Positions 1 to 64,000 of a stretch of DNA of 64,000 bases are shown piece by piece. The translations under genes and the position numbers were made by a program. How positions within the stretch are numbered: the stretch's first letter is position 1; every line of letters begins with the position of its first letter. The stretch comes from Stappia sp. ES.058 (lineage in GTDB: Bacteria > Pseudomonadota > Alphaproteobacteria > Rhizobiales > Stappiaceae). The notes below the pieces were generated by a model. The model had not been told where the DNA came from. It did not search any database and saw only the letters and a list, made by a program, of their open reading frames with translations. The DNA is taken from assembly GCF_900105595.1 (NCBI RefSeq), contig NZ_LT629784.1, positions 2,604,001 to 2,668,000 of the forward strand, given 5' to 3'.

Positions 1-137
1 GTTTGCGCCATCGCCGTCCCAACGCCAACGCCGGAAGGAGCGGCATAGCCGCCCTCCAGCATCAGGCCGGTCAGCTTGAGCGCAAGAAGCGCGCTGGCTG
101 CCAGCAACAGGACAGGGATGAGGCGAATAGGTGTCAC
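1..137 (-). CDS. MotE-like flagellar motor protein, N-terminal fragment
   Basis: Only the first 45 or so codons lie in the window; the gene runs off the left edge. It begins with a GTG whose last two bases are shared with the TGA of the DUF6468 gene (GTGA overlap), so translational coupling is likely. The visible residues are a hydrophobic signal/anchor (TPIRLIPVLLLAASALLALK) followed by LTGLMLEGGY, which is typical of the MotE-like (MgtE-N related) periplasmic proteins that follow fliL-fliM-DUF6468 in Rhizobiales. MotE is a chaperone for the MotC motor component. The assignment rests on gene order and the signal segment, because the diagnostic domain is outside the window. Confidence 0.6.
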   Translation of the reverse strand, partial: MTPIRLIPVLLLAASALLALKLTGLMLEGGYAAPSGVGVGTAMAQ

Positions 138-616
138 GCGGCCTGCTCCGCGGCGCGCTTGCGGAAATGCTCGAGACGGGCGGTGGCTTCCATCGCGGCG
201 GAGCGGATGTCGTTCGCGCGCATCGATCCAGGCCTTGCCGCATGCACCGGCTCGACAGGCGCCGGCATCGGCGGCACGGCGGCGGGCCTTGCTGCTTCCG
301 CGATCTGCGTGATGCGCTCAAGAACAGTGTTGCCGGTCACGATCTGATCCGAAAGCGTGCTCGACAGGCGCTCGGCCGCCACCAGACGCTCCCCGAGCGT
401 CCGGTCTGCCTCACCCGCCGTCGCCTTCAGGCCCAAAATGGCTCGCTCGGCGATTTCGGATGCGGTGATCAGCTCGGAAATGGTCGCACGCAGGCTTTCC
501 TCGTCCGCGCGCAGCCGCTTCAGCCGCTTGTTCAAAACCATGCAGTAACCGATGGTCACCACAAGCAACACGGCGACCAGGCTTTCGATGATCAGTCCAA
601 GGGGCAGCGTGCTCAT
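134..616 (-). CDS. DUF6468 flagellar-locus membrane protein
   Basis: A 160-residue protein beginning MSTLPLGLIIESLVAVLL. One transmembrane helix lies at about residues 6-28. It is followed by a charged, helical, probably coiled-coil cytoplasmic segment to about residue 115, a proline-rich stretch and a basic C-terminus. The start is chosen at 616 because the ATG overlaps the fliM stop (ATGA). Length, topology and position after fliM match the DUF6468 family found in alphaproteobacterial flagellar operons. No biochemical function is established that I can state. It is presumably co-transcribed with fliL and fliM and may act at the motor or switch. Confidence 0.75.
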   Translation of the reverse strand: MSTLPLGLIIESLVAVLLVVTIGYCMVLNKRLKRLRADEESLRATISELITASEIAERAILGLKATAGEADRTLGERLVAAERLSSTLSDQIVTGNTVLERITQIAEAARPAAVPPMPAPVEPVHAARPGSMRANDIRSAAMEATARLEHFRKRAAEQAA

Positions 617-1839
617 GTCGGGTCCATTTCCTTTTGCATGGCGCGCTCGAACGCGGCCAGGGTCATTTTCGGCTTCTGCAAGCCACGGTCGACGCGAACG
701 GCGATCGCATCCTCGTCCTTTCCCATCGTCCCTTGTGTCAGCGGAATCCCGCCGCATTTGATCGACACCGGGTCATTGGGCGAAACGTCGAAAAGAAGAG
801 TCTCGCCGACCTTGAGGTCCAGCACACGGCCCAGCGGCATGTGCGTCTCGTAGAGCACGGCATCGACATCGATCTCGGCTGCGTAGATCTCGGTGGCCAG
901 ATGGCCTTCCCAGATCGGGTCGCGGCCGAATTTCTCACCCATGAACATTTGCAGGAGCAGATCGCGGATCGGCTCGAGCGTTGCATAGGGCATCATGATT
1001 TCGATCTTGCCGCCGCGGTCTTCCATGTCGATCCGCAGCTCGACGAGGATGGCGGCATTGGCGGGACGCGAAATCGCCGCGAAACGGGGATTGGTCTCCA
1101 GCCGCTCCAGATTGAAATGCACCGGCGAGAGCGGCGAGAACGCCTGCTCCATGTCGTGCATGATAAGTTCGATCATCCGGCGAACGAGATTGGTCTCGAT
1201 CGTCGTGTAGGGACGCCCCTCCACCCGCACGGCCGACATGCCGCGCCCGCCGCCAAGAAGCACGTCGATGATCGAATAGATCAGGCTCGATTCAACCGTG
1301 CACAGACCGAAACCGTCCCATTCCTCGGCCTTGAAGACACCCAGAATGGCAGGAAGCGGGATCGAATTCAGATAGTCACCGAACCGCACCGACGAGATGC
1401 TGTCGAGAGACACCTCGACGTTGTCGGAAGTGAAGTTGCGCAAGCTGGTCGTGGTCAGCCGCACAAGGCGGTCGAACACGATCTCGAGCATCGGCAATCG
1501 CTCGTAGGAGACCATCGCCGAGTTGATGAGCGCACGAATGCCGCTCTGGTCGGCAGCGATCGTATCCTCGATGTTGAAGCCGAGGAGGTTGTCGATTTCT
1601 TCCTGATTGAGGATTCGGTCGGCGCCGCGCGTGGCGTTTTCAAGCTCGGGCTCGCTGTCGTCGATCATCGCCGCCCATTGGGCCGCCATGTCGTCGCCAC
1701 CGGCAACGCCCTGCTCTTCGAGCGCGGCGCCCCAGGCGGCGGCAAGATCGTCGTCGTCCTCGCCCTCGCCCTCGCCCTGCTCGGCCAGCGCCTCGCCCCA
1801 GGCTTCGTCGATATCGCCAAGATCGTCTTCGTCGGCCAT
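613..1839 (-). CDS. fliM: FliM, flagellar motor switch protein
   Basis: A 408-residue protein. After an acidic N-terminal extension comes ILNQEEIDNLLGF, the N-terminal FliM motif that binds phosphorylated CheY in the family. The CheC-like middle domain follows, then the C-terminal SpoA domain that contacts FliN. FliM forms the wall of the C-ring and couples chemotaxis signals to switching of rotation. The start at 1839 (MADEDDLGD) is preferred over an upstream in-frame extension that would cover the end of fliL. The extension contains three imperfect copies of an acidic/Trp/Ala motif (EAWGEALAEQ, AAWGAALEEQ, AAQWAAMIDD). It is the second gene of fliL-fliM-DUF6468-motE. Confidence 0.95.
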   Translation of the reverse strand: MADEDDLGDIDEAWGEALAEQGEGEGEDDDDLAAAWGAALEEQGVAGGDDMAAQWAAMIDDSEPELENATRGADRILNQEEIDNLLGFNIEDTIAADQSGIRALINSAMVSYERLPMLEIVFDRLVRLTTTSLRNFTSDNVEVSLDSISSVRFGDYLNSIPLPAILGVFKAEEWDGFGLCTVESSLIYSIIDVLLGGGRGMSAVRVEGRPYTTIETNLVRRMIELIMHDMEQAFSPLSPVHFNLERLETNPRFAAISRPANAAILVELRIDMEDRGGKIEIMMPYATLEPIRDLLLQMFMGEKFGRDPIWEGHLATEIYAAEIDVDAVLYETHMPLGRVLDLKVGETLLFDVSPNDPVSIKCGGIPLTQGTMGKDEDAIAVRVDRGLQKPKMTLAAFERAMQKEMDPT

Positions 1840-1852
1840 CGGCTGTTCGACC

Positions 1853-2356
1853 CTATTGAACCAGAATTTCCTTGAACAGCACGCCTTCAACGCGTGCCGG
1901 ATACACGGCCGTATTGATCCGTCGCAGCAACTCTTCCTTGAGTCGGAACAATCCGGAAGAGCCCTCGAGATCAGCAGGCCGCAATTCGCGCAAATAAACC
2001 TGGAAAGCATCCAGGATGCGCGGCAGATAAGGCTCGATCTGATTGACCGCCGCCTTGTCCGCAACCTCGAGCGCGATCCGGACCTTGAGATAGGCCGCAC
2101 GCCCGTCGGTCGAAAGGTTAACGGTCATCTCGGGAAGATCGTAGAAAACCACTGGCCGCTGCTCGACCACGGGCTCTCCCCCTGGCTCGACCAGCGCGGG
2201 GGCTGCATCGAGCAGTCCCAGGAAGTAGGCCGCACCGCCGCCCGCGAGCAGCAGCGCGAGGCCGCCCGCCCCAAGGATGATCAGCTTTTTCTTGCCGCCG
2301 CCAGAGGCCTTGGTGCCTTCGGCCTGTGTATCGGCTGCGTCCGCATCCGCCGTCAT
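1853..2356 (-). CDS. fliL: FliL, basal-body-associated stator regulator
   Basis: A 167-residue protein with a Lys-rich cytoplasmic tail, one transmembrane helix at about residues 24-49 and a periplasmic FliL domain ending VLFKEILVQ. The conserved segment around VVFYDLPEMTVNLSTDGR is typical of the family. FliL surrounds the stator units and supports motor torque. The stop lies 13 bases before the fliM start, which indicates one operon. In Caulobacter fliLM is a class II operon activated directly by CtrA, and a CtrA-like box lies 61 bases upstream here. Confidence 0.95.
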   Translation of the reverse strand: MTADADAADTQAEGTKASGGGKKKLIILGAGGLALLLAGGGAAYFLGLLDAAPALVEPGGEPVVEQRPVVFYDLPEMTVNLSTDGRAAYLKVRIALEVADKAAVNQIEPYLPRILDAFQVYLRELRPADLEGSSGLFRLKEELLRRINTAVYPARVEGVLFKEILVQ

Positions 2357-2416
2357 TGTGGATCTCTTTCGCTGCGCTTCCCTCCCGCGCGTGTATGATT
2401 TCTAAAGCCGAAATGG

Positions 2417-2431
2417 TTAACGAGAGGTTAC
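2417..2431 (-). promoter_or_regulatory. CtrA-like box upstream of fliL
   Basis: TTAA-CGAGAGG-TTAC matches the CtrA consensus TTAA-N7-TTAA in seven of eight positions. It lies about 61 bases upstream of the fliL start, in the 279-base divergent space between fliL and flgF. CtrA control of fliLM is known in Caulobacter; here it is inferred from the motif only. Confidence 0.55.
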
Positions 2432-2552
2432 CGGATCGTTAACGACTTGCAGAATGCGGCAGTTTTTGCCGACCGGTAGGAAAACCACGACGCTTCTGCC
2501 GGGCGTCCGCCGGCGCCAATCGGATTTTCCCTTTGTTTTCAAGGCAAGACGG

Positions 2553-2571
2553 TTTGGCACGCTCCCTGCTT
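2553..2571 (+). promoter_or_regulatory. Sigma-54 promoter of flgFGAH
   Basis: TTTGGCACGCTCCCTGCTTT has the invariant GG (2556-2557), ten bases, then GC (2568-2569), and the TGGCAC form of the -24 element. Transcription would start near 2581, about 55 bases before flgF. The same arrangement precedes flgI and flgE in this window, which supports a shared RpoN-dependent class. Confidence 0.8.
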
Positions 2572-2635
2572 TAGGGTTAACGGGCGCCAGGTCTGGGGAG
2601 ACGGGCGCTCGCCGGGGAGCATAGGAACGGATCCA

Positions 2636-3373
2636 ATGGAGAACGCCCTTTTGATCGGGCTGTCGCGTCAGGCGGCCCTTCGAAACCAGTTGAACGTGGT
2701 GGCCAACAACCTGGCCAACATGAACACCAACGGCTACAAGACGCAGCAGCTCCTGTTCGAGGAGTATCTGATGCCGGTTGCCGAAGCGCGCCAGTTTCAG
2801 CAAGGCGACCAGGAATTTTCCTATGTCGTCGACTACGGGATGGCGTCGAATTTCGAACCCGGCTCGATCTCTCTGACCGGCAACGCCTTCGACGTCGCAC
2901 TGGAAGGCTCCGGCTACCTTGTCGTCGACACACCGGGCGGCGAGCGCTACACCCGCGCCGGCGCAATGCACCTCGACCCCAACGGCCAGCTCGTCACATC
3001 GGATGGACTTGCGGTTCAAGGCGAAGGCGGCCCGCTGACCTTCACGGCGGAAGACACCAACATCTCAATCGCCAAGGACGGCACGATCTCCTCCTCCCTC
3101 GGAGTGAAGGGCCGGCTGCGCGTCGTCGCCTTTGAGGACAACCAGCGGCTCGAGCGCATCGGCGCAAATCTCTACACCGGCGAGAACCCGGTGCCGGCCG
3201 AACAGGTCCGGGTCCTCCAGGGCGCGATCGAGAAGTCGAATGTCTCCGGCGTCGCCGAGGTAAGCCGCATGATCGAAATCACACGAAACTACACCGCCGT
3301 GTCGAAGATGATGTCCGACAACGAGGACCTTCGCAAAAAGGCAATCGAGCGTCTCGGCTCGGTTCAGGCCTAA
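2636..3373 (+). CDS. flgF: FlgF, proximal rod protein
   Basis: A 245-residue rod protein of the FlgE/F/G family. The N-terminal motif NQLNVVANNLANMNTNGYK is the flagella basal-body rod signature. The C-terminal rod/hook domain includes the helical region EVSRMIEITRNYTAVSKMM, and the segment QEFSYVVDYG is characteristic of FlgF. It forms the proximal rod and is exported by the flagellar type III system without a cleaved signal. It is first in flgF-flgG-flgA-flgH, behind a sigma-54 promoter, and is 24 bases upstream of flgG. Confidence 0.95.
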   Translation: MENALLIGLSRQAALRNQLNVVANNLANMNTNGYKTQQLLFEEYLMPVAEARQFQQGDQEFSYVVDYGMASNFEPGSISLTGNAFDVALEGSGYLVVDTPGGERYTRAGAMHLDPNGQLVTSDGLAVQGEGGPLTFTAEDTNISIAKDGTISSSLGVKGRLRVVAFEDNQRLERIGANLYTGENPVPAEQVRVLQGAIEKSNVSGVAEVSRMIEITRNYTAVSKMMSDNEDLRKKAIERLGSVQA

Positions 3374-3397
3374 GGCAGCGCAGAAAGGACACACGCG

Positions 3398-4180
3398 ATG
3401 AAGGCACTTCATATCGCAGCGACCGGCATGCGGGCCCAGGAGCTCAATGTCGAAGTCATCTCGAACAACGTCGCCAACATGCGCACGACGGGCTACAAGC
3501 GCCAGCGTGCCGACTTCCAGGATCTGCTCTACCAGAACCTGCGGCGGATGGGCACCAACTCTTCCGCCAACGGCACGATCGTTCCGACCGGCGTGCAGAT
3601 CGGCTCGGGCGTCAAGACCGCATCGACCGCACGCATCATGAGCCAGGGCAACCTCAGCCAGACCGGCAAGGAACTGGACGTTGCCGTGCGCGGCGAAGGT
3701 TTCTTCCAGATCCAGCTCCCCGACGGCGGCGAAGCCTATACACGCGACGGCTCCTTCGAACGCGACGCCAACGGCCAGTTGGTGACCGTCGACGGATATG
3801 CCGTGGCGCCGGGCATCGTCATTCCCCAGGACGCGCGAGATGTCACCATCAGCGCCGACGGTCAGGTTCAGGTTCTGGACGCCAACAATGCAATCCAGCA
3901 GCTCGGTCAGCTTCAACTCGCCCGCTTCGTCAACAAGTCCGGTCTGGAAGCCATCGGCGACAACCTGTTCCTGGAGACGGAATCGAGCGGCGCCGCCGTG
4001 GTCGGCAACCCGGCGGACGCAGGTTTCGGCGATCTCATGCAAAACCACCTGGAAATGGCCAACGTCGAAGCGGTCGGAGAAATCTCCGACCTGATCGCCG
4101 CCCAGCGCGCCTACGAGATGAACTCGCGCATCATCAAGGCCGCCGACGAAATGTCGGCAACCACCTCGAACCTGCGCTGA
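3398..4180 (+). CDS. flgG: FlgG, distal rod protein
   Basis: A 260-residue protein with the rod signature (LNVEVISNNVANMRTTGYKR) and the FlgG-typical insertion around NLRRMGTNSSANGTIVPTG. The C-terminal helix AQRAYEMNSRIIKAADEM is also typical of FlgG. It polymerises into the distal rod that spans the periplasm inside the P- and L-rings. The normal family length is about 260 residues. A clear ribosome site (AAAGGA) precedes the ATG. It is second in the flgFGAH operon. Confidence 0.96.
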   Translation: MKALHIAATGMRAQELNVEVISNNVANMRTTGYKRQRADFQDLLYQNLRRMGTNSSANGTIVPTGVQIGSGVKTASTARIMSQGNLSQTGKELDVAVRGEGFFQIQLPDGGEAYTRDGSFERDANGQLVTVDGYAVAPGIVIPQDARDVTISADGQVQVLDANNAIQQLGQLQLARFVNKSGLEAIGDNLFLETESSGAAVVGNPADAGFGDLMQNHLEMANVEAVGEISDLIAAQRAYEMNSRIIKAADEMSATTSNLR

Positions 4181-4209
4181 CGCGCAACCGGATGATGAGG
4201 AGCCCCGTG

Positions 4210-5175
4210 ATGATCCGCCAGACCCTGATCGCTGCCGCAGTCCTGTTCCTGGCCGCCGGCCAGGCCATCGCGGCCGGTGCGCTGCGATCCCATGTTGCCG
4301 TCACCGCCGATGTCGTCACGGTCGGCGATTTCTATCCCGACGCCGGGCGCTTCGCGACGACCCCGTTGTTTCGCGCACCGGACCTCGGCACCAGCGGGCC
4401 CGTGCCGGCCGCGGTGGTGGCCGACCGGGCGCGGGCCGCAGGCTACCTCGACGCGCAAACCGACGGCCTGCGTCATGTCGTTGTCGAGCGGCTTGCCGTG
4501 ACGATCGGCATGCCGCAACTGGAGGCCGCCGTTCGCGAGGCCCTTGCCGCGCGCTATCCGGACGCCGAGCATGACCTGCTCGAGGTTTCCTTGCGCGGCT
4601 TTCCCGGAACCCTTCAAGCCGCTACCGGAACACATGATCCCGTCTCCGTCACCTCGGTGACCTGGCGCCGCGCGTCCGGACAGCTGACCGCAAGCCTTCG
4701 CATCAACGCCGGCACACAAAGCCGGACCGCGAACCTCACGGGCCGCGCGATGGAAATGGCGCAGGTCTACGCCCTCGCCCGACCGCTTGATCGTGGCGCC
4801 GTGGTGCGCGCGGGCGACCTGATCGTCAAGAACGTGCCGCGCACCCGTCTCACGGCCCGTCATGTCGAAAACCCCGAGGAGGTCGTCGGCCTCGCCGCGC
4901 GTCGCGGCATCCAGGCGGATCGCCCGTTGCGCGAAGCGGACTTCGAGCCGCCCCTTCTTGTGAAGCGCGGTTCCAAGGTCACGCTGGTGTTCAAGACAGC
5001 GGGCCTCACACTGACGACCATCGGCCGGGCCCTCGCCAACGGCGCCGAAGGCGACATCGTCGACATTCTCAACCTTCAGTCCCGCAGGACCGTTTCCGGC
5101 ATCGTTCGAGCCCATGACCAGGTCGAGGTCGGGCTCGTTCACCGCCGCATCGCACAGCTTCAGGAGACGAACTGA
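4210..5175 (+). CDS. flgA: FlgA, P-ring assembly chaperone
   Basis: A 321-residue periplasmic protein with a Sec signal peptide (MIRQTLIAAAVLFLAAGQ...) and a C-terminal SAF/ChapFlgA domain (about residues 190-315; RAGDLIVKNVPRTRLTARHV...). FlgA helps FlgI polymerise into the P-ring. I choose the ATG at 4210 because GAGGAG lies seven bases before it. The upstream ATG at 4192 lacks a ribosome site and would spoil the signal peptide. Its TGA shares its last base with the flgH ATG. Confidence 0.93.
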   Translation: MIRQTLIAAAVLFLAAGQAIAAGALRSHVAVTADVVTVGDFYPDAGRFATTPLFRAPDLGTSGPVPAAVVADRARAAGYLDAQTDGLRHVVVERLAVTIGMPQLEAAVREALAARYPDAEHDLLEVSLRGFPGTLQAATGTHDPVSVTSVTWRRASGQLTASLRINAGTQSRTANLTGRAMEMAQVYALARPLDRGAVVRAGDLIVKNVPRTRLTARHVENPEEVVGLAARRGIQADRPLREADFEPPLLVKRGSKVTLVFKTAGLTLTTIGRALANGAEGDIVDILNLQSRRTVSGIVRAHDQVEVGLVHRRIAQLQETN

Positions 5176-5927
5176 TGGCCTCCGCCCCCCGTTTCGCCCG
5201 TACGGCGCTCGCCGCGTCGCTCGCCCTGCTCGTCACCGCCTGCGGTGCGGCCGACCGCCTGTCGAACGTCGGCAAGGCACCGCCCCTCACCGCGATCCAG
5301 GACCCGACGACAACACCGGGCTACCGCCCGGTCCAGATGCCGATGCCAACGCCCCAGTCGGTCCACTACAATTCGAATTCGCTGTGGCGCTCGGGCGCCC
5401 GCGCCTTCTTCAAGGACCAGCGCGCGGCCCGGGTCGGCGACATTCTCACGGTTCTGGTCACGATTTCCGACAAGGCGGAATTCGACAACCAGACTGCCCG
5501 CAGCCGCTCCGGCTCCAATGCGAGCGGCACCGGCGGCGCTGTCGGAACGGCGATCAACACCCTGTTCCTTCCCGCCGGCACATCCTCCAACAACCTCGTG
5601 TCGGCCGAAGGCGAAACCAGCTTCCAGGGCAGCGGAACGGTGGACCGCGAGGAAAAGCTGCAGACCAAGGTCGCAGCCGTCGTCACCCAGATCCTGCCGA
5701 ACGGAAACATGGTGATCGAGGGCCGTCAGGAGGTCCGGGTGAATTTCGAAGTGCGCGAACTGATCGTCGCCGGCGTGGTTCGTCCCGAGGACATCGCCGC
5801 CAACAACACCATCGAAAGCGAGAAGATCGCGGAAGCCCGGATCGGATACGGCGGGCGCGGCCAGATCACCGACGTTCAGCAACCGCGATACGGCAACCAG
5901 GTTCTCGACATCGTGCTGCCGTTCTGA
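5175..5927 (+). CDS. flgH: FlgH, L-ring lipoprotein
   Basis: A 250-residue outer-membrane lipoprotein with a signal peptide ending in the lipobox LVTAC near residue 23. The FlgH domain follows, with SLWRSGARAFFKDQRA, LTVLVTISDKAEF, the small-residue-rich loop and GNMVIEGRQEVRVNFE. It ends in YGNQVLDIVLPF, typical of the family. It forms the L-ring around the distal rod. The start overlaps the flgA stop by one base (TGATG), so coupling is likely. It is last in the operon and is followed by an intrinsic terminator. Confidence 0.96.
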   Translation: MASAPRFARTALAASLALLVTACGAADRLSNVGKAPPLTAIQDPTTTPGYRPVQMPMPTPQSVHYNSNSLWRSGARAFFKDQRAARVGDILTVLVTISDKAEFDNQTARSRSGSNASGTGGAVGTAINTLFLPAGTSSNNLVSAEGETSFQGSGTVDREEKLQTKVAAVVTQILPNGNMVIEGRQEVRVNFEVRELIVAGVVRPEDIAANNTIESEKIAEARIGYGGRGQITDVQQPRYGNQVLDIVLPF

Positions 5928-6018
5928 CGGCAGCGTGACCACGGGCCGCGCGCGGGCTCCCCAGCTTTGCGCGGCTCGTCTCCCCAGCCGGACCATTGCT
6001 CCCCAGGCACGGACGGCG

Positions 6019-6069
6019 AACGGGCACGGTTCCTCTGCTCCCCGGCAGGCCGTGCCCGTTGCATTTTTT
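6019..6069 (+). terminator. Terminator of flgFGAH
   Basis: A perfect 11-base-pair stem (AACGGGCACGG / CCGTGCCCGTT) with a 20-base loop is followed by GCATTTTTT. It lies about 90 bases after the flgH stop on the plus strand. Confidence 0.8.
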
Positions 6070-6089
6070 GAAAGACCCCGTGGTCTGCG

Positions 6090-7277
6090 TCAACCGAACG
6101 CGCGGTGACCGACCTCAAGCGGGCGCGTCTCGCGGTCGAGCGGATGAATGCCATTCAAGAGACAATCATTCGCCAGCCTCGTCTCCGGCCCCCTGGACGA
6201 GCGCTGTGATCCGAACACAGGGTTGAGCACCATGTCGCGAAAGGCGGCGAACAGGCGCGGATCGAGTTTGCCCTTCATGCCCGCCATTTCCGTAATCGCC
6301 AGGCGCGGCGTCATACCGGCCTTGTAGGCCCGGGTTTCGCGCAACGCGGAATATATGTCGACGATCGTCAGCATGCGAACCAGCGGGCAGATCTGGCCAC
6401 CGGCCAGTCCGTCCGGATATCCGGTGCCGTCGAGATATTCATGGTGGCTTCGCGCAGCTGCGATCACCAGAGGTTGCGCGCCACTGCCCTTGCGCAAGGC
6501 CTTCGCGCCGCGCAAGGGATGCGTCATGATCGCCCGCCGCTCCTGCTCGCTGAGCGGCCCGGCCTTCTCCAGAATACCGATGGGGATGAACAGCTTGCCG
6601 ACATCGTGCAGGAGGCTGGCCTTGGTGAAGAGCAAGGTGTCGCTCGCCGACAGCCCGAGGCTCCGGGCGAAAGCGTCCGCATAGCCGGCGACCATCAGCA
6701 CATGTCGGCACGTCTGGCTGTGGTGCATCTCCACCGCATTGATCCACTCGACAAGGCCGACGCATTCAATGGCAGCGCCAATGTTTCGGGAACTGTCGCT
6801 GAGGAGACGCAACGGCAGCGGCCCGTCTTCGCGCATGGCCGCCGCGACCTGCTGAAACAGCGTACCGGTGGTATTGATGGTCTCGATCACCTGCTCGGGA
6901 TAACCGTCCAGCCGGTTCGCGAGATCCCGGTTCAAGATGCACTGGATCGCCGCGAGCACATCCTCGAGCGGCTGGTGAGCGGCGATGACCCGACCGATAC
7001 CGACGGATTCGGCCTGTACGATGCCGGCGCGCTCGCTTCCCTTGGCGACATAGACGCAGTCGTCCCGCCGGCGGAGCTCGTCGCAGGCGTCCTCGATCCG
7101 AGCGACGTCGTGAAGGTTCCTGAGTGCGGCATGCACAACCATCACCCGCGCGGATGAAACGTGTTCGGGCCCGATTCCCGATGCCGAAACCCGTGCCACG
7201 CTGAACATCGCCGCGGCCCTGGTCACAATCGCCGGTGTCTCTGTCTTGTCGTCGAGAACGAAAAGTACATCGATCAT
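6090..7277 (-). CDS. HD-GYP domain protein, probable c-di-GMP phosphodiesterase
   Basis: A 395-residue protein from the ATG at 7277 (MIDVLFVLDD). An in-frame ATG at 7322 would add 15 residues, but a GGGAGG site sits nearer the internal start. Residues 1-125 look like a degenerate receiver-type domain. The C-terminal HD-GYP domain shows HD at 224-225 (LLHDVGKLF) and HHEYLDGTGYPDGL at about 278-291, so the metal-binding and GYP motifs are intact. The family hydrolyses c-di-GMP. Its place within the flagellar island suggests control of motility, which is an inference. It is monocistronic and convergent with flgH. Confidence 0.85.
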   Translation of the reverse strand: MIDVLFVLDDKTETPAIVTRAAAMFSVARVSASGIGPEHVSSARVMVVHAALRNLHDVARIEDACDELRRRDDCVYVAKGSERAGIVQAESVGIGRVIAAHQPLEDVLAAIQCILNRDLANRLDGYPEQVIETINTTGTLFQQVAAAMREDGPLPLRLLSDSSRNIGAAIECVGLVEWINAVEMHHSQTCRHVLMVAGYADAFARSLGLSASDTLLFTKASLLHDVGKLFIPIGILEKAGPLSEQERRAIMTHPLRGAKALRKGSGAQPLVIAAARSHHEYLDGTGYPDGLAGGQICPLVRMLTIVDIYSALRETRAYKAGMTPRLAITEMAGMKGKLDPRLFAAFRDMVLNPVFGSQRSSRGPETRLANDCLLNGIHPLDRETRPLEVGHRAFG

Positions 7278-7432
7278 CACTTTCGCACCAACCTCCCTCA
7301 ACGGCAACGCAGGAAACAACATGCCTTTCCGGTCATTGGGAGCAATTACAACAGTTCTCTCTTGTCGAACTCTTAATTCAATCCTTCAAAAATGGATCGA
7401 TCTGCGGAACAACACTGCTTCAATTTTGAATA

Positions 7433-7464
7433 AAATAAAAAAAAGACCCGGAAAACCGGGCCTT
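7433..7464 (-). terminator. Terminator downstream of dksA
   Basis: The stem AAGACCCGG / CCGGGCCTT (one mismatch, AAAA loop) is preceded on the plus strand by a long A/T tract, which becomes the U-run of a minus-strand transcript. It lies about 60 bases beyond the dksA stop. Confidence 0.8.
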
Positions 7465-7524
7465 GAGTCCTGCATCGATCAGTCTGTGGTTTGCGCGACC
7501 CGGTCAGAGCCACATCGAAAATCG

Positions 7525-7941
7525 TCAATCGTCACGATACACCTTTTCGCGGCGCTCGTGGGCTTCCTGCGCCTCCAGCGACAACGTCGCGATCGGACGA
7601 GCCTCAAGCCGCTTGAGCGAGATCGGCTCTCCCGTTTCGATGCAGTATCCGTATGATCCGTCAACGATCCGATCAAGCGCGGCATCGATCTTTGCAATCA
7701 GCTTGCGCTGTCTGTCGCGCGCCCTGAGTTCAATGGACCGGTCCGTCTCCGACGACGCCCGATCCGCAATGTCAGCGTGATTCTGGCTCTCCTCCTGGAG
7801 GTTCGCCAGCGTCTCGCGGCTCTCCTTCAGAAGGTCTTCCTTCCACCGAATAAGCTTGTTTCGGAAATACTCGCGCTGACGCTCATTCATGAAGAGCTCG
7901 TCCTCGCTGGGACGATACTCGGCATCCAGCTCAACCGTCAT
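7525..7941 (-). CDS. dksA: DksA-type RNA polymerase regulator
   Basis: A 138-residue protein with the DksA layout: an N-terminal segment, a long coiled coil (LIRWKEDLLKESRETLANLQ ... ADRASSETDRSIELRARDRQ) with the acidic tip, and the C-terminal globular domain YGYCIETGEPISLKRLEARP. The zinc-finger cysteines are mostly replaced: only the first Cys is present and the others are Thr, Ser and Ala. This matches the cysteine-poor DksA forms of Alphaproteobacteria. DksA binds the RNA polymerase secondary channel and acts with ppGpp in the stringent response. It is followed by a strong terminator. Its location in the flagellar island fits growth control of motility, but that is inference. Confidence 0.93.
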   Translation of the reverse strand: MTVELDAEYRPSEDELFMNERQREYFRNKLIRWKEDLLKESRETLANLQEESQNHADIADRASSETDRSIELRARDRQRKLIAKIDAALDRIVDGSYGYCIETGEPISLKRLEARPIATLSLEAQEAHERREKVYRDD

Positions 7942-8130
7942 GTCCTACTCCGGCTCCCGTTAGGCCGCGCGGAATATAGCGGTACGAGCCTCAAACGACA
8001 ACGCCACGTAAGCGGAAAATACTATCATTTTTTTGTCATGTTTTTCAGTTAGTTGATCGGAAATCCAACACAGGCGCGCGCATTTTGGTGCAACGCGACG
8101 CCACGTTGTCCGCGTCCCGGCGGAAATTGC

Positions 8131-8550
8131 CTAGGCATCGAAACGGCCGAGCTTGGCCAGTTCCACCTTCGCCCGAAGCTCGATCTCGTCGATGACGCCT
8201 TCGAGTTCCTGATCGCCACTGTCGGCACGTTTCGACAGCATCGCGACAATCCGGTCGAGGCGCTCCGCCGACACGCGACCGCCGAGCAGATCCGCCTTCA
8301 GCGATTCCATGCCGTCCAGCAGGTCGTTTCCGCGTGCCACCGCCTTGCGCCGGCCGACAAGCGGGTCATCGACCTCCTGCAGCGCCAGGAGCGCACCGAT
8401 CCCGGCAATGGAGGCTGCGGCACCGCTTCCCGCCGAGGCAGCCGCGCGCTCGCCCGAGGAGACGGTGAACCCGCCGCCACTCTCGCCGTCGCGCTTCTTC
8501 ACGCTGCGCCCCTTCACGCCGGAGGCAGGCGTATACCCTGAGATCTTCAT
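8131..8550 (-). CDS. fliX: FliX, class II flagellar assembly regulator
   Basis: A 139-residue protein beginning MKISGYTPASGVKGRSVKK. A Gly/Ala-rich linker is followed by the conserved GIGALLALQEVDDPLVGRRK and the helical C-terminal part. In Caulobacter FliX links completion of the early basal body to activation of the sigma-54 regulator FlbD. The start at 8550 is preferred over an upstream ATG at 8595 because it matches the family N-terminus. It is divergent from flgI, which has a sigma-54 promoter, as expected for a FliX/FlbD-controlled target. A CtrA-like box lies 59 bases upstream. Confidence 0.92.
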   Translation of the reverse strand: MKISGYTPASGVKGRSVKKRDGESGGGFTVSSGERAAASAGSGAAASIAGIGALLALQEVDDPLVGRRKAVARGNDLLDGMESLKADLLGGRVSAERLDRIVAMLSKRADSGDQELEGVIDEIELRAKVELAKLGRFDA

Positions 8551-8608
8551 GTGAGGAAACCCGTGGTCTGATCGGCACTGTGCATAGGTACACAATTTTC
8601 CGAGTTGG

Positions 8609-8623
8609 TAAACGAAGCGTTAA
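8609..8623 (-). promoter_or_regulatory. CtrA-like box upstream of fliX
   Basis: TAAA-CGAAGCG-TTAA on the plus strand (TTAA-N7-TTTA on the minus strand) is one base off the CtrA consensus. It lies about 59 bases before fliX, the same distance as the box before fliL. Confidence 0.5.
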
Positions 8624-8737
8624 CAAGGCGGCAATTTTTGCCCCTCTCAAGATGGCGCGCGGTGGCCGTTTCGGCGCGACATTCTATTTTATTCATAAAA
8701 ATCATATAGTTGTCGAATTATTGCCAAACCCCTTACG

Positions 8738-8756
8738 TTTGGCACGAGCCTCGCAT
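8738..8756 (+). promoter_or_regulatory. Sigma-54 promoter of flgI-flgJ
   Basis: GTTTGGCACGAGCCTCGCAT carries GG (8741-8742), ten bases, then GC (8753-8754), with the canonical TGGCACG half. It lies about 40 bases upstream of the flgI start. Confidence 0.82.
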
Positions 8757-8794
8757 ATCGGATCCCGAACATCCAACCGATCGGAATCCGGTTC

Positions 8795-9907
8795 ATGACG
8801 CTGACCACCATCCTTCGCGTTTTCACCTTGCTGGCCCTGGTGCTCGGATCAGGCGCTGCCACCGCATCGTCACGCATCAAGGACATCGCCGACTTCGAGG
8901 GCGTCCGCGACAACCAGCTGATCGGTTACGGCCTCGTTGTCGGGCTTCAGGGAACCGGCGACAGCCTGCGCAACGCCCCCTTCACGCGGCAGAGCCTGGA
9001 AGCGATGCTGGAGCGGCTCGGAGTCAACACCCGCGGCTTCAATCTCAACACCGACAATGTCGCGGCAGTCATGGTGACGGCAAACCTGCCGGCGTTCTCG
9101 ACCCAGGGCACGCGCATCGACGTATCGGTCAGCGCCCTTGGCGATGCCGACAGCCTTCAGGGCGGAACGCTCCTTGTGACGCCGCTGCTGGGTGCCGACG
9201 GCGAGGTTTACGCGATTGCACAGGGTCCGCTGGCGATCGGCGGCTTTACCGCCCAGGGCGATGCCGCAACCGTGACACGCGGCGTTCCGACCGCAGCCCG
9301 CATCGCAAACGGCGCCCTGGTGGAGCGCGAGATCGACTTCAAGCTCGCCTCCATGACAAGCCTGCGCCTGGCGCTTCGCAATCCCGACCTGACCACCGCC
9401 CGGCGCATGGCGCTCGCCGTCAACGAACTGATCGGCCTGCCGACCGCAGAGCCTCTCGATCCGGCCACGGTGCGCATCGACCTTCCGCGCGAGTTCAACG
9501 GCAATATCGTCGACCTGCTCACCGATATCGAGCAGTTGATCGTGGAGCCCGATCTGCCGGCTCGGATCGTGATCGACGAGAACTCCGGCATCATCGTCAT
9601 GGGGCAGAACGTCAAGATCTCCACCGTGGCAATTGCCCAGGGGAACCTGACGGTGACCATCGCCGAAAGCCCCGAGGTGGTCCAGCCCCTGCCCTTCGCC
9701 AACGGCCAGACGGCAATCGAGCCGCGCACCGACATTCTCGTCGACGACGAGAGCGACAATCGTCTCGCCGTGCTGCCGAAGACAGTCACGCTGCAGCAAC
9801 TGGTCGATGGTCTGAACGCACTCGGCATCGGCCCGCGCGACATGATTTCCATCCTTCAGGCCGTGAAAGCGTCCGGCGCGCTTCAGGCCGAAATCGAGGT
9901 GATGTGA
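8795..9907 (+). CDS. flgI: FlgI, P-ring protein
   Basis: A 370-residue periplasmic protein with a cleavable signal peptide (LTTILRVFTLLALVLGSGAA). The canonical FlgI start of the mature protein is SRIKDIADFEGVRDNQLIGY, followed by GLVVGLQGTGD. The C-terminus KASGALQAEIEVM is typical, and the length matches the family. FlgI assembles the P-ring in the peptidoglycan layer. It heads flgI-flgJ-FlgN-like behind a sigma-54 promoter. Its stop overlaps the flgJ start by one base (TGATG). Confidence 0.97.
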   Translation: MTLTTILRVFTLLALVLGSGAATASSRIKDIADFEGVRDNQLIGYGLVVGLQGTGDSLRNAPFTRQSLEAMLERLGVNTRGFNLNTDNVAAVMVTANLPAFSTQGTRIDVSVSALGDADSLQGGTLLVTPLLGADGEVYAIAQGPLAIGGFTAQGDAATVTRGVPTAARIANGALVEREIDFKLASMTSLRLALRNPDLTTARRMALAVNELIGLPTAEPLDPATVRIDLPREFNGNIVDLLTDIEQLIVEPDLPARIVIDENSGIIVMGQNVKISTVAIAQGNLTVTIAESPEVVQPLPFANGQTAIEPRTDILVDDESDNRLAVLPKTVTLQQLVDGLNALGIGPRDMISILQAVKASGALQAEIEVM

Positions 9908-10227
9908 TGAACACGCTGACCAGCGATCCCGCGCTCACCGCAGCCCAAGGCCGCCTCCAGGCCCTGAACTCCCCGTCCGCCGCAATGGCGAGCAGCCGGG
10001 ACCAGGCGGAAGAGTTCGAGGCGATCTTCCTCAACACGATGTTCCAGTCGATGTTCGCCGGCTTGGAAGAGGACGGTGGCACCTGGGGCGGCGGTGCCGG
10101 TTCGGATGCGTGGAGCGGCATGCTGGTCGAACAATATTCCGACACCATCGCCCGCGCCGGCGGCATCGGCATCGCCGATTCCATCCAGCGCGAGCTTCTC
10201 GCCCTCCAGGAGACGCCCGGACAATGA
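9907..10227 (+). CDS. flgJ: FlgJ-type rod-binding protein without hydrolase domain
   Basis: A 106-residue protein made only of the rod-binding domain: QAEEFEAIFLNTMFQSMFAGL, then GSDAWSGMLVEQYSDTIARA and GIGIADSIQREL. Enterobacterial FlgJ has an added peptidoglycan hydrolase domain. That domain is absent here, as is common in Alphaproteobacteria, where a separate lytic transglycosylase does the cutting. It scaffolds rod assembly. The start overlaps the flgI stop, and its own stop overlaps the next gene's ATG (ATGA). Confidence 0.9.
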   Translation: MNTLTSDPALTAAQGRLQALNSPSAAMASSRDQAEEFEAIFLNTMFQSMFAGLEEDGGTWGGGAGSDAWSGMLVEQYSDTIARAGGIGIADSIQRELLALQETPGQ

Positions 10228-10721
10228 GCCTCGACACCAAGACGATCGCCGCACTGGCGCCCGAGTTCTTCTCCGGCACCATCGCAGACCGCGAAGCTGC
10301 GGAAGCCACCTGCCGGCGGCTGTCCGCCACCATGGCGGATCTTCTGGCCGTGGTAGAGCGGGAAACGGAGCTTGTGCGTGCGGGCAAGCTGGAAGAGGCC
10401 GGCGAGCTTCAGCCGGACAAGGCGAACCTCGTCAGCATCTACATGCGCGGGATGACCTACGTGCGCGACCAGACCGTCGTGCTCGGCAATCTCGCCCCGA
10501 CCTCGGTCGAAGACCTCAAACGGCGCCACGCGGAGTTCCAGCCCGTGCTGAGGATCAATCTGGCTGTGCTGGCAACCGCCCGGGAAGTCGCTGACGGACT
10601 GATGCGCAAGGTTGCGGAAGGGGCCGGATCCCGCCGCGCGCCCACCACCTACGGCCCGGGCGGCTCCGCGCCTCGCACCCCATCCCCGGCGGACGGCATT
10701 TCCGTCAATCGCGCGCTCTGA
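10224..10721 (+). CDS. FlgN-like flagellar chaperone candidate
   Basis: A 165-residue helical protein. Its start overlaps the flgJ stop (ATGA), so translation is probably coupled. Residues 20-135 are predicted to be long helices (LSATMADLLAVVERETELVR, ARAGKLEEAGELQPDKANLV), a pattern seen in FlgN-like export chaperones for FlgK/FlgL. The C-terminal 30 residues are Pro/Gly-rich and probably disordered. The functional label is inferred from size, helix pattern and operon position. Sequence recognition of FlgN itself is weak. An intrinsic terminator follows. Confidence 0.6.
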   Translation: MSLDTKTIAALAPEFFSGTIADREAAEATCRRLSATMADLLAVVERETELVRAGKLEEAGELQPDKANLVSIYMRGMTYVRDQTVVLGNLAPTSVEDLKRRHAEFQPVLRINLAVLATAREVADGLMRKVAEGAGSRRAPTTYGPGGSAPRTPSPADGISVNRAL

Positions 10722-10761
10722 CGCCTGTCCACGACTTCGACGAACCTGAATTCCCGCTTTG

Positions 10762-10795
10762 ATGCCGGCCCGCCACACGGGCCGGCATTTTGCTT
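10762..10795 (+). terminator. Terminator of flgI-flgJ-FlgN-like
   Basis: A perfect 10-base-pair stem (ATGCCGGCCC / GGGCCGGCAT) with a 7-base loop is followed by TTTGCTTT. It lies 40 bases after the last stop. The rest of the gap up to 11,128 holds no gene that I can support. Confidence 0.8.
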
Positions 10796-11128
10796 TCGGC
10801 CTTCCGCTCTCGTCGACAGTCGAGGAAGCGGATCATCCTGCCGGAGAGCCACGCGTTTACGATTTCAAAGGGGGAACGTCGGACCGTATCGGGAACGAAT
10901 CAGGATCAGCACAGCCCACGATCAAATCCTAACGAACTCTTTAACACAGCATTCACAGTTTTCGCGTAATGTATGTTCGACATTCGAGCAAGTCATGGGC
11001 GAATTAACCTTGCTTTCGAAAGCGAATTGGCCAGCGAAATCATAGTTAACTACGAAATGCCTCATGACTTAATCAATATGGCGAGAGACCCGGTTTCCGG
11101 AGCTCCGCCTGGTCAGGAGAGTGAGGGC

Positions 11129-11503
11129 ATGGAAACGGGAGCAATCAAGGCGCCCGCCTATCAAACGGCTTTGGCGCCCGTGCGGGGCAGGGAAACAGTC
11201 ACACCGCCGTCGGCACCGACAGATGTGCCGCCGGAAAAGGCTGTCCAGCCAGCCGAGGAAAGCGCGGCGTCGCGGCCGGAGGCGGAGAACCCGTCGGCCC
11301 CACGCCCTGGCCCATCGCAGGACGTCAAACGGGAAGAATACCGCGATACGATCACGGATTCTCTCGTGTTTCGCGCAATCGACACCACGACCGGCGAGGT
11401 CATCCGGCAAATCCCGGACGAATCATTGCTGCGCCTGCGTCGGGCCTTTGCGGAAACGACCCACAAGGACATGACCGGCCTCGGCGTCAACCGCAGCCTT
11501 TGA
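11129..11503 (+). CDS. FlaG-like flagellar protein
   Basis: A 124-residue protein from the ATG at 11129, which has AGGAG nine bases upstream. In-frame ATGs at 11057 and 11078 and an ORF start at 10973 have no ribosome site. The N-terminal 75 residues are Pro/Ala/Glu-rich and disordered. The C-terminal segment LVFRAIDTTTGEVIRQIPDE followed by SLLRLRR is the FlaG signature (a D-x-x-TGEVIRQIP core). FlaG proteins influence filament length. It lies between the hook/basal-body genes and the flagellin glycosylation genes. Start choice is the main uncertainty. Confidence 0.75.
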   Translation: METGAIKAPAYQTALAPVRGRETVTPPSAPTDVPPEKAVQPAEESAASRPEAENPSAPRPGPSQDVKREEYRDTITDSLVFRAIDTTTGEVIRQIPDESLLRLRRAFAETTHKDMTGLGVNRSL

Positions 11504-11652
11504 ACACCGGGCGGGCGTCGCTCGAGCGACAGCCGGATCGCCGAACGCCACCAGGCAGCGGAGCCGGGTCCGCTGGCGCCAGGACGCAGCGCACGGTGCG
11601 CCTTGCGAATCAGCTATAGTCGCGCTTCCCACGCTCAGTGAACGGATGGCGC

Positions 11653-13512
11653 ATGCTGGCCCCCTCTCCCGCAATTCTGGAGCAAATGCGCAAGGCGCTT
11701 GTCCTGCAGCGCGACGGCAAGATCGGACGGGCCCGCGCAATCTACGAAAAGATCCTCAAGAAAGACCCGCACAACACCGAGGCGGCGCACCTGCTTGCGC
11801 TTTGCTTCCGCGAACAGGGCTTTCCAGCGCGTGCGCGCGCGATTGTGGAAGGGATCATCGCGCGACCGCAGGCCGATCCGCGCCATCACATCACTCTTGC
11901 CGACATCTGCGCGGAAACGGACGACAGCCCATCCGCGCTGGCGGCGGTGGAGGCCGGGCTTCAAGACCATCCCAACCACGCAGGACTGCTGGCGCAACGC
12001 GCACGGCTTGTGCTGGAAACACAGGGCCCGGCGCCTGCTCTTCCTGCCTTCGATCCGGCTGTGCGCGCAAATCCGGGCGACGCCGACCTTTTGTGCGACT
12101 ACGCCAAGGCGCTCTATCTTGCCGGCGCAGTGGAGGAAGCCCTCAAGATCCTGACATTCCTCCGGGAGTCGGCACCCGATCACGCCACCTCGATCCTGCT
12201 TGCCATCGACATTTTGAACGCCCGCGACCGCGCACCCGAAGCGCTCGCGCTGCTGCGCGAGGCGCAAGAGCCCCTGGAGGCGGCCCCCGCCATCGCCAGA
12301 AGCCTGAGCCGGGCAAACACGCTCTGGTCCAACGCGAGCTACGACGAGGCCCTGGCGCACGCCCGGCATGCGCTCGAACTGGAACCGGACAACCCGCTTG
12401 CGCGTCTCATCCACGGCAAGTCGCTGTTTCGGCTCGGCCGATTCGATGAAGCCGCCGAAACGCTCTCACGGGGGCTTGCGCTCCATCCGAAAAACGCGGA
12501 CCTGCGAAACATTCTCGGGTTTGTCGAGGTTCGCCGCGGCAATCTGGCGACCGGTTGGGCGCATCTGGAAGCGCGCTTTTCATCGGATCAGCCGGGGACC
12601 ATCCACCGCAGCTTCGATCAACCCGCCTGGACCGGCGACAGCGACACGGGCCGCGGCCTGCTTCTCTGGTCCGACCAGGGCGTCGGCGACGTGTTCCGCG
12701 CCACGACCATGCTCAGGGAAACCGTCGCCCTTGCCGGACGGGTGATCCTGGAGTGCGGGTCCAAGAACCTCGAGATCATGTCGCGCAACTTTCCGGACGT
12801 GACATTTCGCGCAAATGCGCTCGACAAGCTTACCAGACGCCCGGTTCATGACGATTTCGATACCCAGCTGTCGCTCGGCTCTCTTCCCATGATCCTGCGC
12901 CCGACACTCGACAGCTTTCCGAAGCGCGCGCAGTGGATCACGCCGGAACCCGGCCGCGTCGCCCGGTTTTCCGATCGCGGGATCTTCCGCGACGGGCGTC
13001 CGGTCATCGGCCTCTCCTGGCGCGGACGCACGAAGGGCAACCGCAATGCGCATCTCTACATCTCGCTGGAGGCACTGCGCCCGATCCTGCAACGCGACGA
13101 CTGTGTCTTCCTGTCGTTGCAGTATGGCGATCTGGGAGACGAACTGGCGCGCCTGAAGGCGGAAACAGGCATCGAGATCACGCATTTCGACGACATCGAC
13201 ATCTTCGACGATCTGGAAAATGCCGCGGCCCTGTCGTCGCTCGTCGATCTCTATATCGCGCCGGATTGCACTGGCGCGGACATCGCGGCAACGCTCGGGG
13301 TTCCCGTGTGGCGCTACGCCGGCACCACAAGCCCGATCCTCGCCGGCGACGGGTCGACCCCCTGGTACCCGTCGACACGCAGCTATGTGGTGCCGGCCGG
13401 CAGATCCGCCGATGCCCTCGTTCCCCGTCTGGCGAGCGACTTCGATGACTGGCGCAAGGGCCGGGATGGAAAAAACGCCGCCACGACCGCGCGCATGTCC
13501 GTTCAGAAATAG
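11653..13512 (+). CDS. FlmG-like TPR flagellin glycosyltransferase
   Basis: About 619 residues. Residues 1 to roughly 330 are tetratricopeptide repeats (for example GKIGRARAIYEKILKKDPHN, EALAHARHALELEPDNPLA, RFDEAAETLSRGLALHPKN). From about 340 a glycosyltransferase-like domain follows, with WSDQGVGDVFRATTML, VIGLSWRGRTKGN, DDCVFLSLQYGD and IAPDCTGADIAATLGVPVW. This is the domain order of Caulobacter FlmG, which transfers pseudaminic acid to flagellins. The adjacent NeuB-like and CMP-sugar synthetase genes and the nearby flagellins support the role. It overlaps the convergent NeuB-fusion gene by 10 bases. A GTG at 11638 is an alternative start. Confidence 0.8.
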   Translation: MLAPSPAILEQMRKALVLQRDGKIGRARAIYEKILKKDPHNTEAAHLLALCFREQGFPARARAIVEGIIARPQADPRHHITLADICAETDDSPSALAAVEAGLQDHPNHAGLLAQRARLVLETQGPAPALPAFDPAVRANPGDADLLCDYAKALYLAGAVEEALKILTFLRESAPDHATSILLAIDILNARDRAPEALALLREAQEPLEAAPAIARSLSRANTLWSNASYDEALAHARHALELEPDNPLARLIHGKSLFRLGRFDEAAETLSRGLALHPKNADLRNILGFVEVRRGNLATGWAHLEARFSSDQPGTIHRSFDQPAWTGDSDTGRGLLLWSDQGVGDVFRATTMLRETVALAGRVILECGSKNLEIMSRNFPDVTFRANALDKLTRRPVHDDFDTQLSLGSLPMILRPTLDSFPKRAQWITPEPGRVARFSDRGIFRDGRPVIGLSWRGRTKGNRNAHLYISLEALRPILQRDDCVFLSLQYGDLGDELARLKAETGIEITHFDDIDIFDDLENAAALSSLVDLYIAPDCTGADIAATLGVPVWRYAGTTSPILAGDGSTPWYPSTRSYVVPAGRSADALVPRLASDFDDWRKGRDGKNAATTARMSVQK

Positions 13513-15746
13513 GCTTCCAGACGCTCCAGCGCGATCCAGAAGCCCTCGCCTCCGTTCTTGTGACCCTGCCACACCTCGGGCACGAAGGACGCCTTTGGGC
13601 AGGCTCCATCGAGAACCTGGGCGAGGTGGGCGAAATCGATCTCGCCCTCGCCGATCTGCAGCCCCTCCCCGTCGACCCCTTGCGCATCGACCAGATGGAG
13701 ATGTGCCGCATGCGGTGCGACGTCGTCCAGGAACGCTGCAAAGGACGCGCGCGCGTGCACGCAAGCGAGTTTGGAATGGGAGACATCGAGACAGACCCGC
13801 ATCGCATGATCCCGACAGAATGACGCGATCTCCGCGCCGTCCAGAAACAGATTGTGGTAGCGCTGGCCGCCGAAATGCCAGGGAAACGGCGGCATGGTCT
13901 GCGGGATCAATTCCACCCCGGCATCCTTGAACCGGTCCAGCCCCTCCGCCACCCGCTCATAGAGCACACCGCGGGCATCCGGTGACAGGAAACCGTCCTG
14001 TGTGAAGCCGCCAACATTGACGACGATGCGGGGCAAGCCCGACGTGCGGAACCGGTCGGCCAACCGCGCCGTGAGCTCGACGACCCGCGCCAGTTCCCCG
14101 AGCGAATGGGCACGGTAGTCGGCATTCCCGCTTGCCAGGTCGAGAACATGATCTCCTGCAAACAGCTCCGGCGCATGCACCACCAGATCGTATGGGTAGG
14201 CAGCGGATGTCAGGTGGTCTGCCGGATCCAGCTCCAGATCCATGTAGCTGAGATGGAACTCCAGCAGATCGGGATTGCTGACACGCGCGAGGGCGTCGGC
14301 ATCGTGATAGCGCACAGGAAGACCGAAGGGCCGGCGAAACCTGTAGGCCCGGGGCTTTGCACCGTCGCGTCCGAGATCGCTTGCAAAGAACGGCTCGCCG
14401 GCGCCAAGCGCACGCGACAGGACCTGGCCGGCAAGGTCGGTCTTGCGGTAGGGGGCCAGACCGTTGCCGGGACTGCGCACGGCAATATCTGCCTCTGCCA
14501 CAGTCGTTCCGGCCGGCAGGTCGCGCGCGGCAACAAGGCTCTTGCCCAGGACCTCCCGGTTCATCAGTTCGCCTTGCGTGACCTTGCGCGGCTTGGCCGA
14601 CCCGAGCGCCGCCTCCACATCGCGAATTCCGGCCACCATCTCGGCAAACTCGCCGGGCAGCAGACTGACGCGATGATCGTTTCCTTCCTGGCTCCGGTCG
14701 AAGGTGAAGTGCTTCTCGATGATCGAGGCGCCCCGCGCCGCGGCGGCAATGGCGACCGCGATGCCGCGTTCGTGGCCGGAGTAACCGATCGGGCAACCAC
14801 GTCCGATGTCGCCAAGTCGCTCCATATAAGCGAGATTCACATCCTTGGCGGGAGCCGGATAGGTCGAGTTGCAATGCAGCAGCGCGAAGGCTGCGCCGCA
14901 CTCGCGCATCACCCGCACCGCATCCACGATCTCCGCTTCGTTCGACATGCCGGTGGAGGCGATCAGCGGCTTGCGGGTGCGCGCAATCGCCGAGAGCAGG
15001 TCGTGGTTGGTCAGATCGGCGGAAGCGACCTTGTAGCCGGCGAGGCCGACGCCTTCCAATGCGGCAAGGCTTTCCTCGTCCCAGGGCGTGCACAAGGGGA
15101 TGATACCGGCCTGGCGCGCATGCTCGAAAGCGGCGAAGAGCGCATCGGGCGTCAATTGGAAGCGCTTCAGAAGGTCGAGCGTGTACTGCGCGCCCAGATC
15201 GCGGCGTTCCTCCGCCACCGTTCCGTAAAGACTGTCGATGTCGCGCATCTGGAACTTCACGCAATCAGCGCCGGCCGCATGCGCGGCATCGATCAGCCGG
15301 AGCGCTGTATCCAGGCTGCCATTGTGGTTGTTGCCGATCTCCGCGACGACAAAGACCGGCTGTCCCTTGCCGACCGCCCGGCCATCGATGGAAAATCCGT
15401 GGGAGTGACGGTTGGCGAGCCCGACAAGCCGCCGCTGGCGATCGACCAGCGGAACATAGTCGACACGCTCGGAAAACAGCGCGGCAATTTCGCCCGGCGG
15501 CAAGTTCGCGGAGGCCGAGACAAAGTCCCGGTTCATGGCGTGCGAAACGGGCAGGTCGAGCCTCAACTCACGCGACCCCAGCAGCCAGCGCCGGAAATCG
15601 CCATCGGTGAGGATCCCTTCGAGCACACCGTTTTGCGCCACGGCGAAAACGAGACCCGAGCGATTGTCGCCGATCTTGTTGAGCGCATGACCAAGGGTGT
15701 CGTCGGTGAAGACGACGAAGGGCGTTACATTGCGCTCGATGATCAT
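13503..15746 (-). CDS. CBS-NeuB-SAF-TIM barrel fusion, nonulosonic acid synthase
   Basis: A 747-residue multidomain protein. Residues 1-118 are a CBS-domain pair (ILTDGDFRRWLL, YVPLVDRQRRLVGL). Residues 125-370 are a NeuB/PseI/LegI synthase (VVAEIGNNHNGSLDTALRLI, KFQMRD, LIASTGMSNEAEI, IIEKHFTFDRSQEGNDH). Residues 410-465 are a SAF antifreeze-like domain (NREVLGKSLVAARDLPAGTT). Residues 485-747 are a xylose-isomerase-type TIM barrel (VCLDVSHSKLAC, HLHLVDAQGVDGEGLQIGEG). The NeuB part condenses PEP with a six-carbon sugar to make a nonulosonic acid. The barrel may epimerise or isomerise a precursor, which is inference. It overlaps the cytidylyltransferase stop by 4 bases. Confidence 0.88.
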   Translation of the reverse strand: MIIERNVTPFVVFTDDTLGHALNKIGDNRSGLVFAVAQNGVLEGILTDGDFRRWLLGSRELRLDLPVSHAMNRDFVSASANLPPGEIAALFSERVDYVPLVDRQRRLVGLANRHSHGFSIDGRAVGKGQPVFVVAEIGNNHNGSLDTALRLIDAAHAAGADCVKFQMRDIDSLYGTVAEERRDLGAQYTLDLLKRFQLTPDALFAAFEHARQAGIIPLCTPWDEESLAALEGVGLAGYKVASADLTNHDLLSAIARTRKPLIASTGMSNEAEIVDAVRVMRECGAAFALLHCNSTYPAPAKDVNLAYMERLGDIGRGCPIGYSGHERGIAVAIAAAARGASIIEKHFTFDRSQEGNDHRVSLLPGEFAEMVAGIRDVEAALGSAKPRKVTQGELMNREVLGKSLVAARDLPAGTTVAEADIAVRSPGNGLAPYRKTDLAGQVLSRALGAGEPFFASDLGRDGAKPRAYRFRRPFGLPVRYHDADALARVSNPDLLEFHLSYMDLELDPADHLTSAAYPYDLVVHAPELFAGDHVLDLASGNADYRAHSLGELARVVELTARLADRFRTSGLPRIVVNVGGFTQDGFLSPDARGVLYERVAEGLDRFKDAGVELIPQTMPPFPWHFGGQRYHNLFLDGAEIASFCRDHAMRVCLDVSHSKLACVHARASFAAFLDDVAPHAAHLHLVDAQGVDGEGLQIGEGEIDFAHLAQVLDGACPKASFVPEVWQGHKNGGEGFWIALERLEAYF

Positions 15747-16441
15747 GGCAGCGCGCGTCTCATCAGTGTCTCGACCACGACGGCATCGTCGATGTCGTCA
15801 ATTTCCCATGATTCGCAAGCCTGTGTCTCAAGCATCGCGATCCGCCCGCCAAGCCGGTTGTGCTCGCTTAACAGGATGTGCGTGCGGGTAAGATAGATCG
15901 AGCCCGTTTCCCGGTAGCGACGGTCGGCGGGAGCGATGTCCTGGCGACGCGGCCGGTTGCGATAGTCGTAATGCGCCTTCGGGGCGGCGGGATCGCTCCA
16001 GAAGAACGCGTGGCTTTCCACCACCGACAAAAGCGAATCCGCGCCTTCGCGCCGCAAGGTGTCGATCGCCGTGTCGATGGTGCCGGCAAGCCGCAGTGGC
16101 GAGGTCGGCTGGAGCAGCAGGACCGCGTCGGGAAGCCCGTCCGGGCACCACGCCTCCAGCACATGCAACAGCACCGGCTCCGTCGCCGTTTCGTCGCGGG
16201 CAAGCTCCCCGGGTCGCAAACCCGGCACCTCGGCACCCGCCTTCCGTGCGACTTCCGCGATTTCCGGACCATCGGTGCTGACCACCACCCGCCCGACGGA
16301 TTCGGCCGAGAGCGCCTGCTCAATCGACCAGGCGATCAACGGCTTGCCGTTGATCTCGCGAATGTTCTTTCCCGCAAGCCCCTTGGAGCCGGCGCGCGCC
16401 GGAATGATCGCCAGCACCTTCATCTCCGCCGTGTCCGCCAT
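15743..16441 (-). CDS. CMP-nonulosonate (PseF/NeuA-type) cytidylyltransferase
   Basis: A 232-residue enzyme with the CTP-binding motif IIPARAGSKGLAGKNIREIN, then GKPLIAWSIEQAL, STDGPEIAEVA and LLLQPTSPLR. The C-terminal acidic EIDDIDD is typical of CMP-sialate/pseudaminate synthetases. It activates a nonulosonic acid as the CMP-sugar donor for the glycosyltransferase. The start at 16441 follows GGGGAGAGGAC; the in-frame upstream region to 16519 is not family-like. It is upstream of the NeuB fusion with a 4-base overlap, so they form one operon. The exact sugar (pseudaminic, legionaminic or sialic) cannot be read from the sequence. Confidence 0.88.
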   Translation of the reverse strand: MADTAEMKVLAIIPARAGSKGLAGKNIREINGKPLIAWSIEQALSAESVGRVVVSTDGPEIAEVARKAGAEVPGLRPGELARDETATEPVLLHVLEAWCPDGLPDAVLLLQPTSPLRLAGTIDTAIDTLRREGADSLLSVVESHAFFWSDPAAPKAHYDYRNRPRRQDIAPADRRYRETGSIYLTRTHILLSEHNRLGGRIAMLETQACESWEIDDIDDAVVVETLMRRALP

Positions 16442-16614
16442 GTCCTCTCCCCACACAGAGCCCCGCCTCAAGGCCTTCTGGCGACTATAGGACAGACACG
16501 CCGCCCAAGGTCCAGCCACCGGCGGTGCGAATGGTCACGCCCTGTTTCCGCGACGTGATCGCGCCGCCGGGCCGGCAATTCGCGACTGTAACGCACCATT
16601 AACCCTAACTCCCG

Positions 16615-16629
16615 TTAACCCTTTGTTTT
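16615..16629 (+). promoter_or_regulatory. Flagellin upstream box 1 (TTAA-N7-TTTT)
   Basis: TTAA-CCCTTTG-TTTT lies 97 bases before the first flagellin ATG. Equivalent TTAA-N7-TTAG boxes lie 91 and 93 bases before the other two. The constant position argues for a shared regulatory site, most simply CtrA-like; this copy is the weakest match. Confidence 0.4.
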
Positions 16630-16711
16630 TACGAGCTGTTTGGGAATTCGGACCTAACGTGACCCTGCAACGAGAACCCGTTGTGAAGATCCGCACCAGA
16701 AAGGTACGACA

Positions 16712-18097
16712 ATGAGTGTTACTCTCTCCGCTGGCGTTCGCCAGAACCTGCTCAACCTTCAGCAGACCGCTGACATGATGTCGCAGACCCAGAACCGTCT
16801 TGCCACCGGCAAGAAGGTCACCTCGGCCCTCGACAACCCGACGAACTTCTTTACCTCCAAGAGCCTCAACTCGCGCGCCGGCGAACTGTCCAACCTGCTC
16901 GACGGCATCTCCAACGCGACGAAGACGATCGAGGCCGCCGACAACGGCATCAAGGCGATCACCAAGCTGGTGGAAAGTGCCCAGTCGACGGCTCGCCAGG
17001 CGCTCCAGGATGGTGGCGCCGGGTCCGGCACCGTGGTCGAAAGCTCCTCGTCGATCTCCACCAACGGCCTGACGCCGGTCGGTGGCGAATCGATCCAGGA
17101 CCAGGCCAAGCGCCAGACGCTGTCGAACCTCGGCTTTGCCGCCGGCGACACCATTGACGTACAGGCCACCGACACCGGAACGGGCTCGGTTTCCAACATC
17201 TCCATCACCGTCGGCACGACGCAGAAAGCCGATGGCACCGGCCCGGTTGCGACCGTTCAGGATGCCGTCGACGTGATCAACGCCTCGGGCGTCGCAACGG
17301 CCGAAGTGACGGATGCCGGCAAGCTCAAGATCGCCGGTGGCGATGCCGACACCGTGAACCTGACGATCACCGACACGGGTGGTGACGCCGACGCTGCAAC
17401 CACGCAGGCGACCTCGCTGGCCGCTTCGCTTGGTTTCGGCGCCAACTCCAACGTCGATCTGTCCGATCCGGCCGACGCCGACTATGTGGATGCCGGCGAA
17501 ACCGCCGTCACCTTCACCGACGGTGCGACCGCAGGTGACGCCGACACCCTGTCGATCACCACCCAGGCAAATCCGGCCGCGAACTCCTCTTCCCGTCAGA
17601 AGCTGGTGTCGCAGTTCAACGAAATCCTGGGCCAGATCGACAAGCTCGCAGAGGACTCCAGCTACAACGGCACCAATCTGGTGAACTCTTCGTCCTCGAC
17701 GCTGACCGTGGCTTTCAACGAAAAGCGCGATGCTGCCTCGAAGTCGGAGCTGACCGTCTCGGGCAAGGACCTCACCTCGTCGGGCCTGAGCCTGAACGCC
17801 GTGTCCAGCCTGAGCGACGACGAAGCCAACTCGACGCTCGACAGCCTGTCCAACGCGCTGTCGACCTTGCAGGAAACGGCCTCGACCTTCGGTTCGAACC
17901 TGAACACGGTGAGCATCCGCGAGGACTTCACCAAGGACCTGATCAACACCCTGCAGACGGGTGCTGACAATCTGGTTCTGGCCGACACCAACGAGGAAGG
18001 CGCCAACCTTCTCGCCCTGCAGACCCGTCAGTCGCTGTCCACGACAGCCCTGTCGCTGTCCTCGCAGGCCGACCAGGCAGTGCTGCGTCTGCTCTAA
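16712..18097 (+). CDS. Flagellin 1
   Basis: A 461-residue filament protein. The N-terminal D0/D1 region (VRQNLLNLQQTADMMSQTQN ... LATGKKVTSALDNPTNFFTS) and C-terminal D1/D0 region (FTKDLINTLQTGADNLVLAD ... LSTTALSLSSQADQAVLRLL) frame an Ala/Asp/Thr/Ser-rich variable domain. It has no Cys, as usual for flagellins. It is the most divergent of three tandem copies (for example QTADMMSQ versus STADMMAS), though long DNA stretches are shared with the others. The abundant Ser/Thr in the central domain are plausible O-glycosylation sites for the adjacent FlmG-like system. It has its own upstream box and terminator. Confidence 0.96.
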   Translation: MSVTLSAGVRQNLLNLQQTADMMSQTQNRLATGKKVTSALDNPTNFFTSKSLNSRAGELSNLLDGISNATKTIEAADNGIKAITKLVESAQSTARQALQDGGAGSGTVVESSSSISTNGLTPVGGESIQDQAKRQTLSNLGFAAGDTIDVQATDTGTGSVSNISITVGTTQKADGTGPVATVQDAVDVINASGVATAEVTDAGKLKIAGGDADTVNLTITDTGGDADAATTQATSLAASLGFGANSNVDLSDPADADYVDAGETAVTFTDGATAGDADTLSITTQANPAANSSSRQKLVSQFNEILGQIDKLAEDSSYNGTNLVNSSSSTLTVAFNEKRDAASKSELTVSGKDLTSSGLSLNAVSSLSDDEANSTLDSLSNALSTLQETASTFGSNLNTVSIREDFTKDLINTLQTGADNLVLADTNEEGANLLALQTRQSLSTTALSLSSQADQAVLRLL

Positions 18098-18121
18098 GTC
18101 AAAGCGGCTTAAACCAAAATC

Positions 18122-18153
18122 CGGGCGGCGGGTTTCGACTCGCCGCCCGTTTT
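18122..18153 (+). terminator. Terminator of flagellin 1
   Basis: The stem CGGGCGGCG / CGCCGCCCG with a 10-base loop is followed by TTTT, 25 bases after the stop. Confidence 0.8.
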
Positions 18154-18224
18154 CGTATCCGTTGCGATATGGTTAACAAACCCTTTGGTTTAAAAGGCGA
18201 ATTCAGAACGGGCGAAACATCTGA

Positions 18225-18239
18225 TTAACCTTAAGTTAG
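18225..18239 (+). promoter_or_regulatory. Flagellin upstream box 2 (TTAA-N7-TTAG)
   Basis: TTAA-CCTTAAG-TTAG lies 91 bases before the second flagellin ATG. It is one base from the CtrA consensus TTAA-N7-TTAA. Confidence 0.5.
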
Positions 18240-18315
18240 CCTTTACGGACCTATTCTGGCTGTGCGCCTCAGGACGAGGGCACCAACGCTTTGGGCAGCC
18301 AGAAAGGATTTCCGA

Positions 18316-19704
18316 ATGTCCGATATCACTCTTTCCGCCGGTGTGCGTCAGAACCTGCTTACTCTGCAGAGCACCGCGGACATGATGGCCTCCACGCAGA
18401 ACCGTCTTGCCACCGGCAAGAAGGTCAACTCGGCCCTCGACAACCCGACCAACTTCTTTACCTCCCAGTCGCTCGGCGCCCGCGCCAACGACCTGGGCAA
18501 CCTGCTCGACGGCATCGGCAACGCGATCAAGACGATCGAGGCCGCCGACAACGGCATCACCGCCATCACCAAGCTGGTGGAAAGTGCCCAGTCGACGGCT
18601 CGCCAGGCGCTGCAGGACGGCGGCGCCGGTTCCGGCACCATCGTGGAAAGCTCCTCGTCGATCTCCACCAACGGCCTGACGCCGGTATCGGGCGAATCGA
18701 TCCAGGATCAGGCCAAGCGCCAGACGCTTTCCAACCTCGGCTTTGCCGCCGGCGACACGATCACCCTGCAGGCCACCGACACCGGAACGGGTTCGGTCTC
18801 CGCCATCCAGATCGACGTCGGCACGACGCAGAAAGCCGACGGCACCGGCCCGGTTGCGACCGTTCAGGACGTGCTTGATGTCGTCAACGCCTCCGGCGTT
18901 GCCACGGCCGAGGTCACGGATGCCGGCAAGCTGAAGTTCACCGGATCAGACTCCGAGACAATCAACCTGTCGATCGTCGACACGGGTGGTGACGCCGACG
19001 CTGCAACCACGCAGGCGACCTCGCTGGCCTCCTCGCTCGGTTTCGGCACCAACGCCAACATCGATCTGTCCGATCCCGCCGATGCCGACTATGTGGACGC
19101 CGGCGAAACCGCCGTCACCTTCACAGACGGTGCGACCGCAGGTGACGCCGACACCCTGTCGATCACCACCCAGGCAAATCCGGCCGCGAACTCCTCCACC
19201 CGCCAGAAGCTGGTGTCGCAGTTCAACGACATCCTGGGCCAGATCGACAAACTCGCCGCCGATGCCTCCTTCAACGGCATCAACCTGATCAATTCCTCGT
19301 CTTCCAAGCTCACCGTCGCTTTCAACGAGAAGCGCGATGCTGCCACGAAGTCGGAGCTGAAGATCCAGGGCGAGGACCTGACGTCGTCGGGCCTCAACAT
19401 CAGCGCGGCGACGAGCCTCAACGACACCGAAGCCAATGGCGCGCTCGACGAGCTCTCGAACGCTCTGCTGACCCTTCGGGAGGCCGGATCGAAGTTCGGT
19501 TCGAATCTCTCCACGGTGCAGATTCGCAAGGACTACACCAAGGCGGCGATCAACACGCTGCAGACGGGTGCTGACAATCTGGTTCTGGCCGACACCAACG
19601 AGGAAGGCGCAAACCTTCTCGCCCTGCAGACCCGCCAGCAGCTGTCGACGACGGCCCTGTCGCTGTCCTCGCAGGCCGACCAGGCGGTGCTGCGCCTGTT
19701 CTAA
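18316..19704 (+). CDS. Flagellin 2
   Basis: A 462-residue flagellin beginning MSDITLSAGVRQNLLTLQST, with standard N- and C-terminal D0/D1 regions and a polar, Ser/Thr-rich centre. The ATG at 18316 is chosen because it aligns with the starts of flagellins 1 and 3; an upstream in-frame ATG at 18262 would add 18 atypical residues. It is almost identical to flagellin 3 over most of its length. Differences cluster at a few sites, such as SAIQIDVGTTQKAD against SAIDVQIGTTQKTD, and near the C-terminus. It has its own box and terminator, so separate transcription is likely. Confidence 0.96.
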   Translation: MSDITLSAGVRQNLLTLQSTADMMASTQNRLATGKKVNSALDNPTNFFTSQSLGARANDLGNLLDGIGNAIKTIEAADNGITAITKLVESAQSTARQALQDGGAGSGTIVESSSSISTNGLTPVSGESIQDQAKRQTLSNLGFAAGDTITLQATDTGTGSVSAIQIDVGTTQKADGTGPVATVQDVLDVVNASGVATAEVTDAGKLKFTGSDSETINLSIVDTGGDADAATTQATSLASSLGFGTNANIDLSDPADADYVDAGETAVTFTDGATAGDADTLSITTQANPAANSSTRQKLVSQFNDILGQIDKLAADASFNGINLINSSSSKLTVAFNEKRDAATKSELKIQGEDLTSSGLNISAATSLNDTEANGALDELSNALLTLREAGSKFGSNLSTVQIRKDYTKAAINTLQTGADNLVLADTNEEGANLLALQTRQQLSTTALSLSSQADQAVLRLF

Positions 19705-19745
19705 GACACTGAAAAAGTGCAATAATCTTAAAATACCGACCAAAT

Positions 19746-19777
19746 GGGGCGGTGGGGAAAACCCGCCGCCCCTTTTC
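19746..19777 (+). terminator. Terminator of flagellin 2
   Basis: The stem GGGGCGGTGGG / CCCGCCGCCCC (one G-U pair) is followed by TTTT, about 40 bases after the stop. Confidence 0.8.
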
Positions 19778-19861
19778 CGTTACGGCCCGATTAACCTCTT
19801 GGAGACGCCCTGTTTATCTTGATTAATTTTCTGCCTCATTTCGCGTTTTGGCACTTCGCCG

Positions 19862-19876
19862 TTAACGCGTTGTTAG
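19862..19876 (+). promoter_or_regulatory. Flagellin upstream box 3 (TTAA-N7-TTAG)
   Basis: TTAA-CGCGTTG-TTAG lies 93 bases before the third flagellin ATG, matching the position and form of box 2. Confidence 0.5.
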
Positions 19877-19954
19877 GGATAATTAAGGCACCTTCGTTGA
19901 AAGCCTCAGGACGAGGCGGTCCCCGCAACCGGGACTAGGCGAAAGGATTTCACC

Positions 19955-21343
19955 ATGTCTGACATTACCCTCTCCGCCGGTGTTCGCCAGAACCTGCTTA
20001 CTCTGCAGAGCACCGCGGACATGATGGCCTCCACGCAGAACCGTCTTGCCACCGGCAAGAAGGTCAACTCGGCCCTCGACAACCCGACCAACTTCTTTAC
20101 CTCCCAGTCGCTCGGCGCCCGCGCCAACGACCTTGCAAACCTGCTGGACGGCATCGGCAACGCGATCAAGACGATCGAGGCCGCCGACAACGGCATCACC
20201 GCCATCACCAAGCTGGTGGAAAGTGCCCAGTCGACGGCCCGCCAGGCGCTGCAGGACGGCGGCGCCGGTTCCGGCACTATCATCGAAAGCTCCTCGTCGA
20301 TCTCCACCAACGGCCTGACGCCGGTATCGGGTGAATCGATCCAGGACCAGGCCAAGCGCCAGACGCTTGCCAACCTCGGCTTTGCCGCTGGCGACACGAT
20401 CTCTGTGCAGGCCACCGACACCGGAACGGGTTCGGTCTCCGCCATCGATGTTCAGATCGGCACGACGCAGAAGACCGACGGCACCGGCCCGGTTGCGACC
20501 GTTCAGGACGTGCTTGATGTCGTCAACGCCTCCGGCGTTGCCACGGCCGAGGTCACGGATGCCGGCAAGCTGAAGTTCACCGGATCGGATGCAGAGACAA
20601 TCAACCTGTCGATCGTCGACACGGGTGGTGATGCCTCCGCAGCAACCACGCAGGCGACCTCGCTGGCCGCTTCGCTCGGTTTCGGCACCAACGCCAACAT
20701 CGATCTGTCCGATCCCGCCGATGCCGACTATGTGGACGCCGGCGAAACCGCCGTCACCTTCACAGACGGTGCGACTGCAGGCGACGCCGACACCCTGTCG
20801 ATCACCACCCAGGCAAATCCGGCCGCGAACTCATCCACCCGCCAGAAGCTGGTGTCGCAGTTCAACGACATCCTGGGCCAGATCGACAAGCTCGCCGCCG
20901 ATGCCTCCTTCAACGGCATCAACCTGATCAATTCCTCGTCTTCCAAGCTCACCGTCGCTTTCAACGAGAAGCGCGATGCTGCCACGAAGTCGGAGCTGAA
21001 GATCCAGGGCGAGGATCTGACGTCGTCGGGCCTTAACATCACCAAGGCGACGAGCCTCAGCGACACCGAAGCCAACACCGCGCTCGACGAGCTCTCGACC
21101 GCACTGATCACGCTGCGCGAGGCCGGGTCCAAGTTCGGTTCCAATCTCTCCATGGTGCAGATCCGCAAGGACTTCACCAAGTCGACGATCAACACGCTTC
21201 AGACCGGTGCGGACAATCTGGTTCTGGCCGACACCAACGAGGAAGGCGCAAACCTTCTCGCCCTGCAGACCCGCCAGCAGCTGTCGACGACGGCCCTGTC
21301 GCTGTCCTCGCAGGCCGACCAGGCGGTCCTCAGCCTCTTCTAG
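19955..21343 (+). CDS. Flagellin 3
   Basis: A 462-residue flagellin with the same architecture as flagellins 1 and 2. The N-terminal 60 codons are identical in DNA to flagellin 2 over long runs, and the C-terminal 45 residues are also shared. The distinguishing residues include NITKATSLSDTEANTALDEL and the final LSLF in place of LRLF. Tandem near-identical copies suggest recent duplication or continuing gene conversion. Filaments of several flagellins are usual in Alphaproteobacteria. It is followed by a strong terminator and the flbT-flaF regulators. Confidence 0.96.
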   Translation: MSDITLSAGVRQNLLTLQSTADMMASTQNRLATGKKVNSALDNPTNFFTSQSLGARANDLANLLDGIGNAIKTIEAADNGITAITKLVESAQSTARQALQDGGAGSGTIIESSSSISTNGLTPVSGESIQDQAKRQTLANLGFAAGDTISVQATDTGTGSVSAIDVQIGTTQKTDGTGPVATVQDVLDVVNASGVATAEVTDAGKLKFTGSDAETINLSIVDTGGDASAATTQATSLAASLGFGTNANIDLSDPADADYVDAGETAVTFTDGATAGDADTLSITTQANPAANSSTRQKLVSQFNDILGQIDKLAADASFNGINLINSSSSKLTVAFNEKRDAATKSELKIQGEDLTSSGLNITKATSLSDTEANTALDELSTALITLREAGSKFGSNLSMVQIRKDFTKSTINTLQTGADNLVLADTNEEGANLLALQTRQQLSTTALSLSSQADQAVLSLF

Positions 21344-21396
21344 GACGTCAACGGCGCGTCTGCGGACAACGGCGTTCGCGCGCCACACGCACATAC

Positions 21397-21429
21397 GAGG
21401 CGGCGGGTCATCCCGCCGCCTCTTGCTTT
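21397..21429 (+). terminator. Terminator of flagellin 3
   Basis: A perfect stem GAGGCGGCGGG / CCCGCCGCCTC with a TCAT loop is followed by TTGCTTT, 54 bases after the stop. Confidence 0.8.
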
Positions 21430-21673
21430 GACGCCCCGAAAGCGCCGGGCAACGCGCTGCTCACGCGCATTCCGGTGGCGGGCGCTCCTTCAGCGCCGGA
21501 ACGCCCGGCGGCCGCGCCTGGCGCGTGAAATGACTTCAGGATTTGTTTACTCTAATACATTGAAACACAAACAAATACGGCAATTACTACCCGGCAATTT
21601 TTTCCGATCCAAAGCTCTTCTTTTGGAGCACTTATTTGTTGCTTGAATCAACCCGTTGTGCGATTCTGTGATC
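21430..21673 (+). other. Non-coding leader between flagellin 3 and flbT
   Basis: No gene is supported here. The right half (21,540-21,660) is clearly AT-richer than its surroundings and probably contains the flbT-flaF promoter and 5' untranslated region. I cannot identify a sigma-54 or CtrA consensus in it. Confidence 0.5.
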
Positions 21674-22168
21674 ATGGCACTCAAGATCGAATTACGCCCC
21701 CGCGAAAGATTTATCGTCGGCTCCACGGTCATCACCAATGGAGATCACCGAACGCATATCTTTATCGAGGGCAATGAACCGATCCTGCGTGAAAAGGACA
21801 TCTATACCGCACAGACAGCGAACACGCCGGCGAAGCGGATCTACCTGGCCGTCCAGCTCATGTACCTCAACCAGGACATCGAACGGCACAAGAAGATCTA
21901 TTTCGAACTCATCCAGGATCTGGTTCAAGCCGCGCCGAGCACGATGGAACTGATCGACGCGGTGAACAATGAGATCTTAACCGGCTCGCTCTACGCTGCC
22001 CTCAGACGGGTTCGAAAATTGGTCGATTACGAACGGGAACTGATCGAACATGTACAATCAGGCCACAGCAGCTTATCAGCAGACGGCGCAAACGGCCGTG
22101 AGTCCGAGGGAACTGGAAGCGACCCTCTTGATGAAGGCGGCCGCGCGCCTGCAAGCGGTCAAGGATGA
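21674..22168 (+). CDS. flbT: FlbT, post-transcriptional regulator of flagellin
   Basis: A 164-residue protein starting MALKIELRPRERFIVGSTVI. It has the conserved blocks IFIEGNEPILREKDIYT, ANTPAKRIYLAVQLMYL and the helical C-terminal part ending KLVDYERELIEHVQSG. In Caulobacter FlbT binds the flagellin mRNA leader and promotes its decay until the hook is complete. In rhizobia it can act as a positive regulator. The last 39 or so codons lie out of frame inside the flaF gene (119-base overlap) and give a low-complexity Ser/Gly/Glu tail. FlbT relatives usually end near residue 130-150. Confidence 0.93.
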   Translation: MALKIELRPRERFIVGSTVITNGDHRTHIFIEGNEPILREKDIYTAQTANTPAKRIYLAVQLMYLNQDIERHKKIYFELIQDLVQAAPSTMELIDAVNNEILTGSLYAALRRVRKLVDYERELIEHVQSGHSSLSADGANGRESEGTGSDPLDEGGRAPASGQG

Positions 22169-22418
22169 CTGGGACACCGGCGGTCCCGTCACGCTCGACG
22201 AAGCCCTGACCTACAATCGCCGTCTTTGGACGATCCTGGCGACCTCCGTGACGAGCAACGATAACCCGCTTCCCCCCGAGGTGAAGCAGAATCTCGGCTC
22301 TCTGGGCGCCTTCATCCTGAAGCACACATTCGATATCATGGCCGAGCCAAACCCGGAGCGCCTGACGACGCTGATCCAGATCAATCGCAATATCGCCATG
22401 GGCCTGCGCGGCAACTGA
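22050..22418 (+). CDS. flaF: FlaF, flagellin synthesis regulator
   Basis: A 122-residue protein beginning MYNQATAAYQQTAQTAVSPR, with the conserved ELEATLLMKAAARLQ, RRLWTILATSVTSNDNPLP and NLGSLGAFILKHTFDIM. In Caulobacter FlaF is needed for flagellin secretion and counterbalances FlbT. Family length is normal (about 115-125). The ATG lies 119 bases before the end of flbT in another frame. No good ribosome site precedes it, which fits translational coupling to flbT. Confidence 0.93.
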   Translation: MYNQATAAYQQTAQTAVSPRELEATLLMKAAARLQAVKDDWDTGGPVTLDEALTYNRRLWTILATSVTSNDNPLPPEVKQNLGSLGAFILKHTFDIMAEPNPERLTTLIQINRNIAMGLRGN

Positions 22419-22473
22419 CCGCACCGCAACCGGACAGCGCCCGTTCCGCATCCGCTCGCCCGGAATGCTCTTC

Positions 22474-22499
22474 AAACGCCGGCCCCGTGGCCGGCGTTT
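22474..22499 (+). terminator. Hairpin after flaF, likely terminator
   Basis: A perfect 11-base-pair stem AAACGCCGGCC / GGCCGGCGTTT has a 4-base loop and lies 56 bases after the flaF stop. The following T-run is only the three T of the stem itself, so termination efficiency is uncertain. Confidence 0.5.
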
Positions 22500-22574
22500 C
22501 CGCGTTTGGCGACGGAGCCCCGGCAAGAGAGGATCGACCGACGACGGCCGGGGCAAAAAGGCAGGCTCAGGACA

Positions 22575-22610
22575 CAAAAAAGGGAACCGGCAGGCTCAAC
22601 GCCGGTTCCC
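22575..22610 (-). terminator. Bidirectional terminator, mainly for flgEKL
   Basis: A perfect 10-base-pair stem GGGAACCGGC / GCCGGTTCCC is preceded on the plus strand by six A, giving a strong U-run on a minus-strand transcript. It has only TTATT on the plus side. It would end a flgE-flgK-flgL transcript after the hairpin array. Confidence 0.7.
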
Positions 22611-22619
22611 TTATTGCTT

Positions 22620-22887
22620 GCGCCTTCTGCGCGATCAGGAACGCCTTCTGCGTCCGTATCCGGTCTCTACCCGCGCCTTCTGCACGTTCTCAGGCGCCTT
22701 CTGCGCCGGTCCCCGGTTCGTATCCTTGCGCCTTCTGCGCCCTCAAAGGCACCTTCTGTGCCCGGTCACCGGTCTGCGTATGCGCCTTCTGCGCGCTCCG
22801 GAGCGCCTTCTGCCCTCCGTTCCGGTGCATGTCTTCGCGCCTTCTGCGCGCTCAAGGACGCCTTCTGCGTCCGGCCTCCACGGAGCC
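22620..22887. repeat. Five-unit array of paired small hairpins with constant loop
   Basis: Five tandem units start at 22620, 22673, 22728, 22782 and 22837 (spacing 53, 55, 54, 55). Each has two copies of a hairpin with loop CTTCT (AGAAG on the minus strand), always 21 bases apart. The first hairpin is GCGC-CTTCT-GCGC. The second has a variable stem: ACGC/GCGT, GGCGC/GCGCC, GGCAC/GTGCC, a mismatched GGAGCGC/GCCCTCC, and GGACGC/GCGTCC. Stem changes are largely compensated while the loop stays fixed. Unit lengths are not multiples of three, so it is not a coding repeat. It lies 32 bases after the flgL stop on the minus strand and before a minus-strand terminator, so it would sit in the flgEKL 3' untranslated region. 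Confidence 0.85.
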
Positions 22888-22918
22888 GCCTTCCGGCGGC
22901 GAGAAACGGTGACGTCCC

Positions 22919-24457
22919 TCAGAGATAATTCGACAGCGAGAGGTTCAATGTGATGCTCGTTGCCTGATAGCTGACCTCAAGCGCCGTGCGCAAAGACAGG
23001 AGCTTGGTCGCCACCTCTTCCTTGTTGATCCCTTCGATCTCGTCGATGACCGACTTGACCGACCCTTCCGCCACTCTGTGGCGCGTTTCCGCGTCCCGCA
23101 CGGTACGGTGCACGGCGGAGAATTCCATGTGGTTGCGGCGGATGCCGGAGGCCTCCGATCCAGGCGGCGTCAACCCGTCGTAGGAGCGTTGGGCCATCGC
23201 TTCGTAGAATTTCTGGTTGTCCGGCTGTGCGGAGGAGAAGTCGGCGACCGCAAAACCGGCAAGCGCCTGCACCACCTCACGATACCCCGCCTCATTCGCC
23301 CGGGCGCCGTAGTTGACCGTCAGGTTCTCGTCGACCGTCGCCCGGCTGTCCTTGCGCGGATCGCCGGAGGAATTGTCACCCGTGTACCAGGAAACGGTGT
23401 CGGCCGTGCCGTCCCGCAGGCTCGTGGCCGTCGTGAAATCGACCGGAGGACCGGCGCTCGGCACCACGCGCGCAAGCGGCTGATAGCCGGGCGGAACAGG
23501 CGACTTCGGTGCCGTGTCGAAAAAGGCTTCGGTGGCCCGCACAGTCGACGCGGCCTTCAACTCGGTGTTCGCCTCGCGCTGCAGGGCGCTGTCGAGCGCG
23601 TCCTGGAAGAACTGGGCCGTATCGGCGGGAGTCGCGCCGCGCTGAAAGGTGAACTCGGGATCGTTCGCACCGCCGAAGACACCGAGCTCGACTTCGCTTG
23701 TGGAGCCATCGGGAAGCGAGAAGAAAACGCGGATACTCTCGCCCGGCTGCGGCTGTCCAGTGAAGTCGATGTCGAGCGTCGCCGGCGGACCTGCGGTCTG
23801 CGTGACAGACACATTGCTTGCCCCCGACGCGACGCTGTCGATCTTGAACCCGAACGGATGAACCCCGTCTTCCGCGATGCTCACCTGGGTCCCGACTCGC
23901 CCCGTCGTCAGCCGGCCGTTGTTGAGCGCACCGATATCGGCCTGATTGTATTCGTCGACCACGGTCTTGAGGCCGGCATAGTTGCCGTCGCCATTCATCA
24001 CGTAGTCGAGGCTCTGGACCGGGAGCGTGTCGGCCGTCTTGCCGGAATAGATGTATCGCCCGCCCACATCGGTGTTCAACTGCGACATGAACTCGCGCAG
24101 CGAGATTTCCGTCGACGTCTGCGTTGAGGTCCGTCCGTTGCTGAACAATTCGAAATTGTTGCGATCCGTGGCGGCTTTCGCCTCGATGCGGATATCCTCG
24201 AGCCGCTCGCTGGTCTGGTCCAGGGTGGCCAGCCGCAGATCGGCGATCTGGATCGTTTGCTTGAAGACGCCGATTTCGGAAAGCTGCTGCTTCATCGAGA
24301 GATCGAGCACACGCTCCGAACCGAGACCGCCATAGGTCTCCGACTTCTGGTTGGTACCGAGCTGGCGCTGAAGGTCGTTCATCTGATTGCGCAGATTGGT
24401 CAGGTAGGTGACCTGGCTGGGAGCCGAAAATCCGCCGCCGTAGGGATTGATCGCCAT
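22919..24457 (-). CDS. flgL: FlgL, hook-filament junction protein
   Basis: A 512-residue protein, longer than enterobacterial FlgL (about 320). The flagellin-like N-terminal helix region (SQVTYLTNLRNQMNDLQRQL, SETYGGLGSERVLDLSM) and C-terminal region (ALEVSYQATSITLNLSLSNY) frame an enlarged central domain. It joins FlgK to the filament. The start lies nine bases beyond the flgK stop, with GGAG upstream. It is last in flgE-flgK-flgL. Its product is a probable client of the FlgN-like chaperone. Confidence 0.92.
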   Translation of the reverse strand: MAINPYGGGFSAPSQVTYLTNLRNQMNDLQRQLGTNQKSETYGGLGSERVLDLSMKQQLSEIGVFKQTIQIADLRLATLDQTSERLEDIRIEAKAATDRNNFELFSNGRTSTQTSTEISLREFMSQLNTDVGGRYIYSGKTADTLPVQSLDYVMNGDGNYAGLKTVVDEYNQADIGALNNGRLTTGRVGTQVSIAEDGVHPFGFKIDSVASGASNVSVTQTAGPPATLDIDFTGQPQPGESIRVFFSLPDGSTSEVELGVFGGANDPEFTFQRGATPADTAQFFQDALDSALQREANTELKAASTVRATEAFFDTAPKSPVPPGYQPLARVVPSAGPPVDFTTATSLRDGTADTVSWYTGDNSSGDPRKDSRATVDENLTVNYGARANEAGYREVVQALAGFAVADFSSAQPDNQKFYEAMAQRSYDGLTPPGSEASGIRRNHMEFSAVHRTVRDAETRHRVAEGSVKSVIDEIEGINKEEVATKLLSLRTALEVSYQATSITLNLSLSNYL

Positions 24458-24466
24458 TTCTTGTCA

Positions 24467-26350
24467 CTAGCTCCGCATCAAGATGTCGTAGAGTTCGCGC
24501 ACCACCTGCATCACCCTTGCATTCGCCGCATAGGCATTTTGAAGCTGCACCAGTTGGGCAAGTTCCTGATCGACACTGACCTTTGAGGAATCGTCGAGCC
24601 GGGACTTGAGGTTGGCCGTTACGACCTCCTGCCCCGTAACCGTCGCCTTGGCTTGCGCCGAGCGTCCGCTCTGGTGGGAAACCGCTGCCGTCACAAAGTC
24701 ATTGATGGATCCCTCGAACACCGAGCTGGATCCGCCGATGCGCGTCGAGGGCGTGAAGGTCGACTTGGTCAGCGTCAGCTTATCGAGTATCGCCTGCGGG
24801 CGCGTCGCATCGCCCGTGGCGACACCCGGCGCGTATTCCACCAGCAGGGACGGATCATTGACGAAGGTCGATCCGACACGAATGCGCGAGGCAAACCCGG
24901 TAATGTTCGGCCGCCCGTCCGCCATCCCGGTGAAGGTCTTGTCGCCGTCGTCGACGAAAAGCGCAAAGGCGTCGCCCTGCGCGGAGGGACCCGCAACGGT
25001 CTCGTTTGCCTGTGCGGTCTCGATCCGCAGGCTGGCAGGCGCGGTGCTTTCAAGCCGCAGCGTCGAACCGCCGGGGTTCGCCGCCGAAAACACGCCGGCG
25101 CCAACGCGCGCATCGCCATCGAGCGCACTCTGGATCCCGGCCGCGATCGTCGTGTAGTTGCCGCTGGAAAAATCCACCGACAAAAAGATGTTGTCGGGAT
25201 CGGTCGTCGCCGTCAGCGCCGGCGGTTCCGCCCCGTCGGAACGATAGATCGTGACCGACTTGCTCAGCCCGGTGCCGAGATCCTTGTAGTCGAAGGACAC
25301 GCTGTCGCCCGGCTGAAGATTGGCGAGATCCAGCTCGTAGCCGGTCTGGGTGCCCGACGCCGGATATGCCGTTCCCGGTTCCACATGAGTGGAAAACGCG
25401 CGCGACAACGATGCCGCCAGTTCATCGAGCTGCGTCTGCGCATCGGTCAGGGCCCCGTCGCGCATGTTGACCAGGCTTGCCAGAGACCCGCTGCGCAGGG
25501 TGCGCGTCGACAGCAGGTCGATCTGGCTGCCCTCGGAGTTTTCCAGGGTCAGCGTGCCCACACGCCGCTTGGCCGGATCGATGTTGTAGAGCGCATCGGC
25601 GTTGATGTTGCCGCGCCCGTCGAACTTGAGCTTCATCACATCGACGTCATAGAGCATCGTGCCGCCGGAGGTGTGGACGCGCACGCCCCCCTGCTCCGTC
25701 GGCTTGACGTCGATGTCGATGTAGCCGGACAGTTCTTCCAGCAGCATGTCGCGCTGGTCCATCAGCCCGACCGGCTTGTCGCCGTCCTGGCTCGCCCCGA
25801 TCACCTGCCGGTCGATTGCCTTGATGTCCGCCAGAAGGTCGTTGACCCGGTCGACCTGTTCGCCGATCTGGTACTCGACCTCCTGCCGCATGCCCTGGAT
25901 GTCTTCCGACATGGCGTTGATCTTGCCGACCAGCGCCTCGGCATTGCGCATCACCTCGAGCCGGTTTGTGTAGTCCTCGGGGCCGGAGACGAGGTTCGAC
26001 ATCGACGAAACGAAGGAATTGACCGTGTTGGGCAGCGACCCCGCGTCCTGGATCGTTCCAAACAGCGTATCGAGGCGCGCGGTGTACTGCTGGGCAACGC
26101 TTGCGTAGTTCTGCTCGGCCAGAGAGGTCCGGTACTGCCCCTGAACCGCCGTGTCGAGATAGCGGCGCATGCTGTCCGCCTCGACACCGGTGACGATGCC
26201 GTTGCCATCATAGGTAACGGACGCGGAGACGGACTTTCGCGTGTAGCCGACCGTGTCGGCATTGGCGATATTCGTCGCCGTCACATCGAGCTGGCGCTGG
26301 TTGAAACCCAGTCCGATCAATGCGGTATTGAGAGCGCTGCTCAGTCCCAT
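24467..26350 (-). CDS. flgK: FlgK, hook-associated protein 1
   Basis: A 627-residue protein. The rod/hook-type N-terminus SSALNTALIGLGFNQRQLDV is followed by TATNIANADTVGYTRKSVSA, and the C-terminus LQNAYAANARVMQVVRELYD-ILMRS is typical. FlgK forms the first junction layer on the hook. The region at about residues 330-500 is a surface-exposed variable domain. The length is within the alphaproteobacterial range. It is the middle gene of flgE-flgK-flgL, 78 bases after flgE and 9 before flgL. Confidence 0.95.
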   Translation of the reverse strand: MGLSSALNTALIGLGFNQRQLDVTATNIANADTVGYTRKSVSASVTYDGNGIVTGVEADSMRRYLDTAVQGQYRTSLAEQNYASVAQQYTARLDTLFGTIQDAGSLPNTVNSFVSSMSNLVSGPEDYTNRLEVMRNAEALVGKINAMSEDIQGMRQEVEYQIGEQVDRVNDLLADIKAIDRQVIGASQDGDKPVGLMDQRDMLLEELSGYIDIDVKPTEQGGVRVHTSGGTMLYDVDVMKLKFDGRGNINADALYNIDPAKRRVGTLTLENSEGSQIDLLSTRTLRSGSLASLVNMRDGALTDAQTQLDELAASLSRAFSTHVEPGTAYPASGTQTGYELDLANLQPGDSVSFDYKDLGTGLSKSVTIYRSDGAEPPALTATTDPDNIFLSVDFSSGNYTTIAAGIQSALDGDARVGAGVFSAANPGGSTLRLESTAPASLRIETAQANETVAGPSAQGDAFALFVDDGDKTFTGMADGRPNITGFASRIRVGSTFVNDPSLLVEYAPGVATGDATRPQAILDKLTLTKSTFTPSTRIGGSSSVFEGSINDFVTAAVSHQSGRSAQAKATVTGQEVVTANLKSRLDDSSKVSVDQELAQLVQLQNAYAANARVMQVVRELYDILMRS

Positions 26351-26428
26351 TGTCTCACCCGGCCCTCGCGCCTGCGATCACGTCTTGCCCGGCCGAAGCG
26401 GTCCGGCCGGGCGATCTCACCGATCCGC

Positions 26429-27844
26429 CTACCGGATCATGTTGATGGCTTCCTGCAGCATCTGGTCGCCCGAGGAGACAATCCGTGTATTGGCGGAATA
26501 GGCCTGCTGGGTGACGATCAGCTTGGAGAATTCGTCCGCGATATCGGTGTTCGACGATTCCAGCCGCTTGCCGACGATCCGCCCCTGTGCGCCGGCGATC
26601 GGCTCACCCGATTCCGGCGTGACCTCGAAGGCACCGCCGTCAACGCGCTCAAGCCACGCCTCGCCGGAGAAGGACACCAGCGAGATTTCGTGCAGCTCGC
26701 GGGTCCGGCCGTTGGAGTAGGAGGCGACGAGACGGCCGGCTTCCGAAATCGAGATGCCGGCAAGGTCTCCGGACGGATACCCGTTCTGCGTCAGCTTGGA
26801 GATCTTGGCGCTGCCGTTGGAATCGGAAAACTGCGTCAGCGCGCCGGTGCCGAAATCGAGCGCCATGTCGCCAACGACTTCGCCATCGACGGAAAGGCCG
26901 GTGATCGACATCGAGTCATTGGCGGGAACCAGCATCTGTCCGCCGTTACCGGCACTGGAATCGAACTGCGCGTCCGACACCTTGCTCCACTTCGGGTTGG
27001 CGCCCGTGGCTGCGGAATCCGACAGGTAGTAGAGCGACCAGGTGTCCGGCTGCGAACCGTCGTCCTCGAAGGTCTTGGCCCAGCGCATCTGCACGTTCAC
27101 GGGCGTGCCGCTCGAGTTGTATACGGTGATCGCCTCGCCGGCGATGGAGGTGTTGAGGAAGGCCACCTCGTCGTCGGCATTGATGGCGTCGACGCCAACG
27201 GTCTGGCCGACGGCGGCGGCGTCGGGCACGGCGCCGGTCGAGGCCTTGGTCAGGGTCCCATCGAGCAACTCGCTGCCGCCGGCAAGCTGCGTGCTCGTCT
27301 GCGGGGTCGTCGGCAGGTTGCCTTCGTAGTTGATCCGGTCCGTGACCACGGCCGGGATCACGGAATTGTCGATGGTGATGATGGAAGGGACCGAACCGGA
27401 CACGTTCTTGGTGACCGGATCGATCGGCTGGCCCATCAGGTAGTAGCCGGCGCCATTGACCAGGCGTCCTTCCTTGTCGACCTCAAAATCACCGCGACGG
27501 GTGTAGAGATCGTTGCCGGAGAAAATCGTCCGGCCGTCGACCTCGCCGGCCTTGCCCTGAACGACGAAATAGCCGCTTCCGTTGATCCCCATGTAGGTGT
27601 CGACCTGGCTCTGCTGCAGATCACCCTGCAGCCCGTTGGTCGCACGGGAGTTGGCGGACACCGTGCCGGCGATCTGGCCGGGCTGCGCGCCCTTGCCGCC
27701 GCCGACAAGGTCGGAAAACGACGTATCGAGCCGCTTGTAGCCAACCGTCGCCGCGTTGGCGATGTTGCCAGAGATATTCTCCAGCGCATAAGCCTGCGCG
27801 GAAAGGCCGGAGACGGCCGCGTTCAAAGCACCAAAAACACCCAT
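26429..27844 (-). CDS. flgE: FlgE, flagellar hook protein
   Basis: A 471-residue hook protein beginning MGVFGALNAAVSGLSAQAYA, with ENISGNIANAATVGYKRLD as the rod/hook signature. The C-terminus KLIVTQQAYSANTRIVSSGD-QMLQEAINMIR is characteristic. The start at 27844 is chosen for the GGAGG site and the family N-terminus; the in-frame extension to 27922 covers the promoter. A sigma-54 promoter lies about 70 bases upstream. It heads flgE-flgK-flgL and is divergent from the MoxR gene. Confidence 0.96.
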   Translation of the reverse strand: MGVFGALNAAVSGLSAQAYALENISGNIANAATVGYKRLDTSFSDLVGGGKGAQPGQIAGTVSANSRATNGLQGDLQQSQVDTYMGINGSGYFVVQGKAGEVDGRTIFSGNDLYTRRGDFEVDKEGRLVNGAGYYLMGQPIDPVTKNVSGSVPSIITIDNSVIPAVVTDRINYEGNLPTTPQTSTQLAGGSELLDGTLTKASTGAVPDAAAVGQTVGVDAINADDEVAFLNTSIAGEAITVYNSSGTPVNVQMRWAKTFEDDGSQPDTWSLYYLSDSAATGANPKWSKVSDAQFDSSAGNGGQMLVPANDSMSITGLSVDGEVVGDMALDFGTGALTQFSDSNGSAKISKLTQNGYPSGDLAGISISEAGRLVASYSNGRTRELHEISLVSFSGEAWLERVDGGAFEVTPESGEPIAGAQGRIVGKRLESSNTDIADEFSKLIVTQQAYSANTRIVSSGDQMLQEAINMIR

Positions 27845-27912
27845 GTGATCCTCCAGGACGGAAAGGACGGACTTTCCGGCGCCGCTGGGCACGCCGGTCT
27901 CGATCCTGGGGT

Positions 27913-27930
27913 TGGCAAACAATGTGCCAG
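27913..27930 (-). promoter_or_regulatory. Sigma-54 promoter of flgEKL
   Basis: On the minus strand, CTGGCACATTGTTTGCCAAC has GG, ten bases, then GC (plus-strand positions 27927-27928 and 27915-27916), with the TGGCAC -24 element. It lies about 70 bases upstream of flgE. The rest of the 294-base gap to the MoxR gene holds its promoter; I see no clear site in it. Confidence 0.8.
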
Positions 27931-28138
27931 TTCACATAATTCCGTTAACCATATGAAATAACGTCTCTTTCATTTTATCGACCAGGGGACCTGCGGCGGC
28001 AGGGAGTGTCCGACCGGCAGCTTTGTCCGCACGCTCCCGGCAACAAATGCCGCCCTCGACGCTGTCTCGAGCCATCTTGCGCGGGCAATTGCGGCCCCAT
28101 AGTGTGCGCTGCAAGATCATTCAGGAGTGAGGAAGTCC

Positions 28139-28984
28139 ATGCGTTTCGAGGGCACGTCCGGTTATGTCGCAACGGAGGACCTGCGGATCGCGGTCAACGC
28201 GGCCGTGACACTGGAACGACCGTTGCTCGTCAAGGGCGAGCCCGGGACCGGCAAGACCATACTGGCGCAGGAGATCGCCGGCGCGCTCGACGCGCCGCTG
28301 ATCGAGTGGCACATCAAGTCGACCACGAAGGCGCAACAGGGTCTTTACGAATACGACGCGGTATCGCGGCTGCGCGACAGCCAGCTCGGCGACGACCGGG
28401 TGCACGACATCGCCAATTACATCCGCAAGGGCAAGCTCTGGGAGGCCTTTTCCGCCGGCCAGCGTCCGGTGTTGCTGATCGACGAGATCGACAAGGCCGA
28501 CATCGAGTTCCCCAACGACCTGCTGCAGGAACTCGACCGCATGGAATTTCATGTCTACGAGACCGGCGAGATGATCCGCGCCCGTCAGCGGCCGGTGGTG
28601 ATCATCACATCGAACAACGAGAAGGAATTGCCGGACGCCTTCCTGCGACGCTGCTTCTTTCATTACATCACCTTCCCCGATGCCGATACGATGTCCGACA
28701 TCGTCGAGGTGCATTTTCCCGGTCTAAAAGCGGAATTGCTGCGCGAAGCACTGAAAATATTCTACGATGTGCGCGACACGCCCGGTCTGAAGAAGAAACC
28801 CTCCACATCGGAGTTGCTGGATTGGATCAAGCTGCTGCTCAACGAGGACATGGAGCCTGCCGACCTGCGCGAGCGCGACAGCAAGAAACTGATTCCGCCG
28901 CTGCATGGGGCCTTGATCAAGAACGAACAGGACGTGCATCTGTTCGAGCGCCTCGCCTTCCTCAACCGGCGCGACGGGCGCTGA
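28139..28984 (+). CDS. MoxR-family AAA+ ATPase
   Basis: A 281-residue protein from MRFEGTSGYVATEDL. Walker A is GEPGTGKT at residues 33-40, Walker B is VLLIDEIDKAD near 115, and sensor 1 is VIITSNNEKELPDAFLRRC. MoxR ATPases act with von Willebrand A-domain partners as chaperones or metal-insertion machines. The likely partner here is the VWA protein at 36,486, about 7.5 kb downstream; the two are usually adjacent in Rhizobiales. The start at 28139 has GAGGAAG upstream, and a GTG at 28127 is an alternative. Its stop may overlap the next gene. Confidence 0.9.
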   Translation: MRFEGTSGYVATEDLRIAVNAAVTLERPLLVKGEPGTGKTILAQEIAGALDAPLIEWHIKSTTKAQQGLYEYDAVSRLRDSQLGDDRVHDIANYIRKGKLWEAFSAGQRPVLLIDEIDKADIEFPNDLLQELDRMEFHVYETGEMIRARQRPVVIITSNNEKELPDAFLRRCFFHYITFPDADTMSDIVEVHFPGLKAELLREALKIFYDVRDTPGLKKKPSTSELLDWIKLLLNEDMEPADLRERDSKKLIPPLHGALIKNEQDVHLFERLAFLNRRDGR

Positions 28985-29523
28985 GCCCGCACCGCACTGC
29001 CGCCCTGGCAGTCGCTGTGCTTATCGGCCTGGGAGGCCTCTCCGGCGAGAGCCGCGCGCAGGACGCGACGATGGAATCGGGCTGGCGAACGGTCACGACC
29101 GGCATGCGTCACTTCACCGGCCTGACATGCCCGGACCAGGTTGCCTCGCTCAGCCGCATCCAAGTGCTCGGCAGCGGCGTCGACCGGATCGCCGGCTGCG
29201 TCTATCAGGGAACAGACGGCACAAACGCGATCCTGCGCAGTCACCCTGTCGGCACCAGCGCGCAAATCACGCGCATTTTCCGCAAGCGCTACGCCGAGGC
29301 CGGTTTTTCGAGGCTTGAAACGACCGGCGCACCGGCCTCTGGCGTGTCTTTTCGCACCGGCCGGCGCGGCGACGGCACCCGCTGCGAGACACTGTGGCGG
29401 TTTACCGCGAAAAGCGCGGACTACACCCTTTGGATGGTCTACACGCTGCCCTCGCAGGCCGAAAGCATCGGCCCTTTGGTGGCGGCCTTTGCCACGGTAA
29501 TGGCACAGACGGACACGCGTTGA
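28981..29523 (+). CDS. Hypothetical exported protein
   Basis: About 180 residues with a signal-peptide-like start (PHRTAALAVAVLIGLGGLSG, then a cleavage-like SRAQDA). The mature domain has a Cys pair (LTCPDQVASL, IAGCVYQGTDGTNAIL) and FRTGRRGDGTRCETLWRF. I do not recognise the family. No ATG fits the signal peptide. The best full-length start is a CTG at 28981 overlapping the MoxR stop as CTGA. A GTG at 29017 is an alternative that shortens the signal, and the first ATG (near 29071) would remove it. It may be translationally coupled to the MoxR gene. Confidence 0.6.
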   Translation: MSPHRTAALAVAVLIGLGGLSGESRAQDATMESGWRTVTTGMRHFTGLTCPDQVASLSRIQVLGSGVDRIAGCVYQGTDGTNAILRSHPVGTSAQITRIFRKRYAEAGFSRLETTGAPASGVSFRTGRRGDGTRCETLWRFTAKSADYTLWMVYTLPSQAESIGPLVAAFATVMAQTDTR

Positions 29524-29542
29524 CGCACGCGGCAGCCTTGTC

Positions 29543-30192
29543 TCACAGGCCGTCCGCGCCCGCTTGCTTGCAGCTTTCGATCGCTTCATCGTCAGACACG
29601 CCGACCCCGCGCATCGCCGCCCTCAGGTCGAAATCGCGCACGAGCGCAACGAACCCGTCGAATTCGCTGGCCGCCAGATAAGTCGACACCGGCACGGCCC
29701 CGCCCGAACCGGTCCGATACGGCACCCTGTCACGGAAATCGAAAGCGTTCCGTTGCGACCGGTGCCCGGTCTTGCGCGGGTCTCGGCAAGTCGGCGCTGC
29801 ACAGCGCGCAGCTTTTGCGCATCTTGCTGCGACACCGTGAACACGGCGAGTGTGGCACCTTGCCTTCGCTCCGATGAGAGACCGACGAGGTCACGCCTGC
29901 CCGTCACCCGTTCAAATACGATCTCGTCCCGCCGCACGACAATCCCGCCAGGCGTGCCACGTCGCTCGACGACCATCACCGCCCCGCCTGGCGGAATCCT
30001 GATCCAGTCGGGATGCCGCACGGCGACCATCAGTTGCTCGGGATCGGTGGTTTTCAGGTCGAAGGCGCGAAGCTTCACCATGCTTGTCAGGGGAACATGA
30101 CCGCAGGCGGCGACCGCGGCGCCCAGGACCAGCCCCCCTGCGATTCCGGCGAGACCGCGTGATGAAACGGAAAGGCGATGCGATCTGCGCAT
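29543..30192 (-). pseudogene. Frameshifted hypothetical lipoprotein
   Basis: From the ATG at 30192 (MRRSHRLSVSSRGLAG) a signal peptide leads to a lipobox AAVAAC near residue 31. The domain reads in one frame to about 29,700 (GTLSISVTGCRIGPVRAGP). The plausible continuation, VPVSTYLAASEFDGFVALVR followed by DFDLRAAMRG to a stop at 29543, is in a different frame. The two join at a GGGG run on the minus strand (CCCC at 29698-29701), consistent with loss of one base. Uncorrected, translation would stop at 29623 with an unrelated tail. It could be a real mutation or a sequencing error. Family unknown. It is divergent from the DUF2975 gene across an operator-like palindrome. Confidence 0.65.
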
Positions 30193-30247
30193 GGCAATGC
30201 TCCACAATTGGCTCTTGGCCTGAAATTTCACAGTTGACGGCCATTTA

Positions 30248-30264
30248 TTATTGTTAAACAATAA
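30248..30264. promoter_or_regulatory. Operator-like perfect palindrome
   Basis: TTATTGTT-A-AACAATAA is a perfect 8-base inverted repeat around one base, in an AT-rich island between the divergent lipoprotein and DUF2975 genes, 33 bases before the latter. It is a candidate operator for the XRE regulator encoded two genes downstream. Confidence 0.5.
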
Positions 30265-30296
30265 ATTTGTAAACCAGATCGTGAAGGAATTGAACA

Positions 30297-30875
30297 ATGA
30301 TGACCGTCTCGCCCAGTTTGGACACCGCCGGGGGACGCCTCGCCCGCATCCGTCTGGTCAGCCGCGTGATGGCCGGCGTGACGCTTGTCCCGATCGTGGC
30401 GATCGTCGCGATCCCGGCAATCCTTGTCGCCTTGACGCTCCTCGATCCGGCCGCACTCGACGCCCGGCTGCTCGACGCGGTGGAGGCGCCGAAGGACGGG
30501 ATCCTGACGCCTCTGACCCGCGCCCGCGTCGTCGCCCTCGCCGCCGTTCCCCTGCTCGCCGCGCTGGCGGGGTTCGTTGCCGTGCGGCGGCTGTTCCTCG
30601 GATTTGCACGAGGAGAAGTCCTGACACCGGAAAGCGGTGCGCGGCTGAAGCGGATCGGCATCGTCGTCGCCGCGCTTGGCCCCCTCACGATCGTGATCCG
30701 CGCCGTCGCGAGCGTCGTCGTCTCCCTGCCAAACCCGCCCGGCGAGCGGATGCTTGCCGTCGGCTTCGGCAGCAACGACGTCACCACGGTCATCGCCGGC
30801 GGATTGCTGATTGTTCTTGGCTGGACGCTCGAGGAGGCGGCACGCATAGCGGACGAGAACCGCCAGTTCGTGTAA
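30297..30875 (+). CDS. DUF2975-type membrane protein
   Basis: A 192-residue integral membrane protein with about four hydrophobic helices (VMAGVTLVPIVAIVAIPAIL, VVALAAVPLLAALAGFVAV, IGIVVAALGPLTIVIRAVAS, DVTTVIAGGLLIVLGWTLEE). It ends EEAARIADENRQFV, the usual end of DUF2975 proteins. In this family the gene is almost always followed by a small XRE regulator, as here 11 bases downstream. Function is unknown; a membrane sensor or antagonist for the regulator is inference. The ATG at 30300 is an alternative start. Confidence 0.75.
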   Translation: MMTVSPSLDTAGGRLARIRLVSRVMAGVTLVPIVAIVAIPAILVALTLLDPAALDARLLDAVEAPKDGILTPLTRARVVALAAVPLLAALAGFVAVRRLFLGFARGEVLTPESGARLKRIGIVVAALGPLTIVIRAVASVVVSLPNPPGERMLAVGFGSNDVTTVIAGGLLIVLGWTLEEAARIADENRQFV

Positions 30876-30886
30876 GGAAGCGAACC

Positions 30887-31105
30887 ATGGCGATCATCAT
30901 CAATCTCGATGTCATGCTGGCGCGGCGCAAGATGCGCTCCCGCGAACTGGCGGAGCGCATCGGCATCACCGAGCAGAACGTCTCGCTGCTGAAGTCCGGC
31001 AAGGTGAAGGGCGTGCGCTTCGAAACGCTGGAACGCATCTGCGAGGCGCTGGACTGCCAGCCGGGCGACCTCATCGAATATCGCCCGGCCCCCGACGACG
31101 GCTGA
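30887..31105 (+). CDS. Small XRE-family transcriptional regulator
   Basis: A 72-residue protein, MAIIINLDVMLARRKMRSRE followed by LAERIGITEQNVSLLKSGKV and the C-terminal ICEALDCQPGDLIEY. It is the short YozG-like helix-turn-helix type made of one HTH domain. It lies 11 bases after the DUF2975 gene with a GGAAG site and forms one operon with it. It probably represses its own operon and perhaps the divergent lipoprotein gene through the palindrome at 30,248, which is inference. Confidence 0.85.
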   Translation: MAIIINLDVMLARRKMRSRELAERIGITEQNVSLLKSGKVKGVRFETLERICEALDCQPGDLIEYRPAPDDG

Positions 31106-31241
31106 GGAGGCCCTGCCCCAATGTCTCGCTGGCCAGATCGTGAGGCCATCCCTGTAGCCCGCCGACCGAGCACGCCACTTGTGACGCGATGCATCCCCTC
31201 TGTATGCTCGACGAACCCCGGCGGAGGGAGGGAGACGCGCC

Positions 31242-31838
31242 ATGCTGAGATTGCTGCTCTTGAGGCACGCCAAGTCCGACTGGCACGATGCGGCAGCGCG
31301 CGACCACGACCGGACGCTGAGCACCCGCGGCAAGACCGCCGCACCCGCAGTCGGCGCGCATATGGCCCGCCATGGCCTGATGCCGGACAAGGTGCTGTGC
31401 TCCACCGCCCAGCGCGCACGAGAAACACTGGCACTTGTCCTGCCCCACCTCTCCGGTGAGATCGACGTTCACGTCACACGCGGGATCTATGACGATTCGG
31501 AGATGGACTATGTGGAGACGATCCGCGCCCTTGGCGGCAATGCCCGGACCCTGATGGTCGTCGGCCACAATCCCGCCACAAGGGACACCGCGCTGGAGCT
31601 TGTCGGCAGCGGCAACCCCGCCCTGATCGAGGCCATCGAGGGCAAGTATCCAACGGCCGCGCTCGCGATAATCGACTTCGCGGCAGATCGCTGGTCCGAT
31701 GTGGAGCGCGAAAGCGGGCGGATCGTCGCCTATTGCCTGCCGCGCCATCTTCCGGCCGCCGCGACATCGCTGTCGGCGCTGCCGGAGGCGGCAAACGACG
31801 GTGGCGACACCCCGCCGACATCCGACAACGACGCGTGA
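31242..31838 (+). CDS. SixA-type histidine phosphatase
   Basis: A 198-residue protein with the catalytic RH motif at residues 8-9 (MLRLLLLRHAKSDW), then RTLSTRGKTAAP, STAQRARETLALVLPHL and the second catalytic His in VVGHNPATRDTAL. SixA proteins dephosphorylate phosphohistidine in phosphorelay and PTS proteins. The C-terminal 25 residues are a low-complexity tail. It is read just upstream of ycjX. The substrate cannot be predicted. Confidence 0.85.
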   Translation: MLRLLLLRHAKSDWHDAAARDHDRTLSTRGKTAAPAVGAHMARHGLMPDKVLCSTAQRARETLALVLPHLSGEIDVHVTRGIYDDSEMDYVETIRALGGNARTLMVVGHNPATRDTALELVGSGNPALIEAIEGKYPTAALAIIDFAADRWSDVERESGRIVAYCLPRHLPAAATSLSALPEAANDGGDTPPTSDNDA

Positions 31839-31901
31839 CGCGCGCCTCGAGTTGCTCCATTTACGGCTCTCTCCCTTGCAAGACCGAACGCCCCCCACCA
31901 C

Positions 31902-33392
31902 ATGGCGGCGCGGAGACACACATTGACCCGCAAGACGCTTTTCTCACGCCTCAGCGACGAAGTCCGCTACTCCGTCGACAACATTGCCGAGACCGTTAGC
32001 GACCTGGGCACACCGACGGTGCGCCTCGGCGTGACCGGCCTGTCGCGCGCCGGCAAGACCGTGTTCATCACCGCACTGATCCACAATCTGGTGAATGGCG
32101 GGCGGCTGCCGATGCTGGATGCGGCGGCCGAGGGGCGGATCGCCCGCGCCGCACTGGAGCCGCAGCCCGACGATGCCGTGCCGCGTTTCGATGTCGAAGC
32201 GCATGTAGACACGCTCCTGAAAGAACGCGACTGGCCGCAATCCACCCGACAGGTCTCCGAACTCAGGCTGACGATCACGTTTGAATCCGCGCATTTCCTG
32301 TCGCGCGCGCTCGGGCGCGGAAAACTGCATCTCGACATCGTCGACTATCCCGGCGAATGGCTTCTCGACCTGCCGCTGCTCGACAAGGACTTCCAGGCGT
32401 TCTCGCGCGAGGCACTGGAGCGGGCGCGCCAGGACGCCCGCGCGCCGATCGCGCGCCCGTTCCTCGACGCCCTTGCCGACATCGATCCGGACACAGAGGC
32501 CGACGAGGCGACCGCCCGCGATCTCGCACGCCACTACACCGCCTATCTCGCCGAGTGCCGGGCGGAGGGGCGCGCGCTCTCCATGCTGCCGCCCGGACGC
32601 TTCCTGATGCCGGGCGACATGGACGGCTCCCCCGCCCTCACCTTCGCGCCTCTCGACATCGCCGCCGATGCCGGAACCGCGCCGCCGGGATCCCTGCGTG
32701 CGATGATGGAGCGGCGTTACGAATCCTACAAGAAGCACGTCGTGCGGCCCTTCTTCCGCGACCATTTCGCCCGTCTCGACCGGCAGATCGTGCTCGTCGA
32801 TGCGTTGAGCGCGCTGAATGCCGGGCCAGCCGCGCTCGCCGATCTGGAAACCGCCCTGTCGGAGATCCTGGCGGCCTTCCGTCCCGGGCGCGTGTCGCGG
32901 CTGTTTTCCATCCTGACGCGGCGCATCGACAGGATCCTGTTTGCAGCGACCAAGGCGGACCACCTTCACCGCGCCGATCACGACCGGCTGGAGGCGATCC
33001 TGCGCCGCCTCGTCAAGCGGGCGCTCGAGCGCGCCCACTACAGCGGTGCCGAGGTCGATGTGCTCGCACTCGCCGCGATCCGCGCCACGCGCGAGGCCCG
33101 CGTCACCCACGACGGCGAGGCCATGCCGGCAATCCTGGGCACGCCGCTTCCCGGAGAACGCGTCAACGGCGAGATCTACGACGGAAAGACGGAAATCGCG
33201 CTTTTCCCGGGCGACCTGCCGGACGATCCCGAAGCCGTATTCACGACCGGAGCGGAACCACAGCCGCCCGTGCGCTTTGTGCGGTTTCGCCCGCCCGAGC
33301 TGCAAACGACGGCGGAAGGGCTCAAGCTCTCGCTGCCGCATATCCGCCTCGACCGGGCGCTGCATTTCCTGTTTGGAGACCATCTGACATGA
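31902..33392 (+). CDS. ycjX: YcjX-family P-loop protein
   Basis: A 496-residue predicted GTPase. The P-loop is GVTGLSRAGKTVFITALIHN near residue 43-62. The family blocks DIVDYPGEWLLDLPLLDKDF, RFLMPGDMDGSPALTF, RQIVLVDALSALNAGP and FAATKADHLHRADHDRLEAI follow in order. YcjX is linked to envelope stress and is usually paired with a DUF697/TIGR01620 membrane protein, as here with an ATGA overlap. A TTG at 31923 with GGAG upstream is an alternative start. Its molecular role is not known. Confidence 0.92.
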   Translation: MAARRHTLTRKTLFSRLSDEVRYSVDNIAETVSDLGTPTVRLGVTGLSRAGKTVFITALIHNLVNGGRLPMLDAAAEGRIARAALEPQPDDAVPRFDVEAHVDTLLKERDWPQSTRQVSELRLTITFESAHFLSRALGRGKLHLDIVDYPGEWLLDLPLLDKDFQAFSREALERARQDARAPIARPFLDALADIDPDTEADEATARDLARHYTAYLAECRAEGRALSMLPPGRFLMPGDMDGSPALTFAPLDIAADAGTAPPGSLRAMMERRYESYKKHVVRPFFRDHFARLDRQIVLVDALSALNAGPAALADLETALSEILAAFRPGRVSRLFSILTRRIDRILFAATKADHLHRADHDRLEAILRRLVKRALERAHYSGAEVDVLALAAIRATREARVTHDGEAMPAILGTPLPGERVNGEIYDGKTEIALFPGDLPDDPEAVFTTGAEPQPPVRFVRFRPPELQTTAEGLKLSLPHIRLDRALHFLFGDHLT

Positions 33393-34435
33393 GCGAAGGG
33401 CAAGGCTCCCGCGACAGTGATGCCCCCCGCGCGCGCAAGCGCCGGCGGCCGGCCGCCTTTCGCCTAGACGACACGCGTCTGAGCATGGAGGCCGAGGAAG
33501 TCCATTCCGACGCCGAGGCCGAAACCGCACCCGCACCGGACGAGACGCGGCGCGGCCCGCGCTGGGGACGTTGGCTCATCGTCGGACTTGGCGGGCTCGC
33601 CTCGCTCGCGATCGGCCTGTCGGTCGATGCGTTGATCCACGATCTCTTTGCCCGCACGGACTGGCTCGGATGGACCGCCGTCGCACTCGCCGCGATCGCC
33701 GCGCTCGCCGCCGTCGGCCTCGCCTTGCGCGAGGTGTTCGGCCTCATGCGGTTGCGCAAGATCGACAGCCTGCGCCAGTCCCTGACCCTGGCAGCCGAGC
33801 AGGACGACGACACAGCCGCACGGGCGGCCCTTGCCGAGCTCATCACGCTCTACTCCGGCCGGCCGGAGACCGCTGCGGGGCGTAGCGCGCTGTCCGCGCA
33901 TCTGCGCGAGGTAATCGACGGTCGCGATCTGGTGCGGCTTGCCGAACGCGAACTGATGACGCAGATCGACGCCCGCGCCGTGCGCATCGTCAAGGAGAGC
34001 GTCAAGCGCGTCTCGGTGGTCACCGCGGTCTCGCCACGTGCCGCGCTCGATCTTGCCGTGGTTCTGATGGAAAACCTGCGCGTGATGCGCCGGCTTGCGG
34101 ATCTCTATGGCGGGCGACCGGGCATCTTCGGTTTCCTGCGTCTGGCCCGTCATGTGGTGGCGCATCTCGCCATGACTGGCGGCATGGCGGCGGGCGACAG
34201 TCTGGTGTCGCAACTGCTCGGTCACGGTCTTGCCGCCCGCCTCTCCGCACGACTCGGCGAGGGCGTCATCAACGGTCTCCTGACCGCCCGCGTCGGCATC
34301 GCGGCCATCGCGGTCTGCCGTCCCGTCCCCTTCGTCGGCCATGGCGGCCCGGCCGTATCCGACGTAATGGGCGAGATGTTTCGCAGCGATCCCGAGACCC
34401 GGGCACTGCTCGAGGAAAGTTCCGGACGCAACTAA
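33389..34435 (+). CDS. YcjF/TIGR01620-family membrane protein
   Basis: A 348-residue protein whose start overlaps the ycjX stop (ATGA). A basic/acidic N-terminal tail of about 55 residues is followed by two transmembrane helices (WLIVGLGGLASLAIGLSVDA and GWTAVALAAIAALAAVGLAL). The conserved C-terminal DUF697-type region includes ESVKRVSVVTAVSPRAALDL, MTGGMAAGDSLVSQLLGHGL and RPVPFVGHGGPAVSDVM. It is the invariant partner of YcjX. No reaction is known. Confidence 0.88.
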   Translation: MSEGQGSRDSDAPRARKRRRPAAFRLDDTRLSMEAEEVHSDAEAETAPAPDETRRGPRWGRWLIVGLGGLASLAIGLSVDALIHDLFARTDWLGWTAVALAAIAALAAVGLALREVFGLMRLRKIDSLRQSLTLAAEQDDDTAARAALAELITLYSGRPETAAGRSALSAHLREVIDGRDLVRLAERELMTQIDARAVRIVKESVKRVSVVTAVSPRAALDLAVVLMENLRVMRRLADLYGGRPGIFGFLRLARHVVAHLAMTGGMAAGDSLVSQLLGHGLAARLSARLGEGVINGLLTARVGIAAIAVCRPVPFVGHGGPAVSDVMGEMFRSDPETRALLEESSGRN

Positions 34436-34677
34436 TACATTTACGTACCATCTGAAGTTCTGCTCGTTTCGTCTGGATTTCGTATAGGTCACCCGCCCGC
34501 TGCCGCGCAGGATATCCATCTGTCATCTTTCGCGTACAGAAAAATCTGACTCCCCCATACATAGAAAACATAAATATATTATCGTTATTTTTTACATGAA
34601 TTGAATTTATTCAAATGTTGCATTCCAAATGACGAACAGTCAGTCTGAAAAAACTGGAAACCATCCGGGTCAAAAAC

Positions 34678-36300
34678 GTGGCATTTTTATCGAAAGATCG
34701 TGTCCTCAGCGTCTGTTTGGCCGTGTTGATTTCATTCATCTGTCTTGTCACGATCAAGACACTGCACGGGCTTGAAGTCCGCACCGGAATGCGCGCAACT
34801 CTTCAGACCATGATGACGCGCACCAAGCTTGTGACACAACAGGCGAATATTGTTCTGAACGAGCTGGGCAAGGATCCGGAACTGGGGTGCAGCTCCGCCT
34901 ATTTGCGCAAACTCAGCGCAACGCTCTTCACCAACAGTTTCGTGCACGACATTCTGATTCTGGACGAGGTTGCCGGTGGCTACGCCATCTGCTCGGGCAC
35001 ATTCGGAATTTTCCCGCAGCCAATTGCCATTCCCGAGCCGAGTTTTCAGTCGCGCCGACGCCCGGACCGTTACATCTGGCTCAACTTCGAGACGGACGGC
35101 CTGCCCGAGAGCAGCGCCAACTTGTTCATCGCCGCCGGGCGAATCGGCGTCCTGATCAACCAGCGCGTCTTGTCGGGATCCAAGACGCCCTTCGTCTGGG
35201 AAGCATTCACCCGTCCGCCGGACGAGGACTACGGCATTCATCTGTATGGCACGCCAGGCGTTTTCCAGGAGCTCATCGCGACCGGTACGCATCTGCTGAC
35301 GCCCAGCATCTCCGTCGAGCTCTGCGATGAACGCGAACAGCTCGGCTTCTGCCTTGCCGGGCATAACAGCGCCGCCGCCATCCTTCAGCGCCACAAGGTG
35401 CTGATCATCTCCAGCCTCATCTTCTGCCTGCTGATCGGAGCGGTCGCCCAACAACGGATCCTGATCCGATTGCGCTACCGCAAGAGTATCCCCGGCAGGA
35501 TTCACCGTGCCATCCACAACGGCGATGGCGACGGCTTTTACTGCCACTACCAGCCGATCTTCGATCTGCAGAACGGAGAGATTGTCGGCGTTGAAGCGCT
35601 TGCGCGCTTCGAGGACGACATCGGGGCGTTGCCGCCCGATGTGTTCATCCCCGAGATCGACAAGGCGCACGACACCTGGGCCTTCACGCAGAGAATCATC
35701 AGCATGGTCACCGACGATCTCGGGACTTTGGGCGATATCGCACGCTCCTGGACAATCTCGATCAATTTCTTCCAAAACGACCTTCGGGAGGACAATCTTC
35801 CCATGCTGACCGCCTCGCCCGCGGTCGCGCGGGCCCGCCAGAACGGACTGACGCTCAACTGCGAGGTTCTGGAGGCCGGCTCCATGTTGCGAAACGACAA
35901 GGAGGCCGCGCTCACCCACCTCCGCGCCCTGGGATTTACCGTCTCCATAGATGACTTTGGCGTCGGGTTTTCCAATCTCGCGGAGGTTCGTCGCATGTCG
36001 CCGGACTACCTCAAGATCGACAAGCAGTTCATTCAGGGCATTGATCACAAGGAAACGTCCCTGCGCGCATCGCTGGTTCCCAACATCGTCGATATCGCCC
36101 GGCAACTGAAAGCGCTTGTGATCGCGGAAGGCATTGAGACACCGGATCAGCTTGCAGCACTCACGTCGCTCGGCGTCCGTCTGGGGCAGGGATACCTGCT
36201 CTCCCGTCCCGTTTCGATCGATGCCCTGTCGCAAATGGTCGGTTCGGATGCGCCGGTTGCGCTGCTTGGAGCCGACCGCCGTCTGGCCTCCGGTTCCTGA
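34678..36300 (+). CDS. CSS-motif EAL-domain c-di-GMP phosphodiesterase
   Basis: A 540-residue membrane protein starting at a GTG. One transmembrane helix is at about residues 10-28. A periplasmic CSS domain follows with C-S-S at 71-73 (LGCSSAYL) and further Cys near 106, 220 and 227. A second helix (VLIISSLIFCLLIGAVA) leads to an EAL domain from about 275. The EAL signature is VGVEALARF (Glu about 306), with DDFGVGFSN, YLKIDKQFI, IAEGIET and GQGYLLSRP present, so it should be catalytic. In this family the disulfide state of the CSS loop controls activity. The 240 bases upstream are AT-rich and hold its promoter. Confidence 0.9.
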   Translation: MAFLSKDRVLSVCLAVLISFICLVTIKTLHGLEVRTGMRATLQTMMTRTKLVTQQANIVLNELGKDPELGCSSAYLRKLSATLFTNSFVHDILILDEVAGGYAICSGTFGIFPQPIAIPEPSFQSRRRPDRYIWLNFETDGLPESSANLFIAAGRIGVLINQRVLSGSKTPFVWEAFTRPPDEDYGIHLYGTPGVFQELIATGTHLLTPSISVELCDEREQLGFCLAGHNSAAAILQRHKVLIISSLIFCLLIGAVAQQRILIRLRYRKSIPGRIHRAIHNGDGDGFYCHYQPIFDLQNGEIVGVEALARFEDDIGALPPDVFIPEIDKAHDTWAFTQRIISMVTDDLGTLGDIARSWTISINFFQNDLREDNLPMLTASPAVARARQNGLTLNCEVLEAGSMLRNDKEAALTHLRALGFTVSIDDFGVGFSNLAEVRRMSPDYLKIDKQFIQGIDHKETSLRASLVPNIVDIARQLKALVIAEGIETPDQLAALTSLGVRLGQGYLLSRPVSIDALSQMVGSDAPVALLGADRRLASGS

Positions 36301-36485
36301 GGGGGCAACCGCAGCGTCCAGGACATGAAGAGAAAGCGGTGCGCACCAAATGCGGCCGGCGTGATGCGCAAGGTCGTCACCGGAGAGTCTGGATCGACGC
36401 CACCGACCATCGGCGGCAGCGTTCCCGACAATCATTGGCGAGGGGCCATCTCGACAGCGCCACGCAAGCCCCGTAACTTGCGCCG

Positions 36486-37661
36486 ATGTTCATCACGTTC
36501 CTGACCAATCTGCGCTCCGGCGGCGTTCCGGTGTCCCTGCGCGAGTACCTCACGCTGATGGAGGCGCTGAAGGCCGACCTCGCCGGCCGGCAGGTGGAGG
36601 ACTTCTATTATCTCGCCCGCGCCTGCCTGGTGAAGGACGAAGCCAATCTCGACAAGTTCGACCGGATCTTCGGCCAGACCTTCAATGGGCTCGACCTCGG
36701 GTCGGCAATCGAGGCGGAAGACCTGCCCGAGGACTGGCTGCGCAAGCTCGCCGAAAAGCACCTGAGCGAAGAGGAAAAGGCCCGGATCGAGGCGCTCGGC
36801 GGCTTCGAGAAGCTCATGGAGACGCTTAAAGAGCGGCTCAAGGAGCAAAAGGATCGCCATCAGGGCGGCAACAAGTGGATCGGCACCGCCGGCACCAGTC
36901 CCTTTGGCGCCTATGGCTACAATCCCGAAGGCGTGCGCATCGGCCAGGACGAAAGCCGCCACCGCCGTGCCGTCAAGGTCTGGGACAAGCGTACCTTCAA
37001 GGATCTCGACGACACCGTCGAGCTCGGCACGCGCAACATCAAGGTCGCGCTCAAGCGCCTGCGCCGCTTCGCCCGTCAGGGCGCAGCCGAAGAACTCGAC
37101 CTCGACGACACGATCCGCGCAACCGCGCACAGGGGCCTGCTCGACATCAAGATGCGGCCCGAACGGCGCAATGCGGTCAAGGTGTTGCTGTTCTTCGACA
37201 TCGGCGGCTCAATGGACGATCACATCCGCGTCTGCGAGGAACTGTTTTCGGCCGCGCGCACCGAATTCAAGGTGATGGAGTATTTCTACTTCCACAACTG
37301 CCCCTATGAATTCGTCTGGAAGAACAACGCCCGCCGGCATTCCGAGCGCATGTCGACCTTCGATGTGCTCAACAAGTACGGCTCCGACTACAAACTGATC
37401 TTCGTGGGCGACGCCTCCATGAGCCCCTATGAGATCGCCTATGCCGGCGGCTCCGCGGAACACTGGAACGAGGAACCGGGAGCTGCGTGGATACAGCGCC
37501 TGACGGCGCACTACCAAAAGAGCGTCTGGCTCAACCCGGTTGCCGAACGCCACTGGTCCTACACCCACTCCATCCAGATGATCCAGACGCTGATGGAGGG
37601 CCGCCACTACCCGCTAACGCTGGAAGGGCTGGACGCGGCGATGAAGGACCTGGTCCGCTAG
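36486..37661 (+). CDS. CoxE-like VWA-domain protein
   Basis: A 391-residue protein beginning MFITFLTNLRSGGVPVSLRE. A helical N-terminal domain is followed by a linker with GTAGTSPFGAYGYNPEGVRI and a C-terminal von Willebrand A domain. The metal site appears as FFDIGGSMDDH (D-x-G-x-S form), with FVGDASMSPYEIAYAGGS later. Such proteins pair with MoxR ATPases; the likely partner is the gene at 28,139. The stop codon TAG lies in CGCTAG, which is also the left border of a small palindromic element. Confidence 0.88.
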   Translation: MFITFLTNLRSGGVPVSLREYLTLMEALKADLAGRQVEDFYYLARACLVKDEANLDKFDRIFGQTFNGLDLGSAIEAEDLPEDWLRKLAEKHLSEEEKARIEALGGFEKLMETLKERLKEQKDRHQGGNKWIGTAGTSPFGAYGYNPEGVRIGQDESRHRRAVKVWDKRTFKDLDDTVELGTRNIKVALKRLRRFARQGAAEELDLDDTIRATAHRGLLDIKMRPERRNAVKVLLFFDIGGSMDDHIRVCEELFSAARTEFKVMEYFYFHNCPYEFVWKNNARRHSERMSTFDVLNKYGSDYKLIFVGDASMSPYEIAYAGGSAEHWNEEPGAAWIQRLTAHYQKSVWLNPVAERHWSYTHSIQMIQTLMEGRHYPLTLEGLDAAMKDLVR

Positions 37662-37733
37662 TGGTTCGATTCCGACATTTGCCTCCCCGCGCAGCACCGC
37701 CGCAGCAAATGTCGGAATCAAGAGAACCACTAG
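37658..37733. mobile_element. Small palindromic element E1 at CTAG
   Basis: About 73 bases bounded by CTAG at 37658-37661 and 37730-37733. The arms GTGGTTCGATTCCGACATTT-GC (37661-37682) and GCAAATGTCGGAATC (37705-37719) plus AACCAC (37725-37730) are inverted repeats. The first CTAG contains the stop codon of the VWA gene. The form and TA-type target resemble miniature elements related to IS630/Tc1, which is an inference. Confidence 0.6.
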
Positions 37734-37999
37734 GGTCAGGACCTGTTGATATGACTGAAATGGCGTTCCAGATGACGAGAGATGCAAGGAAAAGCCCGAA
37801 GGGCGGGGCCATTCCCCCGGTCGAGGGCTTTGACGCCGCAGGTCGACGTCAGCTCGAGCGTCCTTCGGATCGGGCGGATCCGCACGGGATACCATGTCGC
37901 AATCCCTTGAAAGGCTCCAGCCTTCCTGCGGGCTTGCTCCTCGTATCCGCACACATCCGCTCCGACCATCGCAGCCATGTCAACAGGTCCTGACCCTAG
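37730..37999. mobile_element. MITE E2 with 21-base terminal inverted repeats
   Basis: About 265 bases between CTAG at 37730 and CTAG at 37996. Terminal repeats GGGTCAGGACCTGTTGATAT-G (37733-37753) and its inverse ending at 37996 match at 20 of 21 positions, directly flanked by TA on both sides. No transposase is encoded, so it is a non-autonomous element. TA duplication in a CTAG target suggests an IS630/Tc1-type transposase in trans. Confidence 0.75.
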
Positions 38000-38092
38000 A
38001 TAAATATATGACTTTATTGGAGCTTTTGAATTTGACATTTGGGTCCCGTTTTCGGCGAGGCTCCTGATCAAATGTCAAATTCACGCCACTAG
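37996..38092. mobile_element. Small palindromic element E3 at CTAG
   Basis: About 93 bases between CTAG at 37996 and CTAG at 38089. The 14-base arms GAATTTGACATTTG (38028-38041) and CAAATGTCAAATTC (38069-38082) share the core GACATTTG with E1. The right end reads CTAGTGGCGTGAATTTGACA on the minus strand, close to the E1 end. The right CTAG contains the TAG stop of the minus-strand gene that follows. The left 30 bases are AT-rich and not part of the repeat. Confidence 0.55.
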
Positions 38093-38820
38093 GCGCTTGC
38101 CGCAAGCCCTGTTGCCTCGGCCACATCCAGCCGGTCGGACACACGCACCAGAAACGTGCAGCGCACGAACGATCCCGTATTCACGCCGCTCTTGTGCTTG
38201 GTCAGGAACGAGATCACCTGCGACTGCCCCCTGACGGTTTCCAGCACCGTCTCGCTCTCTGGCGGGGTGCAGATGACGCGTTTGTGGCGGTTGTTCTGCG
38301 GATCCATGAAGACCATCGCATGCGTTTCCTGGCCTTGCGCGTGAGAGAAGGCCCCCGCCACCAGCGCCCCGTCGTGGCGCGCGCAATCGAACAGCGGCGT
38401 CGAGATCACCAGGCTCTTCGTCGAGCAGTCCCCCTTCGGCAGATAGTAGTCCGCCTCCTGATGCCAGGGCAGGTTCAGCCGCTTCTCGTCTGCCTGAAAC
38501 TCCGACGGCAAATCGATGCGCAGATGCGGAAAGGCAAGCAGCACCCGCTCCGGCGGGCATTCGACGAGCCGGGCGGCGAAGCGGCGCAACGCCTCGCCGG
38601 CAACGAGCTCGGCAAAGAGTGCGGAACCGGTGAACCGGTCCTGCGTGCCGGCGGCGAGCGTGCCGCCGGCGCTGCGATCCGCGATCAGTTTCTGCGAAAA
38701 GGTCTCATGCGACGTTGTCCCGGTCGCCTCGAACAGGAAGGCGGTCGACGCCGCGATCAGATCGTCGAGACCGCCATCGGCGATGGTGAACCCCTCGGGG
38801 TGCGTGTCGAGAAACGCCAA
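38089..38820 (-). CDS. Probable PhyH-like Fe(II)/2-oxoglutarate dioxygenase
   Basis: A 243-residue protein. The central segment LRIDLPSEFQADEKRLNLPW then HQEADYYLPKGDC resembles the phytanoyl-CoA dioxygenase fold, where an H-x-D/E motif (HQE here) binds iron. A later His, in GQETHAMVFMDP or NNRHKRVIC, could be the distal ligand. Residue assignment is tentative. It lies 3 bases after the TylF-like methyltransferase in the same direction, so a small tailoring operon is likely. Its TAG stop lies in the CTAG border of element E3. The substrate is unknown. Confidence 0.5.
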   Translation of the reverse strand: MAFLDTHPEGFTIADGGLDDLIAASTAFLFEATGTTSHETFSQKLIADRSAGGTLAAGTQDRFTGSALFAELVAGEALRRFAARLVECPPERVLLAFPHLRIDLPSEFQADEKRLNLPWHQEADYYLPKGDCSTKSLVISTPLFDCARHDGALVAGAFSHAQGQETHAMVFMDPQNNRHKRVICTPPESETVLETVRGQSQVISFLTKHKSGVNTGSFVRCTFLVRVSDRLDVAEATGLAASA

Positions 38821-38823
38821 GGA

Positions 38824-39588
38824 TCACTCTCCCTTGATGCAATAGGCCGCCATGGACGCGCAGGGCACCCGGCGCAGCCGCAGCCTATCGAGACCGAGCG
38901 ATTCGCGCACGGCAATCGTTTCACCGGGATAATCCTCGTGATTGATCTCGTCGAAGACGACGACGGCGCCGCGCGCCATCCGGTCCCAGGCGAGATCGAG
39001 CACGTCGCGGGTCGGCTTGTAGAGATCGAGATCGAGGTGCAGCAGACCGATGGTGGCCGCGGGACACCGTTCCAGATAGGCGGGAAAGGTTTCGCAGATA
39101 TCGCCCTTCACCAGCTCGACCTTCGGGACATGGCCGATCATGCGGTTGCCGTCGAACAGCTCGATGGCGGAGGTCAGCATGTCAAAGGACTCAAAGGCCA
39201 GACCGCCCTTGTGCATGTGCCTGGCGGCAGAGGACAGGTCTTCTTTCGTGGGTTCCGTGAACCCCTCGAACGTATCGAAACCGACGACCCGGCGGGTATA
39301 GTGATGCGGTTCGAAGATCGACGCGAAATGCGCCATTGCCATCAGGAAATTGCCGCCCGCCACGCCGCACTCGATGATGTTGCCGGGAATGTCGCGGATC
39401 AGGTTCCAGTAGTCATAGGTCTCCAGAAACCGAGTGACCGCCTGGCGCGTGCTGAAAACCGGCATCATGTCGACGAGGCGATGGGGCGCGACGGGCAGCC
39501 CGTCGATCGCCTGCGACCGCGTCTCGTACCAGGACAATTGCGCCTGTGTGTTCCGGCTCTTCTCGATGTTGTCGAGTGTCGTTTCCAT
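38824..39588 (-). CDS. TylF/MycF-family O-methyltransferase
   Basis: A 254-residue SAM-dependent enzyme. Motif I is GNIIECGVAGGNFLMAMAHF, followed by VVGFDTFEGFTEPTKED, VELVKGDICETFPAYLE, LLHLDLDLYKPTRDVLDLAW and GAVVVFDEINHEDYPGE. The conserved acidic LDLDLY and DEINH metal-binding residues are present. TylF/MycF enzymes methylate sugar hydroxyls in a Mg-dependent way. The start at 39588 has GGAG six bases upstream; earlier ATGs at 39594 and 39609 are less favourable. It is the first gene of a two-gene unit with the PhyH-like gene. A glycan-modifying role is inference. Confidence 0.85.
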   Translation of the reverse strand: METTLDNIEKSRNTQAQLSWYETRSQAIDGLPVAPHRLVDMMPVFSTRQAVTRFLETYDYWNLIRDIPGNIIECGVAGGNFLMAMAHFASIFEPHHYTRRVVGFDTFEGFTEPTKEDLSSAARHMHKGGLAFESFDMLTSAIELFDGNRMIGHVPKVELVKGDICETFPAYLERCPAATIGLLHLDLDLYKPTRDVLDLAWDRMARGAVVVFDEINHEDYPGETIAVRESLGLDRLRLRRVPCASMAAYCIKGE

Positions 39589-39888
39589 CTGCATCTCCGA
39601 TTCGCGCATCCTGCCGCGCTCTTGCAAACTACACCGGCGATCTGCTGCGTCGCGCGCTGCGATCGCCGAACGGATCAAATCGGCTGGCGCATGAAGGTCC
39701 GACGCCAATCCGCCGAAAATGGCGAACCCCAACAAGGCGATAGAGTTCAATTCAATTATAAGTAGAATTATTTAAAATAATACACCAATAATCGTAGATA
39801 AATTCGGCAAACTCCTGATATTTTTAGCTATACTTAATGGTTTGGGCGCATTCGTTTTTGTACAAGGCCAACAAACGGAGCGTCCTTC
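39589..39888. promoter_or_regulatory. AT-rich divergent promoter region
   Basis: No gene is supported. The stretch 39,745-39,840 is markedly AT-rich, with a near-palindromic ATTATTTAAAATAAT, and separates the divergent TylF-like and chemoreceptor genes. It probably carries the promoters of both. Confidence 0.4.
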
Positions 39889-42054
39889 ATGTTCGCGCGA
39901 CTGACCCGACTTTCAATTTCCGCCAAAATCCCGATTCTGGTGGTTGCATTTTCTGTAATTGCAACTGTTATCACCGGTGTTTCTTCATATCTTTCGTCGA
40001 GCCAGTATCTTGCCAACGCGGCGATGAGAAACATGGAAGCGGTGGTCGGATCGCGCAAATCGGAATTGGCGCTCTACCTGAAGAGCATCGAGGAAGACCT
40101 GCTGGTCGTGGCGGACAGCGCCATGGCGCGAGACGCATTGACCGCATTCCAGACGTCCTATGGCAACGCTGGAGCCGGGGAAAATGTCGCACTCCGCGAC
40201 GCTTACATCTTCGACAATCCGAACCCGCTTGGCGAAAAGCACAAGCTGGATGCGGCGACGGACGGGAGCGCCTACACCGAGACCCACGCGCGGTTTCATC
40301 CGTGGTTCCGCAATCTGCTTCAGGCGCGCGGCTACTACGACATTTTCCTTGTCGAGCCCAACGGCGATCTCGTCTATTCGGTGTTCAAGGAAAACGACTT
40401 CGCGACCAATCTGCTGACCGGAAAATGGCAGGACACGGACATCGCGAAAGTCTTCAAGAACGTCCGCGACAATGCGGCAGCCGGATCCATTGCCTTCACC
40501 GATTTTGCCGCCTACACCCCGTCCAACGGCGCACCGGCAAGCTTCATCGCCACGCCCGTCATCGACGACGCTGGCCGTTTCAAGGGTGCGCTGGTCTTTC
40601 AGATGCCCATCGACCGTATCAACACGATCATGGGCAATGCGGCCGGTCTTGGGCGCACCGGCGAAACCTATCTCGTTGGCTCGGACATGCTGATGCGCTC
40701 CGACAGCCGGTTTCGCAAGGACGGTGCAGCAACGAGCATCCTGAGGCTGAAGGTCGACACTGCAACCGTGCGGGATGCGCTTGCCGGCAAGGTGGGCGTC
40801 GGCGACGCCGTCGACTATCGCGGCGAGATGGTTCTTTCCGGCTACACCCCTTTGACCTTCAACGGCGTGACCTGGGCCCTCCTCGCCGATATCGACGCGC
40901 AGGAAGTGCAGGAACCGACCGTCGAACTGCGCAACTCGATCCTTCTCCTCGCTGCCGGTATCGTCGTGATCACGGGCCTTGCGGGCTTCGTGTTCGCCCG
41001 CAGCGTTTCCGGCCCGATCTCCAGAATGAATGCAACCATGCTTCGCCTCGCCGATGGCGATCTGGGCACGGACGTGCCCTACCAGGGGCGCGGCGACGAG
41101 ATCGGCGACATGGCATCCGCCGTGCAGACCTTCAAGGACAACGCGCTCGAGGTGAAGCGTCTGGAAAGCCAGCAGGCTGAGCTGGAAGCCCGCGCTGCCG
41201 AGGACGCCCGCGTCGCCCGCGAAAAACTGGCCTCCGAATTCGAGGCAGCCGTCGGCGGAATCGTCGACAGTGTCGCGTCCGCGGCCACGGAGATGCTTGC
41301 ATCGGCACAAACCCTCTCAGCTTCGGCAGAAGAAAACTCCGCCAGTTCGGCCACGGTTTCGGCAGCCGCAGAGGAAGCCTCCACCAATGTGCAGGCCGTG
41401 TCGGGAGCCGCCGAAGAGTTGTCCAGTTCGATCTCCGAGATCAACCGTCAGGTGAATGATTCCCAGGAGATTTCCGAAGCTGCGGTCCAGAGTGTCGCAG
41501 CGACGAACCAGCGAGTCTCGACCCTGACCACCGCCGCCGACAAGATCGGTGAAGTCATCGCCCTGATCACGGATATCGCCGAACAGACCAACCTTCTGGC
41601 GCTCAATGCCACCATCGAGGCCGCGCGCGCCGGAGAGGCCGGCAAGGGCTTCGCGGTGGTTGCCGCCGAGGTCAAGGAACTGGCCAGCCAGACGGCCAAG
41701 GCAACCGAGGAAATCGGTAAACAGATCAAGGGGATACAGGGCGCAACGGAAGAAACCGTCGGATCCATCGGGTCGATCGGCGAGACGATCGACCGGATTC
41801 GCCAGGTCTCCACCGCGATCTCCGCCTCTGTCGAGCAACAGGGATCCGCCACCCACGAAATCGCCCGCAACATCGAACAGGTATCGAGCGGCATGTATGA
41901 GGTCACGACGACCATCACCAGCGTCAGCAGCACGGCAGCAGAAACCGGGGCTGCCAGCAGCCAGCTGGTCAGTGCGGCCAATGAACTGTCGCAGCAGTCG
42001 GAAGTCCTGCGCAGCGAGGTCGACAAGTTCCTGCGCGGGGTCCGCGCGGCCTGA
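39889..42054 (+). CDS. Methyl-accepting chemotaxis protein with Cache sensor
   Basis: A 721-residue chemoreceptor. TM1 is at about residues 13-34 and TM2 at about 345-367 ([20 protein letters not shown]). The large periplasmic region between them fits a dCache sensor ([40 protein letters not shown]). A HAMP domain follows ([20 protein letters not shown]), then the signalling domain with hairpin tip [20 protein letters not shown] and [15 protein letters not shown] near residues 563-598. There is no CheR-binding pentapeptide at the C-terminus. It signals to CheA and hence to FliM switching. The ligand is unknown. It is monocistronic, followed by a terminator. Confidence 0.95.
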
Positions 42055-42082
42055 CACCGAACATCATCGCCTGCAAATGACG

Positions 42083-42110
42083 AAAGGGCCGTGGCAACGC
42101 GGCCCTTTCT
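42083..42110 (+). terminator. Terminator of the chemoreceptor gene
   Basis: The stem AAAGGGCCG / CGGCCCTTT has an 8-base loop and is followed by CTCC. It lies about 30 bases after the stop and could serve both convergent genes because of the A/T ends of the stem. Confidence 0.65.
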
Positions 42111-42126
42111 CCGTTTGCGGCGCCTC

Positions 42127-43312
42127 CTACCGCACGACCGAGAATCGCGCCGTGACCGGGTCGCAGGCGTAAAGCGGCACGAGCGAGGGCGCACGCCGGG
42201 CAAGATCCGCGACGCTCTGCAGCACGAAACCAACGGTCGCATCATCCATCAGCCACGACAGGTTGAGCCGGCACCAGCCCGGCTTTTCCGTCTCCTCGCC
42301 CTTCAGGATCGCCCCTCTCAACGCAGACGAGGCCGCCGCGTCGATCCCGAGCAACCGATGCCCATAGGGGCCCGCGCAGGCGCAGCCGCCGCGCGCCTGA
42401 ATGCCGTGGTGATCGCTCAACATCCGCGTCACCAGTTGCTGGTGGATGTATCCGCCCCTGCCATCGCGCACGCGAAAGCAGAAGATCGGCAGCCTTGCGC
42501 GCTTGTCGCGGGCCAGGATCTCCAGCTCCGGCACCTCCTCCCAGGCGCGAAACGCCTGTTCACACAACGCCCTGTCACGCCCGCGATGATCTTCTGACCG
42601 ACCGCCTCCTTGACCAGAAGGACGAGCGCGGCACGAATGTCGCCGATCACATCGGGGGTGCCGGCTTCCTCCCGCGCCGGCAGTGACGTCGTGTAATCAT
42701 GGCCCCAGGGCGAGACGAAGGCGACCGTGCCGCCAACGGGAGCCGTCGGGATCTTGCGCCGCACCACTTTGTTACGGATCGCCAGAACACCGGAGGCTGC
42801 GGGCCCGCCCGCAAATTTGTGCGGCGACAGTAAAACCGCATCCAGTGCGACGTCGGGCGCCGGGCGCATGTCGATAGGAAAATACGGGCCGCCGCCGGCA
42901 TAGTCCCAGACGGAAAACGCGCCGTGCCGGTTCAGGATTCGCGTCACCGCGACAACATCGGTGACGATGCCGGTGACGTTGGAGGCGGCGGAAAACGCAC
43001 CGACGTGTCCGGTCCGGCATTGAGAATACGGACGATCTCGGCCCGGGCCTCGGCCCTGAGCCGGGTCATGGCGCTGCCGCAGAACGAGGCTTCCGTGTGG
43101 CTGTTGGCATAGAACGGCAACACGCCTTCGGATACGAACCGCTCGACACAGCTCAGGGCCGGCCCCGAGGCGGTGTAATCGGCATAGACCAGACGCCGCG
43201 CTCCGAACGGCCCCTCGAAATGGACGTCCTCGCCGATCACGTCGCCGCGCAGCCGGGCGAGCGTGTCGCCGCCGGCGCGCAGGTCGCGCGAGAAATCCCC
43301 CAGATGCCTCAT
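42127..43312 (-). pseudogene. Decayed class V aminotransferase
   Basis: Three reading frames together give one PLP enzyme. Frame 1 runs from the ATG at 43312 (MRHLGDFSRDLRAGGDTLAR ... FYANSHTEASFCGSAMTRL) to ILNAGPDTS near 43,000. Frame 2 continues as GAFSAASNVTGIVTDVVAVT, FSVWDYAGGGPYF and the PLP-lysine motif LSPHKFAGGPAASG, to about 42,580. Frame 3 then gives ARDRALCEQAFRAWEEVPEL to the stop at 42127. Family members have roughly 90 more residues between the first two parts, so an out-of-frame internal deletion plus a second frameshift are present. The full enzyme cannot be made. The divergent Lrp gene was probably its regulator. Confidence 0.85.
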
Positions 43313-43437
43313 TTTGCCTCCCGATCGCGTTTCCAGGTTGCGGAAGGCGCTAGAATTGTCCTTATATCGCTTAAATTTGCACAAATTTCAGCGATATTGA
43401 TCTTGAAATTGGTGATTTTGATCGAAGCGGGGATAAA

Positions 43438-43899
43438 TTGATCGACCAGTCCAACGCCGCCATCCTGCGACTTATCCAGCGCGACGGCAGCCTCACCCAG
43501 CGCCAGTTGGCGGAGCGCGTTCACCTGTCCGCCAACGCCTGCTGGAACCGGATCCAGGCACTGAAGAAGGCCGGCGTGATCCTCGGCCAGAACACGCGGC
43601 TCGACCGGGAGAAACTCGGCCTGGACCTCGTCGTCTTCATGATGGTGCGCACGCGCCATCATTCGCTCGACTGGCTGACGCGGTTCCGCACCCATGTCTC
43701 GACGATCCCGGAGGTGATCGACTTCTACCGGATCGGGGGCGACTACGACTACATGCTGAAGATCGTCACCCGCGACATGGCCGGCTATGACGCAGTGTAC
43801 CAGCGGCTGATCGGCGGAGTGGAACTCGACACGGTGACCTCCTATTTCGCCATGGAGGCCATCGAGGAACAACGCCCGCTGCCGATCCGCGAAAGCTGA
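43438..43899 (+). CDS. Lrp/AsnC-family transcriptional regulator
   Basis: A 153-residue protein starting at a TTG with a GGGG site upstream. The N-terminal HTH is LIQRDGSLTQRQLAERVHLS then ANACWNRIQALKKAGVILG. The C-terminal RAM ligand domain includes VFMMVRTRHHSLDWLTRF and VIDFYRIGGDYDYMLKIVTR. It is divergent from the decayed aminotransferase, the usual arrangement for an Lrp regulator and its amino-acid enzyme target. The spacer contains AAATTT-GCAC-AAATTT, a plausible binding site. It appears intact even though its probable target is dead. Confidence 0.9.
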   Translation: MIDQSNAAILRLIQRDGSLTQRQLAERVHLSANACWNRIQALKKAGVILGQNTRLDREKLGLDLVVFMMVRTRHHSLDWLTRFRTHVSTIPEVIDFYRIGGDYDYMLKIVTRDMAGYDAVYQRLIGGVELDTVTSYFAMEAIEEQRPLPIRES

Positions 43900-43921
43900 C
43901 GCAGCGTGCCGGGAAGGGCTT

Positions 43922-44698
43922 TCAGGAATTGCCGAAATAGCGCCCCGGCGTAACCCCGAACGCCTTCTTGAAGGTTGCGATGAACGCGCTCGGCCCCTCA
44001 TACCCGAGCTGGTCGGATATTTCGCCGACGGCGGCACCCTGCGAAAGCCATTCGACGGCTTTCATCAGCTTCGCCTGCCGCCGCCATGCGCGGAAGGTCA
44101 GACCCGTCTGACTGGAAAAATGCCGCTCGAAGGAGCGCAGCGACAGATTGGCCCGCCGGGCGAGAGCGGCCGCCGTCACCTCCGCCGCCGGGTCCGCTAT
44201 CAGCGGCGCAAGGGCGGCGCGCAACCGCGCGTCCTCCGGCATCGGCAAATGCAACGGCGCGACATGGGAGGTCGCGATCTGGTCAACCAAAACACCGGCA
44301 AGCCGCCCGGTGGCATCGTCCGCGGCATAGTCGGGCGCGCGGCTCATGAACGCGAGGATAAGCTCGCGCAGCAGCGGCGTGACCTGCACGACGAAGGGCG
44401 CATCCGGCATCGGCGGCAGACCGTCGGGCCGCATGTAGAGAAAACGGACGTCGGTGTCCGTGTGATAGGTGGAGTTGTGGGTGATGTCCGGCGGAATGAA
44501 GATCGCCCGCTCCGGCGGCACCACGAAGGTGCCGGCCTGCGTGACGACAGTCACCGACCCGCGCAGGATATGGAAAAGCTGCGCACGCGCATGGGCATGC
44601 GGCACGGTGACAGCGCCCGCCGTTTCCCGGCCGACATAGGAAATGATCGGATCGGGATGGTCTTCGGGAAACTTTTCGAGGCGCAGCGGATGGATCAT
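43922..44698 (-). CDS. AraC-family regulator with cupin domain
   Basis: A 258-residue protein. The N-terminal cupin-type sensing domain (VTVPHAHARAQLFHILRGSV, FVVPPERAIFIPPDITHN) keeps metal-binding-like His. The C-terminal double HTH reads LARRANLSLRSFERHFSSQT, GLTFRAWRRQAKLMKAVEWL and SDQLGYEGPSAFIATFKKAF. Such proteins often control a neighbouring transporter or enzyme, but no target is next to it. It is convergent with the Lrp gene. Confidence 0.88.
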   Translation of the reverse strand: MIHPLRLEKFPEDHPDPIISYVGRETAGAVTVPHAHARAQLFHILRGSVTVVTQAGTFVVPPERAIFIPPDITHNSTYHTDTDVRFLYMRPDGLPPMPDAPFVVQVTPLLRELILAFMSRAPDYAADDATGRLAGVLVDQIATSHVAPLHLPMPEDARLRAALAPLIADPAAEVTAAALARRANLSLRSFERHFSSQTGLTFRAWRRQAKLMKAVEWLSQGAAVGEISDQLGYEGPSAFIATFKKAFGVTPGRYFGNS

Positions 44699-45117
44699 GA
44701 ATGTGCCGGCGGTTGGGCGTCGTCCTTACCCGCCAGCTTAGCGCCTGGCTCCGGGACGTCCAGTTTCGGGAATCGGCGGCCGCAGCGGACAGACCATACA
44801 AACAGTCAACGAAAATAAAACTGCTTCCGCCTTACTAAATTCCGAATTGTCCTGTATGGTGATCTTGTTTCGATGATTTCGAACGCATTTCTTTTAAAGA
44901 AAAAGCGCAGACATCATCGATGACGATTTCGGATCCGCAAATAAATTCCTGCATCTTGGCGGACCCTTTTCCACGTGCAGTTCTCTTTGCCCTTGAAAAC
45001 CCGCAGGCACGCGCGAACGCATGACGTTCGGCTGCCCGACCGGATGACGACAGGCGCATCCTTCAAGGGCCGATGCAACCAGAAACGCAGCGCTGCCGAA
45101 CCCGAACGGATAGACAC
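44699..45117. other. Intergenic region with no gene seen
   Basis: A 419-base gap between the AraC gene and a set of small plus-strand genes. The first 200 bases are moderately AT-rich and may include promoters in both directions. I find no RNA gene, terminator or convincing ORF. Confidence 0.4.
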
Positions 45118-45417
45118 ATGACAATCGCGACCTACCGCAGACGCAACATCGGGCCGCCCGCCATCGAGGCCGACACGCACATCTTTTCGACTGGGCAAAG
45201 CGTTCGGTTGAAAGGACGCATTGGCGGCGCGCCGGCGACCAACTCCTACCGCATCACCGGCACGCTGCCGCCGGTCAACGGCTCCCCCCAGTACCGAATT
45301 CGCAACGAAGAGGAACGCCACGAACGGGTCGCCACGCAAGACAGTCTAGAGCAGGTCGATTCCGTCGACGACGACGGCAACGCAACCCTTTCGGAAAGAA
45401 CATTTGGACATGGCTAA
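45118..45417 (+). CDS. Conserved small hypothetical protein
   Basis: A 99-residue protein from the ATG at 45118 (MTIATYRRRNIGPPAIEADT). The middle SVRLKGRIGGAPATNSYRIT and GTLPPVNGSPQYRIRNEEER, then HERVATQDSLE, is a block I recognise from small conserved Rhizobiales proteins of unknown function. An in-frame upstream ATG at 45073 is less likely. Its stop overlaps the start of the next small gene by 8 bases. No function can be assigned. Confidence 0.7.
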   Translation: MTIATYRRRNIGPPAIEADTHIFSTGQSVRLKGRIGGAPATNSYRITGTLPPVNGSPQYRIRNEEERHERVATQDSLEQVDSVDDDGNATLSERTFGHG

Positions 45418-45595
45418 GGGACAGCAACGCAGCAATCGCGAAGTCAGAAAGCCGAAGAAGGAAAAAGCGGCCCCCAAAGCGGATACCGCTACCTTCGGTG
45501 GCAAGATGGCAAGCGCCGCCAATGCCGCGCCCCAGCACGGCAAGAGCCCCGGACGGCTGCCCGGCGCCGATGGCAAGGGATCGCGACACCCGTGA
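45410..45595 (+). CDS. Conserved small basic protein
   Basis: A 61-residue Lys/Arg-rich protein, MAKGQQRSNREVRKPKKEKA then an Ala/Gly-rich tail. Proteins starting MAKGQ-x-RSN-x-E with a KKPKKEK segment occur widely in Rhizobiales, with unknown role; the charge suggests nucleic-acid contact, which is inference. The start lies within the last codons of the preceding gene, so translational coupling is likely. Confidence 0.65.
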   Translation: MAKGQQRSNREVRKPKKEKAAPKADTATFGGKMASAANAAPQHGKSPGRLPGADGKGSRHP

Positions 45596-45783
45596 TCAGC
45601 GCCCGCAACCGGCATGATGTCGACAGCGGCCCCCCGATAGCGCCCCGCGAACGTTCTCTTCGGGTCAACGAGGCGGCGCGGTTTCGCGCCGCACCGCTGA
45701 TCGACGGGGACCCCGGTTCGGCCTTGCGACCTCGCAGCACGGCCCCTGTCAGGGCGCTGCGCCGCAAGACCGGGATGGCCTGA
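45592..45783 (+). CDS. Doubtful small ORF
   Basis: A 63-codon ORF starting at a GTG that overlaps the previous stop as GTGA. The product is Arg/Ala/Pro-rich without recognisable features. The overlap pattern and the tight packing between two conserved small genes are the only support. It may simply be an open spacer. Confidence 0.25.
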   Translation: MISARNRHDVDSGPPIAPRERSLRVNEAARFRAAPLIDGDPGSALRPRSTAPVRALRRKTGMA

Positions 45784-45787
45784 CCGA

Positions 45788-46090
45788 ATGGCGCTGAGTT
45801 TCCCCAATCCGAGTCGCAGCTTCGATGCTGCACGCAAGGGCGTGCGGTTCATCGCTCATGACGGCGTGTTCGAGGTCACTTTCCTGGTGGAGCTTTCGGC
45901 ACTCATGAAATCGGACAAGGCGTTGGCCGATAACGCCGTTTCGGCCTCCCGTGACAGCACACAGGCTCTGGAAGACCAATGCCTGTCCGCCTTCGACAGG
46001 CAGCGCAGCTTCATACAAGATGTGGCCAGACAGGCGTATTCGAACGCGCACCATCCATCCTATACGCTGGTGTCCTCCGATTTCCGCTAG
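45788..46090 (+). CDS. DUF1488 family protein
   Basis: A 100-residue protein, MALSFPNPSRSFDAARKGVR then FIAHDGVFEVTFLVELSAL, matching the DUF1488 pattern (short beta-rich start, then a helical part ending FDRQRSFIQDVARQAYS). Function unknown. It follows the other small genes closely and may be co-transcribed. Its stop codon is in CGCTAGTGTGGTGAATGTGA, which resembles the border of the palindromic elements at 37,658 and 38,092. Confidence 0.75.
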   Translation: MALSFPNPSRSFDAARKGVRFIAHDGVFEVTFLVELSALMKSDKALADNAVSASRDSTQALEDQCLSAFDRQRSFIQDVARQAYSNAHHPSYTLVSSDFR

Positions 46091-46193
46091 TGTGGTGAAT
46101 GTGAAATTCGTCTGATTGCTAAGGCAACCTCCAGTGCGGATTTAAAATTCAAAAACAACAATGAAAACATATACTTGATAGCCACTCTCTTGA

Positions 46194-46240
46194 ATCTGAA
46201 GTTTGTTCAGAGCAAGCTGGACATGAGACGAACTTCAGAT
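46194..46240. repeat. Imperfect inverted repeat downstream of the DUF1488 gene
   Basis: ATCTGAAGTTTGTTC (46194-46208) and GAGACGAACTTCAGAT (46225-46240) form a stem with one G-U-type mismatch. The core AAATTCGTCTGAT also appears just after the DUF1488 stop. It could end a transcript or be part of a degraded palindromic element. Confidence 0.4.
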
Positions 46241-46251
46241 GCGGGTGACTG

Positions 46252-46510
46252 GGATCTGGACCCATAGACAAGATGGCCTCGGGTTGCAGCGGATTGCGTC
46301 CCGTCGAGAACCGAAAAGCGCGAAAATTAAAGTATTTTCAAGCCTTTCACAACGAAGACGAGGCGCTGTCCTGTGAAATTCGACGGACGGGATAGGGACC
46401 TCACCCCGCGTCGTCAACGCGTTGACCGGGTAACCGGCCCGCTTCGCCCCCTCCTCGCGGCGTTTCGCCAGTTTCCATGCCATGTCGGCCTCGTTTACGG
46501 GGCTACACCC
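46252..46510. mobile_element. MITE-like copy A, left of the transglutaminase gene
   Basis: The stretch 46252-46378 aligns colinearly with 47332-47457, and 46481-46510 aligns with 47461-47490. About 100 unrelated bases interrupt this copy. The ends GGATCTGGACCCATAGAC and the inverse of TCGTTTACGGGGCTACACCC are degenerate terminal inverted repeats. Most differences between copies are transitions. No transposase is present. Confidence 0.5.
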
Positions 46511-46525
46511 TGAGGTTGAAGGCAC

Positions 46526-47347
46526 ATGCTGATCCGTTGCGGCTACGAAATCACGCTGGTGTGTCAGGAGGCGACGGCCCTCGTTTGCCTGCTCTCGATT
46601 CATCAGGAGCGGGCGGACGACATTTGCGGCTCCGAGACATTCAGCACCACTCCCTCGGTGCCGACATCGCTTTACAGCGATCCTTTCGGAAGCCGGGCGC
46701 GCAGGCTGGTTGCGCCGGCCGGCGCGCTTACGCTGTCCGGCAACGCCACGGTGAAAGACAGCGGCCTGCCGGACGAAGCCTTTCGCCATGCCCGCGAGGT
46801 GCCCGTGCAGGACCTGCCCGATGCCTGCCTCACATGGCTGACGGGAAGCCGCTACTGCGAGACCGACCGCCTCAGCCAGATCGCCTGGGATCTGTTCGGC
46901 CACCTGCCGCAGGGCTGGGACCGGGTGCAAGCGATCTGCGATTTCGTGCATGATCACCTGCATTTCGACTACCTTAAGGCGCGGGCGACCCGCACCGCCT
47001 TCGAAGCCTACGAGGAACGCGTCGGCGTCTGCCGAGACTACGCCCATCTGGCGCTGAGCTTCTGCCGCTGCCTCAACATTCCGGCGCGCTACGTCAACGG
47101 ACACCTGGGTGATATCGGCGTTCCGGTGGTCGACCCGATGGATTTCAGTGCCTGGATCGAGGTCTATCTCGGCGGCGGCTGGTATACGTTCGACCCGCGC
47201 AACAACCGCCCGCGCATCGGCCGGATCGTGATCGCACGAGGCCGTGACGCCGCCGACGTGCCGCTCGTAAACTCCTTCGGCCCACACGTCCTGCAGACTT
47301 TTCGTGTCTGGACTCATGAGGTCGCCGACCAGGATGCGAACTCATGA
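46526..47347 (+). CDS. Transglutaminase-like protease-fold protein
   Basis: A 273-residue protein. The N-terminal bacterial domain (YEITLVCQEATALVCLLSIH) leads into a transglutaminase core with the catalytic Cys in YEERVGVCRDYAHLALSFCR and Asp in GGGWYTFDPRNNRPRIGR. The usual DFHAW His position reads DFSAW here, so the canonical Cys-His-Asp triad looks incomplete, or another His serves. I recall the DFSAW form in rhizobial relatives. It ends VADQDANS; the last codons and stop lie within the edge of MITE-like copy B. It is isolated between two repeat copies. Confidence 0.8.
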   Translation: MLIRCGYEITLVCQEATALVCLLSIHQERADDICGSETFSTTPSVPTSLYSDPFGSRARRLVAPAGALTLSGNATVKDSGLPDEAFRHAREVPVQDLPDACLTWLTGSRYCETDRLSQIAWDLFGHLPQGWDRVQAICDFVHDHLHFDYLKARATRTAFEAYEERVGVCRDYAHLALSFCRCLNIPARYVNGHLGDIGVPVVDPMDFSAWIEVYLGGGWYTFDPRNNRPRIGRIVIARGRDAADVPLVNSFGPHVLQTFRVWTHEVADQDANS

Positions 47348-47490
47348 ACGCGATTGCCGTGGCTTGAGGCGGACTGCGTCTCGTCAAGAAGCGCAAGCGC
47401 AGGAAATACGTGTCTTTTCAAATCTGTCACGACAAAGATGGAGCGCTGTCCGCCTCAAATCATATCAACTTTATTTACGGGTCCGCACCC
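47332..47490. mobile_element. MITE-like copy B, right of the transglutaminase gene
   Basis: About 159 bases. The end GGATGCGAACTCATGAAC and the inverse of the other end, GGGTGCGGACCCGTAAAT, match at 12 of 18 positions with only transitions between them. Inside is a perfect 11-base inverted repeat TTGAGGCGGAC (47364-47374) / GTCCGCCTCAA (47447-47457). The left edge contains the transglutaminase stop codon and the right edge abuts the TAG stop of the B12 radical SAM gene. Confidence 0.6.
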
Positions 47491-49256
47491 TAAGAACGCG
47501 CCGCAACGGCGGTTCGGGCCTTTGCGGCCCCGCGCCCGCGCTTGACCGCGCCCTGTCCGCCAGTGGTTTCGCGATAGAGCGCAAGCGTTTCGTGGTCGCT
47601 CTCCTCGGCCGGTGTGGTCGCGAGATCGATGTAGGCGTGGCGGTCGGGATCGGCGAAGATACGTTTCTGCAAGCGGTTCGCCTGCCAAACGCCCCAGGCG
47701 AGACGCGCCACATTCCCGAACGACCGCGCCCAGTGCCAGGGATAGAAAACAAGCGCCGGCTCGAGCGGTAGCACCGGGCGTCGATCACGCCGATAGCGCC
47801 GACGCAGCAACCCGCCTTCAAGCGGATGCACGCCCTCAAGCTTATAGGCGAGATAGAACTCCACGACTTCGTTAAGATTGATGCCCTTGTTCTTCTGCGC
47901 CGCAGACCGCCGGCCGATACGTTCGATATGCTCCGGCGTGTAATAGGCGTGCCAGGCGTCGCGGTAGATCCCGTCCCATTCGGCATCGGACATCGTCTCG
48001 TGATGGGTCACCCGCTGGCTGGCATCGTATTTGTTCGGGTCCGGATCCATCCAGACGCCGGCCTCTGCCATCCGCTTGTGGTCGGCCGAGCCGGGCAAGG
48101 GCGTGAGCACAAAGAACTCAAGGAGATCGATCGGCAGCTCTTCCTGGACAATCCTGATGTCCCGCAGAATGCTTTCGCGCGAGTCCGCCCCGAAGCCGAG
48201 GATATAGCCGGCGATGATCGTCGCGCCATACTCCCGCCACTTCTGGATCATGGCGCGATATTCGGTGATCTTGTTCTGTCGCTTGTTGGCTTCCAGAAGG
48301 TTGTCCGGGTTGACGTTCTCCAGCCCCATGAAAACCCGCTCGACGCCGGCCCGGCAGGCCTTGTCGATGAACCCGTCGATCTTGTGGCAGAGCATGTCGA
48401 CCTGGATCGTCAGCCGGAAATGCAGGCCCTCGACATCGCGCAAATGGATCAGCCGGTCGAACAGGGATTCCCAGTTGCGGTTGCGCGCCAGATCGTCGTC
48501 GGTGACGAAGAACTTGTAGATGCCCTGCGCCAGATTGGCGCGGATGATGGCTTCGAGGTCGTCAGGCGTGCGAAACCGGCTCTTGCGTCCCTGCACGTTG
48601 ATGATCGTGCAGAAGGAACATTGGTAGGGACACCCGCGTCCGAGATCGAAACTGGTGTAATTGGCACCGGTCCGGCCGACGGTTTTGCGGTCGAGAAAAG
48701 GGATCGGCTCGCCGCCAAGCGACGGCAGCGCCGAGAGATAATCGTACTCCGGCTTTAGCGTCCCTGCACAAGCGTCGCGCAGTACCTCGTCCATGCGACG
48801 CTCTTCCAGTTCGCCCGCGAACAGGGAAATGCCCATCTCCCGCGCCGCAAGGATTTCCGGCGGCTGTTTCTTGAGCATCGACTTGCAGCCGGAGACATGA
48901 AATCCGCCGATGGCGACCGGGATCTCCGCCTCGAGAAACGACTTTGCGAGATCGACGGCGCGCGGGAACTGGTTGGTCTGGACGCCCACCAGCATGATCA
49001 GACCGCGTCCGCCGTCGCGGCGGATGCGGCGAATGATCTTGTCGGGCCTGATACGGGTGTTGGTCTCATCCATCGTTTGCGCGCGGATGTCCACACCCGG
49101 TCCAAGCACCTCGCGTTCCGCGCAATCGATCAGCAGGCCATTGATCGTCGCCAGCGTATTGGACGGCATCATCGAGTGAAGCCACTGGATGGGATAGCCA
49201 TCCGTGTCGTAATGCGACGGCTTGATCATGATGACGTGGAAGATCTCTCGCTGCAC
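47490..49256 (-). CDS. B12-binding-type radical SAM enzyme
   Basis: A 588-residue protein. The N-terminal 200 residues have the cobalamin-binding-like fold (IMIKPSHYDTDGYPIQWLHS, GVQTNQFPRAVDLAKSFLEA, IPVAIGGFHVSGC). The radical SAM cluster motif is C209-x3-C213-x2-C216 (RGCPYQCSFCTIINVQGRKS). The barrel includes VTDDDLARNRNWESLF and AGYILGFGADSRESILRD. The C-terminal part is Arg-rich and may touch membrane or RNA. The family catalyses methylations or rearrangements; the substrate is unknown. It is divergent from the MFS transporter. Confidence 0.88.
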   Translation of the reverse strand: MQREIFHVIMIKPSHYDTDGYPIQWLHSMMPSNTLATINGLLIDCAEREVLGPGVDIRAQTMDETNTRIRPDKIIRRIRRDGGRGLIMLVGVQTNQFPRAVDLAKSFLEAEIPVAIGGFHVSGCKSMLKKQPPEILAAREMGISLFAGELEERRMDEVLRDACAGTLKPEYDYLSALPSLGGEPIPFLDRKTVGRTGANYTSFDLGRGCPYQCSFCTIINVQGRKSRFRTPDDLEAIIRANLAQGIYKFFVTDDDLARNRNWESLFDRLIHLRDVEGLHFRLTIQVDMLCHKIDGFIDKACRAGVERVFMGLENVNPDNLLEANKRQNKITEYRAMIQKWREYGATIIAGYILGFGADSRESILRDIRIVQEELPIDLLEFFVLTPLPGSADHKRMAEAGVWMDPDPNKYDASQRVTHHETMSDAEWDGIYRDAWHAYYTPEHIERIGRRSAAQKNKGINLNEVVEFYLAYKLEGVHPLEGGLLRRRYRRDRRPVLPLEPALVFYPWHWARSFGNVARLAWGVWQANRLQKRIFADPDRHAYIDLATTPAEESDHETLALYRETTGGQGAVKRGRGAAKARTAVAARS

Positions 49257-49525
49257 GAATGCACCATCCTGCCTGTTTGTTGAAAGCCGCGCGCCCGTTC
49301 GCTCGCGTGAGGGGAGGCTTGCACGGTGGGGAGGTCGTGTCCATGCGATAACCCGCAGGGCGACCCTATTGGCGGCGTCTCATCGACATAAATTGACAAA
49401 ATAGCGATAACACGCATCGGACATGACGCGATAGACAGGGACAACACGGCGTGTCGCCGTACAACTGCGCCTTTTCCTGGCACCGCCTGCGGCCCGGACG
49501 CAGCGTACCCCGCTCTTTCCACCGG

Positions 49526-50833
49526 ATGAAACCGATGTCAAACCGTTCTTCGCCCACCGCCCCCTCACCGGTTCCGGCCACCGCTGCCCGCGAGGCCGGC
49601 GCGGGCCTGCCCGGCTCCCCGCCGCCGTCCGGCATGCCCACCGGCACCGGCTGGCGCTCCCCGCTGATGCTCCTGATGATCATGGCCGCCGCCATGCAGC
49701 TGTCGTTTGCGGCCTGGTGGAACCTGATGAACAATTTCGCGGTGCACGAGCTCGCCTTCACCGGCCGCGAGATCGGCATCCAGCAATCGATCCGCGAAAT
49801 CCCGGGCTTTCTCGCCTTCACCGCCATCTATGTGCTGCTGGTGCTGCGCGAGCAGACGCTGGCCTATGTCTCGCTGGCACTGCTTGGCATCGGCGTTGCC
49901 GCGACCGGTTATTTCCCGACGACCTGGGGCTTTTACCTGACCACCTTCGTGATGTCGGTCGGCTTTCACTACTACGAGACGATGAACCAGTCGCTGTCGC
50001 TGCAATGGTTGCCGAAGGACAAGGCCGCCGCCGGCATGGGCAAGATCATAGCGGTGGGCGCCTTCGCCCAGCTCGTCGCCTACGGGATCATCTTTGTCGC
50101 CTGGACGACCTTCCAGCTCAGCTTTTCGACCGTATTTCTCTTTGCCGGGCTTCTGACGCTCGTCGTCGTCGGCTTTCTCGTCGTTGCCTTCCCGCAGTTT
50201 CGCGAGGGCGTGCCTCAGCGCAAGTCGCTGGTCCTGCGCAAGCGCTACTGGCTCTATTACGCGCTGACGTTCATGGGCGGCGCGCGGCGGCAGATCTTCA
50301 CGGTGTTCGCGGGCTTCCTGATGGTCGAGCGCTTCGGCTACGACGTGCACGAGGTTGCCGGACTGTTTCTGCTCAATGGCGCGATCAACATGTTCCTGGC
50401 GCCCAAGATCGGCTCATGGATCGGCAAGGTCGGCGAGCGTACCGCGCTCACGATGGAATACGTCGGGCTGATCGGCGTCTTCATCACCTACGCCTTCGTC
50501 ACCAACGCGACGCTGGCCGGAACGCTTTATGTGATCGACCACGCCTTTTTCGCCATCGCCATCGCGATGAAGACCTATTTCCAGAAGATCGCCGATCCGG
50601 CCGACATCGCGCCGACAGCGGGCGTCGCCTTCACCATCAACCACATCGCGGCCGTGGTGATCCCGGTGATTTTCGGTCTGATCTGGCTGGTGTCACCGGC
50701 CGCCGTCTTCCTCATTGGCGCGGCGATGGCATTCGTCAGCCTGTTGCTGGCGCGCATGGTGCCCCGCGATCCGAGCGACGGCCACGAGGTGGAACCGCTG
50801 TTTTCACGCCCGGTTCCCGCGCCGGCGGAATAG
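49526..50833 (+). CDS. MFS transporter
   Basis: About 435 residues with roughly 12 transmembrane helices, beginning MKPMSNRSSPTAPSPVPATA as a Pro/Ala-rich cytoplasmic tail. Helices include LMLLMIMAAAMQLSFAAWWN, FLAFTAIYVLLVLREQTLAY and VVIPVIFGLIWLVSPAAVFL. The motif PKIGSWIGKVGERTALTMEY in the middle loop corresponds to the MFS loop motif. I cannot name the substrate. The start is uncertain: 49526 or 49535. It is convergent with the ferredoxin gene. Confidence 0.85.
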   Translation: MKPMSNRSSPTAPSPVPATAAREAGAGLPGSPPPSGMPTGTGWRSPLMLLMIMAAAMQLSFAAWWNLMNNFAVHELAFTGREIGIQQSIREIPGFLAFTAIYVLLVLREQTLAYVSLALLGIGVAATGYFPTTWGFYLTTFVMSVGFHYYETMNQSLSLQWLPKDKAAAGMGKIIAVGAFAQLVAYGIIFVAWTTFQLSFSTVFLFAGLLTLVVVGFLVVAFPQFREGVPQRKSLVLRKRYWLYYALTFMGGARRQIFTVFAGFLMVERFGYDVHEVAGLFLLNGAINMFLAPKIGSWIGKVGERTALTMEYVGLIGVFITYAFVTNATLAGTLYVIDHAFFAIAIAMKTYFQKIADPADIAPTAGVAFTINHIAAVVIPVIFGLIWLVSPAAVFLIGAAMAFVSLLLARMVPRDPSDGHEVEPLFSRPVPAPAE

Positions 50834-50873
50834 GGGAACAAACCGCGCCGCCAGGACAGGCGGCGCGGCCGGC

Positions 50874-51206
<333 letters not shown>

Positions 51207-51311
51207 TCAAGGTGGCATGGGACAAGGGGTCGGTTCGAACCCGACATAACCGTTCATCGCCAAAGGTCAAGCGCTGCGCGTTCCCAAAAGACCGGCGGAG
51301 CACGTCCAGGC

Positions 51312-51674
51312 TCAGCTTTCGAGCAACCCGTCGATATAAAAGCCCGCTTCCTCCACCGCGGCGCGCAAGGGGGCAAGGTCCGGCGTCTTGCCGTCGAGCA
51401 ACGCCCGCTCGGCCGTATCCGCGGCTTCGGCGACCTTCCACGCGCCGACGCCCTTGGCCGATCCGTTGACGGTGTGAACATTCTCGCGCAACACCACCGG
51501 ATCGGTCGCGGTCTCGAGCCGCCGCATGGCGACCTCTGCCTGTCGGGCGAAGAGCCGAAGCACCTCTCGCTCCAGATCGCGATTGCCGAGCGTGTGACGA
51601 CTCAGATGAGCCAGATCGACGGGCCGCGTGTCGGCCGGCCCCTTCGCTTCGGTATGTGCCATTGCCTGCATCAT
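51312..51674 (-). CDS. Hpt-domain phosphotransfer protein
   Basis: A 120-residue protein from the ATG at 51674, with AAAGG eight bases upstream; an ORF start at 51734 is less likely. The four-helix Hpt domain shows the phosphoacceptor motif VHTVNGSAKGVGAWKVAEAA with His at residue 67. In the family this His passes a phosphoryl group between receiver domains. Its kinase is not in the window. The CtrA pathway uses such a protein (ChpT), but ChpT is larger and different, so I do not equate them. Confidence 0.85.
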   Translation of the reverse strand: MMQAMAHTEAKGPADTRPVDLAHLSRHTLGNRDLEREVLRLFARQAEVAMRRLETATDPVVLRENVHTVNGSAKGVGAWKVAEAADTAERALLDGKTPDLAPLRAAVEEAGFYIDGLLES

Positions 51675-51929
51675 GGCCGCTGCCTTTCCTGCTTTCCCGC
51701 GCCCGCGTCCCGGCGAATTGCGGCGCGGTGTCAAGCTCGAGCATCGGCAAAAATGACGAAAATCGTGTTAAATCCGCAAGAACCCGACAGCTCCCGGCCA
51801 ACAAAGTGAATCTTTGGTTAACGCGCGTTGACGAATTGTCACGATCGCACGCGCATGCAGGTCAATTGCCCGTCCCCGGTGTGCGGCGCCTTGGCGCCCG
51901 CGCCACAAGCAGCGTCGGAACGCTGCAGC

Positions 51930-52238
51930 CTAGCCAGGGTCTTGCGAGACGACCGCACGGCCGTCGTCCGTCAAGCGGCACACCAGCCAGTCAGGCTTGA
52001 TTGGGTTGGAAAACCAAGGCTCTGCCCATCCTGCGGCGAGACAGGCGCGGATGGTTTTTTCCGCGATCCGCCCCCCTTGCGCATCGAACAACGGCAATTT
52101 CCCCCCCGCCTCCGACAGGCCGCGCACAAGCCATGCCCGCTGCGCGCGCGTCGGCTTTTTCGACAGGCCGCTCCCCCTCGGTTGACGCCGTGACGTTGTG
52201 CGGGGTGCCTCATTTTTCCCTTGCGCCATGCCTCCCAT
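51930..52238 (-). CDS. Conserved hypothetical protein
   Basis: About 102 residues. The conserved part is AWLVRGLSEAGGKLPLFDAQ, then RIAEKTIRACLAAGWAEPWF and KPDWLVCRLTDDGRAV, which I recognise as a small Rhizobiales family with a winged-helix-like C-terminus. The basic N-terminus is disordered. Start choice between 52238, 52229 and 52331 is not settled by ribosome sites. No function can be given. Confidence 0.65.
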   Translation of the reverse strand: MGGMAQGKNEAPRTTSRRQPRGSGLSKKPTRAQRAWLVRGLSEAGGKLPLFDAQGGRIAEKTIRACLAAGWAEPWFSNPIKPDWLVCRLTDDGRAVVSQDPG

Positions 52239-52485
52239 CCCCTTGTCATGACTCTGCAAATTCTTGTTCACCGGCGCGGATTGTGTCATTAGCTTTGGTG
52301 ATGCGGCAAGTTCGGGCGAATTGCATTTCAAGGTCAGAGGCCGACCTTCAATGCAACACGGTCAAACCCGACGACAATCGAATCCGGCAGACATGCCGGA
52401 ACCGAGGTGCCGTGCAAGGTCTCGCGGCGCCAGATGCGCCGTGTCACCCGATGTGTAACGAGTACGGACGCGAGGCGAGTTGAAA

Positions 52486-55400
52486 ATGGCAAATCCCCCG
52501 AAGGCGAAAGATCCCGCCGAAGCTGCCCTCTCGGCGGTTGAGGAGGCGCTGAAGATCGATTTCGGCGATGACGACCAGCAGCAGGCCGCCAGCGCGTCGT
52601 CCGGCAGCGATGCAAGCGCGCGCAGCGCCGACGCATCCGCCGTGGAATCCGACGCAACGCCCGTCCGGCAGGACACCGCGCGCTCCGGCAATCGCCGCGG
52701 ACGCGGCGGCGGACGTCCGACCTCGGCCGCGAACGACGACCGCCGCTCGATCGGCAACCTGATCTACGCCCTGCAGCGCCGCCCGACCTCGGCGCCTTTC
52801 TGGTTTTCTCTCGCGCTCAGCATCCTGTGGATCGCCGGCGGCTGGTGGCTCGCGTCCTCGGCCTTCTCCGCCGAAGTCGCGGCCCTCACCTCCGCAAACG
52901 ACATCATGGCATCGCCCTCACTGATCCTGATCGCGGTCGCGGTCGTCGTGCCGGTGCTGTTCTTCTGGGCCATGGCGCTGATGATTTTCCGCGCCCAGGA
53001 AATGCGCATCGTCGCGCGCGGCATGACCGAAGTCGCGCTGCGGCTCGCGGAACCGGAAGATGTCGCCAAGGAATCCATCCTCAGCGTCGGCCAGGCGATC
53101 CGTCGCGAGGTCGCCGCCATGGGCGACGGCATCGAACGCGCGATTGCCCGCGCCAGCGAGCTGGAGGTTCTCGTCCACAACGAGGTGTCCTCGCTCGAAC
53201 GCTCCTACAATGACAATGAACTCAAGATCCGCTCGCTGATCGACGAACTCGTGACGCAGCGCGAGGCGGTGGTCTCCAACGCCGACCGCGTCCGCGATTC
53301 CATCACCGGCGCGCATGAAAGCCTCGCGGCGCAGCTGGACGCCACGTCCGACAAGATCAGCACAATTGCCGACAGCGCCACCGAACGACTGACCGGCGCC
53401 ATCGACAGCCGTGTCGGCGAACTGACCGCCACGGTCGACGGACGCGTGCGCGAAATCACCGACACGTTCAACACGGCCGGCGGCCAGCTGATCGACAACC
53501 TCGCCTCCCATGGCGAGACCTACGTCGAACGCCTGACGGGCACCGGCCACGACCTCGTCGAGAACATGTCGCGCACCGGCTCGGAGTTCGCCGAAACCCT
53601 GCAAAGCCGCGGCACCGAAATCAACGACCGCTTCTCCTCCACGGCGAGCGAGTTCGTCGAAACGCTGACGACACGCGGCAACGAGATCAACGACCGTCTG
53701 GACCAGACCTCGACCTCGCTGTTCACCACGCTGACCGAGCGCGGCGACCAGATCAACGAGACGCTGGCCTCCACCGGCACCTCCATCGTCGACACGCTGT
53801 CGCTGCGCGGCTCGGAAATCACCGAGGCGCTGACATCGACCGGCCAGAGCGTCGGCGACACCATCACCTCGCGCGGCGAGGAGATCACCGCCAGCCTGTC
53901 GCTCACCAGCGGCAAGCTGATCGACACGATCACCACCCGCACGGAAGACCTGCTGTCGACCCTCGACACCCGCGTGACCGGCCTCGACACCTCGCTCGCC
54001 GAAACCGGCGACCGCGTCGTGGAGAGCATTTCCCTGCGTGGCCAGGAAGTCACCGACACGATTTCGGTCAAGGGCGCGGAAATCGTCGAGACGCTGTCCT
54101 CGCGCACCGAGGAAGTGGCGGAAATCCTGCGCGGCACCGGCGAGAGCATCGTCGTCGACCTGTCGCTGCGCGGCGGCGAGATCGCTTCCAAGCTGGACGA
54201 GACCGCCGGCAGCCTGTCGGAGACGATCACCGTGCGCGGCACGGAGCTGGCCGACCGGCTGGGCTCCGTCGGCGACAAGATCCACGAGGCCATCTCCGTC
54301 AACGGCGAGGCGCTCGACGAGCGTCTGGAGCAGCGCAGCAAGGAAATCGCGACGATCATCGACAGCCAGACGACCGCCTTCCGCGTCTCGCTGGAAGACG
54401 CCTCCGACGCGCTCACGACCTCGCTGTCGACGCATACGTCCGACTTCGCCCGTACGCTGTCGGAGACCGGCACCGAACTCGCCCATCTCATCGGATCGCG
54501 CGGCGAGCGCGTTGCCGGCGACCTGACCGCCATCGGCGACCGTCTGGACGCAACGCTCGCCGATCGCGGGGGCAACCTCCAGATCAGCCTGAGCGGCCAT
54601 CTGGAGCAGATGGAATACCTGATCGGCGAACGCGGCGATGCCTTGATCGCCTCCGTCGACACCCGCTCGCGCGAGCTTGGCGAGACCCTCGACGGACGCA
54701 TCGAGTCGCTGAACTCGACGCTCGACCTGCGCTCGTCCACGCTCGCCGAGACGCTGGACCAGCGCATCGACGGTTTCGACAAGACGCTCGACGGCGGCAT
54801 CGGCAAACTCGCCGTCACCCTGGAAAACCGCACGGAGCAATTCGAAAAGACACTTTCGGAACGCACCGTCGCGCTCTCCGACGTCCTGGAGAACCGCTCC
54901 GAGGCAATCACCATCCAGTTGTCGAACAAGGTCGACGAGGTGGGAGCCAAGCTCAGCGCGCGCGCCGAGGAAATCGGCACCAACCTGTCCGATCGCTCCA
55001 CCGTTATCGGAGAGACCATCGAGCGTCACCTCGTCAGCTTCGAATCCTCGATCGGCGAGAAGGTCGATCTCGCCGCGGTCTCCATGTCGGAAAAGGCCGA
55101 GCATCTGGCCGAAACCATGTCGACAGGAACGGAACGGATCGACCAGGCGCTGGACGCCCGCGCCCGCCAGATCAGCGAAACCCTGATCGCCCGGACCCGC
55201 GAGATCGCCGCAGCCTTCGTCGACGGCCAGACCGAAATGTCGAATTCGCTCGACCAGCGTCTGACCGATGCGGGCCAGGTGCTGTCGCGCCAGAGCCAGG
55301 ACCTGACCGACACGCTGTCCGACCGCATCGCGGAGATCAACGTGTCGCTCGGTTCCAAGGTGTTCGAGGTCGCCGAGACCCTCGACAGCCGCTCGGCCGA

Positions 55401-57972
55401 GCTGGAACGCATTCTCGCGGACCGTCTGGCGGCCATCTCCGGTACGCTGACGAGCGAGAGCGAACGCGCCCGCCTCACCCTGTCGGACGTCCTCACGGAA
55501 GCCGGCGGGACCGTGGAACGCCTCACAAGCGCTTTGTCCAGTGAGAGCGGAAAGCTCAAGGACACCGTCGAGGTGACCCTGGACGAAGCGACCAGCAAAC
55601 TCGAGGGCGAAGGCGCACGCCTGCGCCAGATCGTGCTCGGCTCGGTCGGCGAGGCGCGCGGCGCCATGCAGAGCGAAAGCGAGAAGGCGGCGGACGCCAT
55701 CGTCCAGGCCCTCAACAACGCCTCCGGCGCCATGTCGGGCGAAAGCGAGAAGATCCGCGACCTGCTCTTCGCCGCAATCAGCGAGGCCGCCCACAGCCTT
55801 GCCGCGGAAAGCGAAAAGGCCCGCGCCATGTTCGTCGGCTCGCTGAGCGAAATGAACGGCACGCTCGGCACCGAGAGCGAAAAGGCCCGCGAGGAGATCA
55901 CCCGCACGGTCCAGGAAGTCTCCGGCACGCTCAACGCGGAAAGCGAGCAGGCCCGCATGGTGCTTGCCCGCACCATCGAGGAGATCCGCAACACCGTCGC
56001 CGGCGAGGCCGACGGCGTGCGCTCGCAGGTCGCCAATGCGGTCCGCGCGGCGGCCGACCTCCTGTCGGAGCGCGGCAATGCGGTCGCCGACGACCTCGTC
56101 GCCCGCGCCGAAGCGCTCAATGCAGCGCTCGAGGAGCGCACCGGCACCCTTGCCGGGCTGGTCAGCACCGACGGCAACGCGCTTGTCACGGCCATCGAGC
56201 AGCGCGCCAACGACCTTACGGGCCGTGTCTCGGAGGTCCACGACGCGATCCTCGAGGCGATCACCGTCAAGGGCAAGGACGTCACCGACAGCTTCGCCCG
56301 CACGGGTCTCGATGCCACCCGCGCGCTGGTGGAAGCCGGCGACGAGCTGGTCTCCAGGCTCGACGAGCGCAGCGCCTCGGCGGCGGAGATCCTCACCCGC
56401 ACCAAGTCGCAGCTGGAAAGCGACATCACCGGCCTGCTGGATCGCCTGAACCAGTCGAACGCCATGCTTAGCGACGTTCTCGCCAATGCCGACGACAATC
56501 TCGGCAAGGTCGAGACCTCGCTGTCGCGCAGCGCCGGCGAGTTCCGCACCGCCATCGACCGGGCGGTCACGGAAACCTCCAGCTCGACCGAGACGCTCAC
56601 CGAGCAGACCGGCGTGCTGCGCAAGGTCTCCGACACGGTTCTCTCCGACCTCTCGACCCTCGCCGGTCGCCTGGAGGAGCACGGCCGCCTGCTCACCGAT
56701 GCCGCCAAGCATCTGGAAGAGGTCGACCGCTCCGTGGAAAGCCGCGTCGGCGAACGCAAGACCGCCATCGAGGATGTCGCCGACACGCTTCTCGCCAAGA
56801 CCGAGGCCGTCGACAGCCTGATGCGCAGCTTCTCCAAGCAGCTTGAGGAGATGCTGGAGCAGGCCGACGGCAAGAGCCGCGACGTGACCCGTCAGCTCAC
56901 CTCGGCCGCGGAAGCCGCAACGGCCGCCGTCGCCGAGCAGTTCGAGTCCATGCGCATGTCGGCCGGCCTCGAAGGCCAGAAGGCCCGCGAGGCGGTGCGC
57001 GCAGCCCAGGACGACGTGGTCGCGGAAATGTCGAGCACGCTGTCGGAAGCCTCCGAACGCTTCACCGAGGCGACCACCCGCATGCGCGACGTCGCCCGCG
57101 ACGTCCACCGCGAGCTGGAAAAGACCCGCACGGAGCTCAAGCGCGGCATTCTCGACCTCCCCGAGGAGGCGGAACAGTCCACCTCGGCCCTGCGCAAGGT
57201 GGTCAGCGAACAGGTGCGCGCGCTCTCCGAACTCTCGGAGATCGTCGCCCGCCAGTCGAACGCGCTCGACACCTCGCGTGCCGGGGACCGCACGGTCGCG
57301 GCCGGGGCAACGGGGGCGACGCTTGCCTCCGTGTCGCGCCAGCAGTCCGAGCCGGCCCCGCGCCCTGCCCCGCAGCCGCCGCAGCCGGCCGCACAGCAGC
57401 CGGCACCCCAGCAGCAGGCCCCGCAGCAGCGTGGCGAGCTGCGCGGCGAGCTGCGTCGCAAGACGCTGAGCGACTTCGAGCCGCAGGCGCCGAACAAGGG
57501 CGGCGACACGCGCGGCTCCGCGCCAAACGCCCCGCAGGGCAAGGGCTGGGTCTCCGACCTGCTGCGCCGCGCCTCGCAGGACGAGGAAACCGACGCCCAG
57601 GGCGACGAGGCGCCCCGTTCGCCGCTGCAGATGGTGGAATCGCTCAACTCGCTGTCGATCGACATTGCGCGCGCCATCGACCACGAGACCTTCATCGACC
57701 TGTGGGACCGCTACAAGCGCGGCGAGCGGCATGTCTTCACCCGCCGTCTCTACACGCTGCAGGGTCAGCAGACCTTCGACGAGATCCGGCAGAAATACGC
57801 CCGCGACGGCGAGTTCCGCGCCGCCGTTGACCGGTATCTCACCGACTTCGAGCAGCTTCTGGCCCAGGTGTCGCGCAACGACCGCGACAACATCATGAGC
57901 CAGACCTATCTCACGTCGGACACCGGCAAGGTCTACACGATGCTCGCCCACGCCAGCGGCCGTCTGGACTGA
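52486..57972 (+). CDS. GPR/RgsE-type growth pole ring coiled-coil protein
   Basis: A 1,828-residue protein. A disordered acidic/basic head (1-95) precedes two transmembrane helices at about 105-128 and 145-168. About 1,400 residues of apolipoprotein-like helical repeats follow, with a clear 11-residue period (TLSLRGSEITE, ALTSTGQSVGD, TITSRGEEITA). Then come a Gln/Pro-rich linker near 1,620-1,650 and a conserved end domain (SLNSLSIDIARAIDHETFID, LYTLQGQQTFDEIRQKYARD). This matches the Agrobacterium Growth Pole Ring protein and Sinorhizobium RgsE, which organise polar cell-wall growth. The start at 52486 is favoured over a TTG two codons earlier. Confidence 0.85.
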   Translation: MANPPKAKDPAEAALSAVEEALKIDFGDDDQQQAASASSGSDASARSADASAVESDATPVRQDTARSGNRRGRGGGRPTSAANDDRRSIGNLIYALQRRPTSAPFWFSLALSILWIAGGWWLASSAFSAEVAALTSANDIMASPSLILIAVAVVVPVLFFWAMALMIFRAQEMRIVARGMTEVALRLAEPEDVAKESILSVGQAIRREVAAMGDGIERAIARASELEVLVHNEVSSLERSYNDNELKIRSLIDELVTQREAVVSNADRVRDSITGAHESLAAQLDATSDKISTIADSATERLTGAIDSRVGELTATVDGRVREITDTFNTAGGQLIDNLASHGETYVERLTGTGHDLVENMSRTGSEFAETLQSRGTEINDRFSSTASEFVETLTTRGNEINDRLDQTSTSLFTTLTERGDQINETLASTGTSIVDTLSLRGSEITEALTSTGQSVGDTITSRGEEITASLSLTSGKLIDTITTRTEDLLSTLDTRVTGLDTSLAETGDRVVESISLRGQEVTDTISVKGAEIVETLSSRTEEVAEILRGTGESIVVDLSLRGGEIASKLDETAGSLSETITVRGTELADRLGSVGDKIHEAISVNGEALDERLEQRSKEIATIIDSQTTAFRVSLEDASDALTTSLSTHTSDFARTLSETGTELAHLIGSRGERVAGDLTAIGDRLDATLADRGGNLQISLSGHLEQMEYLIGERGDALIASVDTRSRELGETLDGRIESLNSTLDLRSSTLAETLDQRIDGFDKTLDGGIGKLAVTLENRTEQFEKTLSERTVALSDVLENRSEAITIQLSNKVDEVGAKLSARAEEIGTNLSDRSTVIGETIERHLVSFESSIGEKVDLAAVSMSEKAEHLAETMSTGTERIDQALDARARQISETLIARTREIAAAFVDGQTEMSNSLDQRLTDAGQVLSRQSQDLTDTLSDRIAEINVSLGSKVFEVAETLDSRSAELERILADRLAAISGTLTSESERARLTLSDVLTEAGGTVERLTSALSSESGKLKDTVEVTLDEATSKLEGEGARLRQIVLGSVGEARGAMQSESEKAADAIVQALNNASGAMSGESEKIRDLLFAAISEAAHSLAAESEKARAMFVGSLSEMNGTLGTESEKAREEITRTVQEVSGTLNAESEQARMVLARTIEEIRNTVAGEADGVRSQVANAVRAAADLLSERGNAVADDLVARAEALNAALEERTGTLAGLVSTDGNALVTAIEQRANDLTGRVSEVHDAILEAITVKGKDVTDSFARTGLDATRALVEAGDELVSRLDERSASAAEILTRTKSQLESDITGLLDRLNQSNAMLSDVLANADDNLGKVETSLSRSAGEFRTAIDRAVTETSSSTETLTEQTGVLRKVSDTVLSDLSTLAGRLEEHGRLLTDAAKHLEEVDRSVESRVGERKTAIEDVADTLLAKTEAVDSLMRSFSKQLEEMLEQADGKSRDVTRQLTSAAEAATAAVAEQFESMRMSAGLEGQKAREAVRAAQDDVVAEMSSTLSEASERFTEATTRMRDVARDVHRELEKTRTELKRGILDLPEEAEQSTSALRKVVSEQVRALSELSEIVARQSNALDTSRAGDRTVAAGATGATLASVSRQQSEPAPRPAPQPPQPAAQQPAPQQQAPQQRGELRGELRRKTLSDFEPQAPNKGGDTRGSAPNAPQGKGWVSDLLRRASQDEETDAQGDEAPRSPLQMVESLNSLSIDIARAIDHETFIDLWDRYKRGERHVFTRRLYTLQGQQTFDEIRQKYARDGEFRAAVDRYLTDFEQLLAQVSRNDRDNIMSQTYLTSDTGKVYTMLAHASGRLD

Positions 57973-58003
57973 TCCGTCGACAACGACGACGCACTGAAAC
58001 GCG

Positions 58004-58039
58004 AAAGGCGCGGCTTCCGAAAGGGGCCGCGCCTTTTTT
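58004..58039 (+). terminator. Terminator of the GPR gene
   Basis: The stem AAGGCGCGGC / GCCGCGCCTT with an 11-base loop is followed by TTTTG, 35 bases after the stop. Confidence 0.8.
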
Positions 58040-58492
58040 GCGTCGGTGGGGGAGGTTTTTGGGGGGGGGCGTCGGGGTGAGTGCTGGCCGAGAGGCTGGG
58101 GAGCACCTTCTTGAGTGTTTCGGTCTCTGTAGACCACAACCAACTGCCCATTGTGGACATAGGCATCGATTGCGGCGAAGGTCAGAAACGAGTCCATCCA
58201 AGACCCTCGGTGCGATGCGTCCAGCTCGATTTTCGGGCGGGAAAGCGGCATTCGCTGTGCTTACCACAGGCGACAGAAATACTCAGGTCGCGAACACCTG
58301 AACTAGGAACTTCTTACCAAATGCGCCCTGCCTAAAGTACCGACTCCGCGATCGGAGCCGATTAAACCTAAAACACTCACATCAGGCCAATTTCGGATCG
58401 CGCACTATTGCTTGATTTTACGAATAATAACTGACAACTTCAGCGCGAATTTTATTTATGAATTTTCAGTCTATCAGATAGGAATTACCTGC
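58040..58492. other. Junction region upstream of the acquired operon
   Basis: No complete gene is supported. It begins with a G-rich tract (nine G near 58,062-58,070). On the minus strand, 58,251-58,130 reads as a plausible peptide (LDASHRGSWMDSFLTFAAID, then AYVHNGQLVVVYRDRN) without a recognisable family, perhaps a gene remnant. A small hairpin CTCCG-CGAT-CGGAG lies near 58,345-58,358. The last 120 bases are AT-rich and should hold the operon promoter. Confidence 0.4.
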
Positions 58493-59602
58493 ATGAAACG
58501 CCTCAGGTCAACCGGAGAGGAACTCCCTGATACACTTCGGCAGGTCGTCGATTACAGGAAGTCAGGGCTGAGCCTGAACCATGTGGTGGGGTGCCCGCTG
58601 GACTGCGGCTATTGCGTGCGCCACTTGTTTAGCAATTTTGAAATGAAGAAGCCGCAACTCGTGATGCCGGATGATGAAGCGGTCGAGCAGTTAGTTGGGC
58701 ATTGGGCTTTTCAAGCGAATCTCACCCCAATCCAAGTCTTCAATCGAGCTACAGATCCGTTCTTGCCAATCGTCAAGGAGCATCTGTTCCGTTGCGTCGA
58801 AGACCTCGACCGTCGTGGGTTGAAGAATCCTGTTCTCATCATCACGAGGTGGCATGTATTGCCGGAGGACGTCGAACGCCTTGCCAGGCTCCAAAACTTG
58901 AGAGTTACGGTGCTGATCACTTGGTCCGGAATTGAGGATCACAAAATAGAACCAGTACCATCCAGTATTTCTGAGCAAAGCCTTCGAGTGCTTTCCAGAA
59001 AAAAAGGAGGCTTGCGTTCGATCCTATATTGGAGGCCAATCGTAGCGGGCCTGAATGATAGTGAATCTCATATAATCAGGGCCAGAGACCTATCGAAGCT
59101 TGCTGACGCGACCGTCTTCACTGGGCTATTCTATCGCGATGAGATCCGCGCCTATTTTCAGAGTATAGGTGCTCCGGATCTCTATTCAGACGTTGCACGC
59201 CGCAAGATCCTCCCTCAGGAGGTCGAAGCTCGGATCATCGCAGCATTTGGTGACGCCCCAATCTTCCGGAAAACATCCTGTGGTATCGCGCATGCGCATG
59301 GTGTCGCGGATTACAACGGCCATTACGGCATTCGAGAAATTTGCGACATTTGTCCCGCCGTTCAACTCAAGATCTGCCAGAAAGCTCATCACGTGCCGGA
59401 CATGGCTGATATTCAAGCCCTCGCTCGGAGGGCGGGACTTAATATTGCGAGGATCAGCTGTGACGATCGGCGGATCGAGGTCAGCGGAAGCCAAGAGCAA
59501 CAACGATACTTTATGCAGCACTCCTTGAATTTCCAGGTACATGACTGCAGTCAGCCTCACCACTTTGGGCGACACGGAAAGGCTGACATCGGATGGAACT
59601 GA
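58493..59602 (+). CDS. SPL-like radical SAM protein
   Basis: A 369-residue protein from the ATG at 58493. The cluster motif is C34-x3-C38-x2-C41 (HVVGCPLDCGYCVRHLF), in the form used by spore-photoproduct-lyase-like radical SAM proteins. The barrel contains FNRATDPFLPIVKEHLFRCV and VLIITRWHVLPEDVERLARL. The C-terminal region has extra cysteines (TSCGIAHAHG, EICDICPAVQLKIC) that could hold a second cluster. Base composition is clearly AT-richer than neighbouring core genes. It overlaps the exonuclease gene by 10 bases. Substrate unknown; a nucleic acid or nucleotide substrate is inferred from the partners. Confidence 0.82.
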   Translation: MKRLRSTGEELPDTLRQVVDYRKSGLSLNHVVGCPLDCGYCVRHLFSNFEMKKPQLVMPDDEAVEQLVGHWAFQANLTPIQVFNRATDPFLPIVKEHLFRCVEDLDRRGLKNPVLIITRWHVLPEDVERLARLQNLRVTVLITWSGIEDHKIEPVPSSISEQSLRVLSRKKGGLRSILYWRPIVAGLNDSESHIIRARDLSKLADATVFTGLFYRDEIRAYFQSIGAPDLYSDVARRKILPQEVEARIIAAFGDAPIFRKTSCGIAHAHGVADYNGHYGIREICDICPAVQLKICQKAHHVPDMADIQALARRAGLNIARISCDDRRIEVSGSQEQQRYFMQHSLNFQVHDCSQPHHFGRHGKADIGWN

Positions 59603-60186
59603 GCAGGAAGGCGTTCTGGGCAGTCGACGTCGAAGGCAACGGCGCAAGCCCGCCGGAAATTGTCGAAATCGCAATCGTCGAAGTACGCGATCTCGAAGTG
59701 CGATCCCGTCGCATGAAATGGCTTGTGAAACCAAAAGTGCCGATCACGCCACAGGTTACTCGTATCCATGGAATCACCAACGACGATGTAGCGCGGTCCC
59801 CTGACATAGAAGATATAGCAGATGATATCATTACTTGGACGAGCGAGAGCCGGATCATTGGCCATAACGTGAAGGTCGAGCTAGACGCTATTTCGCAGGC
59901 TATTCTGGGTTGGCGACCGGCGATGGCAATAGACACGCTCAAACTGGCGCGCCTCTTACTACCAGGCCGAGAGTCATACAGCCTTAAAAAATTAGGAACT
60001 GATCTCAGCTTGAGTAGCATTGCTGCCCGCGAGAGTGGAAAAGAACATCACTCAGCTCTATTCGATTCCATCCTGTCTGGACTTCTCTTCTGCCATCTAC
60101 TTTCCAGCCTTCCGGAAGACCGTCGGCAATCGGCGATTGAAGAGAGTGACATCATGAATTCTATCCAGAGGGAATTATTGCTGTGA
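59593..60186 (+). CDS. DnaQ-like 3'-5' exonuclease
   Basis: A 197-residue protein with the DEDDh exonuclease motifs: Exo I AVDVEGNG (Asp12, Glu14), Exo II IIGHNVKVELDAI and Exo III EHHSALFDSI. The intermediate block TPQVTRIHGITNDDVARSPD is typical of DnaQ/ExoX proteins. It would remove 3' nucleotides from DNA or RNA. The start overlaps the radical SAM gene, and its stop overlaps the next gene as GTGA, so the three are probably translated together. It has the same AT-rich composition as its neighbours. Confidence 0.85.
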   Translation: MELSRKAFWAVDVEGNGASPPEIVEIAIVEVRDLEVRSRRMKWLVKPKVPITPQVTRIHGITNDDVARSPDIEDIADDIITWTSESRIIGHNVKVELDAISQAILGWRPAMAIDTLKLARLLLPGRESYSLKKLGTDLSLSSIAARESGKEHHSALFDSILSGLLFCHLLSSLPEDRRQSAIEESDIMNSIQRELLL

Positions 60187-60761
60187 AACGTCCATTCAAA
60201 ATCGGCGTCGCTGGCTCGCATTCGACTGGAAAGACAACCTTCGTCTCTAAGATGCAGAGCATGATTGAGGACTCAGGTTTGCGGGTCGGACGGGTCGGTG
60301 ATATCGCAACTAGAGCACTTAAACTGGGGTTCCCGATCCTTCGCAAGCATACATACGAAAGCACTCTCTGGATCATGGCGGAATGCATGCGTCAGGAAGC
60401 AGAATTGTCACTGTCGACTGACGTCATTCTGGTGGACCGACCGGCCCTTGACGCTCTCGGTTACCTCCAGGCAGCGCTTTCGGTGTCCGGCCGCAGCGTT
60501 GATGCCGGCAGGCTCGATGCGCTTGAGCAGATCGCCGAAGCTCATTCCGCCGACTATGACGTGTTAGTTGTGACCTCGCTTGATCCAACCATCCCAGTCG
60601 GCCCCGGTCGTGATGACGACGAGATGTTCAGGCGAGCCGCAGCGAAAGCGGTCGACGATTTGATTCTGAGGAAGCGCTGCGATGCGCTTGTGTTGACATC
60701 TGAAAATTCGGAAGAGGTTGCACAGACGGTGATGACGGCAATTTCGGCCAACATCAAATAG
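60183..60761 (+). CDS. P-loop NTPase, AAA_28/NadR-like kinase
   Basis: A 192-residue protein starting at a GTG overlapping the exonuclease stop. The P-loop is VAGSHSTGKTTFVSKMQSMI at residues 9-28, in the G-x-HSTGKT form seen in NadR-type nucleoside or NMN kinases and AAA_28 proteins. A Walker-B-like DVILVDRPALDALGYLQAAL follows, and DPTIPVGPGRDDDEMFRRAA could form a lid. A nucleotide kinase role fits, but the substrate cannot be named. It is the last gene of the operon. Confidence 0.78.
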   Translation: MKRPFKIGVAGSHSTGKTTFVSKMQSMIEDSGLRVGRVGDIATRALKLGFPILRKHTYESTLWIMAECMRQEAELSLSTDVILVDRPALDALGYLQAALSVSGRSVDAGRLDALEQIAEAHSADYDVLVVTSLDPTIPVGPGRDDDEMFRRAAAKAVDDLILRKRCDALVLTSENSEEVAQTVMTAISANIK

Positions 60762-61067
60762 GTTTGGCTCCGCGGCGCGCAACTCTGGATTATTGCAGCG
60801 CTTTTCACGAATTTCCACTTTAGGTTGTAATTACCATTCGATTAAACGAAAAGAAGGTCCAACAGCGCGGCCGTTGGCTCAAATCGCGGTGAACGACCGC
60901 TCCCCGCCCTTTTTAACATGCCTAAGGCGGACGCTCTGGTCACTTTGTCCGCGGTGCGATCATTGATTTTCTTCAAAACTATCATTTCGGTAAGGAGCGT
61001 AGACAGATGCCATTGCGCCAGGCACCAACGCGCCTTCTCATTCGCCTCCCACCCGTTCCAAGGCCTC
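60762..61067. other. Right flank of the acquired operon, no gene seen
   Basis: A 306-base stretch grading from AT-rich to GC-rich. It probably contains the right boundary of the transferred segment. I see no attachment site, tRNA, terminator with a clear U-run, or supported ORF. Confidence 0.4.
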
Positions 61068-61670
61068 TCACACGTTCCCGAGCACCCATGCGGACATTTC
61101 GCGCAGCACCGCGTCGGTGGCGGTGTTCAGGGCGGAGACGGCGTCGCGGACGCTTGTGCTCTTGGCGGGGGCCTCGGCGCGGAAGATGCGGCTGGCGCGG
61201 GTGCGGCCGTTGCGGTCGTTGACGAGGCGCGCCATGATTTCGACCACCGCGCGGTCGCGGCCGTCGACGCGCAGCTCGAAGGCTCTGAGGTCCGTCTGCA
61301 GCTGATAGTCGATCAAAAGCCCCTCGCCCGGCAGGCCAACGCCGCGCAGGCCGCGGGTGTTTTCCAGCGACTGGACGATCTTGGCCTGCACCACCTTGGG
61401 CAGCGTGTCCGTCCAGGCGGCCTTGGGGAAGTAGGTGTAGACGGGGCCGTCGTCGACGACGGCGATATTGGCGGTGTCGAGCGCCTGAAGCGCGCGCGGC
61501 TGCGGCACCAGCACCTGGCGCGCGCCCGAGCGGGAGCGGGCCCGTGCCTCGAGGCTTTCCGGAACGGTCAATCCGTAATAGGCCTCCGGCGCATTGTTGC
61601 CTGCACAGCCGCCGAGCGAGACCAGTACGGCCAGGCCGAAAACGGCTGCCGCGATCCTTGCCAAACTCAT
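61068..61670 (-). CDS. ABC-transport auxiliary lipoprotein (PqiC-like)
   Basis: A 200-residue lipoprotein, MSLARIAAAVFGLAVLVSLG then lipobox GGCAG (Cys near 22). The domain YYGLTVPESLEARARSRSGA, then VVDDGPVYTYFPKAAWTDTL and SLENTRGLRGVGLPGEGL, corresponds to the auxiliary lipoprotein of MCE-type lipid transporters. It follows the MlaD-like gene by about 118 bases on the same strand. It probably connects the transporter to the outer membrane. Confidence 0.85.
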   Translation of the reverse strand: MSLARIAAAVFGLAVLVSLGGCAGNNAPEAYYGLTVPESLEARARSRSGARQVLVPQPRALQALDTANIAVVDDGPVYTYFPKAAWTDTLPKVVQAKIVQSLENTRGLRGVGLPGEGLLIDYQLQTDLRAFELRVDGRDRAVVEIMARLVNDRNGRTRASRIFRAEAPAKSTSVRDAVSALNTATDAVLREMSAWVLGNV

Positions 61671-61788
61671 CGTGTCTTGCGCCCCCGTGGCATTGCGTGT
61701 GCGTCGCTTCGCTTCAACGTAACGGCCGAGACCGCGTCTGTCGCCCATGCGCAAGCCATGCGTGTCCGCACGTGTTCCTGTGCGCCGC

Positions 61789-63438
61789 TCATCGCCGCTG
61801 CGCCCCGCCGAAGGTCGGCGTGTCCGACCCGCCGAAGATGACGCGCTGCGGATTGCGGTTGAGCTCGCTGGCCGCGCGCTGGATCTCCAGCAGCGTGCGG
61901 TTGAGCTGCGCCATCGCGGCGGAGAAATCGGCGGAGCCGCGCACGGTGAACTTTTCAAGTCCGCTGGTGATCGGGCCGACGCGCTCGGCAAGCGTATCGG
62001 CCACCTTGCGAATGGCGCTGGCGGCCTTCGTGGCCTCCGTGATCAGCCCCTCGCCATCGGCGTCGACCATCGCCTCGACCTTGGCAACGACACTTTGCAC
62101 GCGCGTTCCGGTCGCATTGAGCGTTGCGGTAAGGGTCTTGGCGTCCGCCAGAATGGCATCGATGTCCGGACCCCGGCCCTTCAGGCTGTCGGAGAACTCC
62201 GTGACATTGTCGACCGCAACCCCGGCCTGGTCGATGGCGCGGGTGATCGTGTCGGTGCGCCCGGAAAGCCCTGTCGCCACATTGTCGACGGAGGCCAGAA
62301 CGCTTTCGACCCGCGCCGGATCGACCGCGGTGAGAATGCCGTTCACCTGCTCGACCGTCCCGATCAGCTTGTCGGAAATGACGCGCGCATCGGCGATGAC
62401 AGCGCGAATGTCGGCTTCGCGATCGACCGCGATCGCGGTCACCTGTTCGATATTCTCCATCGTCTTGCTGGAGGACACGACGAGCCGGTCGATGTCGTCC
62501 GACCGGTCCTGGAGGACCTTGGAGAAGGCCGCGACATTGTCGACGACCTCCGAGATCGCCTCGGGACGGACCGCACCGATCACCTTGTCAAATTCCGAAA
62601 GGCTCTCGTTCAGCCCGACGGTGAAGGTCGCCAGATCGCTGGCCGCCTTTTCCGCATCCTTGAGAACCGATGTCAGCCCATCCGCCGCATCCGCGGCCTT
62701 GGAGGTGATCGCAGCGGTGTTGTCGACGATCTCGGTGACTTTCTCGGGCGGAACGGCCTGAACGACGGCGGTGGCGCTGTCCACCAGGCCCTCCAGCCTG
62801 CCGGAGAGCTGTTGAAGCGCCTCGCCCGTGCTCGCGACGCTCGACATGAAAGTGTCGACGCCATCGGCGTTCTTGGCAAGCGCTTCGGAAAAGACGCGCG
62901 CGTTGGAGATGATGTCGCTGATGTCGTCGCGGTTGTCCTCCACGACGCGCTCCACGGCGGCAAGCGTCGTGTCCGCGCGGGAGAGAATGTCGCGCGCGCC
63001 CTCCACGATATCCTCGAAGGCGGAGCGCTCGGCATGGATCACCGGCGGCTCCTCCGCGTCGGCGTCGAGCAGCAGCGGCGAGGTCGGCGATCCTCCGGAC
63101 AATTCGACATAGGCGATGCCCGACAGCGTCTGGAACCCGAGCGTCGCCTTGACGTCGGCGCGCAGCGGCGTGGTCGGATTGACCCGGATGGTGGCGATCA
63201 CGACCGACGGGTCTTTCGGATCGAACCCGAGCGAGCCGACATCGCCGACCTTGATGCCGTTGAAGTTCACCGCGCCACCGACCGACAGGCCCGTCACGGC
63301 CCCGTTGAAGATGACCTTGACGGGAAGCGCGCGCGGACCCTCCGACCGGCTGCCAAGCCAGTAGATGAACGCGAATCCGATGAACATCGTGACGAATACG
63401 AACGCGCCGATCGCCACATAGTTCGCGCGGGTTTCCAT
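61789..63438 (-). CDS. MlaD-like MCE-domain protein
   Basis: A 549-residue protein. One N-terminal transmembrane helix (YVAIGAFVFVTMFIGFAFIY) is followed by an MCE domain at about residues 36-115 (VKVIFNGAVTGLSVGGAVNF, NGIKVGDVGSLGFDP, TLSGIAYVELSGG). A very long helical C-terminal region then runs to the end, typical of the long MlaD/PqiB-like proteins of Rhizobiales. It forms a hexameric periplasmic tube for phospholipid movement. It sits between the ATPase and lipoprotein genes of one transporter operon. Confidence 0.92.
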   Translation of the reverse strand: METRANYVAIGAFVFVTMFIGFAFIYWLGSRSEGPRALPVKVIFNGAVTGLSVGGAVNFNGIKVGDVGSLGFDPKDPSVVIATIRVNPTTPLRADVKATLGFQTLSGIAYVELSGGSPTSPLLLDADAEEPPVIHAERSAFEDIVEGARDILSRADTTLAAVERVVEDNRDDISDIISNARVFSEALAKNADGVDTFMSSVASTGEALQQLSGRLEGLVDSATAVVQAVPPEKVTEIVDNTAAITSKAADAADGLTSVLKDAEKAASDLATFTVGLNESLSEFDKVIGAVRPEAISEVVDNVAAFSKVLQDRSDDIDRLVVSSSKTMENIEQVTAIAVDREADIRAVIADARVISDKLIGTVEQVNGILTAVDPARVESVLASVDNVATGLSGRTDTITRAIDQAGVAVDNVTEFSDSLKGRGPDIDAILADAKTLTATLNATGTRVQSVVAKVEAMVDADGEGLITEATKAASAIRKVADTLAERVGPITSGLEKFTVRGSADFSAAMAQLNRTLLEIQRAASELNRNPQRVIFGGSDTPTFGGAQRR

Positions 63439-63472
63439 GCTTACCTCAAATCCTCAGTCGATCCCGCCCGGG

Positions 63473-64000
63473 TCACATGCGTCGCAACGCCCGAACGCCG
63501 TTGAAATACTCCTGCACCCAGTCATTGTCGAAACGCTGCAGCTCCTCGATCTTGCCGGCGGTCAGAACCCGTTTCTCCCCTAATACCGCGACGCGGTCGC
63601 AAATGGAATGCAGACTGTCCAGATCGTGGGTCACCATATAGACGGTCAACCCCAGCGTCTCCCTCAGTTTCAGCACCAGATCATCGAAAGCGGCCGCGCC
63701 GATGGGATCGAGCCCGGAGGTCGGCTCGTCGAGAAAGACGAGGTCCGGATCGAGCGCCAGCGCGCGCGCCAGGCTCGCACGCTTGATCATGCCGCCGGAG
63801 AGCTCGGACGGGACCTTGTCGGCGGCGGAGCGCGACAGGCCGACCATCTCGATCTTCAGGAGCGCCAGTTCGTCCATCAACCGTTCCGACATGCGCATGT
63901 GCTCGCGCATCGGAAGCTGGATGTTCTGCCGCACGGTCAGCGAGGAAAACAGCGCGCCTTGCTGAAACAGCACCCCCCAGCGCCGCTCCACCGCATGACG
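63473..64000 (-). CDS. MlaF-like ABC transporter ATPase, C-terminal part
   Basis: The C-terminal portion of an ABC ATPase; the gene continues past the right edge, so the internal ATG at 63991 is not the start. The Q-loop (LFQQGALFSSLTVRQN), signature LSGGMIKRASLARAL, Walker B DLVFLDEPTSGLDPIGA and H-loop VTHDLDSL are all present. The GMIKRA form and the adjacent MlaD-like gene identify it as the MCE lipid transporter ATPase. It is 34 bases upstream of the MlaD-like gene in the same direction. Confidence 0.92.
   Translation of the reverse strand, partial: RHAVERRWGVLFQQGALFSSLTVRQNIQLPMREHMRMSERLMDELALLKIEMVGLSRSAADKVPSELSGGMIKRASLARALALDPDLVFLDEPTSGLDPIGAAAFDDLVLKLRETLGLTVYMVTHDLDSLHSICDRVAVLGEKRVLTAGKIEELQRFDNDWVQEYFNGVRALRRM

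Follow-up and report, generated by a model that had tools for sequence, protein, structure and literature searches.

What is the function of an array of ten small hairpins that lies behind the flgL gene of Stappia sp. ES.058, in the short interval before the terminator? The window, by which we mean the whole stretch of 64,000 nucleotides analysed, places the array as follows.

26429..27922, minus strand: flgE open reading frame, its true start probably downstream of 27922
24467..26350, minus strand: flgK, from profile matches
22919..24457, minus strand: flgL-type gene (hook-filament junction), named from its position after flgK and from matches to FlgL-type models, all below the curated cut-offs
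22620..22872, minus strand: array of ten hairpins with AGAAG loops, in the flgL 3' UTR
22580..22612, minus strand: strong intrinsic terminator-like site, predicted to close the flgL transcript 3' of the array
22050..22418, plus strand: flaF, a convergent neighbour of the flgL operon, as is flbT
21674..22168, plus strand: flbT, encoding the candidate binding protein (Pfam FlbT 1.4e-39, NCBIfam FlbT above cut-off)

The hairpins, numbered in the direction of flgL and all on the minus strand, are these.

Hairpin 1, 22856..22872, loop start 22866: 6 bp, ggacgc-AGAAG-gcgtcc, leader-model match (see below) of 15.6 bits
Hairpin 2, 22836..22850, loop start 22845: 5 bp, leader-model match
Hairpin 3, 22800..22818, loop start 22811: third pair a G.G mismatch
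Hairpin 4, 22782..22794, loop start 22790: 4 bp
Hairpin 5, 22747..22763, loop start 22757: 6 bp, gggcac-AGAAG-gtgcct, leader-model match
Hairpin 6, 22728..22740, loop start 22736: 4 bp
Hairpin 7, 22693..22707, loop start 22702: 5 bp, leader-model match
Hairpin 8, 22672..22686, loop start 22681: 5 bp including G-U pairing, leader-model match
Hairpin 9, 22639..22655, loop start 22649: 6 bp including a G-U pair, leader-model match
Hairpin 10, 22620..22632, loop start 22628: 4 bp

An earlier note on this DNA had claimed a ten-hairpin array, and this is confirmed by the loop positions, by the distance of exactly 21 bases within each of five hairpin pairs and by the unit spacings of 55, 54, 55 and 53 bases. 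All nine copies of GCCTTCTGC in the window fall inside the array, with 0.98 copies expected in the window. The first stem begins about 46 bases past the flgL stop, and the 32 bases given previously should be corrected. From unit to unit the stems change in both arms, and the picture given in the note needs correcting for one of the ten stems, that of hairpin 3, which is imperfect because of its G.G mismatch. The note's comparison with a multivalent binding site, one loop being presented many times on paired stems, remains apt. Protein coding can be set aside, as the note had already argued from the unit spacing: the unit lengths of 53-55 bases, together with gaps of one or two bases between species, make a conserved reading frame unlikely.

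The note took the array to be an RNA-level element of the minus strand within the flgL 3' UTR, and this is supported; the terminator is kept in all four relatives that have the array, and a search of 21400-23400 gave no sigma-70-like promoter. Folding is better than in 100 dinucleotide shuffles on both strands (z of -4.46 for the minus strand and -4.19 for the plus strand), and in each of four genomes the sense strand has the higher mean local pairing (0.83, 0.81, 0.76 and 0.88 against 0.58, 0.70, 0.75 and 0.77). Read on the sense strand, core pairs 1-4 of the array have five G-U cells and no A-C cells, and few independent events underlie these numbers. These wobble counts are no general proof of strand, because the flagellin leaders discussed below show no G-U excess over A-C (8 against 7 cells at pairs 2-4).

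A search of 61 genomes for flgL gave 30 loci, and when the 3' flanks were scanned there were arrays at five of them, all within the genus of ES.058 and all in the same place 3' of flgL. Four genomes (G000, G080, G077 and G085) have ten hairpins and one (G083) has four. In the flgL tree the five carriers form one clade with support 0.67, the four ten-hairpin genomes being grouped with support 1.0, and the array appears to have been gained within that clade. It is also dispensable, since nine of the 14 genus members lack it in their flgL 3' flanks. The genome is a single contig of 4.63 Mb, and a hairpin-pair search of it found no second array of this kind. We also considered a dispersed repeat family and rejected it: GCGCAGAANGCGC has 102 matches in the 14 genomes of the genus; arrays account for 25, and the other 77 are to be set against the 105 obtained with the reversed control. 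More widely, a scan for similar arrays gave at least 119 genome stretches; among the loci listed, six contain a cluster of three AGAAN hairpins spanning at most 150 bases, and by eye these six resemble repeats in coding sequence. A three-motif pattern matched 189 of 397 genomes of the order with stems left unfiltered, and is uninformative.

In the alignment of the four ten-hairpin genomes the invariant columns number 44 of 50 in loops, 76 of 80 in stem cores and 75 of 132 in spacers. The comparison of loop with stem variability that the note had proposed thus has a mixed outcome, with loops and stem cores both far above spacers and with loop changes confined to positions 3 and 5. Likewise the invariance of the loop is true of this genome, where all ten are AGAAG, and does not extend to the five species, where positions 3 and 5 vary. 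The 44 hairpins of those species follow the rule A-G-R-A-N: positions 1, 2 and 4 are A, G and A and position 3 is a purine in 44 of 44, position 3 being A in 41 and G in 3, and position 5 being G in 35, T in 6, C in 2 and A in 1. As far as sequence can establish such things, the loop class, the sense strand, the varying stems, the conservation in four relatives and the place before the terminator are secure.

The conservation pattern bears on two other explanations. The first is that these are neutral DNA repeats, with arms matched by quasi-palindrome correction, or else sites for a DNA-binding protein. The pair distance of 21 bases is two helical turns, the array is limited to one clade, and its composition is unusual, as in each of four genomes the antisense strand has hardly a stop in any of its three frames (103-116 of 115-117 codons), unlike the flgL-sense strand. 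However, the preservation of loops and stem cores over spacers is not what this explanation predicts, the unit-to-unit differences in the stems would be intolerable to a sequence-specific DNA-binding protein, and it is the sense strand that matches the flagellin leaders. A DNA-level role, which the earlier note had left open, is disfavoured on the last two counts and we consider this whole explanation very improbable. The second is that the array is a structured 3' UTR that merely shields the mRNA from 3' exonucleases, the loops being alike through tandem duplication. The tandem units and the stable folding would fit, but the spacers have drifted while the loops and stem cores have been kept, and the array loop also matches that of an unrelated set of leaders, so that a simple shield seems improbable.

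The leaders in question are those of the flagellin genes. The window has three, each with a hairpin on the plus strand.

16666..16685, plus strand: first flagellin leader hairpin, an AGAACC hexaloop on a cgttg-type stem, ATG at 16712
18267..18279, plus strand: second flagellin leader hairpin, cctc-AGGAC-gagg, ATG at 18316
19903..19917, plus strand: third flagellin leader hairpin, gcctc-AGGAC-gaggc, ATG at 19955, the window's best leader-model match at 20.4 bits

For a broader sample, leaders were drawn from hand-chosen regions of 38 genomes, out of 53 in which flagellin had been matched, and the 106 flagellin starts gave 105 leaders once duplicates and short leaders were removed. We counted as an AGRA hairpin any loop of AGRA plus 0-2 bases (4-6 in all) on a stem of at least four pairs at -30 to -56. 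Such a hairpin is present about 40 bases 5' of the start codon in 76 of 105 leaders and 35 of 38 genomes, against a mean of 2.4 and a maximum of 7 in 200 dinucleotide shuffles and 2 of 105 in the antisense control. Under a strict definition (pentaloop, stem of at least five pairs) there are 50 in 105 leaders against 0.32 in shuffles, and these stand on 18 different stems, with any other pentaloop occurring at most twice. AGRA is found also in the Shine-Dalgarno region of 94 of the 105 leaders, as expected at a ribosome site, and the hairpins are about 30 bases upstream of that site. The 29 leaders without an AGRA hairpin include those of a distinct paralogue with a protein start of MSDIVLSS or similar. 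The leaders of the MSDIVLSS/MPDIVLSS paralogue (L267, L272, L273, L274, L275, L276, L277, L278, L279, L281 and L282) have no hairpin and have a GGTGA-type ribosome site.

The array and the leaders were linked by a covariance model built from 25 leader hairpins, all from other genera, with which the window was scanned unfiltered. The loop is closed by C-G in all 25; covariation counts on these hairpins are biased by the selection for stems of at least five pairs. There were 26 matches in the window, the first being the third flagellin leader and the second to fourth being array hairpins. The array makes up 0.4% of the window and received six of the 26, every one on the array's sense strand. Individual E-values for array hairpins ran from 0.26 to 8.1 and are not significant alone, so the support from the model comes from the strand, rank and location of the matches. 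Applied to 13 loci from members of the genus, the model made 13 matches, of which 12 were inside arrays. Positions 3 and 5 are the variable loop positions in array and leaders alike, and it is well supported, on this comparison, that the two share one hairpin element, an AGRA loop on varying stems.

If there is one element there may be one binder, and it need not be a protein. The hairpins could be a sponge for another RNA partner, either a CU-rich sRNA or ribosomes attracted through a Shine-Dalgarno-like AGRAG, and the purine-rich loops, with AGGA and AGAAG both resembling Shine-Dalgarno sequences, would suit this. However, array and leaders alike leave position 5 free, and complementarity is thus not kept beyond AGRA; the leader hairpins, moreover, are well upstream of the Shine-Dalgarno site itself. 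We give an RNA partner little probability.

The best known arrays of this general form are CsrB and CsrC (and RsmX/Y/Z), in which many hairpins with one short loop motif sequester the translation regulator CsrA, with 18 CsrA sites on CsrB and 9 on CsrC in the account of one review (PMC4347634). A CsrB-type sponge for CsrA was rejected here: CsrA (PF02599) was found in 0 of 21 Stappia-related genomes, that of ES.058 included, with detection in 3 of 14 control genomes, and the ten loops of the window contain no GGA. The array loop, mostly AGAAG, needs none, and unlike the Csr sRNAs the array belongs to the 3' UTR of an mRNA. The fimbrial mRNA leader of Salmonella is said to titrate CsrA in a similar manner, which gives a likeness in that an untranslated region of an mRNA titrates a regulator of other mRNAs, but the array would concern another regulator, is in a 3' and not a 5' region and has ten tandem sites. 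With regard to known RNA families, none reached its gathering threshold when the window and 20 flagellin loci were scanned. The flg-Rhizobiales RNA (RF01736) likewise has several hairpins and belongs to the flagellar genes of related bacteria, but its covariance model has no match on the array or the flagellin leaders, and the match that it does have is below threshold, upstream of flgF and with GGGG/GGGA loops.

2581-2681, plus strand: sub-threshold RF01736 match (29.8 bits, gathering threshold 55), upstream of and overlapping the flgF start, with repeated TCTGGGGAGA-like hairpins

In 24 genomes searched RF01736 was above threshold in one and below threshold in four others.

The protein that we think the most probable binder is FlbT, and the earlier note's suggestion of FlbT, offered as speculation, gains indirect support from the presence of the same AGRA-loop hairpin in flagellin leaders. 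In 2000 Anderson and Gober reportedly described how FlbT regulates the flagellin leaders of Caulobacter. According to reviews, the 5' UTR of Caulobacter flagellin mRNA is bound by FlbT (PMC4347634, PMC3930126), which is described as a repressor there, and FlbT has an activating role in Brucella (PMC4347634, PMC8781033). The Caulobacter system resembles that proposed here in having flagellin 5' leaders as target, and flbT is present and adjacent to the array in ES.058; it differs in that the reviews, as far as accessible, describe no array. These reviews state no binding sequence for FlbT, one leaving the entry blank (PMC4347634), and FlbT recognition of flagellin mRNA and the coupling of hook completion to flagellin synthesis are described as unresolved in Alphaproteobacteria (PMC4347634, PMC3930126). 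We found no published description of the AGRA hairpin or of the array in the literature on FlbT and flagellin leaders covered, which takes in few of the subscription journals.

The distribution of the hairpin in the wider class was compared with that of FlbT. In a Caulobacteraceae-like set, comprising the 30 best flagellin loci less one dropped for want of a start, a hairpin with an A-R-A-A loop is in 25 of 29 leaders (shuffles: mean 1.5, largest 7), and in 7 of the 29 there are two hairpins 16-18 bases apart (0.05 in shuffles), compared with 21 for the array pairs. A further sample of 54 leaders from 27 genomes was grouped by FlbT type, the typing covering the sampled genomes other than G118. 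Genomes with a REKD-like FlbT had the hairpin in 11 of 35 leaders, or 14 of 35 counting a 3-bp GTC/GAC form; those holding only a divergent FlbT, six genomes, had it in 0 of 12, and FlbT-free genomes in 1 of 7, the one positive genome having CsrA and a loop of AGGAA. One genome with both FlbT types had it in 0 of 6. In the divergent FlbT (L317, L318, L321, L322, L324, L325, L328, L333, L453 and L457) LLE.HV replaces LREKDI. On these counts the link between hairpin and FlbT is real in families near Stappia and patchy beyond. The alphaproteobacterial genome G126 (L361, L380), which has CsrA and no FlbT, carries the flagellin leader hairpin ccctgac-AGGAA-gtcgggg at -42, which resembles a CsrA site and lies where FlbT genomes carry AGRA hairpins. 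Among 150 genomes of the phylum FlbT was in 26, CsrA in 103 and both in none. Homology between the two proteins lacks support (hhalign probabilities of 17% and 1%), and CsrA was not among the best 50 PDB entries listed in a structure-database search with FlbT.

We suggest that the array is a decoy for the regulator of the flagellin leaders, most probably FlbT, a reading to which we give an even chance. Transcription of the flgE-K-L operon would yield an mRNA, or a released 3' fragment, presenting ten AGRA-loop hairpins, and these would compete with the flagellin leaders for the one RNA-binding regulator. Late expression of the hook operon would then tune flagellin translation or stability in trans, and the effect could take either sign, given that FlbT is described as a repressor in one genus and an activator in another. 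That the array is transcribed, that FlbT is its binder and that it acts in trans are what we infer. Several observations count against a decoy: the nine genus members without the array, the 29 leaders without the hairpin, the looseness of the FlbT link in the wider class (11/35, 0/12 and 1/7 leaders), and the resemblance of AGRA to a Shine-Dalgarno sequence, which allows for another binder.

The main rival, which we think unlikely though less so than those discussed above, is control in cis, with FlbT on the array governing how stable the flgE-K-L mRNA is or how its 3' end is processed, and having no decoy effect on flagellin. The leaders and the leader model argue as well for this as for a decoy, the location between stop codon and terminator is appropriate, and in Caulobacter FlbT binding promotes mRNA degradation, according to a review (PMC4347634). 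However, ten sites would seem to exceed the usual need for control in cis, and the number of hairpins varies among relatives, being four in one and ten in others.

Returning to the decoy, the broader proposal is that the AGRA-loop hairpin is the FlbT recognition element across much of the Alphaproteobacteria, and that a CsrB-like sponge for FlbT evolved in the hook-operon 3' UTR of one Stappia clade, where it would couple expression of the hook genes to translation of flagellin with no part for CsrA. We hold this slightly less firmly than the decoy function itself, with the balance just against it. The conserved and defined hairpin offers a testable RNA code, and the natural ten-fold array is a ready ligand in vitro and would serve as a decoy in vivo. 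If the proposal is true, an mRNA of structural genes would carry an RNA that titrates a protein regulator, and that regulator would not be CsrA.
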